Assembly: GCA_029259355.1 (NCBI GenBank)
Contig: JAPDIZ010000002.1
Location: 62,001 to 126,000 of the forward strand
Direction of reading: 5' to 3'
From: Candidatus Bathyarchaeota archaeon
Lineage (GTDB): Archaea; Thermoproteota; Bathyarchaeia; JAPDIZ01
DNA: 64,000 bases
Shown one piece after another: positions 1 through 64,000 of the stretch. Made by a program: the position numbers and the translations under genes. Position 1 is the stretch's first letter; each line of letters opens with the position of its first letter. Under the pieces are notes generated by a model. The model had not been told where the DNA came from. It saw nothing but the letters and a program-made list of their open reading frames with translations, and did not search any database.

Positions 1-2
1 CA

Positions 3-257
3 ATCACCTCTGAAGACGAGGAGATAGTCAAGTCGATGATTAGGGCTGTGGAGGCTGCTACCGGGAAGCCGCCGAAGAAAACGGGGATAGCTGGCTTCAC
101 CGACATGAGGTTTCTCAACACCTTGATGCCGACGGTGATCTACGGACCAGGGAGGATGGAGATGGCTCACGTAGCAGACGAGTGCGTAGACATAGATGAC
201 TTGGTTACTGCGGCAAAGGTATACACTCTGTGCGCCATAGACTTCCTTTCGAGGTAG
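3..257 (+). CDS. M20-family peptidase/deacetylase (ArgE/DapE-like), C-terminal part, truncated by window start
   Basis: Open frame from the window edge; C-terminal GFTDMRFLN...PTVIYGPGRMEMAHVADECVDIDDL typical of M20 metallopeptidases. Confidence 0.75.
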   Translation: MTSEDEEIVKSMIRAVEAATGKPPKKTGIAGFTDMRFLNTLMPTVIYGPGRMEMAHVADECVDIDDLVTAAKVYTLCAIDFLSR

Positions 258-262
258 CTGCG

Positions 263-775
263 GTGGAGGTCTTCGAAGCCATCAAGTCTAGGAGAAGCGT
301 TAGAAGGTATAGGCGAGAGGATGTGCCAGATGAGCTGGTTTTGAAGGTTTTGGAGGCAGCTCGGTGGGCTCCAAGCTCTAAAAACCGCCAGCCTTGGAGC
401 TTCGTCGTGGTGAGAAACCCCGTCGTCAAGAAAGAGCTAGCAAAACTAGCTGCTTTCGGTGGGTTTTTGGCAGAAGCTCCAGTGGTTATAGCGGTGGTGA
501 CTGACCCGAGGGCATCTCCTCGCTTCCACGAAGTCGATGGCTCATGCGCTGTCGAGAACATGATGCTCGCTGCTTGGAGCTTGGGGCTTGGAACCTGCTG
601 GATCGGAACCATGGACCGCGAAGGAGCTAAGCAGCTGCTGGGGGTTCCCGAGGAGCTAAACCTGCTCACGGTTATTCCTCTAGGATATCCTGCTGAAGAG
701 TCTCGAGCTCCTTCGAGAAAAAGCCTAGACGAGCTTGTGTATTGGGAGCGGTTTGGTCAGCGCAAAAGCGATTAG
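263..775 (+). CDS. Nitroreductase family protein
   Basis: VFEAIKSRRSVRRYRREDVPDELVLKVLEAARWAPSSKNRQPWSFVVV; GTG start at 263 likely (ORF extends to 230). Confidence 0.9.
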   Translation: MEVFEAIKSRRSVRRYRREDVPDELVLKVLEAARWAPSSKNRQPWSFVVVRNPVVKKELAKLAAFGGFLAEAPVVIAVVTDPRASPRFHEVDGSCAVENMMLAAWSLGLGTCWIGTMDREGAKQLLGVPEELNLLTVIPLGYPAEESRAPSRKSLDELVYWERFGQRKSD

Positions 776-2097
776 GCTTTGAAAACACCTCTTGCGCTCA
801 TGGTTAGTGCAACCCCTAGCGCCAGCACAGCAGCTGCTAGCGGAAGCGATACAGCATAGCCAAACGCTGTGGCTACGATTCCTCCCGCTACGCTCCCAGC
901 TACATACCCCAAGTTCCTCATGAAGTTGGAGACTCCCACAGCCTCTTTTGAGATGTTCATAGCCGATAGGTTTAGGAGGATCACTATGTAGGCCCATGTG
1001 TATCCGTCTAGTAGCGAGAAGAAGAGGAGGAGAGCAAGCGCAGCTTCTGCTGAAAGCCAGATCGATGCGACTAGCGCAAAAAACAGCAGCGCTCTAGTGG
1101 CGTAGGAGGTAAACAGCGCTCTTCGGGGGTCTTGAGTCTTGCCTACCCTAGTATAGGTTAGCGCGGCAATTATCGAGCTGGTTAGGCTTATGAGGTACAC
1201 TATCGAGTCTTCAAAGCCCTTCATCTTCATGATGGGCACAAGCTGTGGGTATACCAAGCCAAACGATACAAAGGCGACTACTTGGCTTAGGTAGAAGGCC
1301 AAGTACTCGCGGGGTATCGCGATCTTGAAGTACTGGCTGTATTGGACGACATCACCTGTTAGAACCTCGTGAAAGCCTGTAAGCACCTCCTCTATCGCGA
1401 CCTCTTCAAACCCCACCACTTTCTCCAGTGCGGAGTCGAGGAGGGGCAGTAGCCCAAAGTCTTTCTTCAACCCCTCAATAGCTCTGTGAAGTATTTTTCC
1501 CCCAAGCAGCGAAGAAGCATAGAAGATGGCTAGAAACGACGCTATGGTGAGGACGGCCGAGAAGTCGAAAGGGGAGAGAGCCTTAGCCGCTATCACGCCA
1601 AAGACCAAGCCACCCACCCAAGCCCAGCCACCGATGGACTCAAACCTCCCCACCATCTCGCTGAGCCTATCGCTGAACTCCTCGTTTACCAAGAACAGCG
1701 CTGAGAAGTAGGTGGATGCCGATAGAAGCGGTATGGTTAGGGCTGCGGCGTAAACCCCCTCCATGGTTTCATCGAGGAGCAGCAGACACCCTATGAAGAG
1801 GCCTAGATAGCCGAAGAGGTAGAAGGTTACGTACTTCCTCGTCTGAGCAACCACCTTTGCCCAGATGAGGGAGCCCAAGAGATTTCCTATAGTCATGAGA
1901 GCGATGATTACGCCAACTTCTACTGAAGACGCTCCGAGGTGTATGGCCATGAGCGCGATGAGCGTCGAGATTATGGCCAAAACCGCTTTGTGGGGGACTA
2001 TGGCGTAGAAGGTCTTCGGAGTCTTGGTTTTCAATGAGATGGCGAGCACCCCTCTAATCGCTTTCTTGCTTAGTAGCCTTCGAAAGCTCCTTGACAT
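772..2097 (-). CDS. MFS-type membrane transporter
   Basis: 441 aa polytopic hydrophobic protein; similar over its length to the product of 2816..4090. Confidence 0.8.
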   Translation of the reverse strand: MSRSFRRLLSKKAIRGVLAISLKTKTPKTFYAIVPHKAVLAIISTLIALMAIHLGASSVEVGVIIALMTIGNLLGSLIWAKVVAQTRKYVTFYLFGYLGLFIGCLLLLDETMEGVYAAALTIPLLSASTYFSALFLVNEEFSDRLSEMVGRFESIGGWAWVGGLVFGVIAAKALSPFDFSAVLTIASFLAIFYASSLLGGKILHRAIEGLKKDFGLLPLLDSALEKVVGFEEVAIEEVLTGFHEVLTGDVVQYSQYFKIAIPREYLAFYLSQVVAFVSFGLVYPQLVPIMKMKGFEDSIVYLISLTSSIIAALTYTRVGKTQDPRRALFTSYATRALLFFALVASIWLSAEAALALLLFFSLLDGYTWAYIVILLNLSAMNISKEAVGVSNFMRNLGYVAGSVAGGIVATAFGYAVSLPLAAAVLALGVALTMSARGVFKA

Positions 2098-2791
2098 ACT
2101 CCTTTACGAAGGGTCTAATCTCGTCCTTTAGAGCGAGGCCTATGGATATCCCGACTATGAGCGCAGCCGTCAACACCACAGCCGCGATCAGTATAAGGAG
2201 CACGTATATGAGCACCGACACGTTTATGCCGACTGTGTGAAGCGCTGCAAGCAGAAACACGTACACCGTAAGCGCCTTGACCGCTGTGCCCACCTCAGCC
2301 TTGAACGGAATCCTCATCTGAGCCACTCCCTTTTTGAGCCACTCGCCGATTACCAAGCCAATCAGCAGCGTAAGCACAGCGCCTATAATGAATGGGAGGT
2401 ACTCCATCAGCGACTGCATAAACGGGGTTATGAAGGGTATGTCCAGCATGGAGACGGCGGTGCTTACGAAGAGCAGGTAGATGTACCACTTAACAAAGCC
2501 TGCGAGGAGAGCAGATATGCTCACGCCGTATGCGGCGTTGCTCAACCCCTTCTCCTCCAACCACCTATCGAAGCCCAAGCCCTTTACCAAGAACGCCCTA
2601 ACCAAGGAGCCAGCTAGCTTGCCGACTACGTACCCAGCGATAAGGGTTGCAAACGCCCAGCCAATAGTTGGAGCTTCTGCGGTCAATAGGCTCCAGATGC
2701 TGGCGAGGTACTTAGCGATCTCCTCCCACAGAAGCCTCAGGAAAGGCATAGCGACTCCTCCTGCAGCTTTGCGTGGATTCCTCAGAGTCAT
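2054..2791 (-). CDS. Small-conductance mechanosensitive channel-like TM-helix protein
   Basis: 245 aa, several TM helices, GYVVGKLAGSLVRAFLVKGLGFDRWLEEKGL...GLVIGEWLKKG repeat typical of conserved TM-helix (MscS-associated) proteins. Confidence 0.65.
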   Translation of the reverse strand: MTLRNPRKAAGGVAMPFLRLLWEEIAKYLASIWSLLTAEAPTIGWAFATLIAGYVVGKLAGSLVRAFLVKGLGFDRWLEEKGLSNAAYGVSISALLAGFVKWYIYLLFVSTAVSMLDIPFITPFMQSLMEYLPFIIGAVLTLLIGLVIGEWLKKGVAQMRIPFKAEVGTAVKALTVYVFLLAALHTVGINVSVLIYVLLILIAAVVLTAALIVGISIGLALKDEIRPFVKEYVKELSKATKQESD

Positions 2792-2815
2792 CTCTTAAAA
2801 AGTTGTGTGTCTTCG

Positions 2816-4090
2816 CTAAGCTCTGCCAACGCTTCGCGAAACAACTGCTGCGTCGATGGCGAGTACCACCGCAGCTGCGGAGAAGGCGACTGGGTAGCCC
2901 ACGTAGATGGCGGCTAAGCCCCCAACGAGGCTTCCAGCTATGTACCCCAAGCCAGCAACAAACCTCGATAGCCCCACGGCTTCGCAAGACCTCTTGAGAG
3001 CAGAGGCATTTAGAAACACCTGTATGTAGGCCCAAGTAAGCCCACTTGCTACCGGGAAAAGGACTAAAACGGCTGTGGAGGCTGTGTGCGGAAGCCACGG
3101 GAGAGCTGCTAACGAAGCAAACAGCGGCACTCTAGCCGCGTAGGACTTCGCCAAGCCATTTTCGCTACACCCCATCCTCCCAACCGCTGAGTAGGCTGTG
3201 GCTGATGCCGCGGAGCCAAGCATCAAGACTCCGAAGACGAGAGAATCTTCGGAGAGCTCAGCCTTCATCAAGGGAACCAGCTGGGAGTAGACTATGCCGA
3301 ACGAGAAGAACGCGGCTGCTTGCGTTGCGTAGAATCGGCCATCTACCGCTAGAGCGTTTGCGAAGAGCTTTTCCTGAGAAACCACTCGAGAGATCAGCTT
3401 CCTCAGATCGCTTGAGGCCAGCTCGGCTGAGGCTTGCTCCGCTCTAGCCACCTTCTCAACCGACGACTCAACCCAAGAAGCGCATCTCCTAAGCTCCGCA
3501 AGCAAGTGCTTGGTGAGCCGGTACCCCATCATCTTCGACACGCACAGCATGGAAAGGAAGGAGGCTGCTGCCAGCACAGCTGCGAAGCGATCTGGGGAAA
3601 TAGCGGTTGCAGCAACGCAGCCAGCGGCTAGCCCACCGACCCAAGCCCATCCTCCAACCGACTCAAACCTACCGACGTTTTCGCTAAGCTTGTCGCCGTA
3701 CTCCTCTCCCACCGAGAACAGCGCTGCGTAGTACGTTGATGAGGAGAGGAAGGATACGGCGAAGGCTGCTGCGAAGATCGCTAGAAGCAGGTGGCTCATC
3801 ATGAGCAAGCAACCAGCCAGTATCCCCCAGTACCCAAGCACCATCAGCAGAATGCGCTTACGTCGAGGAGCAGCTTGTCTAGCCCAAACAAGCGAACCAG
3901 CTAAGTCTCCTGCAGTTGCTAGCGCAGCGACGACGCCTACGTCAAGGGGAGAACCGCCCAGCTGCATGGCTAGGAGAGCGAGGAGGGTGGGGATTATGGC
4001 GAGTGCTGCTTTGTGGGGGATTATTGCGTAGTAGGGCGGTGGAAGCCTACGCCCATCTACCCAAAGCTGCTTTGCTTTAACGCTCAGCAT
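2816..4090 (-). CDS. MFS-type membrane transporter (paralogue of 772..2097)
   Basis: 424 aa; shares YAIIPHKAALAIIPTLLALLAMQLG and NVGRFESVGGWAWVGGLAAG blocks with the upstream paralogue. Confidence 0.8.
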   Translation of the reverse strand: MLSVKAKQLWVDGRRLPPPYYAIIPHKAALAIIPTLLALLAMQLGGSPLDVGVVAALATAGDLAGSLVWARQAAPRRKRILLMVLGYWGILAGCLLMMSHLLLAIFAAAFAVSFLSSSTYYAALFSVGEEYGDKLSENVGRFESVGGWAWVGGLAAGCVAATAISPDRFAAVLAAASFLSMLCVSKMMGYRLTKHLLAELRRCASWVESSVEKVARAEQASAELASSDLRKLISRVVSQEKLFANALAVDGRFYATQAAAFFSFGIVYSQLVPLMKAELSEDSLVFGVLMLGSAASATAYSAVGRMGCSENGLAKSYAARVPLFASLAALPWLPHTASTAVLVLFPVASGLTWAYIQVFLNASALKRSCEAVGLSRFVAGLGYIAGSLVGGLAAIYVGYPVAFSAAAVVLAIDAAVVSRSVGRA

Positions 4091-4259
4091 GCCGCTGCTT
4101 TCTCGCCCCTTCTGCTGGTCTACGTCGCTTCATCTAGCTCCTTAGGCCACCGTCAGCGATGTGGCGTTGGCAAATGCCTCGCCTCCCTAAAAACATTTTG
4201 GAGGCAAAGAGTGCTTAAATCCCTGCGTCGAGGTAAACATCTTAGAGTGGAGAGAGCGG

Positions 4260-5360
4260 TTGGTATTGCAGAAAGCAAAGCCCCACCCCCCGCCGCTAGA
4301 AGGTTATGCGAAAAATGCTGAGTCCAGCGACGGCTGTGAGCAAAACCGAGCTGAGAGGAGGCTCGTGCTGCAACGCCTTAGGTGGATCGTCTGGATCATA
4401 ACGGGAAGATGCAACCTCGTGTGCAAGCACTGCTACACCAGCAGGTTCGCTGGTCAGCGAGAGCTAGATCACAGGCGTGTTTTGAAGCTTCTGGAAGAGG
4501 CTGCGGAGCTAGGCGTCGAGTACATCAACTTCACTGGCGGAGAGCCGCTTCTCTACCCTAGGTTCGACAAGGTGTTGAGGAGAGCGTCTGACTTGGGTAT
4601 AGAGGTTGGCGTATTCACCAACCTGACGCTTCTGAGCAGGGATTGGGCTAAGCTCTTCTCCAAGTTAGGTGTGCACGTGCTCTCAAGCCTCGATGGAGCG
4701 TCGAAGCAGACTCACGAGGCGAGCAGGGGTTTGGGAACCTGGGACAAGATGATGGATGCTCTAAAGCTTTTGAGGAGAGAGGGTGTGGAGTTTGGGCTTA
4801 CTATGGCTATCTCCAAGCACAACTGCGAAGAAGCCGGGGGCTTTGTAGAGCTATCCAGCAGCTTGGGAGCTGCTTCGGCAGCCATCATCCCGGTGCTACC
4901 CTCTGGAAGAGCTTTGAAGAACAAGCTCTACGCAGACTCCAAAACCTTTCTAGAGGCTTTGAAGCGAGCTGATGAGGCGTCCGCGTCTATAGGCTACCCC
5001 CTGAGCATCTGGTGTGCTCCCTTCGCTGGCTTGGTGGCGAAGTCTCCTTGGGTGAGGTGGTGGAGCTGCAGGCTGTCGCCCTCGATGGACATAGACCCCA
5101 CTGGCAGGTCTTTGCTATGCGACGTGTTGGACGTAGCTATCTCAAGCGTTGAAAAGGGCCTGAGGGAGGCGTGGAAGGAGTCTTGTACACATCCTTTTGT
5201 CTTGAAGATAGCTAGGCCTCAGCTCAGAGAACCCTGCGCCAGCTGCCGCTTCTCCGAGGTGTGCTTAGGAGGGTGCTTCGCGAGGGCTTACGTGCTGAGA
5301 GGCAATCTAGAAGAGCCAGACCCCCTGTGCCCTGCCGTAAGCGGTCTTTTAAGCGAATAG
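4260..5360 (+). CDS. Radical SAM/SPASM domain protein
   Basis: GRCNLVCKHCYTSR (CxxxCxxC), YINFTGGEPLLYPRF, C-terminal Cys-rich SPASM CASCRFSEVCLGGCFARA; true start probably downstream of 4260. Confidence 0.9.
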   Translation: MVLQKAKPHPPPLEGYAKNAESSDGCEQNRAERRLVLQRLRWIVWIITGRCNLVCKHCYTSRFAGQRELDHRRVLKLLEEAAELGVEYINFTGGEPLLYPRFDKVLRRASDLGIEVGVFTNLTLLSRDWAKLFSKLGVHVLSSLDGASKQTHEASRGLGTWDKMMDALKLLRREGVEFGLTMAISKHNCEEAGGFVELSSSLGAASAAIIPVLPSGRALKNKLYADSKTFLEALKRADEASASIGYPLSIWCAPFAGLVAKSPWVRWWSCRLSPSMDIDPTGRSLLCDVLDVAISSVEKGLREAWKESCTHPFVLKIARPQLREPCASCRFSEVCLGGCFARAYVLRGNLEEPDPLCPAVSGLLSE

Positions 5361-5392
5361 CTGACTACCAAAACGATTGGGGGGGTTGAGCC

Positions 5393-6199
5393 ATGTACGT
5401 GGAGAAGCTCAAAGCCCACCTAAGGGCAGTCTCTGTTTTGGACAAGCCTGAGCTACTTGCTTGGGTGTTCTATCCAAGAAGGGACTACTCACCAGCTCCT
5501 CTAGGCTATCAAGACGTCTTCGTTCGAGTAGAGGAGGGTGTGGAGCTCTGCTGCCGCTTCTACCCCTATTCGAAGGACGCTCCCACCATCCTGTTCTTCC
5601 ACGGCAACGGAGAAGTTGCCTCAGACTACGACCTCATCGCTCCGGCATACGCATCAGCTGGTGCCAACCTCTTCGTAGCGGAGTACAGGGGCTATGGCTT
5701 GAGCGGTGGAGAACCTACGCTGTCCAGCATGTTGTGGGATGCGCACGCCGTCTACGACCAATTGAAGGCTTTGCTAAAGGAGAGGGGGTTTTTGAAGGGC
5801 GTCTTCGTTATGGGGAGGTCTTTGGGAAGCGCTCCAGCTATTGAGCTTGCGTATAGGAGGAGAGGAGAGTTCCTAGGCCTCATCGTGGAGAGTGGGTTTG
5901 CGAGCTTAGCCGACTTGATAAAGCTGTTGACTCCGTTTTCCCCGCTCCCACCTCTCCCAAAAGAGGTTGAAGACCTCAACGCAGAGAAGATCAAGTCTGT
6001 TTCAGAGCCCACGCTCATCATCCACGGAGAGCTCGACTCCCTAATCCCGTTGGAGCACGGTAAGCGACTATACCAAGAGTCTGGCGCCAGCGACAAGAAG
6101 CTTGAGGTAATAGGAGGAGCTGGCCACAACGACCTTCTGCTAATAGGTAGGGAGCAGTACTTCTCGGCGATCAAAGAGTTCGTCCAAGCCCACGGGTGA
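5393..6199 (+). CDS. Alpha/beta hydrolase
   Basis: ILFFHGNGEVASDYD, GRSLGSAPA nucleophile elbow, IIHGELDSLIPLEHGKRLY. Confidence 0.88.
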   Translation: MYVEKLKAHLRAVSVLDKPELLAWVFYPRRDYSPAPLGYQDVFVRVEEGVELCCRFYPYSKDAPTILFFHGNGEVASDYDLIAPAYASAGANLFVAEYRGYGLSGGEPTLSSMLWDAHAVYDQLKALLKERGFLKGVFVMGRSLGSAPAIELAYRRRGEFLGLIVESGFASLADLIKLLTPFSPLPPLPKEVEDLNAEKIKSVSEPTLIIHGELDSLIPLEHGKRLYQESGASDKKLEVIGGAGHNDLLLIGREQYFSAIKEFVQAHG

Positions 6200-6253
6200 C
6201 AGCTTATATCCCGCAACTCGCAGACCCTTGCTTGGAGGTGCTGCGCTACGGAG

Positions 6254-6716
6254 GTAAGGATTAGGGAATTCGTCCCCAGCGACCTACTTCGCGTGTTGGA
6301 GATAGAGAGAGCCTCCTTTCGCTCAGCCATGGGATGCTTGGCTCTTTAGCTACGTAAGCAGAAGGGAGAACACGGGGTTCTTTGTAGCCGACGCAATGGG
6401 CTATGGTGTAGTCGGCTACGTCGTGGTAGAGGTTGACATCAGATACCTTCCCTTCGAGATGAGGACGGAGAAGCGTGGCCACGTCCTCAACCTAGCCGTA
6501 GACCCCCGCTTTCGAAGGCGGGGACTAGCCACTAAGCTGATGGAGCATGGGCTCGCTTGGCTTCGCCAGCAAGGGATGAGCGAGGTTTGGCTCGAGGTGC
6601 GGGTTTCCAACAAAGCAGCAAGGCTTCTTTACCAAAAGCTTGGGTTTTCGGAGATGAGGAGGCTTTGGAGATACTACGGAGACGAAGACGCCGTCGTAAT
6701 GGCTAGACGCCTCTAG
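6254..6716 (+). pseudogene. GNAT acetyltransferase (RimI-like), interrupted by one frameshift
   Basis: VRIREFVPSDLLRVLEIERASFRSA in one frame, then (W)DAWLFSYVSRRENTGFFVAD...GHVLNLAVDPRFRRRGLATKLMEHGL in another; joint at ~6329. Confidence 0.8.
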
Positions 6717-8746
6717 CTCCCTTGCGCCACTACGCCCCACCTACATATGTCGTTTGCCGCTATCACGCCGGATATGGTCACCGCCTCTATCCCAGCTCCG
6801 GGGAAGGTGGAAGCTCCCACTAAGTAGAGTCCCTTTACGGGGGTTTTGAAGTAAGGTCGCTTGGGAGCGTTCATCGATTGGTCGAAGGCGTATATCGCGC
6901 CCTTGGGGTTTAGCGTATACCTTTCGAAGGTTTTCGGAGTAGCTGCGTCCATTACCTCCACGCGTTCTCGAAGCTCTGGAATGGCCTTTGCGGCTTTCTC
7001 CACCAGCTTTTGAGCAAAAGCCTTCTTCTTCTCCAAGTACTCGGGCGTGGAGCGCTTCCCAAACTCGTCGTATGCCTCTGGTGGTAGGAGGGTGATTATG
7101 CTCACCGATGACTTACCTTTGGGAGCTAGGCTTGGGTCGAGGTTTGAGTTTATCACGATGCCTATTCCCTCATCGACGAACTTTATCAAGGGAGTGTAGT
7201 GCGAGAGGTCTGCGTCTACTCCTAGGTAGACCATGAAAGCCGTAACCGAAGGCCTAAGCTTCTCCACTTGCTCCACAAAATCCTTGGGTAGCCAGCGGCT
7301 ATCGACCATCTTTAGTAGGTTCTTTACGTTAGAGTTGACTACGACTACCGACGCCTCGAAAAACTCGTCGTCGGCAACTACACCTACCACTTCGCCATCC
7401 TCAACCAAGATTTTCTCGACCAAGCGCTTGGTCAAAACCTTGCCATCGTTTTCCTCGACGGCTTTCGCAAGCAAGTTGGCGAAGGCTTGTGAACCTCCTT
7501 TGGGGTAGTAGCCTCCGTCGATGTAGTAGCCGTAGATGGCGAGCATAGAAGCTGCCTCCGTCTCCTCTGGCGAAGTTCCGAGGTATGCGGTTAGCGTGGA
7601 GAGAAGTTGCTTGAGCTCTTTGTTTTCGAAGAACTCATCCAACACCTGCTTGAGCGACTTGTTCATCCACTTGTAGAAGTGAGGCTTTTTCTTAGGAAAG
7701 TCGAGGATGGACTTGAATCCGAAGAGCTTGACTATCAGCGGAAGCGGTACGGGTGCGCCGCCGGTTTTGTCCACGTCTGCGTGCATCTCGCGGTAAGCAG
7801 CCTCAACCTCTTCGAAAAACCTCTTGATGTTCTCTGCTTCGTCGGGATACCTCTCGCAAAGCATATCTACAAACAAGCAGAAGTCGTCGGGTATTTGGAT
7901 GCGCTTTCCCCCAACCACGTACTCCTCTCGAGTCTTTACGAAGAGCTCATCTGGGTCATAGCCGAGCTTCCTCAGCACAAACCTAACAGCTCCCTTCTCA
8001 CCCAACCCGCTTATCGATTCCACTCCTCCATCGAAGACGAAGCCTCCGCGCCTAAAGGAGGTGCAGTAGCCACCTACCATGCTGTGCTGCTCAAGCACTG
8101 TAACCCTGTATCCCCTTTTAGCGAGGAGAGCGCCGCAGACCAAGCCACCGATGCCTGCTCCAACTATTACAACGTCTCTTACGCTTGGATCGACCTCCCA
8201 GTCGCCATAGCTCGGAAGCTTGCTCCTAATCATCTTCTCAATATGCTTCAGCGGATAGACTGCTGAGAAGGCTATGCCCACCGCCACAAGCCCATAGGAA
8301 GCCAGTGAGATGGGTTGAGGAAGTAGGCTGATCAACGCGCTGACCAAAAACACCAGCGCCCACACAAGCGTTATCGCCTTATTTATCTCTACGAACTCAG
8401 GCGTTTGCCAGTAGACCTCGGGGTAGTCTCTCTTAGAAACTTCGTATGTGTAGGGTTTGCCCACGACTATCGAGGCGATGGCCATCAAAAATAGAGCTGC
8501 GTAGCCGAAGAAACCGCTCATCTCAACAAACACAGTAGACCCGAGGACATAGGTCGCTGCAGAGGCGGCGCAGAAGAAGGTTAGAGCGGTTAAGCACATG
8601 AGGCTTCGTTTATCGGGGTTTGCTGCGTAAAGAGCAGCCGAGAGCGCTAATCCAGCTAATACGCCTATGGGCATTCCGAAGCCGCACAAAACCCAGTAGG
8701 AGATCCATGGAGCGAAGAGGAGCAGTATCCACAGCCACCCTCTCAT
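6713..8746 (-). CDS. CrtI/phytoene desaturase-like FAD-dependent oxidoreductase with N-terminal membrane region
   Basis: VVIVGAGIGGLVCGALLAKRGYRVTVLEQHSMVGGYCTSFRRGGFVFDGGV plus C-terminal GLYLVGASTFPGAGIEAVTISG; first ~180 aa are hydrophobic. Confidence 0.85.
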   Translation of the reverse strand: MRGWLWILLLFAPWISYWVLCGFGMPIGVLAGLALSAALYAANPDKRSLMCLTALTFFCAASAATYVLGSTVFVEMSGFFGYAALFLMAIASIVVGKPYTYEVSKRDYPEVYWQTPEFVEINKAITLVWALVFLVSALISLLPQPISLASYGLVAVGIAFSAVYPLKHIEKMIRSKLPSYGDWEVDPSVRDVVIVGAGIGGLVCGALLAKRGYRVTVLEQHSMVGGYCTSFRRGGFVFDGGVESISGLGEKGAVRFVLRKLGYDPDELFVKTREEYVVGGKRIQIPDDFCLFVDMLCERYPDEAENIKRFFEEVEAAYREMHADVDKTGGAPVPLPLIVKLFGFKSILDFPKKKPHFYKWMNKSLKQVLDEFFENKELKQLLSTLTAYLGTSPEETEAASMLAIYGYYIDGGYYPKGGSQAFANLLAKAVEENDGKVLTKRLVEKILVEDGEVVGVVADDEFFEASVVVVNSNVKNLLKMVDSRWLPKDFVEQVEKLRPSVTAFMVYLGVDADLSHYTPLIKFVDEGIGIVINSNLDPSLAPKGKSSVSIITLLPPEAYDEFGKRSTPEYLEKKKAFAQKLVEKAAKAIPELRERVEVMDAATPKTFERYTLNPKGAIYAFDQSMNAPKRPYFKTPVKGLYLVGASTFPGAGIEAVTISGVIAANDICRWGVVAQGS

Positions 8747-8750
8747 TCTT

Positions 8751-9557
8751 TCAGCTCCTCCGGTTCTTTGCTAGACGAATCTCTAGCGCTTTTTCGAGAT
8801 AGCTTCTTCCTTCTTGAGAGATGAAAACCGGAGGCTGCCAATCCTCTACTAGCCTAACCCTCTCAACCTCAACCTCAACATTTCTCACGGGATCTCGCCC
8901 CACCTTGCGATAAACCTCCCACCTAAGCACAATTCCTCTTCTTTGCCACGTAGGGGTTTTCGCTAAGTTGATGCCTGCTTCTCTGTAGACGAGCTCGTGT
9001 AGCTGAGGAGCCTTGAGCCCCCTAAGCGTGGATGAAGCCTTCTTTGGCGAATACCCCTTGGCTAGGAGCGTGTAGTATGCATAGGAGTTTACGTGGTTTC
9101 TCCAAGCCTCTAGCTGCCTCCAAGCCAGATAGTCTACCACGTCCTCTCTGCTTAGCAGGACGACGCGTGCGTCAAACGCTACGCTCCCAGAAAAGCCTCG
9201 TCTTTGGCTTAGCCACAGCGCTAGCTTACTGCTCATAAGGCTTGGGATGATCGAGACCAGCTTCTCAAGCCTTCTGTTAAAGGCGTTTTCGCCGTCGAAG
9301 ACGAAGCTAGCTTCGTCTGACTGTATGTACGCGATGAGGGGGTTGAAGCCTCCTTCGAAAACAGCCTTAGAAGCCTCCACCATAGACCGCGCGAACTCTC
9401 GGTCGAATGGCTTGGCAAACCTAAGGCTTTCGCAGAGGTCTCGGAAAGACCTGCCATCGCATCTTATAGCGAAGAAGGCGTTGGGCGGTATCCTAAGCTC
9501 AGAGAAGAGCTCGTGGTCTTTGAACCCTCCGATCCTCCGCGAGCTGCGCTCCATCAC
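8751..9557 (-). CDS. Thg1-like tRNA guanylyltransferase (3'-5' nucleotide-adding enzyme)
   Basis: NAFFAIRCDGRSFRDLCESLRFAKPFD...AYIQSDEASFVF. Confidence 0.88.
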   Translation of the reverse strand: MMERSSRRIGGFKDHELFSELRIPPNAFFAIRCDGRSFRDLCESLRFAKPFDREFARSMVEASKAVFEGGFNPLIAYIQSDEASFVFDGENAFNRRLEKLVSIIPSLMSSKLALWLSQRRGFSGSVAFDARVVLLSREDVVDYLAWRQLEAWRNHVNSYAYYTLLAKGYSPKKASSTLRGLKAPQLHELVYREAGINLAKTPTWQRRGIVLRWEVYRKVGRDPVRNVEVEVERVRLVEDWQPPVFISQEGRSYLEKALEIRLAKNRRS

Positions 9558-9643
9558 AAGGACCGCTCCAAACTACCTTAAAGCCACCGAGCGGATAAGA
9601 AATGCGTTTGTCGAGAAATGCGTCCTCGCGCTGGGTGGTTTGA

Positions 9644-10342
9644 GTGGCTCCGGTGAAGATCGTGGGCGTCTCGCACGTAGACGTGGGGTATGCTCGAAGA
9701 GTTGCTTCGTTGATCAGGGAGGAGAAGCCTTCAGTGGTTGCGGTGGAGCTTTGCCCAGCTCGCCTATTCGTTATACGCCAGCTCCTCCTCGCGGAAACGC
9801 CTAGAGCTCCCAAGGTATCCAGCCTCGCGCGCTTGGGGTTGCTGGGTGCATTGATTTCGTTGGTTGAGCGGTTCTTCGGCGTCAAGTCGGGAACTGTTCC
9901 CGGCCTCGAGATGGGCGCTGCCGTAGAGGCTGCGCGTAAGATAGGGGTTCCGGTTGTGCCCATAGACCGTCCAATTCTTGCTACCATGGAGGAGCTGAAG
10001 CGCATTCCGCTTAGGGAAAAAGCGGGTCTGTTTTTGAGCGCTCTCTCCTCAATAGTCGCCGCTCTTTTGCTTCCTAAGCTCGAGCTTTCGATAGATGAAC
10101 TCTTGGCTTCTTTTGAGCAGCGATACCCCAACGCCTACCGTGTCTTGGTGAGCGAGCGAGACGCCTACATGGCGGAGAAGTTGGTGGAGATTTCGAAGAG
10201 GTCTGAGGGCTTGGTCTTAGCTGTTGTGGGAGCTGGGCACGTAGAGGGTTTGCGGAGAGAGCTGTTGAGGAGGGGGGTTGTGGACGTAAGCGCTGTCTAC
10301 GAGCCTCGGGTAAGCGTAGGCGGTTTGACCACGTGTTGTTGA
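9644..10342 (+). CDS. TraB-domain protein
   Basis: VGVSHVDVGYARRVASLIREEKPSVVAVELCPARL...VVGAGHVEGL. Confidence 0.85.
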   Translation: MAPVKIVGVSHVDVGYARRVASLIREEKPSVVAVELCPARLFVIRQLLLAETPRAPKVSSLARLGLLGALISLVERFFGVKSGTVPGLEMGAAVEAARKIGVPVVPIDRPILATMEELKRIPLREKAGLFLSALSSIVAALLLPKLELSIDELLASFEQRYPNAYRVLVSERDAYMAEKLVEISKRSEGLVLAVVGAGHVEGLRRELLRRGVVDVSAVYEPRVSVGGLTTCC

Positions 10343-10394
10343 AAAGCTTGATAGAGCTCTATGCGCCATAAATTTTGGGCTGGAGCTGGTTTGT

Positions 10395-11582
10395 ATGGGC
10401 GTGTTGCCGCTTGAGGGAATTCGCATCCTCGACTTCTCCCGATACCTTCCAGGGCCCTTCTGCACAATGATACTGGCTGACTTGGGCGCAGAGGTCATCA
10501 TGGTTGAGGAAGTTGGCGGAGGTCTCAACCGAAGGATTCCACCCATGATCGGCAGCGAAAGCTCGTTCTTCCTACTAATCAACCGAAACAAGAAGAGCAT
10601 TACGCTGAACCTAAGGACCGAGGAGGGTAGAGAAGTCGCGTACAAGCTTATCGAGCGCGTAGACGTGTTGGTTGAGCAGTTTAGGCCAGGCGTCATGAAG
10701 AGGCTTGGATTGGACTACGAGACGGTGAGCAAGATAAACCCAAGAATCATCTACTGCTCGATAACAGGCTATGGACAAGATGGTCCATACGTTCGGTATC
10801 CGGGACACGACGTAAACTACCTTAGCATCGCTGGGATACTGGGCTTCACCGGGCTGAGAGGTGGTCCACCAGTCATACCCGGCGTCCAGATAGGCGACAT
10901 AGGTGGTGGAGCGCTTTACGCGGTGATAGGCATCCTCGCCGCTCTCGCCGCTAGGGAGAAGACGGGGAGAGGGCAGTATGTGGATATATCCATGACCGAT
11001 GGAGCGCTTTCGTGGACTGTGTACCCCGCTAGCATATACTTGGGCACGGGAAAGCCTCCTGAGCGCGGCGCCACCCTTCTCACGGGAGGACTGCCCTACT
11101 ACAACGTCTACGAAACCAAGGATGGCAAATACATCAGCTTGGGGCTTATTGGGGAGCCGCACTTCTGGAGAAACCTATGCAAGCTGCTTGGGCGCGAGGA
11201 GTGGGGGGAGTTAGATCCGCTTGGCTTGACTCCAGAGCAAGTTGAGGAGATTACTGAGTACTTCAAGGAAGCGTTTAAGAAGAGGACTCGAGACGAGTGG
11301 TTCAAGCTTTTGATAGAGGCCGATGTTCCCGCAGCACCAGTCTACGACTTGGACGAGGTGTTTAGGGATCCGCAGGTTCTTCACCGAAAGATGGTAGTGG
11401 AGATAGACCATCCGACGCTGGGCAAGATCAAGCAGCTAGGTATCCCCATAAAGATGTCGGACACCCCCGGGCAGATCAGGACGCCTCCACCGCTGCTTGG
11501 ACAGCACACCGAGGAGATACTCAGGGAGCTGGGCTACAGCCAAGCAGACATAGAGAGAATGAGAAGAGCTGGCGTTATATAG
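10395..11582 (+). CDS. CaiB/BaiF-type CoA-transferase
   Basis: GIRILDFSRYLPGPFCTMILADLGAEVIMVE...NRNKKSITLNLRTEEGRE...GQYVDISMTD. Confidence 0.95.
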   Translation: MGVLPLEGIRILDFSRYLPGPFCTMILADLGAEVIMVEEVGGGLNRRIPPMIGSESSFFLLINRNKKSITLNLRTEEGREVAYKLIERVDVLVEQFRPGVMKRLGLDYETVSKINPRIIYCSITGYGQDGPYVRYPGHDVNYLSIAGILGFTGLRGGPPVIPGVQIGDIGGGALYAVIGILAALAAREKTGRGQYVDISMTDGALSWTVYPASIYLGTGKPPERGATLLTGGLPYYNVYETKDGKYISLGLIGEPHFWRNLCKLLGREEWGELDPLGLTPEQVEEITEYFKEAFKKRTRDEWFKLLIEADVPAAPVYDLDEVFRDPQVLHRKMVVEIDHPTLGKIKQLGIPIKMSDTPGQIRTPPPLLGQHTEEILRELGYSQADIERMRRAGVI

Positions 11583-11592
11583 GCTACGACCT

Positions 11593-12300
11593 CTACATCT
11601 CGTAACCAGCTTCTCTAAGCAGCTCAACCATTAGGCGAGCGTTTCTCAGCATCCAATGATCGTTGTTGAAGAAGACGTAGACTGTGGTGGCTTCAGACCT
11701 GACTATAGCGTCAACGACTTCTCTGAGCTCTTCCTCAGAGTAGTCGTGGGCGTACCAGCCCTCCCTCCCGTGCAGCCTCGCATAGGCTATGCCCCTCGAA
11801 GCGTAGACGCCGCCAGGCGGTAGGCCGCTAAACATGGGAGAGTCTGGGGTTACGAACACCACACCCACCTCCTCCAAGGCTTGCACAACCTCTTTGGTGA
11901 ACCAGCTCACGTGACGAGGCTCAACAGCTATCTTGCCAGACTCAGCAAACCGCTGAATCCTCTTCAGCACCTCTTGGTTGAAGGAGAGGGAAGGTGGTAG
12001 CTGAAGCAGGTATAGGTCGATGAGCTCCTCCATCGGGTTAAACCTAGCCCTAAACCTCTCCCAAGTCTTTAGAGAGGGATCTCCGAGCTTCCTCAAGTGG
12101 GTGATAGATTGGTGAACCTTGATCACCCACCTAAGAGCTTTCCCAGTCTTAGCCCAACCCCTCACTTGGTTGGGGAAGGGGAAGCGATAGAAACTCATGT
12201 TCAGCTCTATGGCGTTTAGCCTTGAGTTGTTGACGTACCACCTCAGTCCCTCAGGATTCCAATCATAAGACCATCCGCTTGTGCCGACAAACGCCTTCAT
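11593..12300 (-). CDS. DUF72 family protein
   Basis: FVGTSGWSYDWN...NAIELNMSFYRFP...AVEPRHVSWF...YVFFNNDHW. Confidence 0.88.
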   Translation of the reverse strand: MKAFVGTSGWSYDWNPEGLRWYVNNSRLNAIELNMSFYRFPFPNQVRGWAKTGKALRWVIKVHQSITHLRKLGDPSLKTWERFRARFNPMEELIDLYLLQLPPSLSFNQEVLKRIQRFAESGKIAVEPRHVSWFTKEVVQALEEVGVVFVTPDSPMFSGLPPGGVYASRGIAYARLHGREGWYAHDYSEEELREVVDAIVRSEATTVYVFFNNDHWMLRNARLMVELLREAGYEM

Positions 12301-12417
12301 CGCCGCGCCCTACGTCTAGCTCTTGATGCATAGTTTGGAGAAGGCTGTGATAAGGTTTGAGCGGTTTCTCTCGACGTGATTCAGTGAGAAAATTCTTTTA
12401 TGTAATTACTTTTTGTA

Positions 12418-12669
12418 ATGCATCTGGTGAATGCTTTGAGCAAGCCATACGTGCTTACGGTAAGGATCGACCGAGAGCTTAGGGAGCGTATGAGAAAAAT
12501 TAGGATCAACTGGTCTGAGTTTGTTAGAGAAGCTATTCGCCAAAGAGTTGAGCTGGAGGAGCGGAAGGCAGCTGGAGAGAGGCTCCTCAAAGCGTTGGAG
12601 GAGAGGAGGTATGAGGTTCCTAAGGGCTTCATCAACTCTGTGATAAGAGAAGCTAGGGAGGGGCGTTGA
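12418..12669 (+). CDS. VapB-type ribbon-helix-helix antitoxin
   Basis: 83 aa; VLTVRIDRELRERMRKIRINWSEFVREAIRQRVE; overlaps the downstream PIN toxin gene by 4 nt. Confidence 0.85.
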   Translation: MHLVNALSKPYVLTVRIDRELRERMRKIRINWSEFVREAIRQRVELEERKAAGERLLKALEERRYEVPKGFINSVIREAREGR

Positions 12670-13091
12670 AGGAGTACGTAGTAGATGCGTCGGTTGTCGC
12701 TCGCTTCGTGCTAGCTGAGGACCTCTCAGACAAAGCTCAAGAGCTCTTGAAGGATTTTCTAGGAGGCATGGCTAGGCTTTTCGCTCCTCCCCTAGTAGTG
12801 TATGAGGTTGGCAACGCGCTTTGGAGGGCTTGTCAACGAGGATACATATCGCCAGATGTTGCAAAAGAGGGGCTTAGAGACTTTCTAAGGCTCGGAATAA
12901 CCTTCGTGGAATTGAGTGAGGAAGAGCTATGCGATGCCCTCGACTGGAGTATTGAAGCAAAAACCACCTACTACGACACCGTCTACGTTAAAACCGCTGA
13001 GAAGTTGGGCAAAACTCTGCTGACGGCAGATGAAAAGCTATACAGAAGGGCTAGGAATATTGTTCCAATGGTTCATTTACGAGAGTACTAA
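12666..13091 (+). CDS. VapC-type PIN-domain toxin
   Basis: YVVDASVVARFVLAED...YYDTVYVKTAEKLGKTLLTADEKLY. Confidence 0.92.
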   Translation: MKEYVVDASVVARFVLAEDLSDKAQELLKDFLGGMARLFAPPLVVYEVGNALWRACQRGYISPDVAKEGLRDFLRLGITFVELSEEELCDALDWSIEAKTTYYDTVYVKTAEKLGKTLLTADEKLYRRARNIVPMVHLREY

Positions 13092-13243
13092 CACCGTACA
13101 AACCTATGGAGTACGCCGCCTGAGCTGAAGTTCTTACTCGACCTCGGCGTTGGCAAAAAGAGTTGTTTGAAAAATCTTCCTGCAACGACCACAAGTGGAT
13201 GCGGGGTTTTGAGTAGGTTGTTATTAGCAAAAGAGTAAAGCCT

Positions 13244-15310
13244 TTGGCAATGCATTATTTGGGTGGAGGCATACCTAGCAAAGCCGCGGCTGAACGGCTT
13301 TGTAGAAGGGGTATGGGGGAAGCTGTCGCGAAGAGATTTGAGAAGCAGCGTACGCTAAGTGCGTTTGTCGGCTGGAAAAAGAACTCGGTTTACGCAAGGT
13401 GTGCCTTAGCCCTAGCCTTTTGCTACTCCATCTTCTTCTCGATCTACTCCATCGCTCTCCACAAAAGCTTCGTAAGCCAAAGCGATGTCGGCAAGTTTGC
13501 CCAAGCTCTTTGGACAACCATCAACCGAGGAGAGCTCCTCAAGTCAAACGTCCACGTATGCACAGCCAACCCATCGGGAAGCTATTTCGGGAGGCACTTC
13601 GCCCCCATAGTCTTAGCCCTCATCCCCTTCTTCGCGCTGCACCAAAGCCCCGAAACCCTTCTCGCGATAAAGTCTTTTGCGGTTGGCTTCAGCGCCCTAC
13701 CCCTCTACCACATCTCGCAGAAGCTTCTGCGCAGCGAGCGCTTAGCGCTCTCGGTAACAGCTCTCTACTTGCTAAACCCTTCTCTGCTGAGCGCGCAGCT
13801 ATTTGGCTTTCAAGAGCAGTGCTTCCTCCCCCTCTTCGTCTTCCTAATGTACCTGATGTACTTGAGGGGGAGCGCGCTGGGCTTCTTCTCCTTTTTGGTG
13901 CTTAGCCTATCAGTGAGCGAATTTGTCCCCATAATGCTGGTGATGTTCTTCCTTGGGCTAGCGGTGAGCGACTATGGCCTGAGGAAGGTGTTCGCTAAGG
14001 AGCTTTGGGCAAGCCAGAGGGGTAGGTGGCTCTTGGCTGCTTTGCTGGTATCGGTTGGGTGGTTGCTTCTGACCAACTACGTGATGAGGCTTTTTTCGCC
14101 CCTTGGCATGTCAGCATCTATCAGCTCGTTTCTACCTGAGGAGGCTAAGGACACTACGCCATGGGGCATCGCGATCGCCCTCATAAGCAACCCGAGCGCT
14201 CTTCTGAGAATCGCATCGCTTGATGTAGAGAAGAAGTTTCTCGGCTTAACCCTGTTTCTCGCTCCACTGCTTTGGCTACCGCTTGCCGAGCCTACGTTTA
14301 TCCTCTCCTCAGCTCCATACTTCTTCTTAGCCTGGACGTCTCTCCTCAGCGCCTACTACTTGGTGGAGATACACTACCCCTTCTACCTAATCTCGTTCGC
14401 CTTCATAGGGTTCGTAAGAGCTCTCGAGAAGCACAGGCTTCAAAGCCTCGTAGCCATAGCCTTGGTCGCTACCGTAGCCCTCTACTCGAGGGCATGGGTT
14501 CACTACTACGCAGATCGCAGCGCTATCCCCGTCTTCGACGAGCGCGTAGCAGCTCTTGAGAAAGCCATTTCCCTGATCCCGCGAGACGGCTCTGTTTTGG
14601 CAGATGATGACGTTTTTTCCCACCTCGCTACTAGAGAAAACGCATACTGCCTCTACGACCAATCCGCTTTTCAAGACATGGTGCGCTGCTTAGGCGGGTT
14701 AGAAGTAGACTACGTCGTAGTCGATAGGGTAAACGGAAATGCTTGGGGAGGAGGGGGGTGCGGCGGCAGGCTCATACCCTTTGCTCTCGACATGCTGCGC
14801 TCAGGTCGATACAGTCTCTACGCTTGGGGAGGTGGGGTGAGGGTGTTGAAAAAGGGTTACGTCGGCGAGACCATCGTGTTGGCGAACAGCGAGCACTACG
14901 ACTTTCGTGCTCTCCTCATCCCAAAGACTATCTCCACCACATTCGACCCCTCTTCCCAAAGCAGCTACGTCATAGCTCATGAGAGAGGATCTGGCGTCGG
15001 AACCATGTGGTTCGGCCCCTACACCACCCTAATACCCGGTAAGTACGTCGCCACCTACCGGATCAAGGTGGTCGGCGAAGTCAACAAAAACCAGCACCTG
15101 CTAGACGTTGACGTAAGCTCGGGATACGGAACGGTGCTCTACGCCTCCAAGCAGGTGTTTGGGAGAGACGTTCCCAAGAGCGGGCAGTGGTTCGACGTAG
15201 TCCTCGAGTTCGAGGTTGATGAAATGAGGTCAGACTTCGAGTTTAGGGGCTTTGCCAAAAGCGACGTCTCGATATACCTAGACTACATCCTCATCAAGCG
15301 CGTAGGCTAG
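13244..15310 (+). CDS. DUF2079-type polytopic membrane protein
   Basis: 688 aa, SQSDVGKFAQALWTTINRGELLKS and multiple TM helices with a C-terminal soluble region. Confidence 0.75.
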   Translation: MAMHYLGGGIPSKAAAERLCRRGMGEAVAKRFEKQRTLSAFVGWKKNSVYARCALALAFCYSIFFSIYSIALHKSFVSQSDVGKFAQALWTTINRGELLKSNVHVCTANPSGSYFGRHFAPIVLALIPFFALHQSPETLLAIKSFAVGFSALPLYHISQKLLRSERLALSVTALYLLNPSLLSAQLFGFQEQCFLPLFVFLMYLMYLRGSALGFFSFLVLSLSVSEFVPIMLVMFFLGLAVSDYGLRKVFAKELWASQRGRWLLAALLVSVGWLLLTNYVMRLFSPLGMSASISSFLPEEAKDTTPWGIAIALISNPSALLRIASLDVEKKFLGLTLFLAPLLWLPLAEPTFILSSAPYFFLAWTSLLSAYYLVEIHYPFYLISFAFIGFVRALEKHRLQSLVAIALVATVALYSRAWVHYYADRSAIPVFDERVAALEKAISLIPRDGSVLADDDVFSHLATRENAYCLYDQSAFQDMVRCLGGLEVDYVVVDRVNGNAWGGGGCGGRLIPFALDMLRSGRYSLYAWGGGVRVLKKGYVGETIVLANSEHYDFRALLIPKTISTTFDPSSQSSYVIAHERGSGVGTMWFGPYTTLIPGKYVATYRIKVVGEVNKNQHLLDVDVSSGYGTVLYASKQVFGRDVPKSGQWFDVVLEFEVDEMRSDFEFRGFAKSDVSIYLDYILIKRVG

Positions 15311-15383
15311 AACCTCTCATCGCTTTAGGACAAAGAAAAAAGCCATTTTGACGTAGAAGTCGAGTACCTCGTAAAGGGCGGAG

Positions 15384-16499
15384 GTGGATGCGTCCAAAGC
15401 AGCTCCTCATCTGGGGGAGCCTATGCTATACTTCGTCTTCGCGACGGGGAGATGCAACCTGAGGTGCTGGTACTGTGGAGGGAGCTTTTCGCCCGAGGTT
15501 GTTCCTTGGGAGGTTGAGTACCGAGTTGAGGATCTAGCGCGCTTCATCGAAGAGGATGAAGAAGAAGCTGTTGTAGCCTTCTATGGAGGAGAGCCTCTCC
15601 TAAACCCAGGGTTTATCGAAGAGGTTTTGGACAAGGTCCCAGCTAAGCAATTCGTTATACAGACAAACGGGTTGCTCGTCAAAGAGCTTAGCGCTAAGCG
15701 GTGGAGAATGTTCGACACCGTTCTGCTTTCGATAGATGGCCGCCCCCACGTCACAGACTTCTACCGCGGACGCGGAGTATACGAGAAAGTGGTTTCGGCA
15801 GCGCACTACCTGAGGGGCATAGGCTTCGAGGGAGATCTAGTGGCTAGGATGGCTGTCTCCGAGCAGAGCAACATCTACGAAGAAGTTGCTCACCTCCTAA
15901 GCCTAGGGGTTTTCGACCACGTGCACTGGCAGCTCGACGTAGTTTGGAGCGATAGGTGGAGGGATTTCGAGGGCTGGCTCAAAGCCTCCTACCTCCTCGG
16001 TGTGGAGAAGCTTGCAAGTCTCTGGGTAAGCAAGTTGGTGAAAGGAAGGGTATTGGGGATCGCTCCATTCCTGGGGATATATCGGGCTTTAGCAACTGGT
16101 TGCTGCGAAAAGCCCCCATGTGGGTCAGGGAGAAGCTCCTTCGCAGTTTTAACCAACGGCAAAGTCATCGCATGCCCCATCGCTGTAGACGCTAGCTGGG
16201 CTTACCTCGGAGACATTTGGACTGCCAAGCCCTCGCTCATCAGGAACGCCTTTTCGATTGGGGAGCCGTGCACAAGCTGCGAGGAGTACGAGGTGTGTGG
16301 AGGCAGATGCCTATACGCCTACAAGGAGAGGCTTTGGGGAGAAGAAGGCTTTAGAAAGATATGCTTAGCCACCAAGCACACAATCGCTCAGGTAAGAAAA
16401 CACCTCCGCTTAATCAACGACTTGCTGGAGTCTGAGGTGGTGGAGAGGCACCAGCTCCTCTACCCCATATATAATAATACCATAGAAATTATTCCATAA
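15384..16499 (+). CDS. Radical SAM/SPASM domain protein
   Basis: ATGRCNLRCWYCGG, AFYGGEPLLNPGF, C-terminal CTSCEEYEVCGGRCLYA. Confidence 0.9.
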   Translation: MDASKAAPHLGEPMLYFVFATGRCNLRCWYCGGSFSPEVVPWEVEYRVEDLARFIEEDEEEAVVAFYGGEPLLNPGFIEEVLDKVPAKQFVIQTNGLLVKELSAKRWRMFDTVLLSIDGRPHVTDFYRGRGVYEKVVSAAHYLRGIGFEGDLVARMAVSEQSNIYEEVAHLLSLGVFDHVHWQLDVVWSDRWRDFEGWLKASYLLGVEKLASLWVSKLVKGRVLGIAPFLGIYRALATGCCEKPPCGSGRSSFAVLTNGKVIACPIAVDASWAYLGDIWTAKPSLIRNAFSIGEPCTSCEEYEVCGGRCLYAYKERLWGEEGFRKICLATKHTIAQVRKHLRLINDLLESEVVERHQLLYPIYNNTIEIIP

Positions 16500-16512
16500 G
16501 GAAGGAACTGCC

Positions 16513-17922
16513 TTGGAGCTGGACGAGGTCTTTGAGTACTACTCGCGCCCCCAAGTTGCTGAGGAGATTACGAAGTACTGCAGAGGGCGTTGGGTCGCCA
16601 TCGAGTGCTTGAAGACGGCTGAGGCGCAGAGGCTCTTCGTCCGCTACTGGAAGCGAGGAGGAGCTCCTCTCACCATAAGCTCACCCGATGAGCTCGTCGG
16701 AGCGTTGAAGAGGTTTAAGGGGCTTTGGCCTAGGTCGATCTATGCAACGCTAAACGTCTACAGGAGGATAGAGGAAGCTTCTGATCCAGAAGACCCATCC
16801 AACATAGCCTACACCACACCCGTTTGGGACATCGACGGCTCGCTGGAGGAGTGGGGGCTGATCGTCGAAGCTGCTGAAGCCATTCTGTCGGTGTTGGAGG
16901 AGGAAGGGGTTTCGAAGTCTGTCTACCTGAAGTGGTCTGGCCGAGGTATGCACATCCACGTACACGAAAAGGCTTTTTCGCAAGAAGTTCTGTCGAAGCA
17001 CAACCCTCTTGACATAGCCTACTCCGTGGTCGAATACGTCCTCCGCCGAGCAGAGGGCAGGCTTAGAGAGGTTATCGCTAAGTCGAGGGATGAGGAGAGG
17101 CCGCTTAAGGTGGAGAATGAGGTAGACCCTAAGCGCGTCTTCACAGCTCCCCTATCGCTCCATCGCCTACTTGATAGCTGCTGCGTATGCCTAAAGCCAA
17201 ACCAGCTCAGCGACTTCTCCCCCGACTGGGCTGACCCCCACGCCTTCAAGCACAGCAGCGACTGGGTGTTTTGCGAGGAGGGAGAAGCTGACTCCCTCGC
17301 TATCGAGGCGTTTTCGCGGGTAAAGGGCTACCCCGGCTGGCCTGGCGTTGAAAAGCCCACCACCGCCATAAGAACCGTTGTCGCCCGCCCCACTGAGCCA
17401 AAGCGCGTTGAGCAGAAGCTGGGTAGGTTTCAGGTGATGGCTCTTCTACAAGCAGCGAGGTACTTCTTGCTCACGGAGAACTTAGACATGGCCAAGTCGT
17501 TTGGCTTAAACAGAGCCATCTTCTACGCTTGGGCCAAGAGGAGGCCTAGGGAAAGGGTCCCGCCGAGGCGAATACCCCTCGAGAAGAAGGAGGTTGCTGA
17601 GGAAGAGCGAGAGGGTAGGAAGATGGTGTACGTCGGAAACGAGGGGGCTTTTGTCTCACCGAGAGGTTGGTTTGTGATAGGCGATACGGAGCAGACGCCA
17701 AAGGACTACGACCGCCAGATTGCTCGCAGAATAGACGCGGTGATTCCCTATGAAGAGGCTTGGGAAGCTGCGCTGGAGTACCTCAGGTCTCAGCCAAAGC
17801 AGTACCTGCTCGATCAGCAGAAGTTCTTCTCAAAGGTATACGAACCAGTTCGCGACAAATTCATCGAGGTAGTGGTGAAGAAGCTAGGCAAGCAGCAAAC
17901 CTTTGACCAATTCTTGAAGTGA
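16513..17922 (+). CDS. Archaeo-eukaryotic primase (AEP) superfamily protein, PriS-like
   Basis: TPVWDIDGS (DxD), VYLKWSGRGMHIHVH (SGRGxHxH), KRVFTAPLSLHRLLDSCCVCLKP (PriS-like SLH motif). Confidence 0.75.
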   Translation: MELDEVFEYYSRPQVAEEITKYCRGRWVAIECLKTAEAQRLFVRYWKRGGAPLTISSPDELVGALKRFKGLWPRSIYATLNVYRRIEEASDPEDPSNIAYTTPVWDIDGSLEEWGLIVEAAEAILSVLEEEGVSKSVYLKWSGRGMHIHVHEKAFSQEVLSKHNPLDIAYSVVEYVLRRAEGRLREVIAKSRDEERPLKVENEVDPKRVFTAPLSLHRLLDSCCVCLKPNQLSDFSPDWADPHAFKHSSDWVFCEEGEADSLAIEAFSRVKGYPGWPGVEKPTTAIRTVVARPTEPKRVEQKLGRFQVMALLQAARYFLLTENLDMAKSFGLNRAIFYAWAKRRPRERVPPRRIPLEKKEVAEEEREGRKMVYVGNEGAFVSPRGWFVIGDTEQTPKDYDRQIARRIDAVIPYEEAWEAALEYLRSQPKQYLLDQQKFFSKVYEPVRDKFIEVVVKKLGKQQTFDQFLK

Positions 17923-17974
17923 AAACGCAATCACTAAATGCGCTAAGCGCCTTGGGCATACCTCGGGAACGGCT

Positions 17975-18226
17975 TTGGAAAGCGTTAAGCTCGAGGAGCT
18001 CTTGGCCGTCAGAGAGAGGTCGTTGCCATCGGTTTTAGAAGCTGTAGCCCGTGTTCGCGTAAGGAGAGGTAGGCGCAAGTGGGTTAGAAAAAGGTCTGTG
18101 GAGCAGATCACCCGGCTTGCAGAACTTGCGGAGATACTATGGGAGGATTTGGAGGAAAAGGGAGTGTTTAGGTGGACTAACGAAGGGGTTTTGGAGGTTT
18201 TGGTAGAGGTTGGCGAGAAGCGCTAG
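17975..18226 (+). CDS. Small basic protein upstream of nucleotidyltransferase (possible partner)
   Basis: 83 aa ORF, TTG start, overlaps the next ORF by 17 nt. Confidence 0.5.
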   Translation: MESVKLEELLAVRERSLPSVLEAVARVRVRRGRRKWVRKRSVEQITRLAELAEILWEDLEEKGVFRWTNEGVLEVLVEVGEKR

Positions 18227-18821
18227 GCGAGAGGAATTTCTGAGAGAGTTTAGGGAGGAGGTACTGCCGCTGATTCAGCGCTTGGAAAACTCCATCGCAA
18301 AGCACCTCGCCCTTCTCTCCTACCTAAACACTTGGCTCGAGAGAAGCGGCGTGGGACGATTGGTCATAGTTGGGGGTTTTGCAGTCGAACTGTATAGTGG
18401 GGGGAGTTATAGAACCATAGACATAGATTTGGTGGTTGAGGGGGTTAATGCGGTAAGCGTTTTGCAGGATTTGTTGGAGGTCGTAGGCTTCGAACTTAGG
18501 GGCAGACACAGAATACCCGTGGAGCTTAGGGTTGTAGACAAGGCCATCGAGGTTGTCTCAACGATTTATGACAAGCCTAAGAACCCGGTTAGGGTAGAGG
18601 TGGGGAGGTATTGGTGCTATGTAGAGAGCCCTGAGGAATCGGTAATCAGCTGCCTCTCAGCGTATGTGTACTGGGAATCCGATGTCGATTTTGAAAAAGC
18701 AGTTGCTGTCCTAAGAGCTCAGCGAGATAGAATAGATAGGGATTATCTTGTGAAAAGAGCGAGAGAGGTCTCGATACATGACCCGCTGGAGAAGGCGATG
18801 GAGCTAGCTTTGGCGAGCTAA
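18210..18821 (+). CDS. Nucleotidyltransferase-fold protein
   Basis: RLVIVGGFAVELYSGGSYRTIDIDLVVEG (GG...DxD motif). Confidence 0.75.
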   Translation: MARSARREEFLREFREEVLPLIQRLENSIAKHLALLSYLNTWLERSGVGRLVIVGGFAVELYSGGSYRTIDIDLVVEGVNAVSVLQDLLEVVGFELRGRHRIPVELRVVDKAIEVVSTIYDKPKNPVRVEVGRYWCYVESPEESVISCLSAYVYWESDVDFEKAVAVLRAQRDRIDRDYLVKRAREVSIHDPLEKAMELALAS

Positions 18822-19005
18822 GCCTAGGGCATGATTGTTTGTGAATAGTGCTTTGCAGAGCTAGCCTAGGTCTTGACTGTGCAAACCACCTGCGTTCCGT
18901 CGTAGGAGACGATCTTCACCGAGTATTTGGTTGAGGGCTTTAGCACTCTAGTTATATCTCGGCGCAGAGAGTGTTATCGAAGGAGCTATCGCGCTAGCTG
19001 GGGTT

Positions 19006-22000
19006 TTGCGATTGCGCATAGACTCCTCGCAGCTCCTCAGAGAGCTTGGCTACGAGTACTACTCATACGTTGAGCCAGCTATTGCGCCAGAAACCGTTGA
19101 GGCTAGGTTTGTGGACATTATCCCCGAGCTATCCTCTCTCGGCTCCTCATCGATAGCCTACGAAAGGCTGTACGCTCACCAGCTCAGAGCTTACGAAGCG
19201 CTCTGCGCTGGGAAAAACCTCATTCTCAAATCGGGGACTGGTTCGGGCAAAACCGAGGCGTGGCTGCTCTACACTCTATCCAAGAAGATACCCACGCTCG
19301 CTGTCTACCCCACGCTTGCTCTAGCCAACGACCAGATAAACAGGGTGAGGAAGTACGCATCCGCTACTGGCTTGAGCGTAGAGGTCATTGACGCGCTTAG
19401 GCGAGATGAGCTGATCAAGGAGATGGGGAGGGCTGGCTTAAGGTCGCACCTATCGAGCGCTGACTTGGTGGTCACCAACCCAGCTATGCTGCTACATGAG
19501 GTCAAGAGGCTGGCTACTCCTAGGGGTAGGCCTCTCCTCGAAGGCTTTCTCCACAAAGCCAAGCTCTTGGTGTTTGACGAAGTAGATTTCTACGGCCCTA
19601 GGGAAATGGCGCTGCTCCTCGCCTTAATAGAGGCGCTTTTTTCGCTCGTCAAGCGGGACTATCAGCTCGTCTCGCTCACAGCAGGCATAGAGAACCCAGA
19701 GGAACTAGCCGGTTTTTTCACCAAGGTAAGCGATAAGCCGACTGAAATCGTAGAGGGTCCTCCTTTCCGCGTTGAGAATCACGTCTACGTAGTTTTGGGG
19801 AAGGACCTCCAAAGCCTTTGGAAGCTCCTCAGAGAAGAGGGGCGCGAGCTCGAGGAGGCTGGTGTTGGCGAAGACGTGCTAAGAGCTCTTGAAGACTACG
19901 AAGCGTTTAGGGAGCAGGTGTATAGAGTTGCTGAAGCAGCTCGCGCTTTGGGCATTCCCACCCCATCCCTCGAACCAGACCCGACCGAGATACTGAGCCA
20001 GTACGTCAAAGACTCTGGCGTCACCCTCGTTTTCACGAGGAGCATAGCTAGAGCTGAGGAGCTCGCTAGAAGGCTTAAGGCATCGCTTCCCGAAGAGCAG
20101 AGAGAAGCGGTTGCTGCACACCACCACCTAGCCTCAAAGGAGTACAGAGCCCTCGTCGAAGAAGGCGCTAGAGCTGGGAAAGTTAAGGTGCTCATCTCGC
20201 CGAGGACGCTTAGCCAAGGCATCGACATAGGCACCGTTGTCCGCATAGTGCACGTTGGACTCCCCGAAAGCTTGAGAGAGTTTCTGCAGCGAGAGGGTAG
20301 AAAGGGTAGGAGGCTTGAGCTGGGCTTTTCCGAAACCGTGATCTTACCCAGCGGGAGGTGGGATAGAGACCTGCTCTCGCGAGGCGTTGAATCGCTTAGG
20401 TCTTGGCTACAGCTACCAGTTGAGAAGGTGTTGATCAACCCCGACAACAAGTACATCACGATGTTTAGGGCTTTGCTGAAGTTCACCTCGCCTAGGCTTA
20501 GGGATTCGCTAACGAGAGAAGAAGTTGAGTTTTTGGAGGAGCTGGGCTTCGTTAAGGGTGGGGAGCTTACGGCTAGGGGTAAGGAGGCTTGGAGAAACCT
20601 CGGCTTCTACGACTTCGGACCACCCTATGGCATAAACCGCGTCTTGTCCACCGACGAAGGCTTGGTCTACTTAGAGGGCATTTCCCACTGCGACTTGGTG
20701 GAGAAGTTTCAGCCAGGATGCATAGACTACACATCAGACTCCATAGTGGTTGAGCACAAGATAGGTGGGAGAACGGGTAGGGTCGTTACAGCTGTAGTAG
20801 AGGAGAGGCTCAGGGAGTCTACGATGTGGAGGAAGGAGGCGCTTTCGCAAGTGCTTGAGGAGTATGAGGAGGCTAAGCACAGGTGGGGGGAGGAGCCTTC
20901 GCTCTTCAGCGATTACGTACACGGAAGAATACACTCAGAGGTTTTGTGCGCAGTATACCCGCCCAAGAAGGGCTTTGGTAGGTACGCAAAGGTCCCCAAC
21001 AGAGTGTTTTGGAGAGTCTACAGCTCTCAGCCAAAGGTGCTTAGGGTTGGGGACAAAACCCTCACCTACAGAGATTTCAGGGTCATCGAAGTTCCCACAG
21101 CAACCTATGGCAGATACTCCGACTACACCTACGGCCTGCGCCTAGAGCTAGATCCCTCGGAGGACCCCGTACTCATGCGCATAGGGCTTGCGCTTCTGAT
21201 GATCGTACTTAGGAAGAGGATGCGCATCCCCTTCGAGACCATAATGTACGACGTGGGGAAGATTGGGGAGAAGAAGTACCTAACTCTTCACGAGCCCGAG
21301 AGCACTGGGCTTTTGGAGAAGATGGATTGGCTTGAGGTGAAGAAGCTGGTTGAGGAATACCAGCCAGAGGAGCTCGACGAAGCTTTGATGATGTCCTTCG
21401 ACGACTATTCCTACGCCGACTTCGTCACCCTAGGGCTAGACTGGGAGAGAGCTAAGCGCTTTGCCCTGAGGGCGCTGGACTACTTATTGCTTGAGCAGAG
21501 GATTTTCCTCACCCTAGGAGGCGTAGAGCTCTCGGTTCCTAAGCCCTCGAGAGCGCTTAAGCTCGCATCTCTCGACGCGCTCTACCTACCGCTTGCCGAA
21601 AAGGTGAGCGGAGGCTTAGCAGCGGTCGCAGCTTTCGACGGCGAGGGAGGGATGTTCGCGACCGCATATAGAGAGTTTGGCTCCGTAGAAGATTCTTCTG
21701 AGGTGGACGCTATCGTGGCTGAGCTGGTGGACAGAGACTTCTCCATAGCGGTTTACGATTTCGAAGCGCTTTCGAAAACGCTCTCCGAAGCAGGCCTCAG
21801 AACCATCGAGCTTTTGCTAAAGTCGCTGAAAAGCGAGGGAAAAGTGGTCGATGTTAAGCAGGAAGTGGTTGAGGCTCTTGGGATAGATGCCGCCCCGCTT
21901 GAGGAGGTTGAGAAAGCCATCGGCTTCGATAGAAAAGCCTCAGTAGTTGACGTAGCTCAAGAAGCCGAAAGCTCTCGGAGAAGGATGCTCGTGGAAAAAC

Positions 22001-22122
22001 CCGGTAGGTGGAGGAGGTACACCAAGTTTCTGAGAGACAAGCTCCGCGAGTACCTGCTCGACAACTGCAGGTCGATGTATACGCTGCACCTAGCTCTCTA
22101 TGAGTACCTTGCTAAGCGATAG
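19006..22122 (+). CDS. Large superfamily 2 DEAD/DEAH-box helicase with additional C-terminal domain
   Basis: LILKSGTGSGKTEAWLL, LVFDEVDFYG, SLTAG, TLVFTRSIARAEELARRL, SQGIDIGTVVRIVHVGLPESLREFLQREGRKGR. Confidence 0.9.
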   Translation: MRLRIDSSQLLRELGYEYYSYVEPAIAPETVEARFVDIIPELSSLGSSSIAYERLYAHQLRAYEALCAGKNLILKSGTGSGKTEAWLLYTLSKKIPTLAVYPTLALANDQINRVRKYASATGLSVEVIDALRRDELIKEMGRAGLRSHLSSADLVVTNPAMLLHEVKRLATPRGRPLLEGFLHKAKLLVFDEVDFYGPREMALLLALIEALFSLVKRDYQLVSLTAGIENPEELAGFFTKVSDKPTEIVEGPPFRVENHVYVVLGKDLQSLWKLLREEGRELEEAGVGEDVLRALEDYEAFREQVYRVAEAARALGIPTPSLEPDPTEILSQYVKDSGVTLVFTRSIARAEELARRLKASLPEEQREAVAAHHHLASKEYRALVEEGARAGKVKVLISPRTLSQGIDIGTVVRIVHVGLPESLREFLQREGRKGRRLELGFSETVILPSGRWDRDLLSRGVESLRSWLQLPVEKVLINPDNKYITMFRALLKFTSPRLRDSLTREEVEFLEELGFVKGGELTARGKEAWRNLGFYDFGPPYGINRVLSTDEGLVYLEGISHCDLVEKFQPGCIDYTSDSIVVEHKIGGRTGRVVTAVVEERLRESTMWRKEALSQVLEEYEEAKHRWGEEPSLFSDYVHGRIHSEVLCAVYPPKKGFGRYAKVPNRVFWRVYSSQPKVLRVGDKTLTYRDFRVIEVPTATYGRYSDYTYGLRLELDPSEDPVLMRIGLALLMIVLRKRMRIPFETIMYDVGKIGEKKYLTLHEPESTGLLEKMDWLEVKKLVEEYQPEELDEALMMSFDDYSYADFVTLGLDWERAKRFALRALDYLLLEQRIFLTLGGVELSVPKPSRALKLASLDALYLPLAEKVSGGLAAVAAFDGEGGMFATAYREFGSVEDSSEVDAIVAELVDRDFSIAVYDFEALSKTLSEAGLRTIELLLKSLKSEGKVVDVKQEVVEALGIDAAPLEEVEKAIGFDRKASVVDVAQEAESSRRRMLVEKPGRWRRYTKFLRDKLREYLLDNCRSMYTLHLALYEYLAKR

Positions 22123-22169
22123 CTCTTTTAGCCTTAAGCAGCTTTCACGTAGCTCTCGCAACGGAGAGG

Positions 22170-23543
22170 TTGTCTGAGGTGAGGGAAGAAAATGCTGCGC
22201 TCGCTGCAGTGGCGCTAGCCTCCTTCCTAACACCGCTTATCTCCGCAGCGACCAACGTCGCAATACCCTCTATCGGGGAGGAGTTTGGCGTAGGCGCTAT
22301 CCTCCTCAGCTGGATCGCCACAGCTCATTTACTCACAACAGCTGCGCTACTCGTTCCGCTGGGTAGAGCAGCCGACATCTGGGGGAGGAAAAAGGTGTTT
22401 TTGTGGGGGCTTCTGATCTACGCCGCCTCCTCTCTGCTCGCCATGGCTTCTCCCTCCGCCATCGCCTTGATCGCTGCGAGAGCGGTTCAGGGAGCTGCAA
22501 GCGCCATGGTCTTCGCAACAGGAGTCGCCATAATCTCTTCGGTGTTTCCCCCGGGGGGTAGGGGGTGGGCGCTTGGAGTAAACGCAGCTTCGATCTACGC
22601 AGGCCTCAGCCTAGGACCTCTGTTTGGAGGGGTCCTCACCCAATGGGTTAGTTGGAGAAGCATCTTCGCGTTGGGAGCGGTGGTGGGGTTTGCTGCGTCC
22701 GCTGTTGCCTTGTTTGGGGTTAGGGGGGAGTGGGTTGAGGCGAGGGTAGAAGCGTTTGACTGGGTTGGCTCAGCGCTCTACTGCGCTACGCTAATCTTCA
22801 CCATCTACGGCTTCTCTCAAATTCCTTCGCCCAAGGGCTTTTGGCTCTGTACTGCTGGCTTTGTGTTGCTCGTCGCGTTTGTTGCTTGGGAGCGTAGAGC
22901 GCGATCGCCTATGCTTGAGCTAGAGCTTTTCAGGTACAACAGGATGTTTGCCTGCTCCAACCTCACCGCACTCGCTCTGTATGCTGCTACCTTTGCTACG
23001 GGCTTTCTCCTCAGCCTATACCTTCAGTGGGTTAGGAATCTAGCGCCAGCTCTGGTTGGCTTGATCTTGGCTTCTCGCCCAGCTGTTCAAGCGCTTTTCT
23101 CCCCCCTAGCTGGGTGGATCTCGGACAGAGCTGAGCCTAGGACGGTGGTTTCGGCTGGCGTCGCGCTTTCCGCAGCTGGTTTGTGGGCTCTTTCGACGCT
23201 TGCGGAGGATACGGGCATAGGGTTGGTGGTGGCTGCGCTATTAGCAATTGGCTTGGGAATAGCCTTCTTCAGCTCTCCCAACACCAACGCCGCAGTAACG
23301 TCTGTTGACAAGAGGTTTTATGGGGTAGCGTCGGCTACCCTCTCCACTATGAGGGCAGCTGGGCAGACGCTCAGCATGGGCGTGGTTATGGTGGTTTTCT
23401 CGACTTACTTGGGGGATTCGGCAAAGAGTAGCCCCCTCTTTGCGCTAGCTGTAAGATCCTCTTTCTCCATCCTTACACTGATCTGTCTGCTTGCGCTGGC
23501 GGCTTCACTTCTAAGGGGTAGGCTTGTGGAGGTAAGGAGCTAA
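22170..23543 (+). CDS. MFS transporter, EmrB/DHA2-like
   Basis: NVAIPSIGEEFGVGAILLSWIATAHLLTTAALLVPLGRAADIWGRKKVF. Confidence 0.92.
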   Translation: MSEVREENAALAAVALASFLTPLISAATNVAIPSIGEEFGVGAILLSWIATAHLLTTAALLVPLGRAADIWGRKKVFLWGLLIYAASSLLAMASPSAIALIAARAVQGAASAMVFATGVAIISSVFPPGGRGWALGVNAASIYAGLSLGPLFGGVLTQWVSWRSIFALGAVVGFAASAVALFGVRGEWVEARVEAFDWVGSALYCATLIFTIYGFSQIPSPKGFWLCTAGFVLLVAFVAWERRARSPMLELELFRYNRMFACSNLTALALYAATFATGFLLSLYLQWVRNLAPALVGLILASRPAVQALFSPLAGWISDRAEPRTVVSAGVALSAAGLWALSTLAEDTGIGLVVAALLAIGLGIAFFSSPNTNAAVTSVDKRFYGVASATLSTMRAAGQTLSMGVVMVVFSTYLGDSAKSSPLFALAVRSSFSILTLICLLALAASLLRGRLVEVRS

Positions 23544-23567
23544 GCAACCCTTATCTTAGGCTTTGAA

Positions 23568-23933
23568 GTGGGGGGAGGCGGGGGTGGTTGGGTGAAGGAA
23601 ATTAGCGCGCTCTTGCTAGCTTCAGCAGCCTTCGCCGCATTCGTGCTCTGCCCTAGGATGGTGGGTATGGGCGTCGTCATCTCGAGGGTGAAAGGAGTTG
23701 ATCCGGTTCTCGCCGTAGTTATCGGCGCCTTCCTCTCGGTTCCGCTGGTGGTGGCTATGGCGCTGGTTTTGCTCAGATTCGGAGAGGTGTGGGCTCTCGC
23801 CCTCGCGGTGGCAACAGACTTGCTTGCCGCCGGGCTCGTAGGCGTTTTTGAGTGGAGGATGGCTGCACAGGTTTTGGTGATAGCGTTCTTCATATGGGTT
23901 GGTATAGCGGTTTCGAGAGCGCTTTTCGGCTAA
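23568..23933 (+). CDS. Small hydrophobic membrane protein
   Basis: 121 aa ORF with ~4 TM helices; start uncertain. Confidence 0.5.
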   Translation: MGGGGGGWVKEISALLLASAAFAAFVLCPRMVGMGVVISRVKGVDPVLAVVIGAFLSVPLVVAMALVLLRFGEVWALALAVATDLLAAGLVGVFEWRMAAQVLVIAFFIWVGIAVSRALFG

Positions 23934-25180
23934 GCAGAGCGCCTACGAGCTAAGAGCCTTCTGTAGAGGGTCATGTGGCGCTGAGCCACTCTTGGCCAGC
24001 TCGTTCTCGCAGCATAGAGCCTCACCAGCCTAGCCGTCTTCTCCCTAACCAAGGGGTTTTTGGCGAAGAGCTCGATCTTCTGCGCAAGCTCTTCGCTGTC
24101 CTCTGGCGTGAACATCGCCCAAGGAGCAGCTACTTGGTACTCGATCAGCCTTGGGTTGCGCGCAGCGATGATAGGCTTACCAGATCCGAGCGCGAGGTGT
24201 AGCACTCCACTCACTGAGTAGTGGTTTAGCTCCTCGACGGCGTAGGGCAGCACCACTACGTCGCAAGCTGCGAAGAAGACCTCCAGCTTCTCCAGAGGCA
24301 CGTACCCCTCGAAAACCATTACGTTGCTTAGCCCAGCAATCCTCTCGAAGAACCTCTCAGCATAGTCTTGGTATATGGAGTACTCGGTCTTCTGAGGTTC
24401 TCCAGCGAACACCACCAACACGTTTCTATCCACAAGCTTCTCAGCTGCTGAAACCAGCGTATCAAGGCCTTTGTCGGGCCTTATGAAGCCGAAGAAAAGC
24501 GCTACGAACTTGTCCTTGGGTATGCCGAGCTTCTCTCTCGCCAGCTCCTTATTCGGTAGATCGAAGAGCTTTGTCCCGTGTGGGATCACATAGAGCTTGC
24601 GGGAGGAAACCCCTTGCGCCATCAGCTCCCACTCCATGGGGAGGGAGTGAACCACTAAGGCGTCGCAGAAGCTAGCTAGTGAGCGCTGGTAATCGATTAT
24701 CCTCATACCCCAGACTGCGTGGAGGACTGTGTGCATAGTTACGACGAGAACCTTTGAGCAGGTTCTGAGGTATTCGAGGAGCTCAAGGAAGCACTCGTCA
24801 GTGTGGAATATTCCGAACTCGTGCTGTATGTGCACCACGTCGAGCGGAGGGTTAAGCGATTCAACGACATCGATTATGTCGCCTTGGTACCTGTGCTTTG
24901 AGGAGCTGAAGCAGGGAAACACACGCAACCCATCTTCCTCAACAGCTTCTGCCTCAGCGTTAGCCGCTACGTACACGTCGGGGGAGGGCGAAAGTTCACG
25001 GACGTGCTCCACCAAGAAGTGCGTATACTCGGCGATGCCGCACCTCGTCGGCGGATACGTAGAGATGTAGAGGATTCTAATTCTTCGACCTTCCACGCCT
25101 AAGGCATGAATTAGGGAATTCGATAGAGTGTGGGAGTTCACCCTAGCAAGCCGCTGCGCCTCAACAAAACTCTGTGACAT
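23930..25180 (-). CDS. Glycosyltransferase, GT4/GT-B type
   Basis: ILYISTYPPTRCGIAEYTHFL...VALFFGFIRPDKGLDTLVSAAEKL...VVLPYAVEELNHYSVSGVLHLALGSGKPIIAARNPRLIEY; internal Met start likely. Confidence 0.92.
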   Translation of the reverse strand: MSQSFVEAQRLARVNSHTLSNSLIHALGVEGRRIRILYISTYPPTRCGIAEYTHFLVEHVRELSPSPDVYVAANAEAEAVEEDGLRVFPCFSSSKHRYQGDIIDVVESLNPPLDVVHIQHEFGIFHTDECFLELLEYLRTCSKVLVVTMHTVLHAVWGMRIIDYQRSLASFCDALVVHSLPMEWELMAQGVSSRKLYVIPHGTKLFDLPNKELAREKLGIPKDKFVALFFGFIRPDKGLDTLVSAAEKLVDRNVLVVFAGEPQKTEYSIYQDYAERFFERIAGLSNVMVFEGYVPLEKLEVFFAACDVVVLPYAVEELNHYSVSGVLHLALGSGKPIIAARNPRLIEYQVAAPWAMFTPEDSEELAQKIELFAKNPLVREKTARLVRLYAARTSWPRVAQRHMTLYRRLLARRRSA

Positions 25181-25419
25181 TTTCGTGCGAAAACATGCGC
25201 TCTTCGATATAAAGATTTTCCTTCTACATTGACAAAAAGCTGTCAAGTGAAGAGAGCGGTGAAGCCCCATTAAGCCCGTAAAAAAGCTAGAATTTAAGTT
25301 TAGCCCAAGCTATTTATGGAGAGAAACCGAGTTCCTTCGTCGCGAAGGGGATCTAGCTTCTGGCTAGTAGCTAAGCTTTTGACAAAGAAACCTACGTCTT
25401 TTGTTTGGGGACTTAGGCC

Positions 25420-26490
25420 TTGCAGCTGAGATTTGAGGTATCTCCCTACACCGACTCCATCAAGCAGATGAGAGCTCCCAGAACCATAGACTTAGCTAAG
25501 AGGCTTGGCATCATCTCACCCTCGCAGCTAAGCCTCAGAGGGTTTTCCCTCACCACACCCGTCGCTTCTTTCAACCCAGGCTTAACCATCGAAGGAGAGG
25601 AGGCGCTGGTTTTTCCCCGAATGATACTTGGGTACTACACCTACAGCAGCGTAATCGGTAGGCTCGCCCTATCGCTAGAGGAGATCTTATCGGGGATACC
25701 CCGCGACAGGCGCATCCCCGTAGACATAGTGCTAGGGCCAGACAACTACTTGGATAGGTGGGGGGCTGAGGACCCCCGCATCCAGAAGTTTGGCAACTTC
25801 CTCGCTATGATCTACGTGGGGAGGACCCAGCAGTACCACATGGGCGGTAGCTACAAGAGGACACTCCCCATAGTAGCCTTCTCCGAGGACAAGGGAATTG
25901 CTTGGAGAAAAACCATTGGCTTCACGCTACCAAACCCATTGGAGACGCTTATGATAAGCAACAAAGACACCGTGTTGCTGGATACCAAAAAGGGGCTTGT
26001 GATCCTCCACAGACCCAACTTGGTCAACATGGCTCCCTGCCTATGGGCTTCTCCAACGCAGTGGGGGATAAACAACCTCATTAGGGGTGAGTTGGAGGAG
26101 CTTCCCCTCTGGGAGAACTACGTGGTTATGCTTCCCTCCCGCTTCGAAAACCGGCTGGGGTGGTCAACCCCGCCTATTGAGCTGGGGGGAGGCGAGCACT
26201 TGCTATTGGCGCACGCTGAGTCGGCGGACAACGCCTACAGAATCTTCGCTCTAACCATCGAGGTAGTCGATGGAGTCCCCCTCATAAAGTCCGTTACGCC
26301 ACACTACATTATGGAACCTCTTGAGCCATACGAGAAATACGGCGATAGGCCCATGGTTGTATTTCCATGTGGAGCAGAGCTAATTGATGGAGACACACTT
26401 TTGATCACTTATGGAGCAGCTGACTCTTTCGTAGCCTTCGCCTCCATCAGCTTAAGCGAGTTGCTTGCGAATATGAAGAAGGTGGAGTGA
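25420..26490 (+). CDS. GH130-like glycosidase/phosphorylase
   Basis: GAEDPRIQKFGNFLAMIYVGRT and C-terminal VVFPCGAELIDGDTLLITYGAADSFVAFA five-bladed propeller signatures; TTG start. Confidence 0.75.
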   Translation: MQLRFEVSPYTDSIKQMRAPRTIDLAKRLGIISPSQLSLRGFSLTTPVASFNPGLTIEGEEALVFPRMILGYYTYSSVIGRLALSLEEILSGIPRDRRIPVDIVLGPDNYLDRWGAEDPRIQKFGNFLAMIYVGRTQQYHMGGSYKRTLPIVAFSEDKGIAWRKTIGFTLPNPLETLMISNKDTVLLDTKKGLVILHRPNLVNMAPCLWASPTQWGINNLIRGELEELPLWENYVVMLPSRFENRLGWSTPPIELGGGEHLLLAHAESADNAYRIFALTIEVVDGVPLIKSVTPHYIMEPLEPYEKYGDRPMVVFPCGAELIDGDTLLITYGAADSFVAFASISLSELLANMKKVE

Positions 26491-26500
26491 AGGAGCTGCC

Positions 26501-26941
26501 TTGAGGATTGCGGTAGGCTCAGACGACACATACTCCCTTGCCGATTTCGTAAGAAAGAAGCTAGTCGAAATAGGACATGAAGTCGTGCCCTATGGAGCGC
26601 TCATAGAGAAGAAACTCGTTCCTTGGCCAAAAGTAGGCTACGAAGTCGCTAAAGCAGTTGCTGAGGGAGGAGCGGATATGGGTGTCGTGATATGCTACAC
26701 GGGGACAGGGGTTTCGATAGCAGCAAACAAGGTTAAGGGGGTTAGGGCAGCTCTATGCGTAGACGCTGCAACAGCTAGGGGAGCGAGGCTATGGAACGAC
26801 GCCAACGTACTAGCGCTTAGCGCAAGACTAACCACAGAGGAGGTCGCTAAGGAGATCATCGAGGCTTGGTTTTCCGTGGAGAAGCCTGACAAAAGCGAAG
26901 TCGGCAACATAGAGATGCTTAAGTCGTTGGAGGAGGACTAG
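26501..26941 (+). CDS. rpiB: RpiB/LacA/LacB-family sugar-phosphate isomerase
   Basis: IAVGSDDTYSLADFVRKKLVEIGHEVVPYG...GADMGVVICYTGTGVSIAANKVKGVRAALCVDAATARGARLWNDANVLALSAR. Confidence 0.9.
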   Translation: MRIAVGSDDTYSLADFVRKKLVEIGHEVVPYGALIEKKLVPWPKVGYEVAKAVAEGGADMGVVICYTGTGVSIAANKVKGVRAALCVDAATARGARLWNDANVLALSARLTTEEVAKEIIEAWFSVEKPDKSEVGNIEMLKSLEED

Positions 26942-27015
26942 AGAGCTGCTGGGGATGATGAGCCTCCACCACTTAGAGCGCTGAATACGTGAAGAAAACT
27001 GCACGTGCTGACCCC

Positions 27016-27780
27016 TTAGGCCCTCAGAACCACCGCTACGACGTATATCCCGAGCAGGATGAGAAGGTAGTTGACCAAAAAAGCTGCGAAGGCCTTCTTC
27101 TCCACCAACAGCAGAACCATCCACACCAAAGCAGAAATCCATATCCCGTAGACGTGAGCGAAGATGTTTACGCCTGTTTGGAGAGCGGAGAAGGTGTTAG
27201 AGAGGATTAGAGCAGCGGATAGCGTTGCTGCGCACAACCACGCGTCAATCTTGAGCAAGCGCCTCTGGTGAGCAAACTCATCTCCCAGAAGCCTGCAGTA
27301 TAGCAGCGCCAAAGCACCCACCAAAACCGCTGAAACCAAGTCCGACATCCCAATGGAGATGGAGCCTCCAGCTCCATAGAGGGGGTTGAGGCATAGGTCT
27401 ACCAAGCCGATCAGCGCCATCAGGGAGAGCTCGAGCACGCTCCAATAAACCCAGCTGCTCATCTTGGAGATTAAGGCTTTTTCAGGGAAGTAGAGCCTGT
27501 GTGAGAGCAGATAGATCAGGGAGACGCCAGCGGCATAGAAGGATAGGTTTGAGAATAGGTGGAGCCAGCTTTGGTGCAGGAAGTAGCTTCCCAAGACGCC
27601 AACCCAGTTCCAGCGATACCTACCCAAGACCATGCTTAACTCTTCGACAGCTCCCGTGGTTAGAGCCGCAGCTGAGGAAACAAGCGAAGCCAAGCCAACC
27701 AGCTGATAAAGAAAAAACTCTCTAAGCAGTAGAGGAGGCTTCTTAGACAAGCCTATGCCCCAAGAGACACCCAGCCCCAC
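27016..27780 (-). CDS. Rhomboid-like intramembrane protease homologue (divergent)
   Basis: FLHQSWLHLFSNLSFYAAG, IGMSDLVSAVLVGAL, NIFAHVYGIWISAL in a 254 aa polytopic protein. Confidence 0.6.
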   Translation of the reverse strand: MGLGVSWGIGLSKKPPLLLREFFLYQLVGLASLVSSAAALTTGAVEELSMVLGRYRWNWVGVLGSYFLHQSWLHLFSNLSFYAAGVSLIYLLSHRLYFPEKALISKMSSWVYWSVLELSLMALIGLVDLCLNPLYGAGGSISIGMSDLVSAVLVGALALLYCRLLGDEFAHQRRLLKIDAWLCAATLSAALILSNTFSALQTGVNIFAHVYGIWISALVWMVLLLVEKKAFAAFLVNYLLILLGIYVVAVVLRA

Positions 27781-27822
27781 CCCCTATATAAGCGATGTTT
27801 ACGCAATGATAACGAGGCAACC

Positions 27823-28911
27823 ATGACGGCGGCGCTCGACAAGCTTAGCCAGGTAAAGGCAAACCTAGAGCTTTTGCTTCAGCTCGACAAACTAACTGTG
27901 TTGGATGAGCAGAGGGCTAAGCTCCTTCTCCTCATCGAGAAAAGAGGCTCGATCCTGATTGCGTCTAAGCTGCTAGGCATACCGTATTCGAGCGCTTGGG
28001 AGCACGTATTGAAGATGGAGAGAGCTTTGGGCTTCAAAGTTGTAGAAGCGAGGAAGGGTGGGAAAAGCGGAGGTGGTGCTAAGCTCACCGCAGAGGGAAG
28101 AGCTCTGCTGGAGAAATATCTATCCGAATATAGGAGGGCTTTTGGGAAAGAGCTCTCGGTCGAGGCTGGATACGAGGTTGTTGAGGCCTCTATGCTGGTT
28201 TACGCTGGCAGCAACGACGCAGCGCTGGAGCACCTTTTGGGAATAGTTAGGGAGCTTGGGGTAATTGTTGAAGCTCATTGGATTGGGTCGGTAAAGGGCT
28301 TGGCTGCGCTTCTTTTGGGAGAAGCCGACGTAGTTGGGCTCCACCTCTTCGACCAAGAGGTTGGCGAGTACAACACCCCATTTGTCGAGAGGTATATGCT
28401 GAGTGAGAGAGCGGTTTTGGTTCGGGGGTATCAGAGGGAGCAGGGGTTTATCACGCGCGCTGAGATGAGCTGCGAAGACGTGTTAAACGGTTTGCTAGAG
28501 AGCAGACTTAGGTTTGTAAACAGAAACTTTGGCTCTGGGACGAGGCTCTTGATCGACTACACCATACGCAAAGCAGCTGAGGATAGGGGGATTGAGCTTT
28601 CGGAGGCTAGGAAGAGAGTTGTTGGGTATGACGTAGAGGTTTCTACGCATCTAGAGGTGGCGAGAGCTGTTGCGCGCGGAGAAGCCGATGTCGGCATTGG
28701 CATAAGGTGGGCTGCAGAAGCCTATGGGCTAAGATTTGCCCCAATAACTTGGGAGCAATTCGACTTCGTGATACAGAGGGATAAGCTGGGTGCGCAAGCC
28801 GTAAAAGAGTTTGTTAAGCTTCTGCGAAGCGAGGATTTTCGTAGAACTCTTGAGAAGCTTCCAGGCTACAGGTTTGGCGAAGGCTTAGGCGAGGTCAAAC
28901 GCTTAGCGTAG
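27823..28911 (+). CDS. ModE-like HTH regulator with C-terminal periplasmic-binding-protein-like domain
   Basis: N-terminal LLLIEKRGSILIASKLLGIPYSSAWEHVLKMERALGFKVVEARKGGKSGGGAKLTAEGRALL; C-terminal LysR/PBP-like sensor. Confidence 0.85.
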   Translation: MTAALDKLSQVKANLELLLQLDKLTVLDEQRAKLLLLIEKRGSILIASKLLGIPYSSAWEHVLKMERALGFKVVEARKGGKSGGGAKLTAEGRALLEKYLSEYRRAFGKELSVEAGYEVVEASMLVYAGSNDAALEHLLGIVRELGVIVEAHWIGSVKGLAALLLGEADVVGLHLFDQEVGEYNTPFVERYMLSERAVLVRGYQREQGFITRAEMSCEDVLNGLLESRLRFVNRNFGSGTRLLIDYTIRKAAEDRGIELSEARKRVVGYDVEVSTHLEVARAVARGEADVGIGIRWAAEAYGLRFAPITWEQFDFVIQRDKLGAQAVKEFVKLLRSEDFRRTLEKLPGYRFGEGLGEVKRLA

Positions 28912-28919
28912 CGAGGTTG

Positions 28920-28930
28920 TTTTTAAATAG
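28920..28930 (+). promoter_or_regulatory. Putative archaeal TATA box of the tup operon
   Basis: TTTTTAAATAG ~50 bp upstream of the tupA ATG. Confidence 0.55.
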
Positions 28931-28935
28931 TCTTT

Positions 28936-28961
28936 TTCGTTATCGGTTTACCGATAACGAA
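28936..28961. promoter_or_regulatory. 26-bp perfect palindrome, putative tungstate/molybdate-regulator operator
   Basis: TTCGTTATCGGTTTACCGATAACGAA: 12-bp arms with TT centre, just downstream of the TATA-like box. Confidence 0.7.
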
Positions 28962-28974
28962 TTGCGGTGGTCGC

Positions 28975-29856
28975 ATGAGCCGAAAGATCGCGATCCCCAT
29001 AGCTCTAGTAGCTTTGATCATAGCTGCATACCTAATCTACGCAGCCTCGGCAACTCCATCGACGGTGAGCATCAGAGCTTCAACGACCACCAGCCTCTAC
29101 CAAACGGGGCTTCTCGATCACCTCGCCAACGAATTCAGGAAGACGCACCCCAACGTGGAGATACACTTCCAAGCAGTTGGAAGCGGCCAAGCTCTCAAGC
29201 TGGCGGAGCAGGGCGATGTCGACATGGTCTTTGTACACGCACCTAGCTTGGAGAAGCAGTACATCGAAGAGGGGGTTGTCGAGAAGGTTGCGATCTTCGC
29301 ATACAACTACTTCGTGATTGTTGGGCCTGCAGACGACCCTGCGGGGGTGGCGAGCACGTCTTCAGCGACTGAGGCCTTTACAAAGATCTACGAAGCGGGG
29401 GAGAGGGGGTTAGCTAAGTTTGTCAGCAGAGGCGATAACTCCGGAACCCACGTAAAGGAGCTTTCTCTATGGGACAAGGCTGGGTTATCTCCTCAAGGTA
29501 AGCCGTGGTACATCGAATCGGGTCAGGGAATGGCTCAGACGCTGGTTATGGCTGAGGAGATGAGCACCTATACCCTCAGCGACATCTCGACGTTCCTAGA
29601 CGTTAAGCAGAAGGGGCAGATACCGTCGCTTAAGATCCTCTACGAAGGTGGTGAGGAGCTAATCAACATCTACTCAGTCTACGTGGTCAAGGATGGGGGA
29701 GCTGCTAAGGAGTTTGCGAACTTCATTGTAAGCGAAGAGGGGCAAGCGGTGATCGCAGAATACGGAAAGGATAGGTTTGGAAAACCGCTTTTTAACCCAG
29801 CGAAGGGTAACGAAGCCTACTTGGCAGAGATGTGGAGCAAGCTCGCTGAGAGCTAG
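28975..29856 (+). CDS. tupA: Tungstate ABC transporter substrate-binding protein
   Basis: IRASTTTSLYQTGLLDHLANEFRKTHPNVEIHFQAVGSGQALKLAEQGDVDMVFVHAP. Confidence 0.9.
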   Translation: MSRKIAIPIALVALIIAAYLIYAASATPSTVSIRASTTTSLYQTGLLDHLANEFRKTHPNVEIHFQAVGSGQALKLAEQGDVDMVFVHAPSLEKQYIEEGVVEKVAIFAYNYFVIVGPADDPAGVASTSSATEAFTKIYEAGERGLAKFVSRGDNSGTHVKELSLWDKAGLSPQGKPWYIESGQGMAQTLVMAEEMSTYTLSDISTFLDVKQKGQIPSLKILYEGGEELINIYSVYVVKDGGAAKEFANFIVSEEGQAVIAEYGKDRFGKPLFNPAKGNEAYLAEMWSKLAES

Positions 29857-29902
29857 AGCGTACAGCCACTTGTCTTAGTTAGCGAAAACGGGGTGTGGGC
29901 TT

Positions 29903-30550
29903 TTGGTAGATGTGGGTGAGGTTTTGGAGATAACCCTAAGGTCTATCTGGGTATCGGGTTTGGCGACCCTAATCTCCTCAACGTGGAGCATACCCATAGC
30001 CTACTTGCTGAGCAAGCCGAGCAGGTTGAGGAACGTGCTTGCATCTGTGGCTGAGTCGGTTGTTGGGGTTCCAACAGTTCTCGTAGGCTTGTTGCTATAC
30101 TTTCTGCTAAGCAGGAGGGGGCCACTTGGAGTCTTAGAGCTGCTCTACACTCCCTACGCTATTGTGGTGGGGCAAGCAGTTCTGATAACCCCCCTTCTCG
30201 TAGCCACCTCCTACCGCATACTTAGACATGCTCGCCAAAGCTTTGAGGAAACAGCTGTGGCGCTGGGCGCTAGCCCAACACAGGCTATGATTATCTCACT
30301 AGCAGAGGCCGCTCCCGGCGTTGTATCGTCAATAATCATGGGCTTTTCCAGAGCCATAGGAGAGCTGGGTGTAGCGTTGATGGTAGGTGGAAACATCCGC
30401 GGACTCACCAGGGTTTTAACCACGGCAATAGCTTTGGAGACCGCTATGGGAAACTTTGAGCTAGCTGTTGCGCTGGGCATCATCCTCGTAGCGATTTCAG
30501 TATTCGTAATGATTACTTTGAAGATGCTTAGGGGGTTTTACGAGGCATGA
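29903..30550 (+). CDS. tupB: Tungstate ABC transporter permease
   Basis: 215 aa permease with EETAVALGASPTQAMIISLAEAAPGVVSSIIMGFSRAIGELGVALMVGGNI. Confidence 0.9.
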   Translation: MVDVGEVLEITLRSIWVSGLATLISSTWSIPIAYLLSKPSRLRNVLASVAESVVGVPTVLVGLLLYFLLSRRGPLGVLELLYTPYAIVVGQAVLITPLLVATSYRILRHARQSFEETAVALGASPTQAMIISLAEAAPGVVSSIIMGFSRAIGELGVALMVGGNIRGLTRVLTTAIALETAMGNFELAVALGIILVAISVFVMITLKMLRGFYEA

Positions 30551-31221
30551 GGATAGCGCTGCAGAACGTGTGGTTTAGGTATCCCGGATCAAGCTCCTTC
30601 GCTCTCAGAAGCATAGACCTCGAAGTCGAAGAGGGAGAGGTTGTAGCCATAGTTGGGCCAAATGGCTCTGGAAAAACCACGCTTTTGAAGGTGCTGGCTA
30701 CGCTTTACGCCCCCTCCGTGGGCAGGGTTTTGGCGGATGGAACGGACTTCTGGTCCCTGTCAGAGGATGAGAGAACTTCTCTAAGGAGGAGGCTGGTTTA
30801 CGTTCATGAGAAGCCTACGCTGTTTAGGGGGACAGTACTTGATAACGTCATGCTCGGCCTGAGGCTTAGGAGGGTTGGAGACGCTGAAAAAAGGGCGATG
30901 GATGTTCTCGAAGCTCTTGGCATAGCCAAGCTCGCTAGCCGTGGAAGAAGGGAGCTTAGCGCTGGGCAAGCACAGCTCGTCGCGTTGGCTAGGGCGATAG
31001 CCGTTGAGCCAGAGGTTCTGCTGCTCGACGAACCCTTCGCCTACTTAGACGAAGCTAACAGAAGCAGGGTTGCGGAAGTTCTCACCGAGCTCAATAGCGA
31101 GAGAGGAGTTGCGATCGCGATAGCAAGCCACGTCTACATCGAAAACCCAGTCGAGGTCACCAAAACTGTGAAGCTGTTCGACGGAGCAGTCGCGGAGGTT
31201 AGAGGCGTAGGCTGTGGGTAA
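30547..31221 (+). CDS. tupC: Tungstate ABC transporter ATP-binding protein
   Basis: GPNGSGKTTLLK, LSAGQAQLVALARAIAVEPEVLLLDEPFAYLD; 4-nt overlap with the permease gene. Confidence 0.92.
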   Translation: MRIALQNVWFRYPGSSSFALRSIDLEVEEGEVVAIVGPNGSGKTTLLKVLATLYAPSVGRVLADGTDFWSLSEDERTSLRRRLVYVHEKPTLFRGTVLDNVMLGLRLRRVGDAEKRAMDVLEALGIAKLASRGRRELSAGQAQLVALARAIAVEPEVLLLDEPFAYLDEANRSRVAEVLTELNSERGVAIAIASHVYIENPVEVTKTVKLFDGAVAEVRGVGCG

Positions 31222-31363
31222 AAACGACGAACGCATTGATTCCGCGGAGAGATGCTTGAACAGCTTTAACAAAAAGTTCACTCAAAGCCGGGAGCAGCTT
31301 ATGCTTAAATAGAAGAATGCTAATGCGAACGGTTTTTCTGAGAGTAGGCGGGGGCTTTGGGGG

Positions 31364-31850
31364 GTGAGGATCTGCTTCCTAACCTACAGGGGGAACATGT
31401 TCTCTGGTGGGCAAGGGGTATACGCCTACTACTTAACGAGGGAGCTGGTGAAGCTTGGATGCGAAGTACACCTGATTTCTAGGCCTCTCTACCCCAAAGT
31501 CCCTGAAGGCGTCTACCTCCACAAAGCTGCAAACCACGACTTCTTCTTCGGCTAAAGAAGCTGTTCAACACTTCGGCGTACCTCATGAGCGTATCAGAGT
31601 GATCTACAACGGCGTAGACACAACTTCAGAAACGGTGGGTGCGGAAAAGAGGAAAACATGCTTTTATTCGTTGAGAGAACCGAGGATAGGAAAAGGGGCA
31701 TCCTATACCTTTTGAAAAGCTATCGAAATGCTTCAAAACCCTGACTTAAGCTGGTGGTTGTTGACGAGGTTTTTCCGGGAAGCTATGCCTACGAGCTTGC
31801 GAAAAACCTAGAGTCTTTGGCCTCATAACCCGAGAGAGCGTCTCCTCCGC
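31364..31850 (+). pseudogene. Decayed GT4 glycosyltransferase
   Basis: MRICFLTYRGNMFSGGQGVYAYYLTRELVKLGCEVHLIS then stop; further downstream AVQHFGVPHERIRVIYNGVDT and LLFVERTEDRKRG... fragments in broken frames. Confidence 0.8.
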
Positions 31851-32046
31851 CATTCTTTGCCAAAGAAACTCCACATCCGTGGGGAGGCGGTCTGGCAGAA
31901 CGTCGTCATCATTCTAACATAAATCTACGCGATGCCTACTCCTCAGGGGTTTCTGCATCCCCGCCCCAAGCCAGTGGACTCAGCAGCCTTTACTGCTTAT
32001 CTAGAGCGCTTAATTAGCTAGCTCTTAGGCATAGTGCTGTGTTTAC

Positions 32047-32283
32047 GTGATGAACTTGTCTACATATTCAGATATCTTTCAAAAATATGAAAAGATTCAT
32101 ATAGGGATTTTAAGACATGGAAAACACATGAGACGAGGTGGAGTTTGTCCCATCTGCGGCGCTTGGTACCAAGACCTAATGATGCACATGAGGCTGCACA
32201 GAAAAGAGGAAGTAATAAGCTCTGAGCAGCGAAAAGGTCTGAGAATACTGCCTAGCCGTTGGTACTCCACCAAGCGCTTCTGA
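32047..32283 (+). CDS. Small C2H2 zinc-finger protein
   Basis: GVCPICGAWYQDLMMHMRLH = C-x2-C-x9-H-x3-H. Confidence 0.6.
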   Translation: MMNLSTYSDIFQKYEKIHIGILRHGKHMRRGGVCPICGAWYQDLMMHMRLHRKEEVISSEQRKGLRILPSRWYSTKRF

Positions 32284-32338
32284 TTTTGTTAAGCTTCACC
32301 CCCTTTATCAAGACGCTCCTTCGTAACTAGATGCGTCT

Positions 32339-32530
32339 TTAGTCCACACGTATCCCATGCGCTCTCAAAGCCCTCTTAATCTTCTCTACATCTTCTCTGA
32401 GAGCTCTGATCTCCTCTAAGATGGCTTCTAAACTCAGCCTAGGAGGCGCTGGCATAGGGACATCAGGCAGATCTGGGTGGAGCACCCTCCTCTTGCTTGC
32501 AAGATCATCTGGTCTGTATACTTCGCCCAC
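32339..32530 (-). CDS. Small hypothetical protein with C-terminal helix
   Basis: 63 aa ORF, LEAILEEIRALREDVEKIKRALRAHG. Confidence 0.35.
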   Translation of the reverse strand: MGEVYRPDDLASKRRVLHPDLPDVPMPAPPRLSLEAILEEIRALREDVEKIKRALRAHGIRVD

Positions 32531-32611
32531 TCTTCCCTACCTCAAGATACCTTCTTGTGCATAGCCACTATTAAGGGTAGGGAAATCAATAAACATCGCT
32601 TTCGATGTTTT

Positions 32612-33820
32612 CTACAAATCGCTTAGCCTAGCGATCCAAAGGGGGATGTAGATCTCGTCAGGAGAAAGCCCTCCGTGGTGTCCGTAACACACCATATCAG
32701 CTTCTCGCTTGGTGTATGGATAAACGAGAACCGTCGGATCCCTAGGGACAGCCAAAACCCCTCTCAGCTGGTCGAGGGATAGGGGGGAGGGCTTGCTTCT
32801 TCCATAGAGTCCCGCTTCCACAGCATCTTCAGCCAGCATAACCTCTACCCTATCTCCAAGTTTTTTGCTCAACAGCCTAGCAACATCCTCTTCCTGACCT
32901 GGCTTGGTCCTGAGGAGAGTTGCTCTAAAGTCTCCCATCGGAGGAGCCTCCAGCTTCTCCATCAACCCCGTTATCTTGTTTAGCATCACCTTATGCGCTG
33001 GGCTGGTGTCCACCATCCCGTGGTCAGAAACCACCGCCAAAACAGATTCTTCTCGAGCGTTTGCCGAGACTCTGTTGGCGAACAATTCGCGAAGCGACCA
33101 AGCCACTGCTTCAAGCTCTGCTCCATACTCGGGGCTACTTGGGCCGTATGTGTGGCCAACAGAGTCTAGGCCCTCCCAGTAGAGCGCTACAAACAGCGGT
33201 CGATCTTCGCTGGAGATTGCTTTGGCAAGCGATACCATAGCATCGGCTAGCTCCGCGAATGGACGAGGCTCTGCACCCTTTGAGATCAGCTTGTGGAAAG
33301 CTGATCCAACGTACCACTTCCTACAAGCCATAAGGGTTTTCACACCTTTTCTTCGAAGCTTTTCGAAGATGGTGCCTCCACTAACTAAGGAGTTGGTGGG
33401 GATACTTGCTTCGAGCTCATTCCACTCCTGCGATATCGCGGGCGAGTACTCCAGCATCCTGCAAACAGCTCCAACCTTCTTGATGAAGCAGAAGTAGCCA
33501 ACTACTCCGTGCTCAATGGGCTCAAGCCCTCTTGTAGCGCTTATCAAAGCGGTGGCTGTGCTCGATGGAAAAGTCGTGGTTATGCGGAGCAGCTCTCCTC
33601 TGCTAAGCAGCTCGCTCAGCCGCTTTATGCGCTTAGACCACAGCAGGAGGTGGTTGTAGCCCAACCCATCGAGGAAGAAGAGGACCAGGCGTTGTGCTCC
33701 AGCAAACCTCGACACTTCTTTTGATAGGGGGTGTCCACCTAGACCCAAGATTGGCAGAAAAACCTCTTCGTAGAGCTTAACGATGTTAGCTTTCTCATAG
33801 TTTGGGCAAACCCTCTCCAA
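32612..33820 (-). CDS. Alkaline-phosphatase superfamily / type I phosphodiesterase-nucleotide pyrophosphatase
   Basis: LVLFFLDGLGYNHL...TTTFPSSTATALISATRGLEPIEHGVVGY...YWEGLDSVGHTYGPSSPEY...VVSDHGM. Confidence 0.9.
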   Translation of the reverse strand: MERVCPNYEKANIVKLYEEVFLPILGLGGHPLSKEVSRFAGAQRLVLFFLDGLGYNHLLLWSKRIKRLSELLSRGELLRITTTFPSSTATALISATRGLEPIEHGVVGYFCFIKKVGAVCRMLEYSPAISQEWNELEASIPTNSLVSGGTIFEKLRRKGVKTLMACRKWYVGSAFHKLISKGAEPRPFAELADAMVSLAKAISSEDRPLFVALYWEGLDSVGHTYGPSSPEYGAELEAVAWSLRELFANRVSANAREESVLAVVSDHGMVDTSPAHKVMLNKITGLMEKLEAPPMGDFRATLLRTKPGQEEDVARLLSKKLGDRVEVMLAEDAVEAGLYGRSKPSPLSLDQLRGVLAVPRDPTVLVYPYTKREADMVCYGHHGGLSPDEIYIPLWIARLSDL

Positions 33821-33838
33821 CGCGAGTTTCTCCCAAAG

Positions 33839-35005
33839 CTAGCTAGTTTCCCTGAGCTTAGCGGAGAACTTCTTGGACCAATCGGTTAGGTTTAGCACGG
33901 GAGAGCACCCCGGGATGAAGTAGCCTTTGTCGCGATACTCTTGAGCACAGTCTCCCACAACCAAAACCACATCTCCATACTCGATTGGGGTAGGAGGGTT
34001 TTTGCCAGCGATAACCGTTATCCTCCCAGCTTTAGGGAGCAGCCCGGCTCTATCAAGTCCATCCAAGCTCGTCATTATGGGGTCTATGCACCCTCTGCAC
34101 GCTCCACCCAAGTAAACGTCTACGTTTGGATACCTTGCGTGGAGAAACCTCGTAGGCCTCTTTAGCGGCTTAGAAACCTCCGAAAGCGGGGCGTTGGTCT
34201 CTATCTCCTCTAAGCAGCCCTCCCCCAAGCCTTCGCTGTGCGCTATGCGTATAGCGTCTATCTCCCACGGATCCACCCCAGCGATGGCTGAAGCCACAGC
34301 ATCAACGGCGACTACGTCAAACCCTCCGATCAAGGTGCCGACGAATACTGGTGTGCCGAAAACGGGGCCCTGTCCCTCCATGGCGTAGACTCCATCTACT
34401 ATGGTTAGGTCGGGCTTCCTTATCTTGAGCAGATCCGCAAGAGCTTGGTCAAACTCTTCGCGGTGGTATCTGGGGCGATCCTCTCTCCTAATCAAGCCGA
34501 AGAGGTTCTTCATACCTAGGCTTAGGGTGGTGAAGGTGTTGGTCTTTAGCTTGGGGAAGTTAATGAACACGTCGCACTCTAGGACGATTTTGGGCAACAA
34601 TATTCGCTTTACCACCCTCCCCTGTGGAACCTCCACCTCCTCATGCAGCTCCTTGCTTAGAGAGATCACCTCCGCCCCAACATCCCTACAAGCATAGAGC
34701 CCAATCCTTTGAAAGCAAAACTCAGCGGGAGCCGCTAATGCATCGTGATCCCCAACGATCACTTTCTTGGCCCCAAGTTCTTTCAGCAGCTTTACGAGCG
34801 CGACCAGAGCCTCAGGCCTTGTGCAGGCCTCCCTCTCAGGAGGAGTTGGACTGCCAGCATTAGGCTTTATGAAAACTACATCGCCCTTTCCAACTAGTTT
34901 TTCAAGCCCAAGGTCCTTGGAGAGTCTTTCAAGAGCAGGCGCGATTTTGTCATAACCTGAGCACCGCTCGATGACGACCCTTGCCACCGCAAGCTCCCTC
35001 GCCAA
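33839..35005 (-). CDS. DUF362 family protein
   Basis: VFIKPNAGSPTPPEREACTRPEALVALVKLLKELGAKKVIVGD...FINFPKLKTNTFTTLSLGMKNLFGLI. Confidence 0.9.
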   Translation of the reverse strand: MARELAVARVVIERCSGYDKIAPALERLSKDLGLEKLVGKGDVVFIKPNAGSPTPPEREACTRPEALVALVKLLKELGAKKVIVGDHDALAAPAEFCFQRIGLYACRDVGAEVISLSKELHEEVEVPQGRVVKRILLPKIVLECDVFINFPKLKTNTFTTLSLGMKNLFGLIRREDRPRYHREEFDQALADLLKIRKPDLTIVDGVYAMEGQGPVFGTPVFVGTLIGGFDVVAVDAVASAIAGVDPWEIDAIRIAHSEGLGEGCLEEIETNAPLSEVSKPLKRPTRFLHARYPNVDVYLGGACRGCIDPIMTSLDGLDRAGLLPKAGRITVIAGKNPPTPIEYGDVVLVVGDCAQEYRDKGYFIPGCSPVLNLTDWSKKFSAKLRETS

Positions 35006-35056
35006 CGTAATCTCATTGAAACTTTTTTAAAGTGACGGGTTTTCCAAAGCCCTTCT

Positions 35057-35599
35057 TTGGAGGGTTTTCTGGTGGATAAAGCGATCATCGTAGTGGGTAT
35101 GCAGAAAGATGTAGTAGGCCAGTACTGCGCAGACATAGTTTCGAAGATAAAGAAGCTGTTGGAGCGGGCTAGGGAGTCGGGGATCCCAGTGATCTATGCC
35201 TGCGATGTCCACTACGAAGACGACTTCATCTTCAAAAAGCTTGGGATAAAACCGTGCGCCCTCAAGGGAACGGCGGGGGCGGAGGTGATCGATGAACTCG
35301 CCCCCAAAGAGGAGGATATAGTTGTTGAGAAGCGAATGCTTAGCGCGTTCTTTGCAACAGACTTGGACTTTACGCTTAGGCATCGAGGCATCAAGCGGCT
35401 TATACTGGTGGGTGTAATGACCGAAGGGTGCGTCCTCAAAACCGCTTTAGACGCTATGGAAATAGGCTATGACGTAACGGTTGTTGAAGACTGCTGCTCC
35501 TCCCCAAACTCAAAGGGTCACGTGGTGGGGATAGAGCTTTTGAAGCAGCTCAAAATCATCGAGATAACGACTCTTGAAAACCTGCTCCCTAGGCTTTAG
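35057..35599 (+). CDS. Isochorismatase-family cysteine hydrolase
   Basis: AIIVVGMQKDVV...KRMLSAFFATDLDFTLRHRGIKRLILVGVMTEGCVLKTALDAMEIGYDVTVVEDCC. Confidence 0.92.
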   Translation: MEGFLVDKAIIVVGMQKDVVGQYCADIVSKIKKLLERARESGIPVIYACDVHYEDDFIFKKLGIKPCALKGTAGAEVIDELAPKEEDIVVEKRMLSAFFATDLDFTLRHRGIKRLILVGVMTEGCVLKTALDAMEIGYDVTVVEDCCSSPNSKGHVVGIELLKQLKIIEITTLENLLPRL

Positions 35600-35878
35600 G
35601 CACAGGCTTGCCTCTATGGGATTTGAGGTCTCCTCAAAAAATGCTAGCTAAGAGTTGAGGAGGTGTTTTGTGAAGCTCTATCCCCTTTACTTGGAGAATC
35701 GAAGGGTAGGATGATCAAAGAATCCCCTGCCTCTAAAGAAGAAGCCAAAATAGTGTAGGGAATTGTTGATAAACTTGATCCCTTGGCGACAAATCCCGCC
35801 ATTCTTGATCAAATAAGAGAACGTTAATATGGCACGTACGTTTAAAAATTAACAATTGACATAAGGAATGTCTTTTCT

Positions 35879-36754
35879 GTGATAAAGACTCCGAAAGAAT
35901 ATAAGGAAAGCTTAAAAAGATGCATCCAAATGTCTATAAGTTTAGCGAACTCATCGAGGGTGTAACGACCCACCCGGTAACTAAGCGCTGCGTCGAATCC
36001 CATGCTAAGGCTTTCAAGGCCGCTCAAGACCCCAATTACCAAGATATCGTAATTAGGGACTCTCCGCTAACTGTGAAGAAGGTGATGCGCTGGCTAACGA
36101 TAATGGAGAACGAGGAAGACGCGATTTACAACTCCAGGTTTAAGCGACTTATGTATAACTTAACAGGTACGTGTACAGGAGCTCTTTGTGTGGGGTGGAA
36201 CTGCCTTCAATCCAGGTGGGGAACCACCTACGAGATAGATCAAGAGTTTGGCACTGACTACCGCCAGAGATCTAGGAAGTGGTTAGAATATGCTCAAGGA
36301 AACGCTCTAACCGTTGCGGGAGCGTTAACCGACCCTAAGGGAGACAGGACCCTACCTCCTTTCAGACAGCTAGATCCAGACATCTTCCCACACATAGTTG
36401 AGGAGAGACTATGGAGCGGTGGTTAGAGGAGCTAAGGCGATGATCGCTGGCGTAGCGGCTGCCAACGAAATTTTCGTGATGCCCACCGTTGGCCTAAGAG
36501 AAGAGGACAAAGACTACGCAATCTTGTTCGTCATACCCAGAAATGCTGAGGGCATAACTGTAGTCGAGGCTGGGGCGAGGGCAGCTTGGCTAACTCAATG
36601 GTTAACTTGCGGAGCTGGTATACCCGGCTGCATGCACGGCGGAGGCTCGCCAGACGCAAAGCTAGTGATCCGTGCCGCTGCTAGATGGGATGACTACATC
36701 GACTACGCTTGCAAGCTGGCTGGCGTAAAGAAGAAAGACTTCCCCGTAAAGTAG
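35879..36754 (+). pseudogene. Decayed 4-hydroxybutyryl-CoA dehydratase / HpaB-family paralogue
   Basis: Upstream IKTPKEYKESLKR, ORF 35920..36426 and ORF 36398..36754 read on in different frames against the intact 36967..38409 protein; central ~230 aa missing. Confidence 0.85.
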
Positions 36755-36966
36755 CTCAACAAAAAACCCATTCTCCTTTTTGAACAAACAAAATTTTCCC
36801 AAACTTTTGCTTGGTTTTTGCTTGCAGCGCTTCCTAGAAAGGCTATGCCCCGAAAAAGTCTCTACGTAGCGGAGGAATTAGACAATAAGGAATCTGAGAA
36901 AAAGAAGCTGCGCCAGTTTAAGAGAAACAGCGGTATACAAAAATAAGGAAGTTAGGTAGTTGACCC

Positions 36967-38409
36967 CTACTCTTGTATGCCAGCTAAGGCCTTGGCGATC
37001 CGTTTCTTCTCCTCGATATTGGCGCCTCTCCACATCACTATCTTTTGAGCTTGGATAGGCCCTCCTCCTTGGTGCACAGCGCACAGCACAGGGTTTGCGG
37101 TTAGACTTTCTATAAGCCTGAACATCCTAATTCTGTGTTCGGTGGGGATGTCAGCGGCATGTAGATACTTATCCATGTACTTTTTGACTTCTGGGTTTTT
37201 GTAGTCCTTCTCCGAGGGCATGGTTACTGTCAAGCCTCCAGCAATGTCTATTGCGAGCTTCGCCACTTCGTAGATTGCGTCACATGCCTGCATTTTCGAA
37301 ACGGCGGCGTAGCTTGGATTAGGTAGGTATACGCCGGAGGGGGCTTGTTGGCCATAGTATGCGCTTGCTACCGCGGGGAGGAAGATGCTTTCGGCTAAGT
37401 AGTACATTTGAGTAAGCTTGTCGACTATGTGTGAGGCGTTTGCTACGCCGTTGAATTCGGCTATAGAGGCGGCTGCGCCTAGCATTACGTCGCAGAGACC
37501 AGATCTACATCCCGCGCCATTCATTCTAACGATTGATGCAAACTCGGCTACCAAAGGTCCCGTAAACTCGGTTTCTCCTTTCATAAACACCAGTTCTTTT
37601 GGTATGAAGACATCATCAAGTATCAACAGAGAAGCCGCGCTAAAACTCGAAGCATATTTGACGTTGCCGAAGTCTATGTCTTCGGCTACTAAGCTTCGCG
37701 AATCGATTAGGTTGTGTTGCACTACGTGGATAACTCCCTTTGCATCGGCTGGTACGGCAAAGGCAACGGCATACTCCTTTTCATCTTTGCCCATGGGCCT
37801 TGCGGGGATTATGAATATTTCATCGTTGAGGCAGGCCCCTCCGACGGGGACTTTTGCTCCACGAACCACTATTCCGTCGCTTTCTTCGCTAACTATCCTT
37901 ACATACATATCTGGGTCCGCTTGCTTCGAGGGGGGCAAAGCCCTGTTTCCTGCAGAATCGGTTAAAGCACCTCCAACGCTCAAATCTCTTTTCTGAATTT
38001 CCTTAAGGTGTTCAACGAATCTCTTATGATAATCCGTTCCATACTTTTGGTCGATACGGTAGGTTATGTCGTAAAGAGCATTTATTGCCGCGTTTCCTGG
38101 GCACCTCATTGTACAGGCGCATACCTCATGCTGCCACATACGCATTAACTCAATTCTCTTTACCAAGTCTTCGCGAGAAACAGCTACGTGGTTGAACCGG
38201 TTTACCTTCTCACCAGTTATGTGCGAAGTCGCAGTCATCACGTCGCTGTACTTGGGGTCCAAAGCTAAATCATAGGTCTTCATCAAAGCACGTATGCTAG
38301 GCTTCAATACGGGGTGGTTGGTAAGATCGTTGACTCGTTCTCCAAGGATATAGACCACTGGCTTTCTCGACTTTAGTTCCTCTAAGAATTGTTCCCCACT
38401 CTTTAACAT
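36967..38409 (-). CDS. 4-hydroxybutyryl-CoA dehydratase / HpaB-family protein
   Basis: 480 aa; RKPVVYILGERVNDLTNHPVLKPSIRA, CTMRCPGNAAINALYDITYRIDQKYGTDYH, TANPVLCAVHQGGGPIQAQKI. Confidence 0.85.
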   Translation of the reverse strand: MLKSGEQFLEELKSRKPVVYILGERVNDLTNHPVLKPSIRALMKTYDLALDPKYSDVMTATSHITGEKVNRFNHVAVSREDLVKRIELMRMWQHEVCACTMRCPGNAAINALYDITYRIDQKYGTDYHKRFVEHLKEIQKRDLSVGGALTDSAGNRALPPSKQADPDMYVRIVSEESDGIVVRGAKVPVGGACLNDEIFIIPARPMGKDEKEYAVAFAVPADAKGVIHVVQHNLIDSRSLVAEDIDFGNVKYASSFSAASLLILDDVFIPKELVFMKGETEFTGPLVAEFASIVRMNGAGCRSGLCDVMLGAAASIAEFNGVANASHIVDKLTQMYYLAESIFLPAVASAYYGQQAPSGVYLPNPSYAAVSKMQACDAIYEVAKLAIDIAGGLTVTMPSEKDYKNPEVKKYMDKYLHAADIPTEHRIRMFRLIESLTANPVLCAVHQGGGPIQAQKIVMWRGANIEEKKRIAKALAGIQE

Positions 38410-38650
38410 AGCCTATCCCCACGTTAGCAATGCTGCCAATTAAAAGAGTGTAACCGCAATAGTACTAAAAGCCTTCTCCGAATATTTTTTAAATTGTTCG
38501 AATGGAAAGGAGTCTAATGATAAGAAATTTGGGCTCAGGCGGTTGATCCTTCTTCATCTATCCGCCAAGGCTGAACTCATCATTGCCTACCAAGGGGTAT
38601 TGCGCCACATCCAATAAGAATTCTTGCTCATCGGAGCAAGGCTTTGCTTC

Positions 38651-39289
38651 CTAGAGGGGGAGGATTAACCCCACTTGCTGAAGTATCAGAACCCCCCAAG
38701 CAAGGCAGACAGCTAAGGCCCAAACCCCCACACTCCAAGAGAGAACTTTGTGACCATCCATTGGAGGAATCGGTATCAGATTGAAAGCTGCGAGCCAGAC
38801 GTTGACAAAGAACCCTACTCTGCCGATTGCGCCCAGTAAAGAGGTTCTTGGATATGCTAGGGCAAGCGGAGAAAAAGCGAGAGCTAAAGCAATGTTCGCA
38901 GCAGGTCCAGCTAAAGCAATTAGCCCATTCTGCTTCCTAGTCGGAAACGCCTCAAACCAGTAGGCTGGAGTAGCTATCAGAACCGCTCCAGGAGCAGCGA
39001 AGACGAAGCGCCCACCCGTTGCCAAGGAAAGAGCCAAAGCCAGCATAAGCCCAACTCCCCACATCTGATACCTTGCCCACAAGCCGAAGCTTTGTGCGGT
39101 AAACTTGTGGCAGAGCTCGTGCGCTAAGAAGCCCAAGCCTACGGTGAGCAGAGCGATTAAGAAGGTTAGCGCGTATGCGGCAGCAGAGGTGTACCCAGCG
39201 ATCCAGTTGAAAAAGCTTCTCGCTGAGAAGCAAAAGCCCAAGACCACGCCCGAGATGGCCAAGTCTCTGAGTTCATCTGAGGTGAACAA
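38651..39289 (-). CDS. Site-2-protease-type M50 metallopeptidase
   Basis: FLAHELCHKFTAQ (HExxH) and NLIPIPPMDGHKV. Confidence 0.88.
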   Translation of the reverse strand: MFTSDELRDLAISGVVLGFCFSARSFFNWIAGYTSAAAYALTFLIALLTVGLGFLAHELCHKFTAQSFGLWARYQMWGVGLMLALALSLATGGRFVFAAPGAVLIATPAYWFEAFPTRKQNGLIALAGPAANIALALAFSPLALAYPRTSLLGAIGRVGFFVNVWLAAFNLIPIPPMDGHKVLSWSVGVWALAVCLAWGVLILQQVGLILPL

Positions 39290-39354
39290 GCAAAACCATC
39301 TCCTGCACTATCTCTCTTAAATACTGTTTCTAGGGAAATTATTTTTTCGGCGAG

Positions 39355-39624
39355 GTGTTGCGGTTGGCTGAGCTTCTAGACCTGATCTTCGCGTTTCTAT
39401 ATGCCATTGTGTGGATATTCAGCGAGGTGGTCAAGTACTTCGTAGCTGGGATAATAGGGGAAGACGCTTCAGCGATCTTCGGCGGCAATATTGGTCTGCT
39501 GATTCTGCTGACTATCATCTACGTGGCATGGGATGTGGTGTCCAGGTTCCTAAGGTGGATCATCATAATAGGCTGGATACTGGTAGTCATCCGAGCGCTG
39601 CTGATGCTGCTCTTCGGGATCTAG
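39355..39624 (+). CDS. Small membrane protein
   Basis: 89 aa hydrophobic ORF immediately upstream of the tRNA thiolase gene; TTG start. Confidence 0.5.
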   Translation: MLRLAELLDLIFAFLYAIVWIFSEVVKYFVAGIIGEDASAIFGGNIGLLILLTIIYVAWDVVSRFLRWIIIIGWILVVIRALLMLLFGI

Positions 39625-39626
39625 AG

Positions 39627-40592
39627 ATGCCTGCGAGATGTAGGGTGTGCGGCAAGAGCGCTGTTGTTCGCATACCCTACGCTAGGATGTGGCTCTGCAG
39701 CGACCACCTCACAGCTTATTTGGGGAAGAGGGTTGGGGAAACCATAGACAGATACCATTTGCTTAGTGGAGGAGATAGGGTTCTGGTGATGGTTTCTGGT
39801 GGAAAGGACAGCGCTTCCATGGCTGGCATCCTATCAGCTCTAGCTTCTAAGAGGGGGTTTGAGGCAGCGCTTCTCCATATCGACCTAGGGGTTGGAGAGT
39901 TCTCAGCTTTGAGCAGAGCTGCGGCGGAAGAGCTTTCGAAGCGCATCAACCTCCCCCTACTCGTAGTACCTCTTCGAGAAGCAATAGGAGCAGATCTGCC
40001 GAGGCTGATCAAGTCGGTTAGGAGGAGGTCTCCCTGCGCCACCTGCGGAGTAGTCAAGAGGTATGTAGCCAACGTAGCCGCGCTTAGGCTTGGCTTTGAC
40101 GCAGTAGCTGTTGGACACACCTTAGTCGACCTAGCTTCATTCGCCCTAAAGGGGTACATCACGCGGAGCGAAGAGCCCTTGGAGGCGGCGACACCTAAAA
40201 ACCCTGGTCTAAGCGGCTTGTTCGTCGATAGGATAAAGCCGCTGGCCGAGGTTGGCGAGGTAGAGACCAGAGCCTACGTGAAGTACGCTGAGATCCCTTG
40301 GACAGACGCTGTCTGCGAATACAAGCCAGTTCGCACCATCGACGTGGAGATAAGGGATTTTGTGTCGAAGCTTGAGAGGGATTACCCCAGCTTGCTCGTA
40401 TCTATGATGCGGGGGGTTTACGCCAGAGCACCCAAAACCCAGCGAGAGGGCGTAGGCAAGTGCAGCGTTTGCGGAGCCCCCACCAACACCGACGTATGCG
40501 CGTTTTGCAGAATAACCAGCAGAGCGCTGGGAGAATCTGGCGCACCAGCGCTGCACGAGTTTTTGGAGGAGAAAAGAGAGGTATTGGCTTAG
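39627..40592 (+). CDS. TtuA/Ncs6/TtcA-family tRNA sulfurtransferase
   Basis: CRVCGKSAVV zinc finger, VLVMVSGGKDSAS PP-loop, CATCGVVKR, C-terminal CSVCGAPTNTDVCAFC; ATG at 39627. Confidence 0.88.
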   Translation: MPARCRVCGKSAVVRIPYARMWLCSDHLTAYLGKRVGETIDRYHLLSGGDRVLVMVSGGKDSASMAGILSALASKRGFEAALLHIDLGVGEFSALSRAAAEELSKRINLPLLVVPLREAIGADLPRLIKSVRRRSPCATCGVVKRYVANVAALRLGFDAVAVGHTLVDLASFALKGYITRSEEPLEAATPKNPGLSGLFVDRIKPLAEVGEVETRAYVKYAEIPWTDAVCEYKPVRTIDVEIRDFVSKLERDYPSLLVSMMRGVYARAPKTQREGVGKCSVCGAPTNTDVCAFCRITSRALGESGAPALHEFLEEKREVLA

Positions 40593-41335
40593 CCCTTTTC
40601 CACGTGCAGTATCTGCGGCAGCTTTCCAAAAACCCCTACGTAGCCCCTTCTCACCACCAAAGCGCCCCTAATGGGGAGCTTGCGAGCCTCCTCCATACCC
40701 CTCTTCACAGATTCAGTGACATCTTTGCCGCGCACTGCGTTGCAGACCGCAGTAGCGGCAGCGTCAGCTATCGCTGCTGCATCAGCTACCACAACCGCAG
40801 CATCAGCTTCTCCGAGGGATAAGCCCCCGCCCAAAGTCTTCGAGCTCGTAGCGATGCCCATCGGAGTATCGCTTGGCCCAATACGCATGAGCATCCACCC
40901 CACCCCCGACCCTCCTCCGGGAACCACCTTCACCGTAACCGCTCGCTCGGTTTGCACCGAAATCTCTCCTCCGTTCTCAACCACGCACACCCTCGCGCCG
41001 CTTCTAAGCATATGCTCCACCGCGTTATCGGCTAAAGCTCCGGGGAGAGCAGCCATTGGGCCAACACCAACCTCCGCAGCTGCCTCAGCAGCGCTCTTAG
41101 CCACTTTGGGCGCATCGTCTCCGAGCTCGATGGGGGAGAGAGACCTCAGGAAAAGCGAGTTTTTCGCTAGGAATGGGAGGAGTTCTCGATACGCTTCCTC
41201 AAACGACCTTATAGCAGCATACACTGCGGACAGAGAATCCGAAACAACCCTTACGAGACTATGCTCTACCCAAGCCTCAGCTCTATACAGCCCGTTGCGG
41301 AGCACAACCCTCGGAGAGACGCGTAGAGCCGACAT
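40589..41335 (-). CDS. UPF0280 / COG2122 ApbE-like protein
   Basis: MAALPGALADNAVEHMLRSGARVCVVENGGEISVQ...GIATSSKTLGGGLSLGEADAAVVVADAAAIADAAATAVCN. Confidence 0.88.
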   Translation of the reverse strand: MSALRVSPRVVLRNGLYRAEAWVEHSLVRVVSDSLSAVYAAIRSFEEAYRELLPFLAKNSLFLRSLSPIELGDDAPKVAKSAAEAAAEVGVGPMAALPGALADNAVEHMLRSGARVCVVENGGEISVQTERAVTVKVVPGGGSGVGWMLMRIGPSDTPMGIATSSKTLGGGLSLGEADAAVVVADAAAIADAAATAVCNAVRGKDVTESVKRGMEEARKLPIRGALVVRRGYVGVFGKLPQILHVEKG

Positions 41336-41336
41336 T

Positions 41337-41729
41337 CTACACAGCCCTAAGCGCCTTCACTGGGCAGATGGTTGCGCACAGCCCACACCTAACACACTTC
41401 GAGTCGTCAATCACCACATCCCAGTTTTCGTCAAAGCTGATGGCTTGAGTGGGGCAGGGCGAGATGCAGGCTCCGCAAGCGATGCACCGATCCCTGTCCA
41501 GCTCGACGGCGTACATGATCTCCTTTACGATGACGCCGTGCTCGCGAAAGGCAGAGACAACTTCCCTAAGCTTTTCCCCAGTGGTGGGTACGTCTACGAC
41601 GAGTTCTCCCGCAGTCGGCTCTGTCCTAGCCTCCAAGATGTTTATGGCTACACCCGTCTTGAGAACGACTTGAGACAGGATGGGCTTGCTAGCGCTCTCT
41701 GGGTCGTATATCAGCTTGAGCTTAACCAC
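41337..41729 (-). CDS. NIL-domain plus 2[4Fe-4S] ferredoxin protein
   Basis: N-terminal NIL-like domain then CIACGACISPCPTQAISFDENWDVVIDDSKCVRCGLCATICP. Confidence 0.9.
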   Translation of the reverse strand: MVKLKLIYDPESASKPILSQVVLKTGVAINILEARTEPTAGELVVDVPTTGEKLREVVSAFREHGVIVKEIMYAVELDRDRCIACGACISPCPTQAISFDENWDVVIDDSKCVRCGLCATICPVKALRAV

Positions 41730-43249
41730 TACGCACCCCTCCTAACCAGCTTAGCCAAGTCGTCGGTGGTTATTACTCCTATGACGCGTCCAGCAGAGTC
41801 TACCACGGGAGCTCCCGATATCTTGTGGCGCGTGAGCCGAGTCGCTACCACATCAACCGATTCACTCTCATATGCTACGATGACACGCCTCGTCATAACC
41901 TCTTCAAGGCTCTTGGCGTTTTCAGCTACTGCTTTGGCTATGTCCCAGCTGGTCACTATGCCCACGAGCCGCCCTTGGTCGTCTACAATGGGTACGTGGT
42001 CTATGCCGTGCTTAACTATCAACTTAGCGACTTCTCGTATCTCGGTGTCTATGGTGGCTGTGTAGACCTCTCTAGTCATCACGTCCCTAACCCTTGGCTC
42101 GTACTTCTTCAGCGGCATCGGCTTAAACTCTCTAAACCTGGGAAGGGGCTCCACGGGCCTCGAAAGCAAAAAGGTTCCCTCCTCGATCCACTTCTTCAGC
42201 ATGCTAGCGACTTCCTTAGCCATCTTGATGCTGCTCATGGGGGAGGTGGGTACGGTCTTTCCCCCCAAAAACACCTTCCCAGACTTCAGCTCAGCATAGG
42301 TGACCTTCGTCACTATTGGCCTATCCCTAGAGGGTACGCTGTAGTCCACCACCTCGGTGAAGATCTCCTCATCGGATACGGCGGCCGTCTCAGCCACCTT
42401 CTCGTTGATAATAGGAATGGGTATGCCCAAGCCAACATAGAGCGTAGCTCCGTATCGGTGTATGGTAGCTCCTCTCAGGTATCTGGGGCTCATCTCCTTC
42501 AAGTCGCCTTTGACCATCAGAGTGGCAAATCCGTTCTGCGGGCAGTGCTGAGTCCCCTCACCTATTATATAGCCAGTTCCACCGCCTAAGAAGATGCGAG
42601 TTCCCACGCCTATGGTTTGGAATAAGGGATCTTTCTGCAGAGGGCTCAGCTGGCCAGAGCCTGAGAAGCTTACGTTGCCGTAGTGGGGTAGGAGTGTTCC
42701 CAAGTAGGTGTGGAGGACGCGGTCGCTGCTGTTTGTCGCTGCTACGTAGCGCTGGTAGGCGTTTCTGGGGTTGAGTAGGATAGCTTGGTTTAGGTCGTCT
42801 ATGGTTATAGTGGTCTCGATGTAGCTGCGTGGGTAGCAATCGGTGGGGATGCCCTCTCCGCGAAGCTCTATCTCCTTTCTGCTAACCAAGTCCTCGATTA
42901 CATGTCCTCCCCCGTACTCGATGCCCTTGGTCTCGCTAACAGCGGTTGCTCCGAGGTAGACATCTACAGCGGCTAAAGAGCCGTAAGCGGGTACGTCGTT
43001 TAGCCAGCACTGCTGCAGCTTCATAGGTGGGTCGGCGTGGCCGAAGTTGAGGAAAGCACCTGAGCTGCACATAGCGCCGAAGGTGCCTGTTGTGACCACA
43101 TCTACCTCTTTAGCCGCCTCCTTGACGCCCTTAGACTTAGCGAGCTCGACGAACTCGTCAGCTGTTAGCACAATAGCGTCTCCGCGCTTTATCTTCTCGT
43201 TAATCTCCTCATAAGTTCTCAGGGTTTCGGCTCCGAGCTCTCCTGTCAT
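41729..43249 (-). CDS. DUF39/COG1900 homocysteine-biosynthesis (aspartate-semialdehyde sulfurtransferase-like) protein with CBS pair
   Basis: TYEEINEKIKRGDAIVLTADEFVEL...TGTFGAMCSSGAFLNFGH...GIPTDCYPR; two C-terminal CBS domains (RDVMTREVYTA..., EVMTRRVIVAYESE...). Confidence 0.9.
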   Translation of the reverse strand: MTGELGAETLRTYEEINEKIKRGDAIVLTADEFVELAKSKGVKEAAKEVDVVTTGTFGAMCSSGAFLNFGHADPPMKLQQCWLNDVPAYGSLAAVDVYLGATAVSETKGIEYGGGHVIEDLVSRKEIELRGEGIPTDCYPRSYIETTITIDDLNQAILLNPRNAYQRYVAATNSSDRVLHTYLGTLLPHYGNVSFSGSGQLSPLQKDPLFQTIGVGTRIFLGGGTGYIIGEGTQHCPQNGFATLMVKGDLKEMSPRYLRGATIHRYGATLYVGLGIPIPIINEKVAETAAVSDEEIFTEVVDYSVPSRDRPIVTKVTYAELKSGKVFLGGKTVPTSPMSSIKMAKEVASMLKKWIEEGTFLLSRPVEPLPRFREFKPMPLKKYEPRVRDVMTREVYTATIDTEIREVAKLIVKHGIDHVPIVDDQGRLVGIVTSWDIAKAVAENAKSLEEVMTRRVIVAYESESVDVVATRLTRHKISGAPVVDSAGRVIGVITTDDLAKLVRRGA

Positions 43250-43359
43250 GTCTGCAACAGTGTTTTTCAGGCGATATAACCCTTTTTCGACGAGAAAGGG
43301 CTAGAGCATGTAACCCTTAATATGAAGCAGTGAGAAAGAGAGAAGTTTGTGGTGAACCG

Positions 43360-45483
43360 ATGGCGTACGGAAGAGAGATTACCCACATAATCAAGCGTGA
43401 TGGAAGCCTCGAGCCGTTTAACCCCGAGAAGATCAAGAACGCCATACACAAGGCTTTGGTGGCTACGCAGACGGAAGATGGTGAGCTAGCAGCCAACATA
43501 GCCGACGAGGCAATCGAGATAGTTCGCAACAGGTTCGCTGGGAAGACGCCTACCGTCGAAGACGTGCAGGACATCGTGGAGGAGGTGCTGATCAGGCGTG
43601 GTCTAGCGAAGGTTGCTAAAGCCTACATACTCTACCGTCAGCGAAGGACGGAGCTTAGGGAGGCAAAAGCCTTCCTTGGGGTTAGGGACGAGCTGAAGCT
43701 TTCGCTAAACGCCATAACCGTACTGAGGAGGAGGTATCTGCTAAAGGATGATAGAGGAGAAGTTGTTGAAACTCCGAGCCAGATGTTTTGGAGGGTTGCG
43801 AGGACCATAGCCTCCGTGGAGAGGCGCTACGACCCCAAAGCCGATGTGGAGGCTGTGGCCAAAAGGTTCTACGACATGATGAGCAACCTGCTGTTCCTAC
43901 CCAACTCCCCTACCCTGATGAACGCTGGCACGCCATTAGGCCAACTCTCTGCGTGCTTCGTAGTCCCCATCGAAGACTCTCTCGAGAGCATACTCGATGC
44001 GGTAAGGGCTATGGCCATCATAACGCGTACGGGTGGAGGGACGGGCTTCTCGTTTTCCAAGCTTAGGCCAAGAGGCGACATCATTAGCACCACCAAGGGA
44101 GTCGCCTCTGGCCCAGTCTCGTTCATGAGGATATTCGACGTAGTAACTGACGTGATCAAGCAGGGTGGTAGGAGAAGGGGCGCTAACATGGGCGTCCTCC
44201 GCTTCGACCACCCAGACATATTCGAGTTCGTAACCGCTAAGGCGAAGGAGGGGTTTCTAACCAACTTCAACCTCTCGGTTGCGGTAACCGACGACTTCAT
44301 GGAAGCGGCTAAGCAGAGGAAGGAAATTGAGCTGATAAATCCGAGAACTGGCGAAGCAGTTAGGACCGTAAACGCTGGAGACTTGTTTGAGCTGATAGCT
44401 ACCATGGCTTGGCAAACGGGCGACCCAGGCCTCCTCTTTATAGACGAGGTAAACCGCCACAACCCAATCCCACACGTAGGGGTTATCGAGAGCACAAACC
44501 CCTGCGGTGAGCAGCCTCTCCTACCCTGGGAGTCGTGCAACCTAGGCTCCATAGATGTCTCGAAGCTGGTGTACAACGGAGACGTAGACTGGGATAAGCT
44601 GGGGGAGCTTGTCAGGGATGCTGTTAGGTTTTTGGACGACGTGATAGACGCTAACAAGTTCCCGCTTCCGCAGATAGAGGAGATGACAAAAGCCAACAGA
44701 AAGATCGGGTTGGGCATAATGGGCTTCGCCGACCTGCTGGTGCAGCTCTGGATACCGTACGACTCGCAGGAAGCGATTTCGCTTGCTGAGAAGCTGATGA
44801 ACTTCATAACCTCTGAAGCGAGAAAAGCCTCTGAGGAGCTTGGGGAGCAGAGGGGTTCGTTCCCCAACTTCGAGGGAAGCGTCTGGGATCAGAGAGGATA
44901 CGGAGCTATGAGGAACGCCACGGTAACCACCATAGCTCCAACGGGCTCCATCAGCATAATAGCGGGCTGCTCAAGCGGTATAGAGCCGCTGTTCGCCATA
45001 GCCTTCATAAGAAACGTATTAGAGGGGACGAGGCTTCTCGAGGTCAACAAGCACTTCGAGACGATTGCGCGTGAGAGGGGATTCTACAGCAGGTCGCTGA
45101 TGACGGAGATAGCGAGGAAGGGCTCCATAAGGGATATTCCCGAGATACCGGAGGATGTCAAGAGAGTTTTCGTAACAGCCCACGATATTTCGCCTGAGTG
45201 GCACGTTAGGATGCAGGCAGCGTTTCAGAAGTACACTGACAATGCGGTTTCGAAGACCATAAACATGCCGTATAGCGCCACCATCGAGGACGTTAAGCGC
45301 GCTTTTATGCTAGCCTATGAGCTAAAGTGTAAGGGCATAACGGTATACCGTTATGGAAGCAAAAAGGAGCAGGTGCTGTACATAGGGACAGTACTGAGAG
45401 AAACCTCTGAGGAGCTTGAGTTCGTCACCGCAGACTCCGAGTACTCAGGGGGATGCCCAGCGCCCTTCTGCCCAACCCACTGA
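43360..45483 (+). CDS. nrdJ: Class II (adenosylcobalamin-dependent) ribonucleoside-diphosphate reductase
   Basis: N-terminal ATP-cone HIIKRDGSLEPFNPEKIKNAIHKAL, NPCGEQPLLPWESCNLGSIDVSKLV, ATVTTIAPTGSISIIAGCSSGIEPLFA. Confidence 0.92.
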   Translation: MAYGREITHIIKRDGSLEPFNPEKIKNAIHKALVATQTEDGELAANIADEAIEIVRNRFAGKTPTVEDVQDIVEEVLIRRGLAKVAKAYILYRQRRTELREAKAFLGVRDELKLSLNAITVLRRRYLLKDDRGEVVETPSQMFWRVARTIASVERRYDPKADVEAVAKRFYDMMSNLLFLPNSPTLMNAGTPLGQLSACFVVPIEDSLESILDAVRAMAIITRTGGGTGFSFSKLRPRGDIISTTKGVASGPVSFMRIFDVVTDVIKQGGRRRGANMGVLRFDHPDIFEFVTAKAKEGFLTNFNLSVAVTDDFMEAAKQRKEIELINPRTGEAVRTVNAGDLFELIATMAWQTGDPGLLFIDEVNRHNPIPHVGVIESTNPCGEQPLLPWESCNLGSIDVSKLVYNGDVDWDKLGELVRDAVRFLDDVIDANKFPLPQIEEMTKANRKIGLGIMGFADLLVQLWIPYDSQEAISLAEKLMNFITSEARKASEELGEQRGSFPNFEGSVWDQRGYGAMRNATVTTIAPTGSISIIAGCSSGIEPLFAIAFIRNVLEGTRLLEVNKHFETIARERGFYSRSLMTEIARKGSIRDIPEIPEDVKRVFVTAHDISPEWHVRMQAAFQKYTDNAVSKTINMPYSATIEDVKRAFMLAYELKCKGITVYRYGSKKEQVLYIGTVLRETSEELEFVTADSEYSGGCPAPFCPTH

Positions 45484-45521
45484 GGGCAAAAAAGTAGGCG
45501 GCGGGTTGCCGCCTAAACCTT

Positions 45522-45950
45522 CTATCCTCTTGAGCGCCTACCCCTTCCCCGAGGACCTCGATAACCCCTCCCCGAGTAGCGCCTCGTCGAATAATCTACA
45601 GAATACTGCTTCTCAGATAGGTTATTTTCCCTATTGATGTCCTCTTCGGCGATCTCGGACTCCGACTGCTCGAGTGAGCCGAAGCGACCGACGTTTAGCC
45701 GCATAGAGCCTCTGAAAAGCGAGACAAATCCGTTCTTGACCTCGATAGTGTCTCCCACTGAGACTCTATCGATGTCTGCGTCCCAAAGCGTCATGTATAT
45801 CGTGCCAGTTTCGTCACCAACCAACACGTTGGAGACTCTGTGAATCGCACCATCTCGGCTCGAAACTACTTCGCGCTCATTCTCTTTTTCGAGGACTCTT
45901 GCGCGGACGTTGACGCCCTTGGAGTAGGGGGACAGCTCCTCTATCTTCAT
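45522..45950 (-). CDS. ssb: OB-fold single-stranded DNA-binding protein (RPA/SSB-like) with RG-rich tail
   Basis: KIEELSPYSKGVNVRARVLEKENEREV...VSNVLVGDETGTIYMTLWDADIDRVSVGDTIEVKNGFV; C-terminal GRGYRGPRGRGRRSRG. Confidence 0.85.
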   Translation of the reverse strand: MKIEELSPYSKGVNVRARVLEKENEREVVSSRDGAIHRVSNVLVGDETGTIYMTLWDADIDRVSVGDTIEVKNGFVSLFRGSMRLNVGRFGSLEQSESEIAEEDINRENNLSEKQYSVDYSTRRYSGRGYRGPRGRGRRSRG

Positions 45951-46082
45951 GTATCTCCTAGCTGAAGGAACCGACAACAGATTCACTCACACAGAGTTGA
46001 GATGTGTCCTAAAGGAACTCGGTAACTATTAAACCCTTTGGACGTTATGCCGAAGCTTTTTCCAACGCTACGAAGCGGATCG

Positions 46083-46631
46083 CTAGCTAGACTCTTCTCC
46101 AAAGAGAAGCCTTCTTCGCAGCAAGTCGAAGTCTATCTCTGCTTTAGACCTCCACCCAATAGCTAGGACGCCCTCCCCTTCCTTGACCAAGTAGCCCATC
46201 CTCACGAAGCGGTCGATCAAGCGGTCGATTCTCCAGTGAGGAAGCTTCTCCGCCAACAGTTCCTCGACTTCTCTCCTACCAGCTCTTCCTCCCCGCGCAA
46301 GCAGGTAGGCTACGCAAGCAGTTAAGGCGCCGAGGTCGTCGATTCTCCAGCCCAGCCTAACCAAGTCGGAGTAAGCTACTGGTTCGCGAGGAACAACCAA
46401 GAACCTCGCTCTATCCGGATCCTCCTCTCCCTCCTCTTCAAAAACAATCTTAATGGCTAAGCCCAAGGGCTCAAGCTCTTTGTCAAGGGCTTTCAAGACC
46501 TCTAAATAGCTTCTTCCCAAAGCCTTTCTCAGCTCCCAGCCCTTTGCCCCAGGAGTTCGGTGCCTCTGAATGAGGAGTAGCTGAGCAGCTCTCCTTATCT
46601 TTCGAACAAGCGCTGCGCTTTCTCCGCTCAC
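46083..46631 (-). CDS. Nse3/MAGE-like tandem winged-helix (KITE) candidate
   Basis: 182 aa; DDLGALTACVAYLLARGGRAGRREVEELL...RLIDRFVRMGYLVKEGEGVLAIGWRSKAEID resembles the MAGE homology domain; GTGA overlap with 46628..47389. Confidence 0.6.
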   Translation of the reverse strand: MSGESAALVRKIRRAAQLLLIQRHRTPGAKGWELRKALGRSYLEVLKALDKELEPLGLAIKIVFEEEGEEDPDRARFLVVPREPVAYSDLVRLGWRIDDLGALTACVAYLLARGGRAGRREVEELLAEKLPHWRIDRLIDRFVRMGYLVKEGEGVLAIGWRSKAEIDFDLLRRRLLFGEESS

Positions 46632-47389
46632 TCAACGAGCCTCCTTAAGGAAATGGCGACCGACCTCGGAGTAGTTTTTCGAGGGCGCTTGATCCTCAGC
46701 TCTCCACTGGGGTCTTGCTCGATGAACGCGCCTTCCCTAGTAGCTACAAAGCTCACTGCGAGAGCCCTGATTACGCTATCGGCGTAACTCTCTCGTTTGA
46801 CGAAGCTCCAGTACTCGATGTCCTCACCACTCTCCCACTTTCTCCTAAGCTCTTGGCCCACCTCCTCTATTGCCTTCTCCAGCTCTTCGCGGCCGAGCAA
46901 GCCCAGCTCATCTAGAGCCTCTAGCTCAGTAGGTAAGACTTCCTCAAACCTCCTGCCAAGCCTCCTAAGCCTCCTCGCTATGGGCGGGAGGCTTCTCCAG
47001 TACTCCACAGCAGCTTCCAGCGCTTCTCGAGTTAGCGGGTTCGAAGCAACCACAGGCCTCATCGAAGCGGCAAGAGCTTTTCCAAGGCTTTTGAGGGAGA
47101 GCCTAGCCACGATCTCCCTCGTAGTCTCTGGGGTTAGGTGCGTGGGAGATGCTTGCCTAGCTATGGCGTCTCCCTGCAGCCCCAAGACCTGAGTCGCTTG
47201 GTAGATTGCCTCAGCGTCAAGCGAGTGCTCTTGAGGGCTTTGGAGGCTTGGAAGCATCTCAGCTAGCTCATCCAAGCACTCGCCAACGTCAACTTCGAGG
47301 GGGTCGAGCTTCCCCCCGCTAGCGGTTTTGAGCAAGTTTATCAGCTTCTGGAGGCGCTCCTCCCTCGCTTTTCTTCCGCGCATGCTCAT
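46628..47389 (-). CDS. Nse4-like kleisin candidate
   Basis: 253 aa; C-terminal YWSFVKRESYADSVIRALAVSFVATREGAFIEQDPSGELRI resembles the Nse4 C-terminal domain; ATGA overlap with the smc gene. Confidence 0.6.
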   Translation of the reverse strand: MSMRGRKAREERLQKLINLLKTASGGKLDPLEVDVGECLDELAEMLPSLQSPQEHSLDAEAIYQATQVLGLQGDAIARQASPTHLTPETTREIVARLSLKSLGKALAASMRPVVASNPLTREALEAAVEYWRSLPPIARRLRRLGRRFEEVLPTELEALDELGLLGREELEKAIEEVGQELRRKWESGEDIEYWSFVKRESYADSVIRALAVSFVATREGAFIEQDPSGELRIKRPRKTTPRSVAISLRRLVE

Positions 47390-49302
47390 CGCTCCACATA
47401 CCTCGCCTCAGACAACCCACCGACGTTTTGGACAACGATGACGTGTACGCTTTCGTCAACGGATGGGACGTAGCCGGGGGTTATCACAACGTACTGCGCT
47501 CGCTGCTCACCTCCCAGCATGGAGATGATGGCTCGGTACATAGCCTCCCTGTTGGCAGGGTCCATGTGGACGTCGAACTCATCCACTGCCCTAAAGGGCG
47601 AGACTACCTTCTGCTGAAGCGCGAGCAGAAAAGCCATGGTCGCTACGCTTCTCTCTCCACCGCTCTGAGTATATGGGTCGAGAACTCTTGGCTCAGCTCC
47701 CCTAAACCCAACCGCTAGCTCTAGCCCAGCGGTTTCGAGGTCTTGCGGGTTGCTAAGCCCTAAAAAGCCTCGAGCGCCCACCAGAGCCAAGATCTCGTTA
47801 TATACAGGCTCCACTTCCCTCAAGACCTTGGTAACCTGCTCCTCCCAAACCTTGAATCTCTTCCTCACCTCAGCCAATGCCTTCTCCCGATCTTGCTCAA
47901 GCTTCTCAAGCTTTTCCCTAAGCAACTCCAACCGCTTCTTGTGCTCCTCGTATCCCTTCTCAACCTTCTCAGAAACCTCACCCATGAGCGCAAGCTGAGA
48001 GGAGACTAGCCTAAGCTCCTCCAAAACCTCTGAAACAGCCCTAACTTGGCTGGGCCTTCTCCCAAGCTCACCAGCTCTAGCCTTCGCTTCCCTAAGGTCG
48101 CGCAACCCCTGCTCGATCTCTCGGCGCAGCCTGTTGGCGTCAGCCTCCAAAAACTCCCTCCGAACCATCAGCGAAGCCTCATCAACCCTCGCCTCCATCA
48201 GAGAAGCCACCAGCTCGTCGGCTTGAGACTCCAATCCCTCAAGCTCCGCGCCAGCTCGAGAAAAACTAGCCTCAATCAACCTAGCTCTCTCCGCTGCTTC
48301 CTCAGCTCTCCTAGCGTATTCTTGAGCTAGGTCGCTTAGCTGAGGGTATGCGCTAATTCTCTTCGAAAACTCTTCGCATAAGGATGAGGATGCCCTCGCT
48401 TCAGCAAGCGCTGCTAGCATAGACTCATAGTCTAACCGCTTGGACCTGATGTCTGCCTTGACCCCCGACAGCTTCTGCTGAATACCCTCTACCTCAACTC
48501 GCCTCTGCTCAAGCCTATCGCCTATTTCCTCAAGCCTCCTCTCAATCCTCGAAAGCCTATCCCTAAGCGATTCCACGCTCTTCTCCAGCCTAGCAACCTG
48601 CGCCCAAGCGTGTTCCAGCTCCAAAGCCTTCTTCCTCTCCACCAGCTGCCTCCACCTAAGCAGCTTGTCGTACTCTCGCTCCCAGTACGCCAAGAGATCC
48701 TCTGCTCTAGCCACAGCCTCTCTAACCCTCTCCTCCTCTCCGAGGACTGCCTCAAGCCTCTTCTGAGCTGAGAGAACTTTTTCACGGTAGCCAGTTAAGC
48801 CAACGGCTTCCTCGAGCATCCTAAGCCTTTCCTGCGGAGAGGTTGCGGCGAAGGACTCCATCATGTGCTGGTGCATGATGATCAGCATGTTGTCTGGGTT
48901 TATGCCAAGCCTCCTCATCACCTCGAGCACGTAGGACTTTGGCTCTTCTCGGTGGTTGACCTCGAACCAGTAGCTTCCGTCTCTGCGTAGGTATCGCGAC
49001 ACGATGAGCTTGTCCTCTCCCCTAAGCTTGGGGATCCTTCTACCCACACCCTCGAAAATCACCGAAACCCTAGCGATATCCTTTCCATGCCTTATGAGGT
49101 CGCTGAGCCTCCTAGACCTCTCGGTGTAGGTTTGGCCCAGCGCTATGGCTATGCCGAGGAGTATGGAGGACTTGCCAGCGCCGTTTGGCCCGCATATCAG
49201 GTTTAGCCCACGCCTCAGCGGAATCCTCGCGTACTCGTAGGACATGAAGTTCTCTAGAACTACCTCGGTGATGGCTGGGGTTTGCGCCGCCTTCGCCGAC
49301 AA
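47386..49302 (-). CDS. Smc5/6-like SMC ATPase with short coiled coil
   Basis: GPNGAGKSSILLGIAIALGQTYTERSRRLSDLIRHG; LDPYTQSGGERSVATMAFLLALQQKVVSPFRAVDEFDVHMDPANREAMYRAI; ~430 aa coiled coil between, no CxxC hook. Confidence 0.88.
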   Translation of the reverse strand: MSAKAAQTPAITEVVLENFMSYEYARIPLRRGLNLICGPNGAGKSSILLGIAIALGQTYTERSRRLSDLIRHGKDIARVSVIFEGVGRRIPKLRGEDKLIVSRYLRRDGSYWFEVNHREEPKSYVLEVMRRLGINPDNMLIIMHQHMMESFAATSPQERLRMLEEAVGLTGYREKVLSAQKRLEAVLGEEERVREAVARAEDLLAYWEREYDKLLRWRQLVERKKALELEHAWAQVARLEKSVESLRDRLSRIERRLEEIGDRLEQRRVEVEGIQQKLSGVKADIRSKRLDYESMLAALAEARASSSLCEEFSKRISAYPQLSDLAQEYARRAEEAAERARLIEASFSRAGAELEGLESQADELVASLMEARVDEASLMVRREFLEADANRLRREIEQGLRDLREAKARAGELGRRPSQVRAVSEVLEELRLVSSQLALMGEVSEKVEKGYEEHKKRLELLREKLEKLEQDREKALAEVRKRFKVWEEQVTKVLREVEPVYNEILALVGARGFLGLSNPQDLETAGLELAVGFRGAEPRVLDPYTQSGGERSVATMAFLLALQQKVVSPFRAVDEFDVHMDPANREAMYRAIISMLGGEQRAQYVVITPGYVPSVDESVHVIVVQNVGGLSEARYVER

Positions 49303-49372
49303 CTCTCACCAGCTCTAAGCAAGGCAAAATAGACACACAACCACGGATATGTGTTTTTGGAGGCGTTAAGCT

Positions 49373-50056
49373 TTGGTCTTGGCTGGGAAGGTATTCGTGG
49401 TCAGAGAGCACATGGAGCTCGCCACCATAGCCTCTAAGCTCAGAGACTACAGGAGGGAGGAGGTGTACGAAGAGGGCGACAAGACGCTTAAGCTGATCAC
49501 CGAGGTCGTGGGAATTGTTCCTCGAACAAACGCTATAAAAGCTGTTTTCAGCTACGACCAAGTGATCAGAGTTCCGCAGCGAGGAGAACTCGTCCCCATC
49601 GTAAGGACTTTTGAAGCTCCCTTCTGGTTTACGGAGTTTGGCGACAAGGTTTTGCTCACGGTTTTGGAGAAGAAGTTTAGGGCGAACTACATAGCTAACT
49701 CGCTGAGCGAGATACTCTTCATAGCGCCAGGCGCCATAGCTGAGGCGAGGATATCCCCAGAAACTCTCAGAGAGTTTCACGAGAAAAACCCGGAGAACAC
49801 TCGCGTAATCTTCTTCGACGACGTGGACATACCTAACGTCGAAAAGCTTTCGCTATACGGAGAAGAGCTTAGGAACACCTCGCTGTACAACGAGTACTTG
49901 AGCCGAGGAAAGATTTGGTACATAGTCTTCACCTCGCGCACGAGGGGATACGTGGTGGGCTTGACGAGAAACGCTGTCGTGGTGGTTTTCAGCGATGTAG
50001 ATGAGGAAGCCTTCTACGACTACGTCTACGAGGAGATCTTTCCCCTCATCGAGTAG
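49373..50056 (+). CDS. Hypothetical protein divergent from the SMC operon
   Basis: 227 aa complete ORF; no family recognised. Confidence 0.7.
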   Translation: MVLAGKVFVVREHMELATIASKLRDYRREEVYEEGDKTLKLITEVVGIVPRTNAIKAVFSYDQVIRVPQRGELVPIVRTFEAPFWFTEFGDKVLLTVLEKKFRANYIANSLSEILFIAPGAIAEARISPETLREFHEKNPENTRVIFFDDVDIPNVEKLSLYGEELRNTSLYNEYLSRGKIWYIVFTSRTRGYVVGLTRNAVVVVFSDVDEEAFYDYVYEEIFPLIE

Positions 50057-50486
50057 CTTCCAAAGCCTCGCTGATCTCCTTAGCGTCGAAGGGAAGCCTC
50101 CTATACGCTGTGGCGAACTGCACGAGGGTGCATGCGTGGAGAGCGCCATCATCCCCTCTATAGACGATGGATACGCGCGGAGCTCCTGCGGATAGCCTAA
50201 GCGGAGATCCCTCAAAGACTTCGAGCTCCACAACCCTGTCTCTGTCGATGAAGACGAAGCCTCTCTGCGCCCAAACCAAGATGCCCTTCTTCGTCACTAA
50301 AACAAGAGCTCCCTCTTTAGCCACAGATGGAAGTGGGGGGCGAGACACCATTTCTCTGAGGAACCATGCAAAGTGTACTGAGAGAACCTCTTCTGCTCCA
50401 CGCCTCCTAAGCTCCTTCAGTGCTTCCTCTGGGAGGTACTTCTCCTCCACACTCATCATCGCCGCAGTCGCCAGACTAAAGGACAA
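50046..50486 (-). CDS. Hypothetical protein
   Basis: 146 aa ORF; no family recognised. Confidence 0.55.
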   Translation of the reverse strand: MSFSLATAAMMSVEEKYLPEEALKELRRRGAEEVLSVHFAWFLREMVSRPPLPSVAKEGALVLVTKKGILVWAQRGFVFIDRDRVVELEVFEGSPLRLSAGAPRVSIVYRGDDGALHACTLVQFATAYRRLPFDAKEISEALEATR

Positions 50487-50548
50487 CTTTTTAGCTTATA
50501 TCCACCCCCTATTAAGTGTGCAACCGAAGAACGGAGATACATGTACAC

Positions 50549-50881
50549 ATGAGCGAAGACAAGTTTGAGGGAGTTGTTGCCGAAGCCATCGAAGAAGCTC
50601 TAAACGAGTACGGGAGAGCGGTGTATAGGGTGATCGAGTACTACCTCAGGACCAGGCACCAGCTCCCGATACACGAAGCCCCTCGAAGGCTTAGGGAGTT
50701 TTCAGTTGCGCTTAGGCTTATGTTCGGCTCGGGGGCAGGAATTATCGAGCGAAAAATCGCTCTCAAGCTCTGCGAAAAGCTTGGGGTGACGGAGGAGCCC
50801 TCACTTGACACGGGCTTAGAAGCCTTCGTCGAAAGCCTCAAAAACTCCTTGAGCATAGGCCAACGCGAGGTTAGGGGTTGA
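50549..50881 (+). CDS. NitrOD5-like small domain protein
   Basis: FEGVVAEAIEEALNEYGRAVYRVIEYYLRTRHQLPIHEAPRRLREFSVALRLMFGSGAGIIERKIALKLCEKLG. Confidence 0.6.
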   Translation: MSEDKFEGVVAEAIEEALNEYGRAVYRVIEYYLRTRHQLPIHEAPRRLREFSVALRLMFGSGAGIIERKIALKLCEKLGVTEEPSLDTGLEAFVESLKNSLSIGQREVRG

Positions 50882-51189
50882 GCAAGCCGATATACGAAGT
50901 CGTGAAAAGGTTCGAGGGTGTGGAGGGTAGGGAGCAGCTCCTCGACGCAGTAGACCCCATCTTAGGCGATCTGCTAACCTCTTGGAAGCCCGATTGCTGC
51001 GACCAACCCCTTATAGACTTTTACTGTGACGAGTTTGTTGACGAGGGGGACGTTATTCGGTGCTGGGCCTGCTACCAATGCATATCCTGCGGAGCTTGGT
51101 GGGAAGACGAGTTCGTCATCGACGTGGTTAGGAAGGAGCTGAGGGTGCGGGCTCGGAGGCTACCCGACGACTTCTCTCCGCCGATGTAG
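50878..51189 (+). CDS. Cys-rich hypothetical protein
   Basis: 103 aa; CCDQ...FYCDEF...CWACYQCISCGAWW; 4-nt overlap with the upstream gene. Confidence 0.6.
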   Translation: MSKPIYEVVKRFEGVEGREQLLDAVDPILGDLLTSWKPDCCDQPLIDFYCDEFVDEGDVIRCWACYQCISCGAWWEDEFVIDVVRKELRVRARRLPDDFSPPM

Positions 51190-51338
51190 CGGTGTGGACG
51201 CCCTCAAGAAAAACCTCAAACAAGCGTGTTGCTCTCAAGTAGATGTTAGGCATCCCGCTAAGGGGTGGGCTCTCGTCTCTAGCCAAGAGACCAACGACTT
51301 TAGCGGTCATCACCCCATCGGGAGTGGGCAAGACCTCC

Positions 51339-51953
51339 TTAGCCTCTGGAGGGAAAGTACACGAAGAGGTGGGGATGATGTGGGCGCCTCCCCGAGCCGA
51401 AGAAAGCTATGCAAAACTCCTTATCCCCCATCTGCCTAATTAGCCCAGGCTTTCTCCTCGCCACAAACTCTTTGAAGCGCTGAAGGCTTCCCGGCTGCTG
51501 CTCCTCAGCCCACTCCAGGTACCTAGCGAGAGAAAGCTCTCCGCTGCCGTACATGATCATGTCTATGGCGCTCCTCAGCTGGTCGTCGCTTAGGGAGAGC
51601 GTGTCCTCGAGATCAGCGCGCATCTCCTCAGGTATCCCCGAAAGCCCCAAGAGAAACCTGCATATGCACTTTATGTACTTGGGAAGCCAAGGCGGGTAGT
51701 AGAGCATGCCCTTCGCCTGCACCAGCTCAAGCGTGGGCTTAGACTCGAAGCGCTCCACAAGCTCTTGAGGATAAAACTCCTCCATAAACTCTGAGACTAG
51801 GTATATATCTTCCTCAGAGCCCCCTAGCTCCTTGAGGAGAGGCCTTCTCGAAAGCCTCAGCGTGCTCATCAAGGCATCTCTGCCATACCAAAGCAGCGTC
51901 CACTTTACCAAAGGAAGCGTCTCAAGCACCCCACGTCCGCTCCAAGCAGACAA
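51339..51953 (-). CDS. Hypothetical protein
   Basis: 204 aa ORF; no family recognised. Confidence 0.5.
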   Translation of the reverse strand: MSAWSGRGVLETLPLVKWTLLWYGRDALMSTLRLSRRPLLKELGGSEEDIYLVSEFMEEFYPQELVERFESKPTLELVQAKGMLYYPPWLPKYIKCICRFLLGLSGIPEEMRADLEDTLSLSDDQLRSAIDMIMYGSGELSLARYLEWAEEQQPGSLQRFKEFVARRKPGLIRQMGDKEFCIAFFGSGRRPHHPHLFVYFPSRG

Positions 51954-51962
51954 AGTATTCTT

Positions 51963-52595
51963 TCACCCCGCCTTTACAGCTTTTACGCACACAAAGCCAC
52001 ACCCCTCTAAATCATCTCTCGGATCTTCGGGCGAGGAGAGCTCCCTCCAAGGCTTCATAAGCGTCCCAACTGCTCTACAAACCCTTAGCCCAGCTTTTTC
52101 GAGAGCGACGCTGATGTCGTTTAGGCTAAGCAAATTGATGAAGCGGTAGATGAGGTGTCCATTAGCAGCTTTTCGGGCATATTCCCTGCCTAGCCAGCTC
52201 CTCTTCTCGATATCGCACACCACGACACATCCACCGCTCTTAACCACTCGATGAGCTTCGCCTATGGACGCGTCCACATCTTCGACGAAGCTTAGAGCAG
52301 CGACAAACAGCACGTAGTCGAAGGATTCGTGAACAAATGGAAGCGCTTCTCCAACAGCTCTAACGACCTCAATGCCTTTTTGCTTGGCTACTCTCAACAT
52401 CTTCGAGGATGGATCTACGCCAACAGCTATTCCAAGAGGAGCGGCGAAAGCTGCCGTTCCAACACCGACTTCAAGACCCCTTCCGCTAACACCAAGGGCT
52501 TTGATGGCTTTGAGCTCAGACTCGTAAGCCGCCCAGTTCTCCCGGTACCAGCTGTCGTAGCCCTCAGCGACTTCGTCGAAGACGCGCCAGGACAT
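51963..52595 (-). CDS. SAM-dependent class I methyltransferase
   Basis: GLEVGVGTAAFAAPLGIAVGVDPSSKMLRVAKQKGIEVVRAVGEALPF. Confidence 0.92.
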   Translation of the reverse strand: MSWRVFDEVAEGYDSWYRENWAAYESELKAIKALGVSGRGLEVGVGTAAFAAPLGIAVGVDPSSKMLRVAKQKGIEVVRAVGEALPFVHESFDYVLFVAALSFVEDVDASIGEAHRVVKSGGCVVVCDIEKRSWLGREYARKAANGHLIYRFINLLSLNDISVALEKAGLRVCRAVGTLMKPWRELSSPEDPRDDLEGCGFVCVKAVKAG

Positions 52596-52665
52596 ACCAC
52601 GCAGATTCCTCGGCAAAGCTGAAAAAGTTTAAGCGCGCCTCCTCCGAAATACTCCGTGAAAAGCC

Positions 52666-53121
52666 ATGAGCACTAGGGAAGAGCCCTTTCCCCACCCCGA
52701 AGTGGGAGAGCTGAGGCTTACCGCTAGGAGAGTTGGTGACAGGGTTTTGATCAAGCTCGTCGGGTATGGCTCCAAGCTGGTTTGGGACGCCAGATCCTCT
52801 TGGGAGGGGCCGAAGCAAGCCGTTGTCGAGGTTTTTCCAAAGGAGCGAAGAGTTGTTGCCTGCGAGTACGCCCTAGCTGAGGCTCGAAAAGCTGGAGACG
52901 AGATGTACCTATCGGCTGTGATATACGACAGGGGGGTGAGAGACAGCGAGTTTGCCCTCAAGCTCCTCAAACGCATAGAGGAGATCGCGTTCGAAGAGCT
53001 TGGCGAGGCTAAGGAGGTTAGGTTCGTCGCAGCCGCTGGCTCCCCCAGCGAATCCGTTCTCCGAGAACTGGGCTATGTGAGGAGGGGGCTCTTCTACTCA
53101 AAGCGAGTTGGGGGAGAATAG
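52666..53121 (+). CDS. Hypothetical protein, possibly GNAT-like
   Basis: 151 aa; C-terminal RFVAAAGSPSESVLRELGYVRRGLFYSKRV resembles a GNAT C-terminus. Confidence 0.5.
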   Translation: MSTREEPFPHPEVGELRLTARRVGDRVLIKLVGYGSKLVWDARSSWEGPKQAVVEVFPKERRVVACEYALAEARKAGDEMYLSAVIYDRGVRDSEFALKLLKRIEEIAFEELGEAKEVRFVAAAGSPSESVLRELGYVRRGLFYSKRVGGE

Positions 53122-54295
53122 AGTGGTTAGAGTTCTCTTGGGAACCTCTGGTTGGAGCTACGAAGAGTGGGTTGGGCCATTCTACCCATCTCCTGAGGAG
53201 AACAAGCTAGCCTACTACTCCAAGGTGTTTGACATAGCCGAAATAGACTCCACCTTCTACTCCTACCCAAGCAAGGGTATGGTGCTTGCCTTACTCCGCG
53301 GAACACGCCCCGGCTTCGTTTTCACCGCAAAGGTTCCGAGAGAGATCACCCACAAGAAGAAGCTAGACGTTAAGCAGGGGGTTGAGGAGGATCTCAAGCG
53401 CTTTTGCGAGCTCATGGAGCCACTGAACACTTGGGGAAAGCTTGGGTGCTTGCTAATCCAGCTCCACCCTAGGCTGGAGTTCAGCCCCCAGCTCTTCGAA
53501 GACTTCCTACAGGTGCTTCCACCGGGCTTTAGGTATGCTGTGGAGTTTAGACACCCCTCTTGGCTGACGAAAGAGGCTTTTTCCCTACTCGAAAAGTATG
53601 AGGTCGCCTACACCGTGGTGGACGAGCCCCACCTACCGCCAGAGGTTCACGTAACAGCTAGGTTCGCCTACCTCAGGTGGCACGGCAGGGGTAAGAGGCC
53701 TTGGTACAACTACCGCTACAAGATCGAGGAGCTCGAGCCTTGGGTTCCCCGAGTTAGGCAGATAGCTGATCAAGTCGATGAGCTGTACGGGTTCTTCAAC
53801 AACCACTTCAGCGCATACGCTGTGGAGAACTGCCTCCAGATGCTCAAGCTGCTGGGCATCATAAAGCCTGAGCAGGAAGAGGCTTTGAGAGCTATAGAGG
53901 AATATCGCGAAAAACAGCTTGTGCCCAAGCCCATAACCCCCTCGCTGGAGCAGCTGTCGAAGGATTTGGAGGACATGACCGTCGATGAGCTGCTCACCGC
54001 TTTCATGGACGCTCGCAGGCTTAGGAGAGCTGTTGAGATACCCGATGAGGAGCTGGAGGTGTTTGAAGCCTCAGAGAGAGGTGTTGAGGCGAGGATACGC
54101 GACTATTCCATCCACATAGATGCGGAAAACAGGCTGTTGGTTCACGACTGCGCAGATTGGTCGAGGTGCGCCCCAACCAAGACCTTCTGCAAACATGTGG
54201 GTAAGCTGATGATGTCACTTCCAGAAGAAGTAGCTGCAAGGATATTGAGGGATATGTGGGAAAACAGAGATGCTTGGAGGTTTAAGGAGGCTTAG
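53108..54295 (+). CDS. DUF72 family protein with C-terminal SWIM-like zinc-finger region
   Basis: LLGTSGWSYEEWVGPFYP...AEIDSTFYSYPS...YGFFNNHFSAYAVEN; C-terminal VHDCADWSRCAPTKTFCKHVGKLM. Confidence 0.85.
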   Translation: MGENRVVRVLLGTSGWSYEEWVGPFYPSPEENKLAYYSKVFDIAEIDSTFYSYPSKGMVLALLRGTRPGFVFTAKVPREITHKKKLDVKQGVEEDLKRFCELMEPLNTWGKLGCLLIQLHPRLEFSPQLFEDFLQVLPPGFRYAVEFRHPSWLTKEAFSLLEKYEVAYTVVDEPHLPPEVHVTARFAYLRWHGRGKRPWYNYRYKIEELEPWVPRVRQIADQVDELYGFFNNHFSAYAVENCLQMLKLLGIIKPEQEEALRAIEEYREKQLVPKPITPSLEQLSKDLEDMTVDELLTAFMDARRLRRAVEIPDEELEVFEASERGVEARIRDYSIHIDAENRLLVHDCADWSRCAPTKTFCKHVGKLMMSLPEEVAARILRDMWENRDAWRFKEA

Positions 54296-54298
54296 CCG

Positions 54299-54883
54299 CT
54301 AGGCTGCGGTCTTCTTTCTCTTCTTCTTAACAGGCCACATGACGAACTCGCAGTAGGGATCTCCCTTAGCCACGCATTGACGCTCCTCACCGTCCATGGG
54401 GACGCCCAAAGCCCACTCCATCAGACCCAAGGTAAATCCTAGAACTAGGCTGCACGTAGGCCTATCGCTTTTTCCCCAGCAATCAGCTTCGAAGGAGTTG
54501 ACCATTTTGAAAATAGCTTCACCCGTTTTTCGGCTGAACTTGCTGTAGATCATCTTCCCCCACCCAAGCCTCCTCCATATGTTGGCTATGGCTACGATGA
54601 GCTTTGTCTTGCTCACGTCTGGGGGGAGGTTTTCGAAGTTCCTCAGCTCAGCTTTCGCACCCTCTCTACCCGCTTCCTTCAGCAAGTCAAAGAGCGTATC
54701 TTCGTCCACCGCTGAGAGCGTTCTCCTCAGGATAGCTCCGAAAAGCTCTTTTGGCATGACTGTTGAGCGCTCTATTATCGATAGGTATCCTTCCTCCTCA
54801 CGCCAGTCTAGGAAGTCTCTTACGCTTTTTCTGCGCTCAAGAACCTCTATCAGAGGCTTTACCTTTTCGGCAGCGTCGGACAT
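54299..54883 (-). CDS. V4R-domain-like protein
   Basis: ANIWRRLGWGKMIYSKFSRKTGEAIFKMVNSFEADCWGKSDRPTCSLVLGFTLGLMEWALGVPMDGEERQCVAKGDPYCEFVM. Confidence 0.75.
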   Translation of the reverse strand: MSDAAEKVKPLIEVLERRKSVRDFLDWREEEGYLSIIERSTVMPKELFGAILRRTLSAVDEDTLFDLLKEAGREGAKAELRNFENLPPDVSKTKLIVAIANIWRRLGWGKMIYSKFSRKTGEAIFKMVNSFEADCWGKSDRPTCSLVLGFTLGLMEWALGVPMDGEERQCVAKGDPYCEFVMWPVKKKRKKTAA

Positions 54884-54997
54884 GCGTACATATCCTCCAC
54901 AAATTACTTATCTTTTTCAGAAGTATTAAACCTTTCCTACATATGACCAATCAATTATTTACCTATGTAAAAATAGGAAGAAGGTGTGAGCAACGGC

Positions 54998-56287
54998 TTA
55001 CAGCTGCTTCAGCAGCTTATCCAAGACCTCTTCGTCGGATGGAAAGCGCCCCACCAGCCCCCCTATAGGCGATAAAGTAACCACCTCTTCGTCCATCCTC
55101 GTCGCATGTCCTCCGCTTTCAACCCCGGGAACCGCAACCGGTATTACGATATCAGCGTGTTTCGCTGTCAAGCTAAGCCTGTAGTCCAAGACTATTGTAG
55201 GTATCGACCTGATTCTTTGGGCGATTTCCGATGGAAGCGACGAGAGAGGATCTGAGCCGACTATTAGTGCAGAATCGTACTCCCAGCTTAGCAGGGCGTC
55301 GAGCGCGCTTTCTCCTCGCCTAGCAACTTCACCTCCTTCACCAAAGTCTATGGCGAAGGGCCCTCCTCCTGCGTCTAAGCTCTTGATAACCGCGCCCACC
55401 ATGTTGTAGTGTCCAGCCATGGGCATCGCTATACAGCTCTTTCCGTTTTGGTTTAGCAGCTGAACCAGTCTGTAGAAGAGTTCCACGTTTTCCTTTCCCT
55501 TTCCACTGTGGGTTAAGCCGAGACCATAGAATATGGCTGTGTATGGCCTCTGCTTTAGCACATCTACAAACTCGAGAAAGGTCTTGAGGGGTATCCCTGC
55601 GACCTCCTCTCTCTGGATAGGCTTTCCCTCAAGCTCACTGATGAGTGCGGATAGAAGCTCTGCGTCACCACCTGGGTTGATTAGCAGCTTATTCATCGCC
55701 ACTTTTACTGTGCTGGTCATGCGAATATCAACGGCTGAGAGCATGCGCGTCTCGATGCCTCGCGGAACCCGTTCCCCACGTGGAAAGACAGCGTATCTGC
55801 TCATGTGCCTCAAGTGGTTGTCGCCGGGGTTTGCTCCCCAGAAAACAACATGGTCAGCGTTGTTCAAAACCTCCTCTAGCTTTGGAAGCCCCATACCCAG
55901 CTTCTTGGCGAGGTATATGGAGTAGCCGTGGCATATCCACATGGTTCCATCAAAGATGCCGCCAAGCTTTTTGGCGATCTCAAGCCCCAAGTCGATGGCT
56001 TCGTTTGTTGCGCAAGACCATCCATACAGAAGAGGCTTCTTTGACGACTTCAGCACTTCAGCTGCCTTAGAAATCGCTTCATCGAGCGAAACCTCTCTAA
56101 ACGATCCATTTGAGGAAAGCAGAGGGGCTTTCAGCCTTTGTGGGGAAAACGCAAACATCACCTTATCGTAACCATGCATGCAGATGTGGTAGAGCTTGGA
56201 AACCACACCATCCTCCATCTCGTACTCGATGTCATCGCATAGAAGAGAGCACCCAGTACACACGAGGGTTTGCCCCAGCCCCTCCAC
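54998..56287 (-). CDS. fwdB: Formylmethanofuran dehydrogenase subunit B (Mo/W enzyme, Cys form)
   Basis: LVCTGCSLLCDDIEYEMEDG...ICMHGYDKVMF...PLLYGWSCATNEAIDLGLEIAKKLGGIFDGTMWICHG. Confidence 0.9.
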   Translation of the reverse strand: MEGLGQTLVCTGCSLLCDDIEYEMEDGVVSKLYHICMHGYDKVMFAFSPQRLKAPLLSSNGSFREVSLDEAISKAAEVLKSSKKPLLYGWSCATNEAIDLGLEIAKKLGGIFDGTMWICHGYSIYLAKKLGMGLPKLEEVLNNADHVVFWGANPGDNHLRHMSRYAVFPRGERVPRGIETRMLSAVDIRMTSTVKVAMNKLLINPGGDAELLSALISELEGKPIQREEVAGIPLKTFLEFVDVLKQRPYTAIFYGLGLTHSGKGKENVELFYRLVQLLNQNGKSCIAMPMAGHYNMVGAVIKSLDAGGGPFAIDFGEGGEVARRGESALDALLSWEYDSALIVGSDPLSSLPSEIAQRIRSIPTIVLDYRLSLTAKHADIVIPVAVPGVESGGHATRMDEEVVTLSPIGGLVGRFPSDEEVLDKLLKQL

Positions 56288-56293
56288 CTCCGC

Positions 56294-56770
56294 CTAGAAT
56301 ATCTCAATCGCCCCCGAGTAGCAGTATTCTTCACATACGCGGCAATTGATCCTCTCGGGTGGGAAGCGCCTGCACTTCTCTAGGTCGAGTATCTTGGCTT
56401 TTCCGTTCTCAACCAAGAAGATTAGGTCAAACCTCTTTACCCCAATTCCCTTCGCTATCTTGGGCTCTATGGACACATTTACTGGACAAACCACTACGCA
56501 GTTTCCGCAGCCCGTGCACTTATCTGGGTCGAGCTTTATACCTGTTTCAGCCATTTCCTCCATGGGCTTGAGCAAAGTCTTCAGCTTTTCGAGGTTGGCG
56601 GCATACTTTGGGTCTCGAAAGAGCGGTGGGCAATCCTCGAGCTTGTTTTTACCCAAAAGCAGGTTGGTCGCAAAAGCTATGCAAGATGGGTAGCCGCACT
56701 CCTTGCAGTTGGTCTTAGGAAGGAGGTTATAGACCTCTAGGGGGCTTAGCTTCTTAGACTTCTCGCTCAT
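56294..56770 (-). CDS. Fe-S protein associated with formylmethanofuran dehydrogenase
   Basis: PLEVYNLLPKTNCKECGYPSCIAFATNLLLGKNKLEDCPPL + CTGCGNCVVVCPV + CRVCEEYCYSGAI. Confidence 0.85.
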   Translation of the reverse strand: MSEKSKKLSPLEVYNLLPKTNCKECGYPSCIAFATNLLLGKNKLEDCPPLFRDPKYAANLEKLKTLLKPMEEMAETGIKLDPDKCTGCGNCVVVCPVNVSIEPKIAKGIGVKRFDLIFLVENGKAKILDLEKCRRFPPERINCRVCEEYCYSGAIEIF

Positions 56771-56821
56771 CCCTCGCCGCCGCCAAGCAATACCGAACTC
56801 ACATTTTTATAAACTTCGGAT

Positions 56822-59239
56822 ATGGTCTATTGGTTAAGCCCTAGCTTCTCCAGTAAGGGGGTCTACGAGTTAGCGAAGAAGACGGCTTTGTTCATTTGTA
56901 GATGCGGAACAAACATCGCTAGCGTGGTAGATATTGAGGAACTCGTAGACCGCTTTTCAAAGAGAGAGGACTTGGTCGTAGTAGAGGATCTGCACCTCTG
57001 CGGAGACGAAGGCCTTAGAAAGATCGAGGAGGTTCTCCGCAACCAAGAAGTCGATAGAGTGGTGGTGGCGGGGTGCACGGATAGGCTGCATGGAGAGCTT
57101 TTCAAGTCGGTGGTTGAGAGAGCTGGCCTAAACCCAGGCTTTTTGAAGATAGCCAACATAAGGGAGCAGTGCAGCTGGGTCCACTGGATGGATAGCGAGA
57201 GAGCGACGGAGAAGGCAGCCTCTTTGATCGAGATGGCTTTGGAAGCCGTAGAGCACTCGTCAGAGACTAGGAAGGCCAAGGTCCCTGTTGTGCGGAGGGT
57301 TTTGGTGATCGGCGGGGGAGTAGCGGGGATTACGGCCGCCACCAACTTGGCTGATGCAGGCTTCGAGGTTTATCTGGTTGAGAAGTCGGGCTTCATAGGA
57401 GGGCACATGGCCAAGTGGGACAAGCTGTTTCCTACATTCGACTGCTCCATGTGCATACTTGGCCCGCTTATGTCGGAGCTAGCTCACAAGCCAAACGTCA
57501 AGATACTGGCGCTTAGCGAGGTAGTCGAGGTCTGGGGTTCTCCGGGAAACTACTTCGCTAGGATAAGGGTCAAGCCTAGATACGTGGATGAGGAGAAGTG
57601 TGATGGATGCGATAGATGCTTAGATGTCTGCCCCGTCGAAGTTCCCGACGAGTACAACTACGGCATAGGCTTTAGAAAAGCCATCGTCAAGCCGTTTCCA
57701 GAGGCAATACCCATAGCCCCCTACATCGATATGGAGAACTGCATCGGGTGCCAGTCCTGCGTAGGCATCTGCGAGCCGCAGGCGATCTCTTTTGAGCAGA
57801 GGGAGATGGAGATCGTCGAGCGCTTTGGAGCTATAATCGTGGCAACGGGCTACAAGCCCTTCGACCCCACGCCTCTCGCTGAGTACGGATATGGCAGGTA
57901 CGCGAACGTGATAACCGCTCCCGAGCTTGAGAGACTCATCCACCCCGGAGGACCCACTGAGGGGGTGCTGGCGAGACCCTCTGATGGAAGAGTGCCCAAG
58001 TCGGTCTGCTTCATACAATGCGTGGGCAGCAGATCGGATAGGCCTGTGAGCAGGCCCTACTGCAGCCGCGTCTGCTGCACCTACGCTATGAAAGAAGCTA
58101 TGCAGATCAAGATGAGCTGGCCAGATACACAGGTCTACATAATTTACATAGACCTGAGAGCATTTGGCAAGGGGCACGAGGAGCTCTACAGAAAAGCTGC
58201 TGAAGCTGGCATAGTCTTCATTAGGGGAGGAGTCGAGGTTCAGGAGATTCCGGAAAGCAAAAACCTCCTTCTGAGAGTGGAGGATACCCTAAGCGGAAGG
58301 GTGCTGGAGATAGAGGCTGAGCTCGTCGTGCTAAGCGTCGGCATAGACCACAACCCGGACAACGAGCAGCTAGCATCCGTGCTACGCATCCCCCTAGACG
58401 AAAACGGCTTCTTCTCGGAAGCGCACCCCAAGCTGAGGCCATCTGACACCGTTAGAAAGGGCATATTTGTAGCGGGAACTTGCCAAGGCCCAAAGGACAT
58501 CAACGACACCGTCGCCCACGCTGGGCTCGCTGCCCTCAGGTGCGCTGCCTTCCTCTCCGAGCCCGAGGTAGAGGTCGAGCTACTCTCACCAACCTACGAC
58601 CCCTCACAGTGCCACAAGTGCCTCCTATGCGTTAGGAGCTGCGACTTCCAAGCCATAAGCTACCAAGAGGGGAAGATAGCCGTTGACGACCTCGCATGCG
58701 CTGGGTGTGGAGCTTGCGTATCCGTTTGCCCCACCGGAGCGCTGGAGCTTCCCTACATCAACGACGCAGAGGTGTTTGCAGCTCTAGAGGCTGCGCTGAA
58801 AAACAGGAACGAAAGGCCTCTGGTCGTAGGGTTCTTGTGTAACTGGTGTGGGTATGCGGCGGCTGACAACGCAGGTGTTAAGCGCATCCCCTACCCCACC
58901 AACATAAGGATAATAAAGGTTCCCTGCACCGCGAGGATAAACCCTCTGTTCATACTGAAGGCTTTTTCGCTGGGAGCTGATGGGGTAGCGGTGATCGGGT
59001 GCTACGAAAACGACTGCCACTATAGGGGAGGGTTTAGGAAGGCTAAGTCGATGGTTAATAGCGTAAAGAAGCTTTTGGAGGCTATTGGGCTAGATGAAAG
59101 GAGGCTCCTCATCGAAAGCGTCTCAGCCTCTGAGGGAGAGAAGTTTGCTAAGCTGATAAGCGACTTCATCGCTCAGCTCGCTGAGCTAGGGCCCCTAGGA
59201 AGCGAGCTCGGAGGAGGTGGCGATGAGCGAAGCGTCTAG
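56822..59239 (+). CDS. hdrA: HdrA-like heterodisulfide reductase subunit A fused to MvhD-like C-terminus
   Basis: VLVIGGGVAGITAATNLADAGFEVYLVEKSGFIGGHMAKWDKLFPTFDCSMCILGP, ferredoxin motifs; C-terminal VVGFLCNWCGYAAADNAG...VPCTARINPLFILKAFSLGADGVAVIGCYENDCHYRGG. Confidence 0.92.
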   Translation: MVYWLSPSFSSKGVYELAKKTALFICRCGTNIASVVDIEELVDRFSKREDLVVVEDLHLCGDEGLRKIEEVLRNQEVDRVVVAGCTDRLHGELFKSVVERAGLNPGFLKIANIREQCSWVHWMDSERATEKAASLIEMALEAVEHSSETRKAKVPVVRRVLVIGGGVAGITAATNLADAGFEVYLVEKSGFIGGHMAKWDKLFPTFDCSMCILGPLMSELAHKPNVKILALSEVVEVWGSPGNYFARIRVKPRYVDEEKCDGCDRCLDVCPVEVPDEYNYGIGFRKAIVKPFPEAIPIAPYIDMENCIGCQSCVGICEPQAISFEQREMEIVERFGAIIVATGYKPFDPTPLAEYGYGRYANVITAPELERLIHPGGPTEGVLARPSDGRVPKSVCFIQCVGSRSDRPVSRPYCSRVCCTYAMKEAMQIKMSWPDTQVYIIYIDLRAFGKGHEELYRKAAEAGIVFIRGGVEVQEIPESKNLLLRVEDTLSGRVLEIEAELVVLSVGIDHNPDNEQLASVLRIPLDENGFFSEAHPKLRPSDTVRKGIFVAGTCQGPKDINDTVAHAGLAALRCAAFLSEPEVEVELLSPTYDPSQCHKCLLCVRSCDFQAISYQEGKIAVDDLACAGCGACVSVCPTGALELPYINDAEVFAALEAALKNRNERPLVVGFLCNWCGYAAADNAGVKRIPYPTNIRIIKVPCTARINPLFILKAFSLGADGVAVIGCYENDCHYRGGFRKAKSMVNSVKKLLEAIGLDERRLLIESVSASEGEKFAKLISDFIAQLAELGPLGSELGGGGDERSV

Positions 59240-60575
59240 AGCTGGGGAGAGGTATGGGGAGAGGCCAGAGGTCGCCTTCGAAATAGAGGACACCACTCTT
59301 CACTGGGAGTGGAGGACCAGCAACCTCTCCAAGAGACTCTCCTACTACATCAAGCGGTGCATGGGCTGCGACCTATGCATGGTGGCCTGCCCCACCGAAG
59401 CCATCTCGCTGGGACCCGTGGTGGAGATAGCTGCTGGAAGGATCGAGGACACGCCCCTCATCTTCATAGATGAGGGGAAGTGCTCGTTCTGCGGGATATG
59501 CGACTCCGTGTGCTTCTTCAGAGCCATAGCGCTAAGCTACAACGGGAGGCCAGCTGAGGAGATCTTCAGCGAGGTCAAGGGGAGGCACGTGCTCGACGAG
59601 GAGAAGTGCCTCCCATGCCTGCTCTGCGAAAAGGTTTGCCAAAGGCAAGCCATATCGGTTGAGCTGAAGGTACCCAAGAAGGAGGAGCTGGTTAAGTATG
59701 AGGGAAAGGCTGAGGCTCGCGGGAGCATAAGAATCGATGAGCAGAAGTGCGTGTTTTGTGGGCTCTGCGCAGAGCTATGCGATGCCATAACCATCGTCTG
59801 GACCGATCCCAAAGCCCCTGACTTCAAGCCAGCGATAGCCATACGTGTAGACGAGGACGAATGCGACTACTGCGAGCTATGCCAGAAGATATGCCCCGTA
59901 GAGGGTGCGATAGAGGTGGTCTGCGAATACTCCACCCCCCGAGTCGTTGAGGAGCCCCAAATAGAGGGGAGCATATCCGTGAACGAAGAAGAGTGCATTT
60001 GCTGCGGGCTTTGCGCTGTCGTGTGCCCAGTCAACGCCATAAAAGTTGAGAAGCCCCTAGAAGGTGAGATAATTCTCCAAAACCTCCACAGGTGTGATCC
60101 AATAGGTTGCGTCAACTGCTTCAACATATGCCCCGTCAACTGCATCTACCCAACGGGTAGGGAGGACAAGATAGCGGTGGTGGAGGAGGTCTGCGTGTTC
60201 TGCGGAGCTTGCCAAAATGCTTGTCCAGAAGACGTAATCCGCGTAGTGCGTAGGTCGTATAGGGTTGAGGAAAAGCCTGAGGCAGACCTGTGGAGAAGGG
60301 GTAGGCGAAAAGCCTTCAACAAGCTGGTTGGGGTTGTGGAGAAGCCTACGGTGTACGCGAGGGCTATAGAGGTTGAGGAGCGTCCTCCAGCTCCGCTTCC
60401 GCGCGTAGAAGTTGGAGCTTGGGAGGTTTCGCCTGAGGCAGAGGAAGAGGTTCGTAAGCGAGTGGATAGCCTAATAGAGACTCTGAGCGTCTACGAAAAC
60501 AGGTTGATGCTGAGCTTTGGCAAAGTCGAGAAGGTATTGGAGAAGGCAGATGAATCTGGTCGTGGAAAAGCCTAG
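59217..60575 (+). CDS. fwdF: Polyferredoxin, FwdF/FmdF-like
   Basis: 452 aa with repeated CxxCxxCxxxCP motifs; overlaps the 3' end of hdrA. Confidence 0.88.
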   Translation: MAMSEASRAGERYGERPEVAFEIEDTTLHWEWRTSNLSKRLSYYIKRCMGCDLCMVACPTEAISLGPVVEIAAGRIEDTPLIFIDEGKCSFCGICDSVCFFRAIALSYNGRPAEEIFSEVKGRHVLDEEKCLPCLLCEKVCQRQAISVELKVPKKEELVKYEGKAEARGSIRIDEQKCVFCGLCAELCDAITIVWTDPKAPDFKPAIAIRVDEDECDYCELCQKICPVEGAIEVVCEYSTPRVVEEPQIEGSISVNEEECICCGLCAVVCPVNAIKVEKPLEGEIILQNLHRCDPIGCVNCFNICPVNCIYPTGREDKIAVVEEVCVFCGACQNACPEDVIRVVRRSYRVEEKPEADLWRRGRRKAFNKLVGVVEKPTVYARAIEVEERPPAPLPRVEVGAWEVSPEAEEEVRKRVDSLIETLSVYENRLMLSFGKVEKVLEKADESGRGKA

Positions 60576-60952
60576 AACATGTTTTCTAAGCTCGTCGGCT
60601 TCTCAGAAGCCTTCTTTATCCTAACCTCCATGCCCTTTAGGTTGAGAAAAACCTCTTTTTCAGCCCTCATTAACCGATTAGCCCACGGACCTGGTGGCAT
60701 CATCGCCAAGTCCTCCGGAAGATTGGGGTTGATGCGTACCTCAACCACGACAGATCGCCCACCAGCTTCTATCTCGACGGAGTCTCCCTCACGCACTCCA
60801 AGCCTAGCAGCAGCTTTCTCCGAGAGAAATACCACCGCAACTTCTCTACGAAACTCCTCTGAGTCGATGGATTGGTACTTCGCCCTCCCCTGCTCGAAAG
60901 TTCTCACAACAACAAGCCTAAGCGTTGGATAGAGCAGCTCAATCAAGCTCAT
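60572..60952 (-). CDS. fwdD: Formylmethanofuran dehydrogenase subunit D (molybdopterin dinucleotide-binding)
   Basis: AVVFLSEKAAARLGVREGDSVEIEAGGRSVVVEVRINPNLPEDLAMMPPGPWANRLM. Confidence 0.85.
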   Translation of the reverse strand: MSLIELLYPTLRLVVVRTFEQGRAKYQSIDSEEFRREVAVVFLSEKAAARLGVREGDSVEIEAGGRSVVVEVRINPNLPEDLAMMPPGPWANRLMRAEKEVFLNLKGMEVRIKKASEKPTSLENMF

Positions 60953-61064
60953 ACGCCAAACACCTCACAGACCCACATGCTCCGCGCCTTCGTGGCTCAT
61001 CATCCCGAGCCAATCAGCATATCTCGCAAAGGTCATCGCACAGCCCTTGCCCCGGCGCTGAGTG

Positions 61065-61141
61065 GAGCCGGGGGAGGGATTCGAACCCCCGTAAAAGGCG
61101 GTCTGCAGCCGCCCGCCTTAACCACTCGGCCACCCCGGCTA
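61065..61141 (-). tRNA. tRNA-Cys(GCA), CCA encoded
   Basis: GCCGGGGTGGCCGAGTGGTTAAGGCGGGCGGCTGCAGACCGCCTTTTACGGGGGTTCGAATCCCTCCCCCGGCTCCA; anticodon loop CTGCAGA, discriminator U. Confidence 0.92.
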
Positions 61142-61175
61142 CACGCATAGGGACACGCGAGTGAAACATATAAGG

Positions 61176-61583
61176 CTATTCCACGAGCTCCCCCTGCTCA
61201 AGCTCCAGTTCGATGCCCCTCACCTTCTGGGAAACCCTCTTCACAACCTCACTGGCCTTTTCTCGGTTGCCGAGGTGGAGGTAGCCCATGAGCTCTCCCA
61301 CAGCCATCTCCAGCGACATGAACATCGAGGGAAGCGCTTTGCCCGGCTTAAGCCTCCTATATATCCGAGAAAGCCCACCAATCGCCTCGACGAACTCTCT
61401 ATCGACATCTTCACCTGTGCTCATCCTCTTGGCCATCTCCCTAGCTGCTATGAGCTGCCTCCCCAGTCTTTTAACCCGTATCCTGAGTAGACGCGTCTCC
61501 GACATTCTGTTCCAGAGGACATAACCTAGCGAGAAGCCCACCATCGAAACCAAGACGGCAGCGGCTAGGTACTCTATGTACAA
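61176..61583 (-). CDS. Hypothetical membrane-anchored protein
   Basis: 135 aa; one N-terminal TM helix then a helical soluble region. Confidence 0.6.
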
Positions 61584-61652
61584 ACGCCTACACCGCTTGC
61601 CCCAAACTACACAGTCGTTATATACTCGGCGAGAGGCTATATATACCTCTCC

Positions 61653-62219
61653 GTGAGTGGCGGTGATGTCCCGCCAATTTCGATAACTCCGCTCAACAAA
61701 GCAGCCAACGAAGCATCGAGCAAAGTCTCAGAATCTGCTTCTAGTCAGAAAAAGCCTGAGAAACGAGTTATGCTTGGAAACGAGGCGATCGCTAGAGGTG
61801 CTTTGGAGGCTGGGGTTGGGGTAGCGACTTCTTACCTAGGAACACCCGCTACCGAGATACTGAAGTACCTCGTGGAGCATGGAAAAAGCTTTGGCGTGAG
61901 GACTTTGAGCTACTGCTCACCCAAAACGAGCTGCGTAGCGCTAGATCGCATGATACCAACCCCCCAGTAGTGGAGCAGCGCCGACTGCTGAGGAGCTTGT
62001 CGAGGCTTTGAGGAAGAGAGTTGGGGATTGCGCCTCCTTAGCTACGACAGCTTGGCTAAAGAAGTGGGTTTGAGATCCGTCAACATGTCGCTGCTGGGTG
62101 CGGCTTTGAGGGAGCTGGACAAAGGGGTTTTGCTGAAGGCCTTGGAGACTGCGGTTAAGGAGTCTACGCTGAAGAATGCTCAGAGAGCACTTGAACTAGG
62201 AGCTAAGTTGTTCGAATAG
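61653..62219 (+). pseudogene. Remnant of indolepyruvate:ferredoxin oxidoreductase genes (iorA 5' end joined to iorB 3' end)
   Basis: [34 protein letters not shown] (IorA N-terminus) followed by PTAEELVEALRKRVGD / SVNMSLLGAALRELDKGVLLKALETAVKESTLKNAQRALELG (IorB C-terminus-like). Confidence 0.75.
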
Positions 62220-62357
62220 AAGCTGAATTGGGGGAAAACTTTTCCTTCTTTCTCCCCCGCTTAAATTGGACAAATACGATTAAGCTTATTAGACTCTATC
62301 GTGTGATTGTCTACGAACCACAGCAGTTGGGTTGTGGAATAGGAGAGTTGGCATAGG

Positions 62358-63521
62358 ATGAGGCTAGCGGTAATAGGCGTTGGCCAAGCAGGAGGACGTG
62401 TCGCCGACAAGCTAGCCTACTACAACAGGAGAAGAAGAGTGAAGAACGAGATAGTGCCAGCTGCTTTCGCCGTTAACACCGCGAAGAGCGACTTGATGGG
62501 GCTTCAGGAAATCCCCCTGAAGAACAGGGTCTTGATCGGGCAGGCGTGGGTCGGTGGACACGGTGTTGGATTAGACAATGAGCTGGGCGCAACCATCATG
62601 GAGAAGGAGTTTAGCAAAGTAGAGCATGCCATAATCGAGCGGGGGACCTACGACGTTGACGCTTTTCTGGTAATCGCTGGATTGGGAGGGGGAACGGGCT
62701 CTGGTGGAGCTCCAGTACTCGCTAGAGAGCTTAAGAAGCACTATGGCATCCCTGTATACGGTCTCGGAATACTACCCAGTATAGACGAGGGCAAGCTCCC
62801 AACCTACAACGCAGCTAGAAGCCTCCTCGAGTTCTACGAATCAACGGATAGCCTCATACTCTTCGACAACGAGGCTTGGAAGGTGGAGAACAAACCCCTC
62901 AACGAGGCTTACGACTACATGAACGAGGTGATGGTTAAGCCCTTCACCTACTTGCTGGAGGCTGGTGAAGTCACCGACCCCAAAACTGTAGGAACGAAAG
63001 TTCTAGACGCTTCCGACATAGTCAACACGCTAACGGGCTTCACCGTCATTGGATATACTGAGGAGAAAGTTCCTAGAAGGTTCTTCCTATCAAGCGAGCC
63101 AACCTCCATTGAGCAGTTGGATAGCGTTACCAGAACCTACACCGTGGTTGTCAACGCAGCTGGCAAGCTAACTACTCCGTGCAGAGCAGAAACTGCTAAG
63201 AAGGCATTTATGCTGCTCTGCGGACCCCCCGCCCACATGAACAGAGATGGCTTGGAGAGAGCAAGGAAGTGGCTCGAAGACCTCATCGATGGAGCAGAGG
63301 TTAGAGCAGGAGATTACCCCGTCGGCGGAGACAAGCTCATAGGCATCGTAGCGTTCTCCGGCGTCACCGACATACCTAGGGTTAAGATGATCATGAAGAT
63401 GGGTATCGAGGTTAAGAAGGAGCTAGAGGATTTGAGGAAGTTCGAGGAGAGCGAGGAGATCGACATAATCAAGTTGGGATCCCAACTGCCTAGGTTGACA
63501 AAGAAAAAGGGGGAGGATTAG
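62358..63521 (+). CDS. cetZ: CetZ-family tubulin-like GTPase
   Basis: RLAVIGVGQAGGRVADKLAYY...FAVNTAKSDL...HGVGLDNELGA...FLVIAGLGGGTGSGGAPVLARELK. Confidence 0.9.
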   Translation: MRLAVIGVGQAGGRVADKLAYYNRRRRVKNEIVPAAFAVNTAKSDLMGLQEIPLKNRVLIGQAWVGGHGVGLDNELGATIMEKEFSKVEHAIIERGTYDVDAFLVIAGLGGGTGSGGAPVLARELKKHYGIPVYGLGILPSIDEGKLPTYNAARSLLEFYESTDSLILFDNEAWKVENKPLNEAYDYMNEVMVKPFTYLLEAGEVTDPKTVGTKVLDASDIVNTLTGFTVIGYTEEKVPRRFFLSSEPTSIEQLDSVTRTYTVVVNAAGKLTTPCRAETAKKAFMLLCGPPAHMNRDGLERARKWLEDLIDGAEVRAGDYPVGGDKLIGIVAFSGVTDIPRVKMIMKMGIEVKKELEDLRKFEESEEIDIIKLGSQLPRLTKKKGED

Positions 63522-63713
63522 TTGATTAGGCTAGACCTGAGGGGCTTTCTGGCCATCGTTATGGCTTGGCTAGGAGGGCTGTTCTTCTACGCCGCTTTGG
63601 AGAGCTCTGGCGTAACTCCGAAGTGGTTTGACCCCTTGGTAGCTACGCTGCTCAGCGGCCTTCTCGCAGGCATATTCTTGGTACTCTCCATCATAGTGGC
63701 GGCATACGAGTAG
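63522..63713 (+). CDS. Small two-TM membrane protein downstream of cetZ
   Basis: 63 aa, two hydrophobic segments; its TTG start directly abuts the cetZ stop codon. Confidence 0.6.
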   Translation: MIRLDLRGFLAIVMAWLGGLFFYAALESSGVTPKWFDPLVATLLSGLLAGIFLVLSIIVAAYE

Positions 63714-63780
63714 CTGAGCAAGCTCTGTTGGAAAAAGCTGCAGCAGATGGGTACCTCTCTTTTTTTCTTTAAAAAGGAGT

Positions 63781-63890
63781 TGGTAGCCCGGGGGAGATTC
63801 GAACTCCCGTCCGCGGGTCACCCCTCTCGCGATCCAGAGCCCGCGATCCTTGGCCCACGACCCTGCGGTTGGCCGCTAGACGACCGGGCT
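63781..63890 (-). tRNA. tRNA-Gln(CTG) with two introns, CCA encoded
   Basis: Acceptor AGCCCGG/CCGGGCT, T-arm GGGAGTTCGAATCTCCC, anticodon loop CTCTGG^A; introns at 63819..63833 (15 nt) and 63850..63868 (19 nt). Confidence 0.9.
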
Positions 63891-64000
63891 AACCAATTGG
63901 CATGGCTACACAATCACCCTTAAAGCTTTTTCTCGCCTCTGAGTGTTGAAGAAGCTGTTGGTTGTGGATCGGCTATGGCGAGGAGAAGCAAGAAGTCTTG

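What the first reader, a model, noticed from the sequence alone, without database searches (positions are those of the whole stretch)
46083..49302. Candidate minimal archaeal Smc5/6-Nse3-Nse4 complex in one translationally coupled operon
Seen directly: three minus-strand genes joined by 4-nt overlaps (ATGA at 47386-47389, GTGA at 46628-46631), implying tight stoichiometry. The SMC head carries LDPYTQSGGERSVATMAFLLALQQKVVSPFRAVDEFDVHMDPANRE...YVVITPGYVP. From memory of eukaryotic Smc5 (LDPHxQSGGERSVSTMLYLIALQ...PFRVVDEINQGMDPxNER...FLITPKLLP), this is much closer to Smc5 than to canonical archaeal SMC or Rad50. The 253-aa partner ends YWSFVKRESYADSVIRALAVSFVATREGAFIEQDPSGELRI, resembling the Nse4 C-terminal kleisin domain (FVxxPxSFxQTVENLFYxSFLIRDG). 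The 182-aa partner resembles the Nse3/MAGE winged-helix module, including a WGPRAxAEI-like GWRSKAEI. Archaeal Smc5/6-related SMCs have been noted in the literature. A coupled kleisin plus KITE pair would make this a complete ancestral-type Smc5/6 core. The three-subunit assignment is inference.
Basis: partly seen in the sequence, partly recalled or inferred. Interest (0 to 1): 0.96.

Follow-up and report, generated by a model that had tools for sequence, protein, structure and literature searches.

The report
Hinge-less archaeal Smc5/6-type three-gene operon
Three overlapping genes in this archaeon encode a small relative of the eukaryotic Smc5/6 DNA-handling machine (a motor, its clasp and its clamp protein), the set is conserved across much of an archaeal phylum and recurs in a few Asgard archaea, and the motor strikingly lacks the hinge that normally joins such motors into a ring.

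Summary
In detail: three minus-strand genes (638, 253, 182 aa) overlap by ATGA and GTGA. The reading holds with corrections. The SMC heads form a clade with eukaryotic Smc5 and Smc6 (99/98), apart from the genome's own canonical SMC and Rad50. The 253-aa family matches only Nse4 in the PDB; 36 of 37 members hit Pfam Nse4_C. The 182-aa protein folds as a tandem winged-helix KITE nearest Nse1, Nse3 and MAGE. The order smc-kleisin-kite stands in 56 of 58 loci that hold all three genes. Corrections: the SMC is equally close to Smc5 and Smc6; the KITE is not specifically Nse3; these SMCs (555-756 aa) lack hinge and zinc hook, so this is a minimal variant, not a demonstrated ancestral core. The genome also has a canonical smc-scpA-scpB operon. 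A hinge-bearing version occurs in 5 of 231 Asgard genomes, beside RING and E2 genes and, in three, E1 genes. Archaeal 'SMC5/6-related' SMCs were already published (2021, 2022); no paper I could read describes their kleisin and KITE partners or the missing hinge, but an unread 2024 preprint may. Physical assembly and function are untested.

The parts
47386..49302 (-). Smc5/6-type SMC ATPase, 638 aa, no hinge
   Evidence: Family profile: the top 10 PDB hits are all Smc5 or Smc6, E 4e-63 to 6e-51. Tree clade with Smc5/6 99/98. No SMC_hinge match.
49168..49191 (-). Walker A GPNGAGKS of the SMC N-head
   Evidence: Sequence; nearly all columns invariant in 40 homologues.
47833..48741 (-). region between the heads (residues 188-490): short coiled-coil arms without hinge or zinc hook
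   Evidence: No central conserved block, no central globular stretch and no CxxC, no PF06470 match.
47653..47664 (-). ABC signature SGGE of the SMC C-head
   Evidence: Invariant in 40 homologues.
47557..47595 (-). Walker B region FRAVDEFDVHMDP, Smc5/6-type
   Evidence: Compare PFRVVDEINQGMDP in SMC5, PFRCLDEFDVYMD in SMC6 and PFYIFDEIDAHLD in the own canonical SMC.
46628..47389 (-). Nse4-like kleisin, 253 aa
   Evidence: Family profile hits only Nse4/EID3 in the PDB, E 1.4e-5; Nse4_C in 36 of 37 members; AF2 pLDDT 80.4.
47150..47383 (-). kleisin N-terminal helical domain, predicted SMC neck binder
   Evidence: Three confident helices 3-24, 35-48, 52-80 in the model; role inferred from kleisin anatomy.
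46685..46897 (-). kleisin C-terminal winged helix, predicted SMC cap binder
   Evidence: Foldseek to ScpA C-WHD bound to an Smc head, 4i99_C/D, TM 0.72-0.74, rmsd 2.5 A, and Nse4 7qcd_F and 8t8f_G.
46083..46631 (-). KITE tandem winged-helix protein, 182 aa
   Evidence: AF2 pLDDT 89.7; Foldseek top hits Nse1-Nse3-Nse4, MAGE-G1/NSE1 and MAGE-A3, then MukE, JetB and ScpB. Single copy in the genome.

Best explanation
The operon encodes a second, dedicated SMC complex beside the cell's canonical Smc-ScpA-ScpB: an archaeal Smc5/6-type SMC-kleisin-KITE machine. Shown by sequence and predicted fold: a complete split ABC ATPase head of the Smc5/6 clade; an Nse4-like kleisin with an N-terminal helical domain and a C-terminal winged helix; a tandem winged-helix KITE; and close gene coupling conserved across a phylum. 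Inferred: two identical SMCs pair through ATP-dependent head engagement; one kleisin bridges the neck of one SMC and the cap of the other; a KITE homodimer sits on the kleisin and holds duplex DNA on top of the engaged heads, as Nse1/Nse3 do in Smc5/6 and MukE in MukBEF. Because the arms are short (roughly 80-150 residues each) and the hinge is missing, it probably works mainly as an ATP-gated DNA clamp, or with dimerisation by arm tips or kleisin/KITE, rather than as a large hinged ring. The likely role is genome maintenance (joint-molecule or replication-fork repair), distinct from bulk chromosome organisation by Smc-ScpAB.
For: SMC placement: (the own canonical SMC hits no Smc5/6 chain at 1e-20). 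Kleisin. KITE. Order conserved in 56 of 58 loci. Separate canonical smc-scpA-scpB operon in the same genome; canonical SMC in 12 of 14 genomes searched that carry this operon's SMC or KITE. No hinge. Mostly single copy and broad distribution (SMC in 205 of 257 class genomes; KITE in 159 of 400 phylum genomes) fit a housekeeping role. A convergent Lhr-type helicase gene lies near the operon in 18 of 65 loci. Clamp geometry of KITE complexes: PMC10512200.
Against: No interaction, ATPase, DNA-binding or genetic data. KITE homology rests on predicted fold, not sequence. The kleisin middle is low confidence (pTM 0.37). SMC complexes as defined dimerise through a hinge (PMC10586767), which this one lacks, so ring formation and loop extrusion cannot be assumed. 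The repair role is by analogy plus a neighbourhood hint.
Confidence: 0.85

Rival explanations
1. A defence complex: the SMC-kleisin-KITE set senses and silences plasmid or viral DNA, as Wadjet/JetABC or human Smc5/6 do.
For: KITE and kleisin architecture is shared with JetABC (8dk1_E among the fold hits); the SMC hits PADLOC SMC-like models weakly; human Smc5/6 restricts episomes (PMC10586767).
Against: No JetD-like nuclease or other effector in the operon; kleisin and KITE hit no PADLOC model; presence in most genomes of the class with a fixed gene order is unlike the patchy spread of defence islands.
Confidence: 0.12
2. A non-loop-extruding RecN- or Rad50-like repair ATPase: without a hinge the SMC acts as a head-only DNA tether, and the partners merely regulate it.
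For: No hinge and short arms; RecN and Rad50 also lack an SMC hinge domain (own knowledge).
Against: The heads belong to the Smc5/6 clade and not to Rad50; no zinc hook; RecN and Rad50 do not use a kleisin plus KITE, which here are co-encoded almost everywhere.
Confidence: 0.2
3. An alternative chromosome condensin that duplicates the canonical Smc-ScpAB role.
For: Two of the 14 genomes searched, both with the KITE, gave no canonical SMC match at 1e-30 (G275, G441), so it might substitute there.
Against: In the window genome and in 12 of 14 searched genomes a canonical SMC coexists, here with its own ScpA and ScpB.
Confidence: 0.15

Closest known systems
Eukaryotic Smc5/6-Nse4-Nse1/Nse3 complex
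   Same: SMC heads form one clade; Nse4_C-type kleisin; KITE fold nearest to Nse1/Nse3.
   Different: One SMC gene (presumed homodimer), one KITE, no hinge, arms far shorter, and no Nse2, Nse5 or Nse6 in the operon.
Archaeal 'SMC5/6-related' SMC (Yoshinaga and Inagaki 2021; Yoshinaga et al. 2022, PMC9389158)
   Same: An archaeal SMC in the Smc5/6 sub-clade beside a canonical SMC; very probably the same SMC family, although their sequences could not be compared here.
   Different: PMC9389158 treats the SMC gene alone; partner subunits, operon and hinge loss are not mentioned in it. The 2021 paper itself is not held.
Canonical Smc-ScpA-ScpB
   Same: SMC, kleisin and KITE as a three-gene set; a separate copy lies elsewhere in this genome.
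   Different: 1163-aa SMC with hinge (PF06470, E 1e-18), different SMC clade, ScpA- and ScpB-type partners. PMC7055376 found archaeal ScpA proteins unable to bind ScpB.
Wadjet JetABCD / MksBEF / MukBEF
   Same: KITE-based SMC complex; JetB and MukE appear among the KITE fold hits.
   Different: No JetD, different kleisin family, and heads of the Smc5/6 clade.
Archaea-specific SMC-related proteins (coalescin, Sph)
   Same: Short archaeal SMC-like proteins.
   Different: Most ASRPs carry a zinc hook (PMC9389158); none here, and the ASRP model scores far below its cut-off (58 against 300 bits).

Membership tests
Smc5/6 clade of SMC ATPases | Heads group with Smc5 and Smc6, apart from canonical SMC and Rad50 | tested here: met
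   99/98 and 98/93 with Asgard members; profile hits in the PDB; paralogue control.
Smc5/6 clade of SMC ATPases | Walker A, signature and Walker B motifs intact | tested here: met
   GPNGAGKS, SGGER, FRAVDEFDVHMDP; conserved columns.
SMC proteins in general | Central hinge dimerisation domain | tested here: not met
   No PF06470 match in the members scanned, while the own canonical SMC (E 1e-18) and the Asgard member (E 1e-13) hit; composition and conservation controls.
Nse4 (delta) kleisin | Nse4_C domain / C-terminal winged helix | tested here: met
   Nse4_C in 36 of 37 members, only Nse4 in the PDB, fold. The window copy alone does not hit Nse4_C.
Nse4 (delta) kleisin | N-terminal helical domain that binds the SMC neck | tested here: inconclusive
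   Confident three-helix N domain, but no significant sequence match and no complex model.
KITE (Nse1/Nse3/ScpB/MukE) | Tandem winged-helix fold | tested here: met
   AF2 model and Foldseek.
Nse3/MAGE specifically | Specific similarity to MAGE over Nse1 and other KITEs | tested here: inconclusive
   Nse1-like and Nse3-like chains score about equally; Pfam MAGE and SMC_Nse1 matches are insignificant. The LxWRxxAEhD motif resembles the MAGE WGPRAxAE, from memory.
Eukaryotic Smc5/6 complex | Two different SMCs and two different KITEs, one with a RING, plus Nse2 | tested here: not met
   One SMC of this type and one KITE in the genome; no RING in the KITE. Nse2 and Nse5/6 were not searched for genome-wide.
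SMC-kleisin-KITE complex | Physical assembly of the three proteins | not testable with these tools
   Only single-chain structure prediction was available; the operon is the only linkage evidence.

The most novel reading that the evidence does not exclude
The Thermoproteota operon is a working SMC-kleisin-KITE complex that dispenses with the hinge, so a hinge-closed ring is not essential to the Smc5/6 machine; and its hinge-bearing Asgard relative, encoded beside ubiquitin-like, E1, E2 and RING genes, means that the link between Smc5/6 and ubiquitin-type ligases predates eukaryotes.
Probability: 0.3. Interest if true: 0.93.

Novelty: new variant of a known kind. Interest (0 to 1): 0.78.

Why it matters
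The origin of eukaryotic Smc5/6 and its Nse partners is an open question. A coupled three-gene archaeal set with an Nse4-type kleisin and an Nse1/Nse3-type KITE gives a small, probably homomeric system on which the mechanism can be tested, including in thermophiles. The missing hinge would directly test whether SMC function needs a hinge-closed ring. It also qualifies the view that archaeal Smc complexes generally lack a KITE (PMC7055376), which was drawn from the canonical complex only.

Tried and rejected
Rad50/SbcC affinity: rejected by tree and profile scores. ASRP/coalescin membership: rejected (no zinc hook, score far below cut-off). Wadjet: no JetD, no PADLOC hit for kleisin or KITE. 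ScpA/ScpB identity of the partners: rejected, because true ScpA and ScpB lie next to the canonical SMC elsewhere in the genome. Single-sequence Pfam searches of the window kleisin and KITE gave nothing useful; family alignments were needed. Sequence search of the KITE profile against the PDB gave one insignificant hit (E 0.13). Conserved downstream SSB: the OB-fold gene at 45522-45986 is not a recurring neighbour. Whether eukaryotic Smc5 plus Smc6 are one clade, or closest to Asgard or Thermoproteota members, is unresolved (AU p 0.41, 0.15, 0.16). The 2021 Yoshinaga and Inagaki paper and the 2024 van Hooff et al. preprint (doi 10.1101/2024.01.07.573240) were not readable.

Full report
Observation. 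The third gene has a good ribosome-binding site, AAGGAGG, 8 nt before its GTG.

Taxonomic setting. No named record was given for the window. Relatives with names are mostly Bathyarchaeota, with Methanomethylicota/Verstraetearchaeota, Candidatus Methanodesulfokora and Thermofilales further out, so the window is most probably from a deep Bathyarchaeia-like lineage of Thermoproteota (inference); its order holds no other genome in the set searched.

SMC. Alone, the SMC already hits yeast Smc5 best in the PDB. With 40 homologues as a profile, the ten best PDB sequences are all Smc5 or Smc6 (E 4e-63 to 6e-51), ahead of canonical SMC (7e-48), and Smc6 and Smc5 score equally. The control is clean: the canonical 1163-aa SMC of the same genome hits 45 PDB sequences at 1e-20, none of them Smc5 or Smc6. 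A head-only tree puts 21 operon SMCs with human and yeast Smc5 and Smc6 at 99/98, canonical SMCs at 100/99 and Rad50/SbcC apart. It does not resolve how Smc5 and Smc6 relate to the archaeal group. Only four eukaryotic head sequences were available, taken from PDB alignments.

No hinge. Lengths run from 555 to 756 aa against about 1160-1210 for canonical SMC. None of the members scanned lists SMC_hinge, while the own canonical SMC (E 1e-18), a Loki SMC (9e-8) and the Asgard relatives (1e-13 and 1e-11) do. One search shows only the 25 commonest of 39 families, so the direct test rests on the individual scans. Conservation falls to 0.31-0.35 in the middle of the operon SMCs, where canonical SMCs show a rise at the hinge. 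The most globular-like 60 residues lie at the hinge in all four hinge-bearing controls but towards the head ends in most operon SMCs, with no G/P/aromatic-rich centre in any. No CxxC hook is conserved.

Kleisin. The window protein alone hits no relevant family. Its family does: 36 of 37 members match Pfam Nse4_C at E up to 1, best E 5e-6, and the profile finds four PDB sequences in all, every one an Nse4 or the Nse4 homologue EID3 (E 1.4e-5 to 9e-5). The structure model (pLDDT 80.4, pTM 0.37) shows a confident N-terminal three-helix domain and a C-terminal winged helix; Foldseek gives Nse4 first and ScpA, Scc1 and other kleisin C-terminal domains at TM about 0.7, though the E-values are weak because only the short domain aligns.

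KITE. Sequence searches are insignificant, but the model is good (pLDDT 89.7), and its fold hits in order are Nse1-Nse3-Nse4 chains, MAGE-G1/NSE1, MAGE-A3, then MukE, JetB and ScpB among others. So it is a KITE, nearest to the Nse1/Nse3 type, without evidence for Nse3 in particular.

Conservation. SMC homologues at 1e-30 occur in 205 of 257 genomes of the class, a count that may include some canonical SMCs at the weak end; KITE homologues occur in 159 of 400 genomes of the phylum. All three genes lie in the same order and strand, close together, in 56 of 58 loci that hold all three; the two others keep the order with an insertion. The named relatives that carry the set are Bathyarchaeota, Methanomethylicota, Methanodesulfokora and Thermofilales. 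Loci were chosen by the SMC or the KITE, so the order itself was not selected for. Incomplete loci are mostly contig ends; two (L063, L064) have the SMC without neighbours.

Context. The genome has a full canonical smc-scpA-scpB operon, and canonical SMC is present in 12 of 14 genomes searched. Recurring neighbours are an uncharacterised 227-aa protein, divergent and usually just upstream, in 21 of 65 loci, and an Lhr-type helicase, convergent, in 18.

Asgard relatives. A KITE search of 149 genomes of the Lokiarchaeota phylum found two weak matches that proved to be the third gene of the same three-gene set; a search with that SMC found 5 of 231 genomes. Profile comparison supports homology: kleisin 95.5% probability, E 1.6e-8; KITE 97.6%, E 4.8e-12. 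This version has a hinge, an AAA ATPase gene overlapping upstream, and nearby RING and E2-RING genes; in three genomes (L192, L193, L195) E1-like and E2 genes follow, with a ubiquitin-like gene in L193 and L195 (Pfam run on the L193 copies, the others by sequence likeness). The L192 locus shows SMC and kleisin but no KITE call.

Mechanism. From the parts, the best model is an SMC homodimer bridged asymmetrically by the kleisin, with a KITE homodimer that clamps DNA on ATP-engaged heads, as in other KITE complexes (PMC10512200). Missing hinge and short arms make a hinge-closed large ring unlikely unless the arm tips or kleisin/KITE dimerise the complex. Everything about assembly and function is inference.

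Known or new. Archaeal SMC5/6-related SMCs are published (PMC9389158). A 2023 review lists KITE complexes of prokaryotes as Smc-ScpAB, MukBEF and MksBEF/Wadjet only. No held paper that I found describes Nse4- or KITE-type partners in archaea for this SMC. The preprint of van Hooff et al. 2024 (cited in PMC11592926) may do so; I put that at about one in two, and the interest score allows for it.

Noticed in passing
L193 4935-14166 (also L192, L194/L195, L184, L185): In a few Asgard genomes (5 of 231) a hinge-bearing Smc5/6-type smc-kleisin-KITE operon adjoins RING and E2-RING genes, and in three genomes E1-like and E2 genes, with ubiquitin-like genes in two of them; also an AAA ATPase and an M48-like+RING protein.
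   Followed up: partly
49373-50056 (+): Uncharacterised 227-aa protein with no Pfam match, divergently transcribed just upstream of the SMC; homologues near the operon in 21 of 65 loci.
   Followed up: partly
L121 1309-4206 and 17 other loci: An Lhr-type helicase (about 950 aa) often lies near the KITE gene, mostly directly downstream and convergent, a hint at a repair link.
   Followed up: partly
45522-45986 (-): An Ssb-like OB-fold protein (PF21473, E 3e-17) lies directly downstream of the KITE gene on the same strand in the window only; not a recurring neighbour.
   Followed up: partly
L063, L064 (G057, G053): The SMC stands alone, without kleisin and KITE beside it, in two related genomes; whether the partners lie elsewhere was not checked.
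   Followed up: no
L120 / L153: In Methanomethylicota WYZ-LMO10 the SMC is split into 119-aa and 458-aa frames, perhaps a frameshift or sequencing error.
   Followed up: no
L087 2073-4076 (own genome C4): A 667-aa Rad50-like protein with unusual Walker A GRNSVGKS and signature VGGGH instead of SGGE.
   Followed up: no
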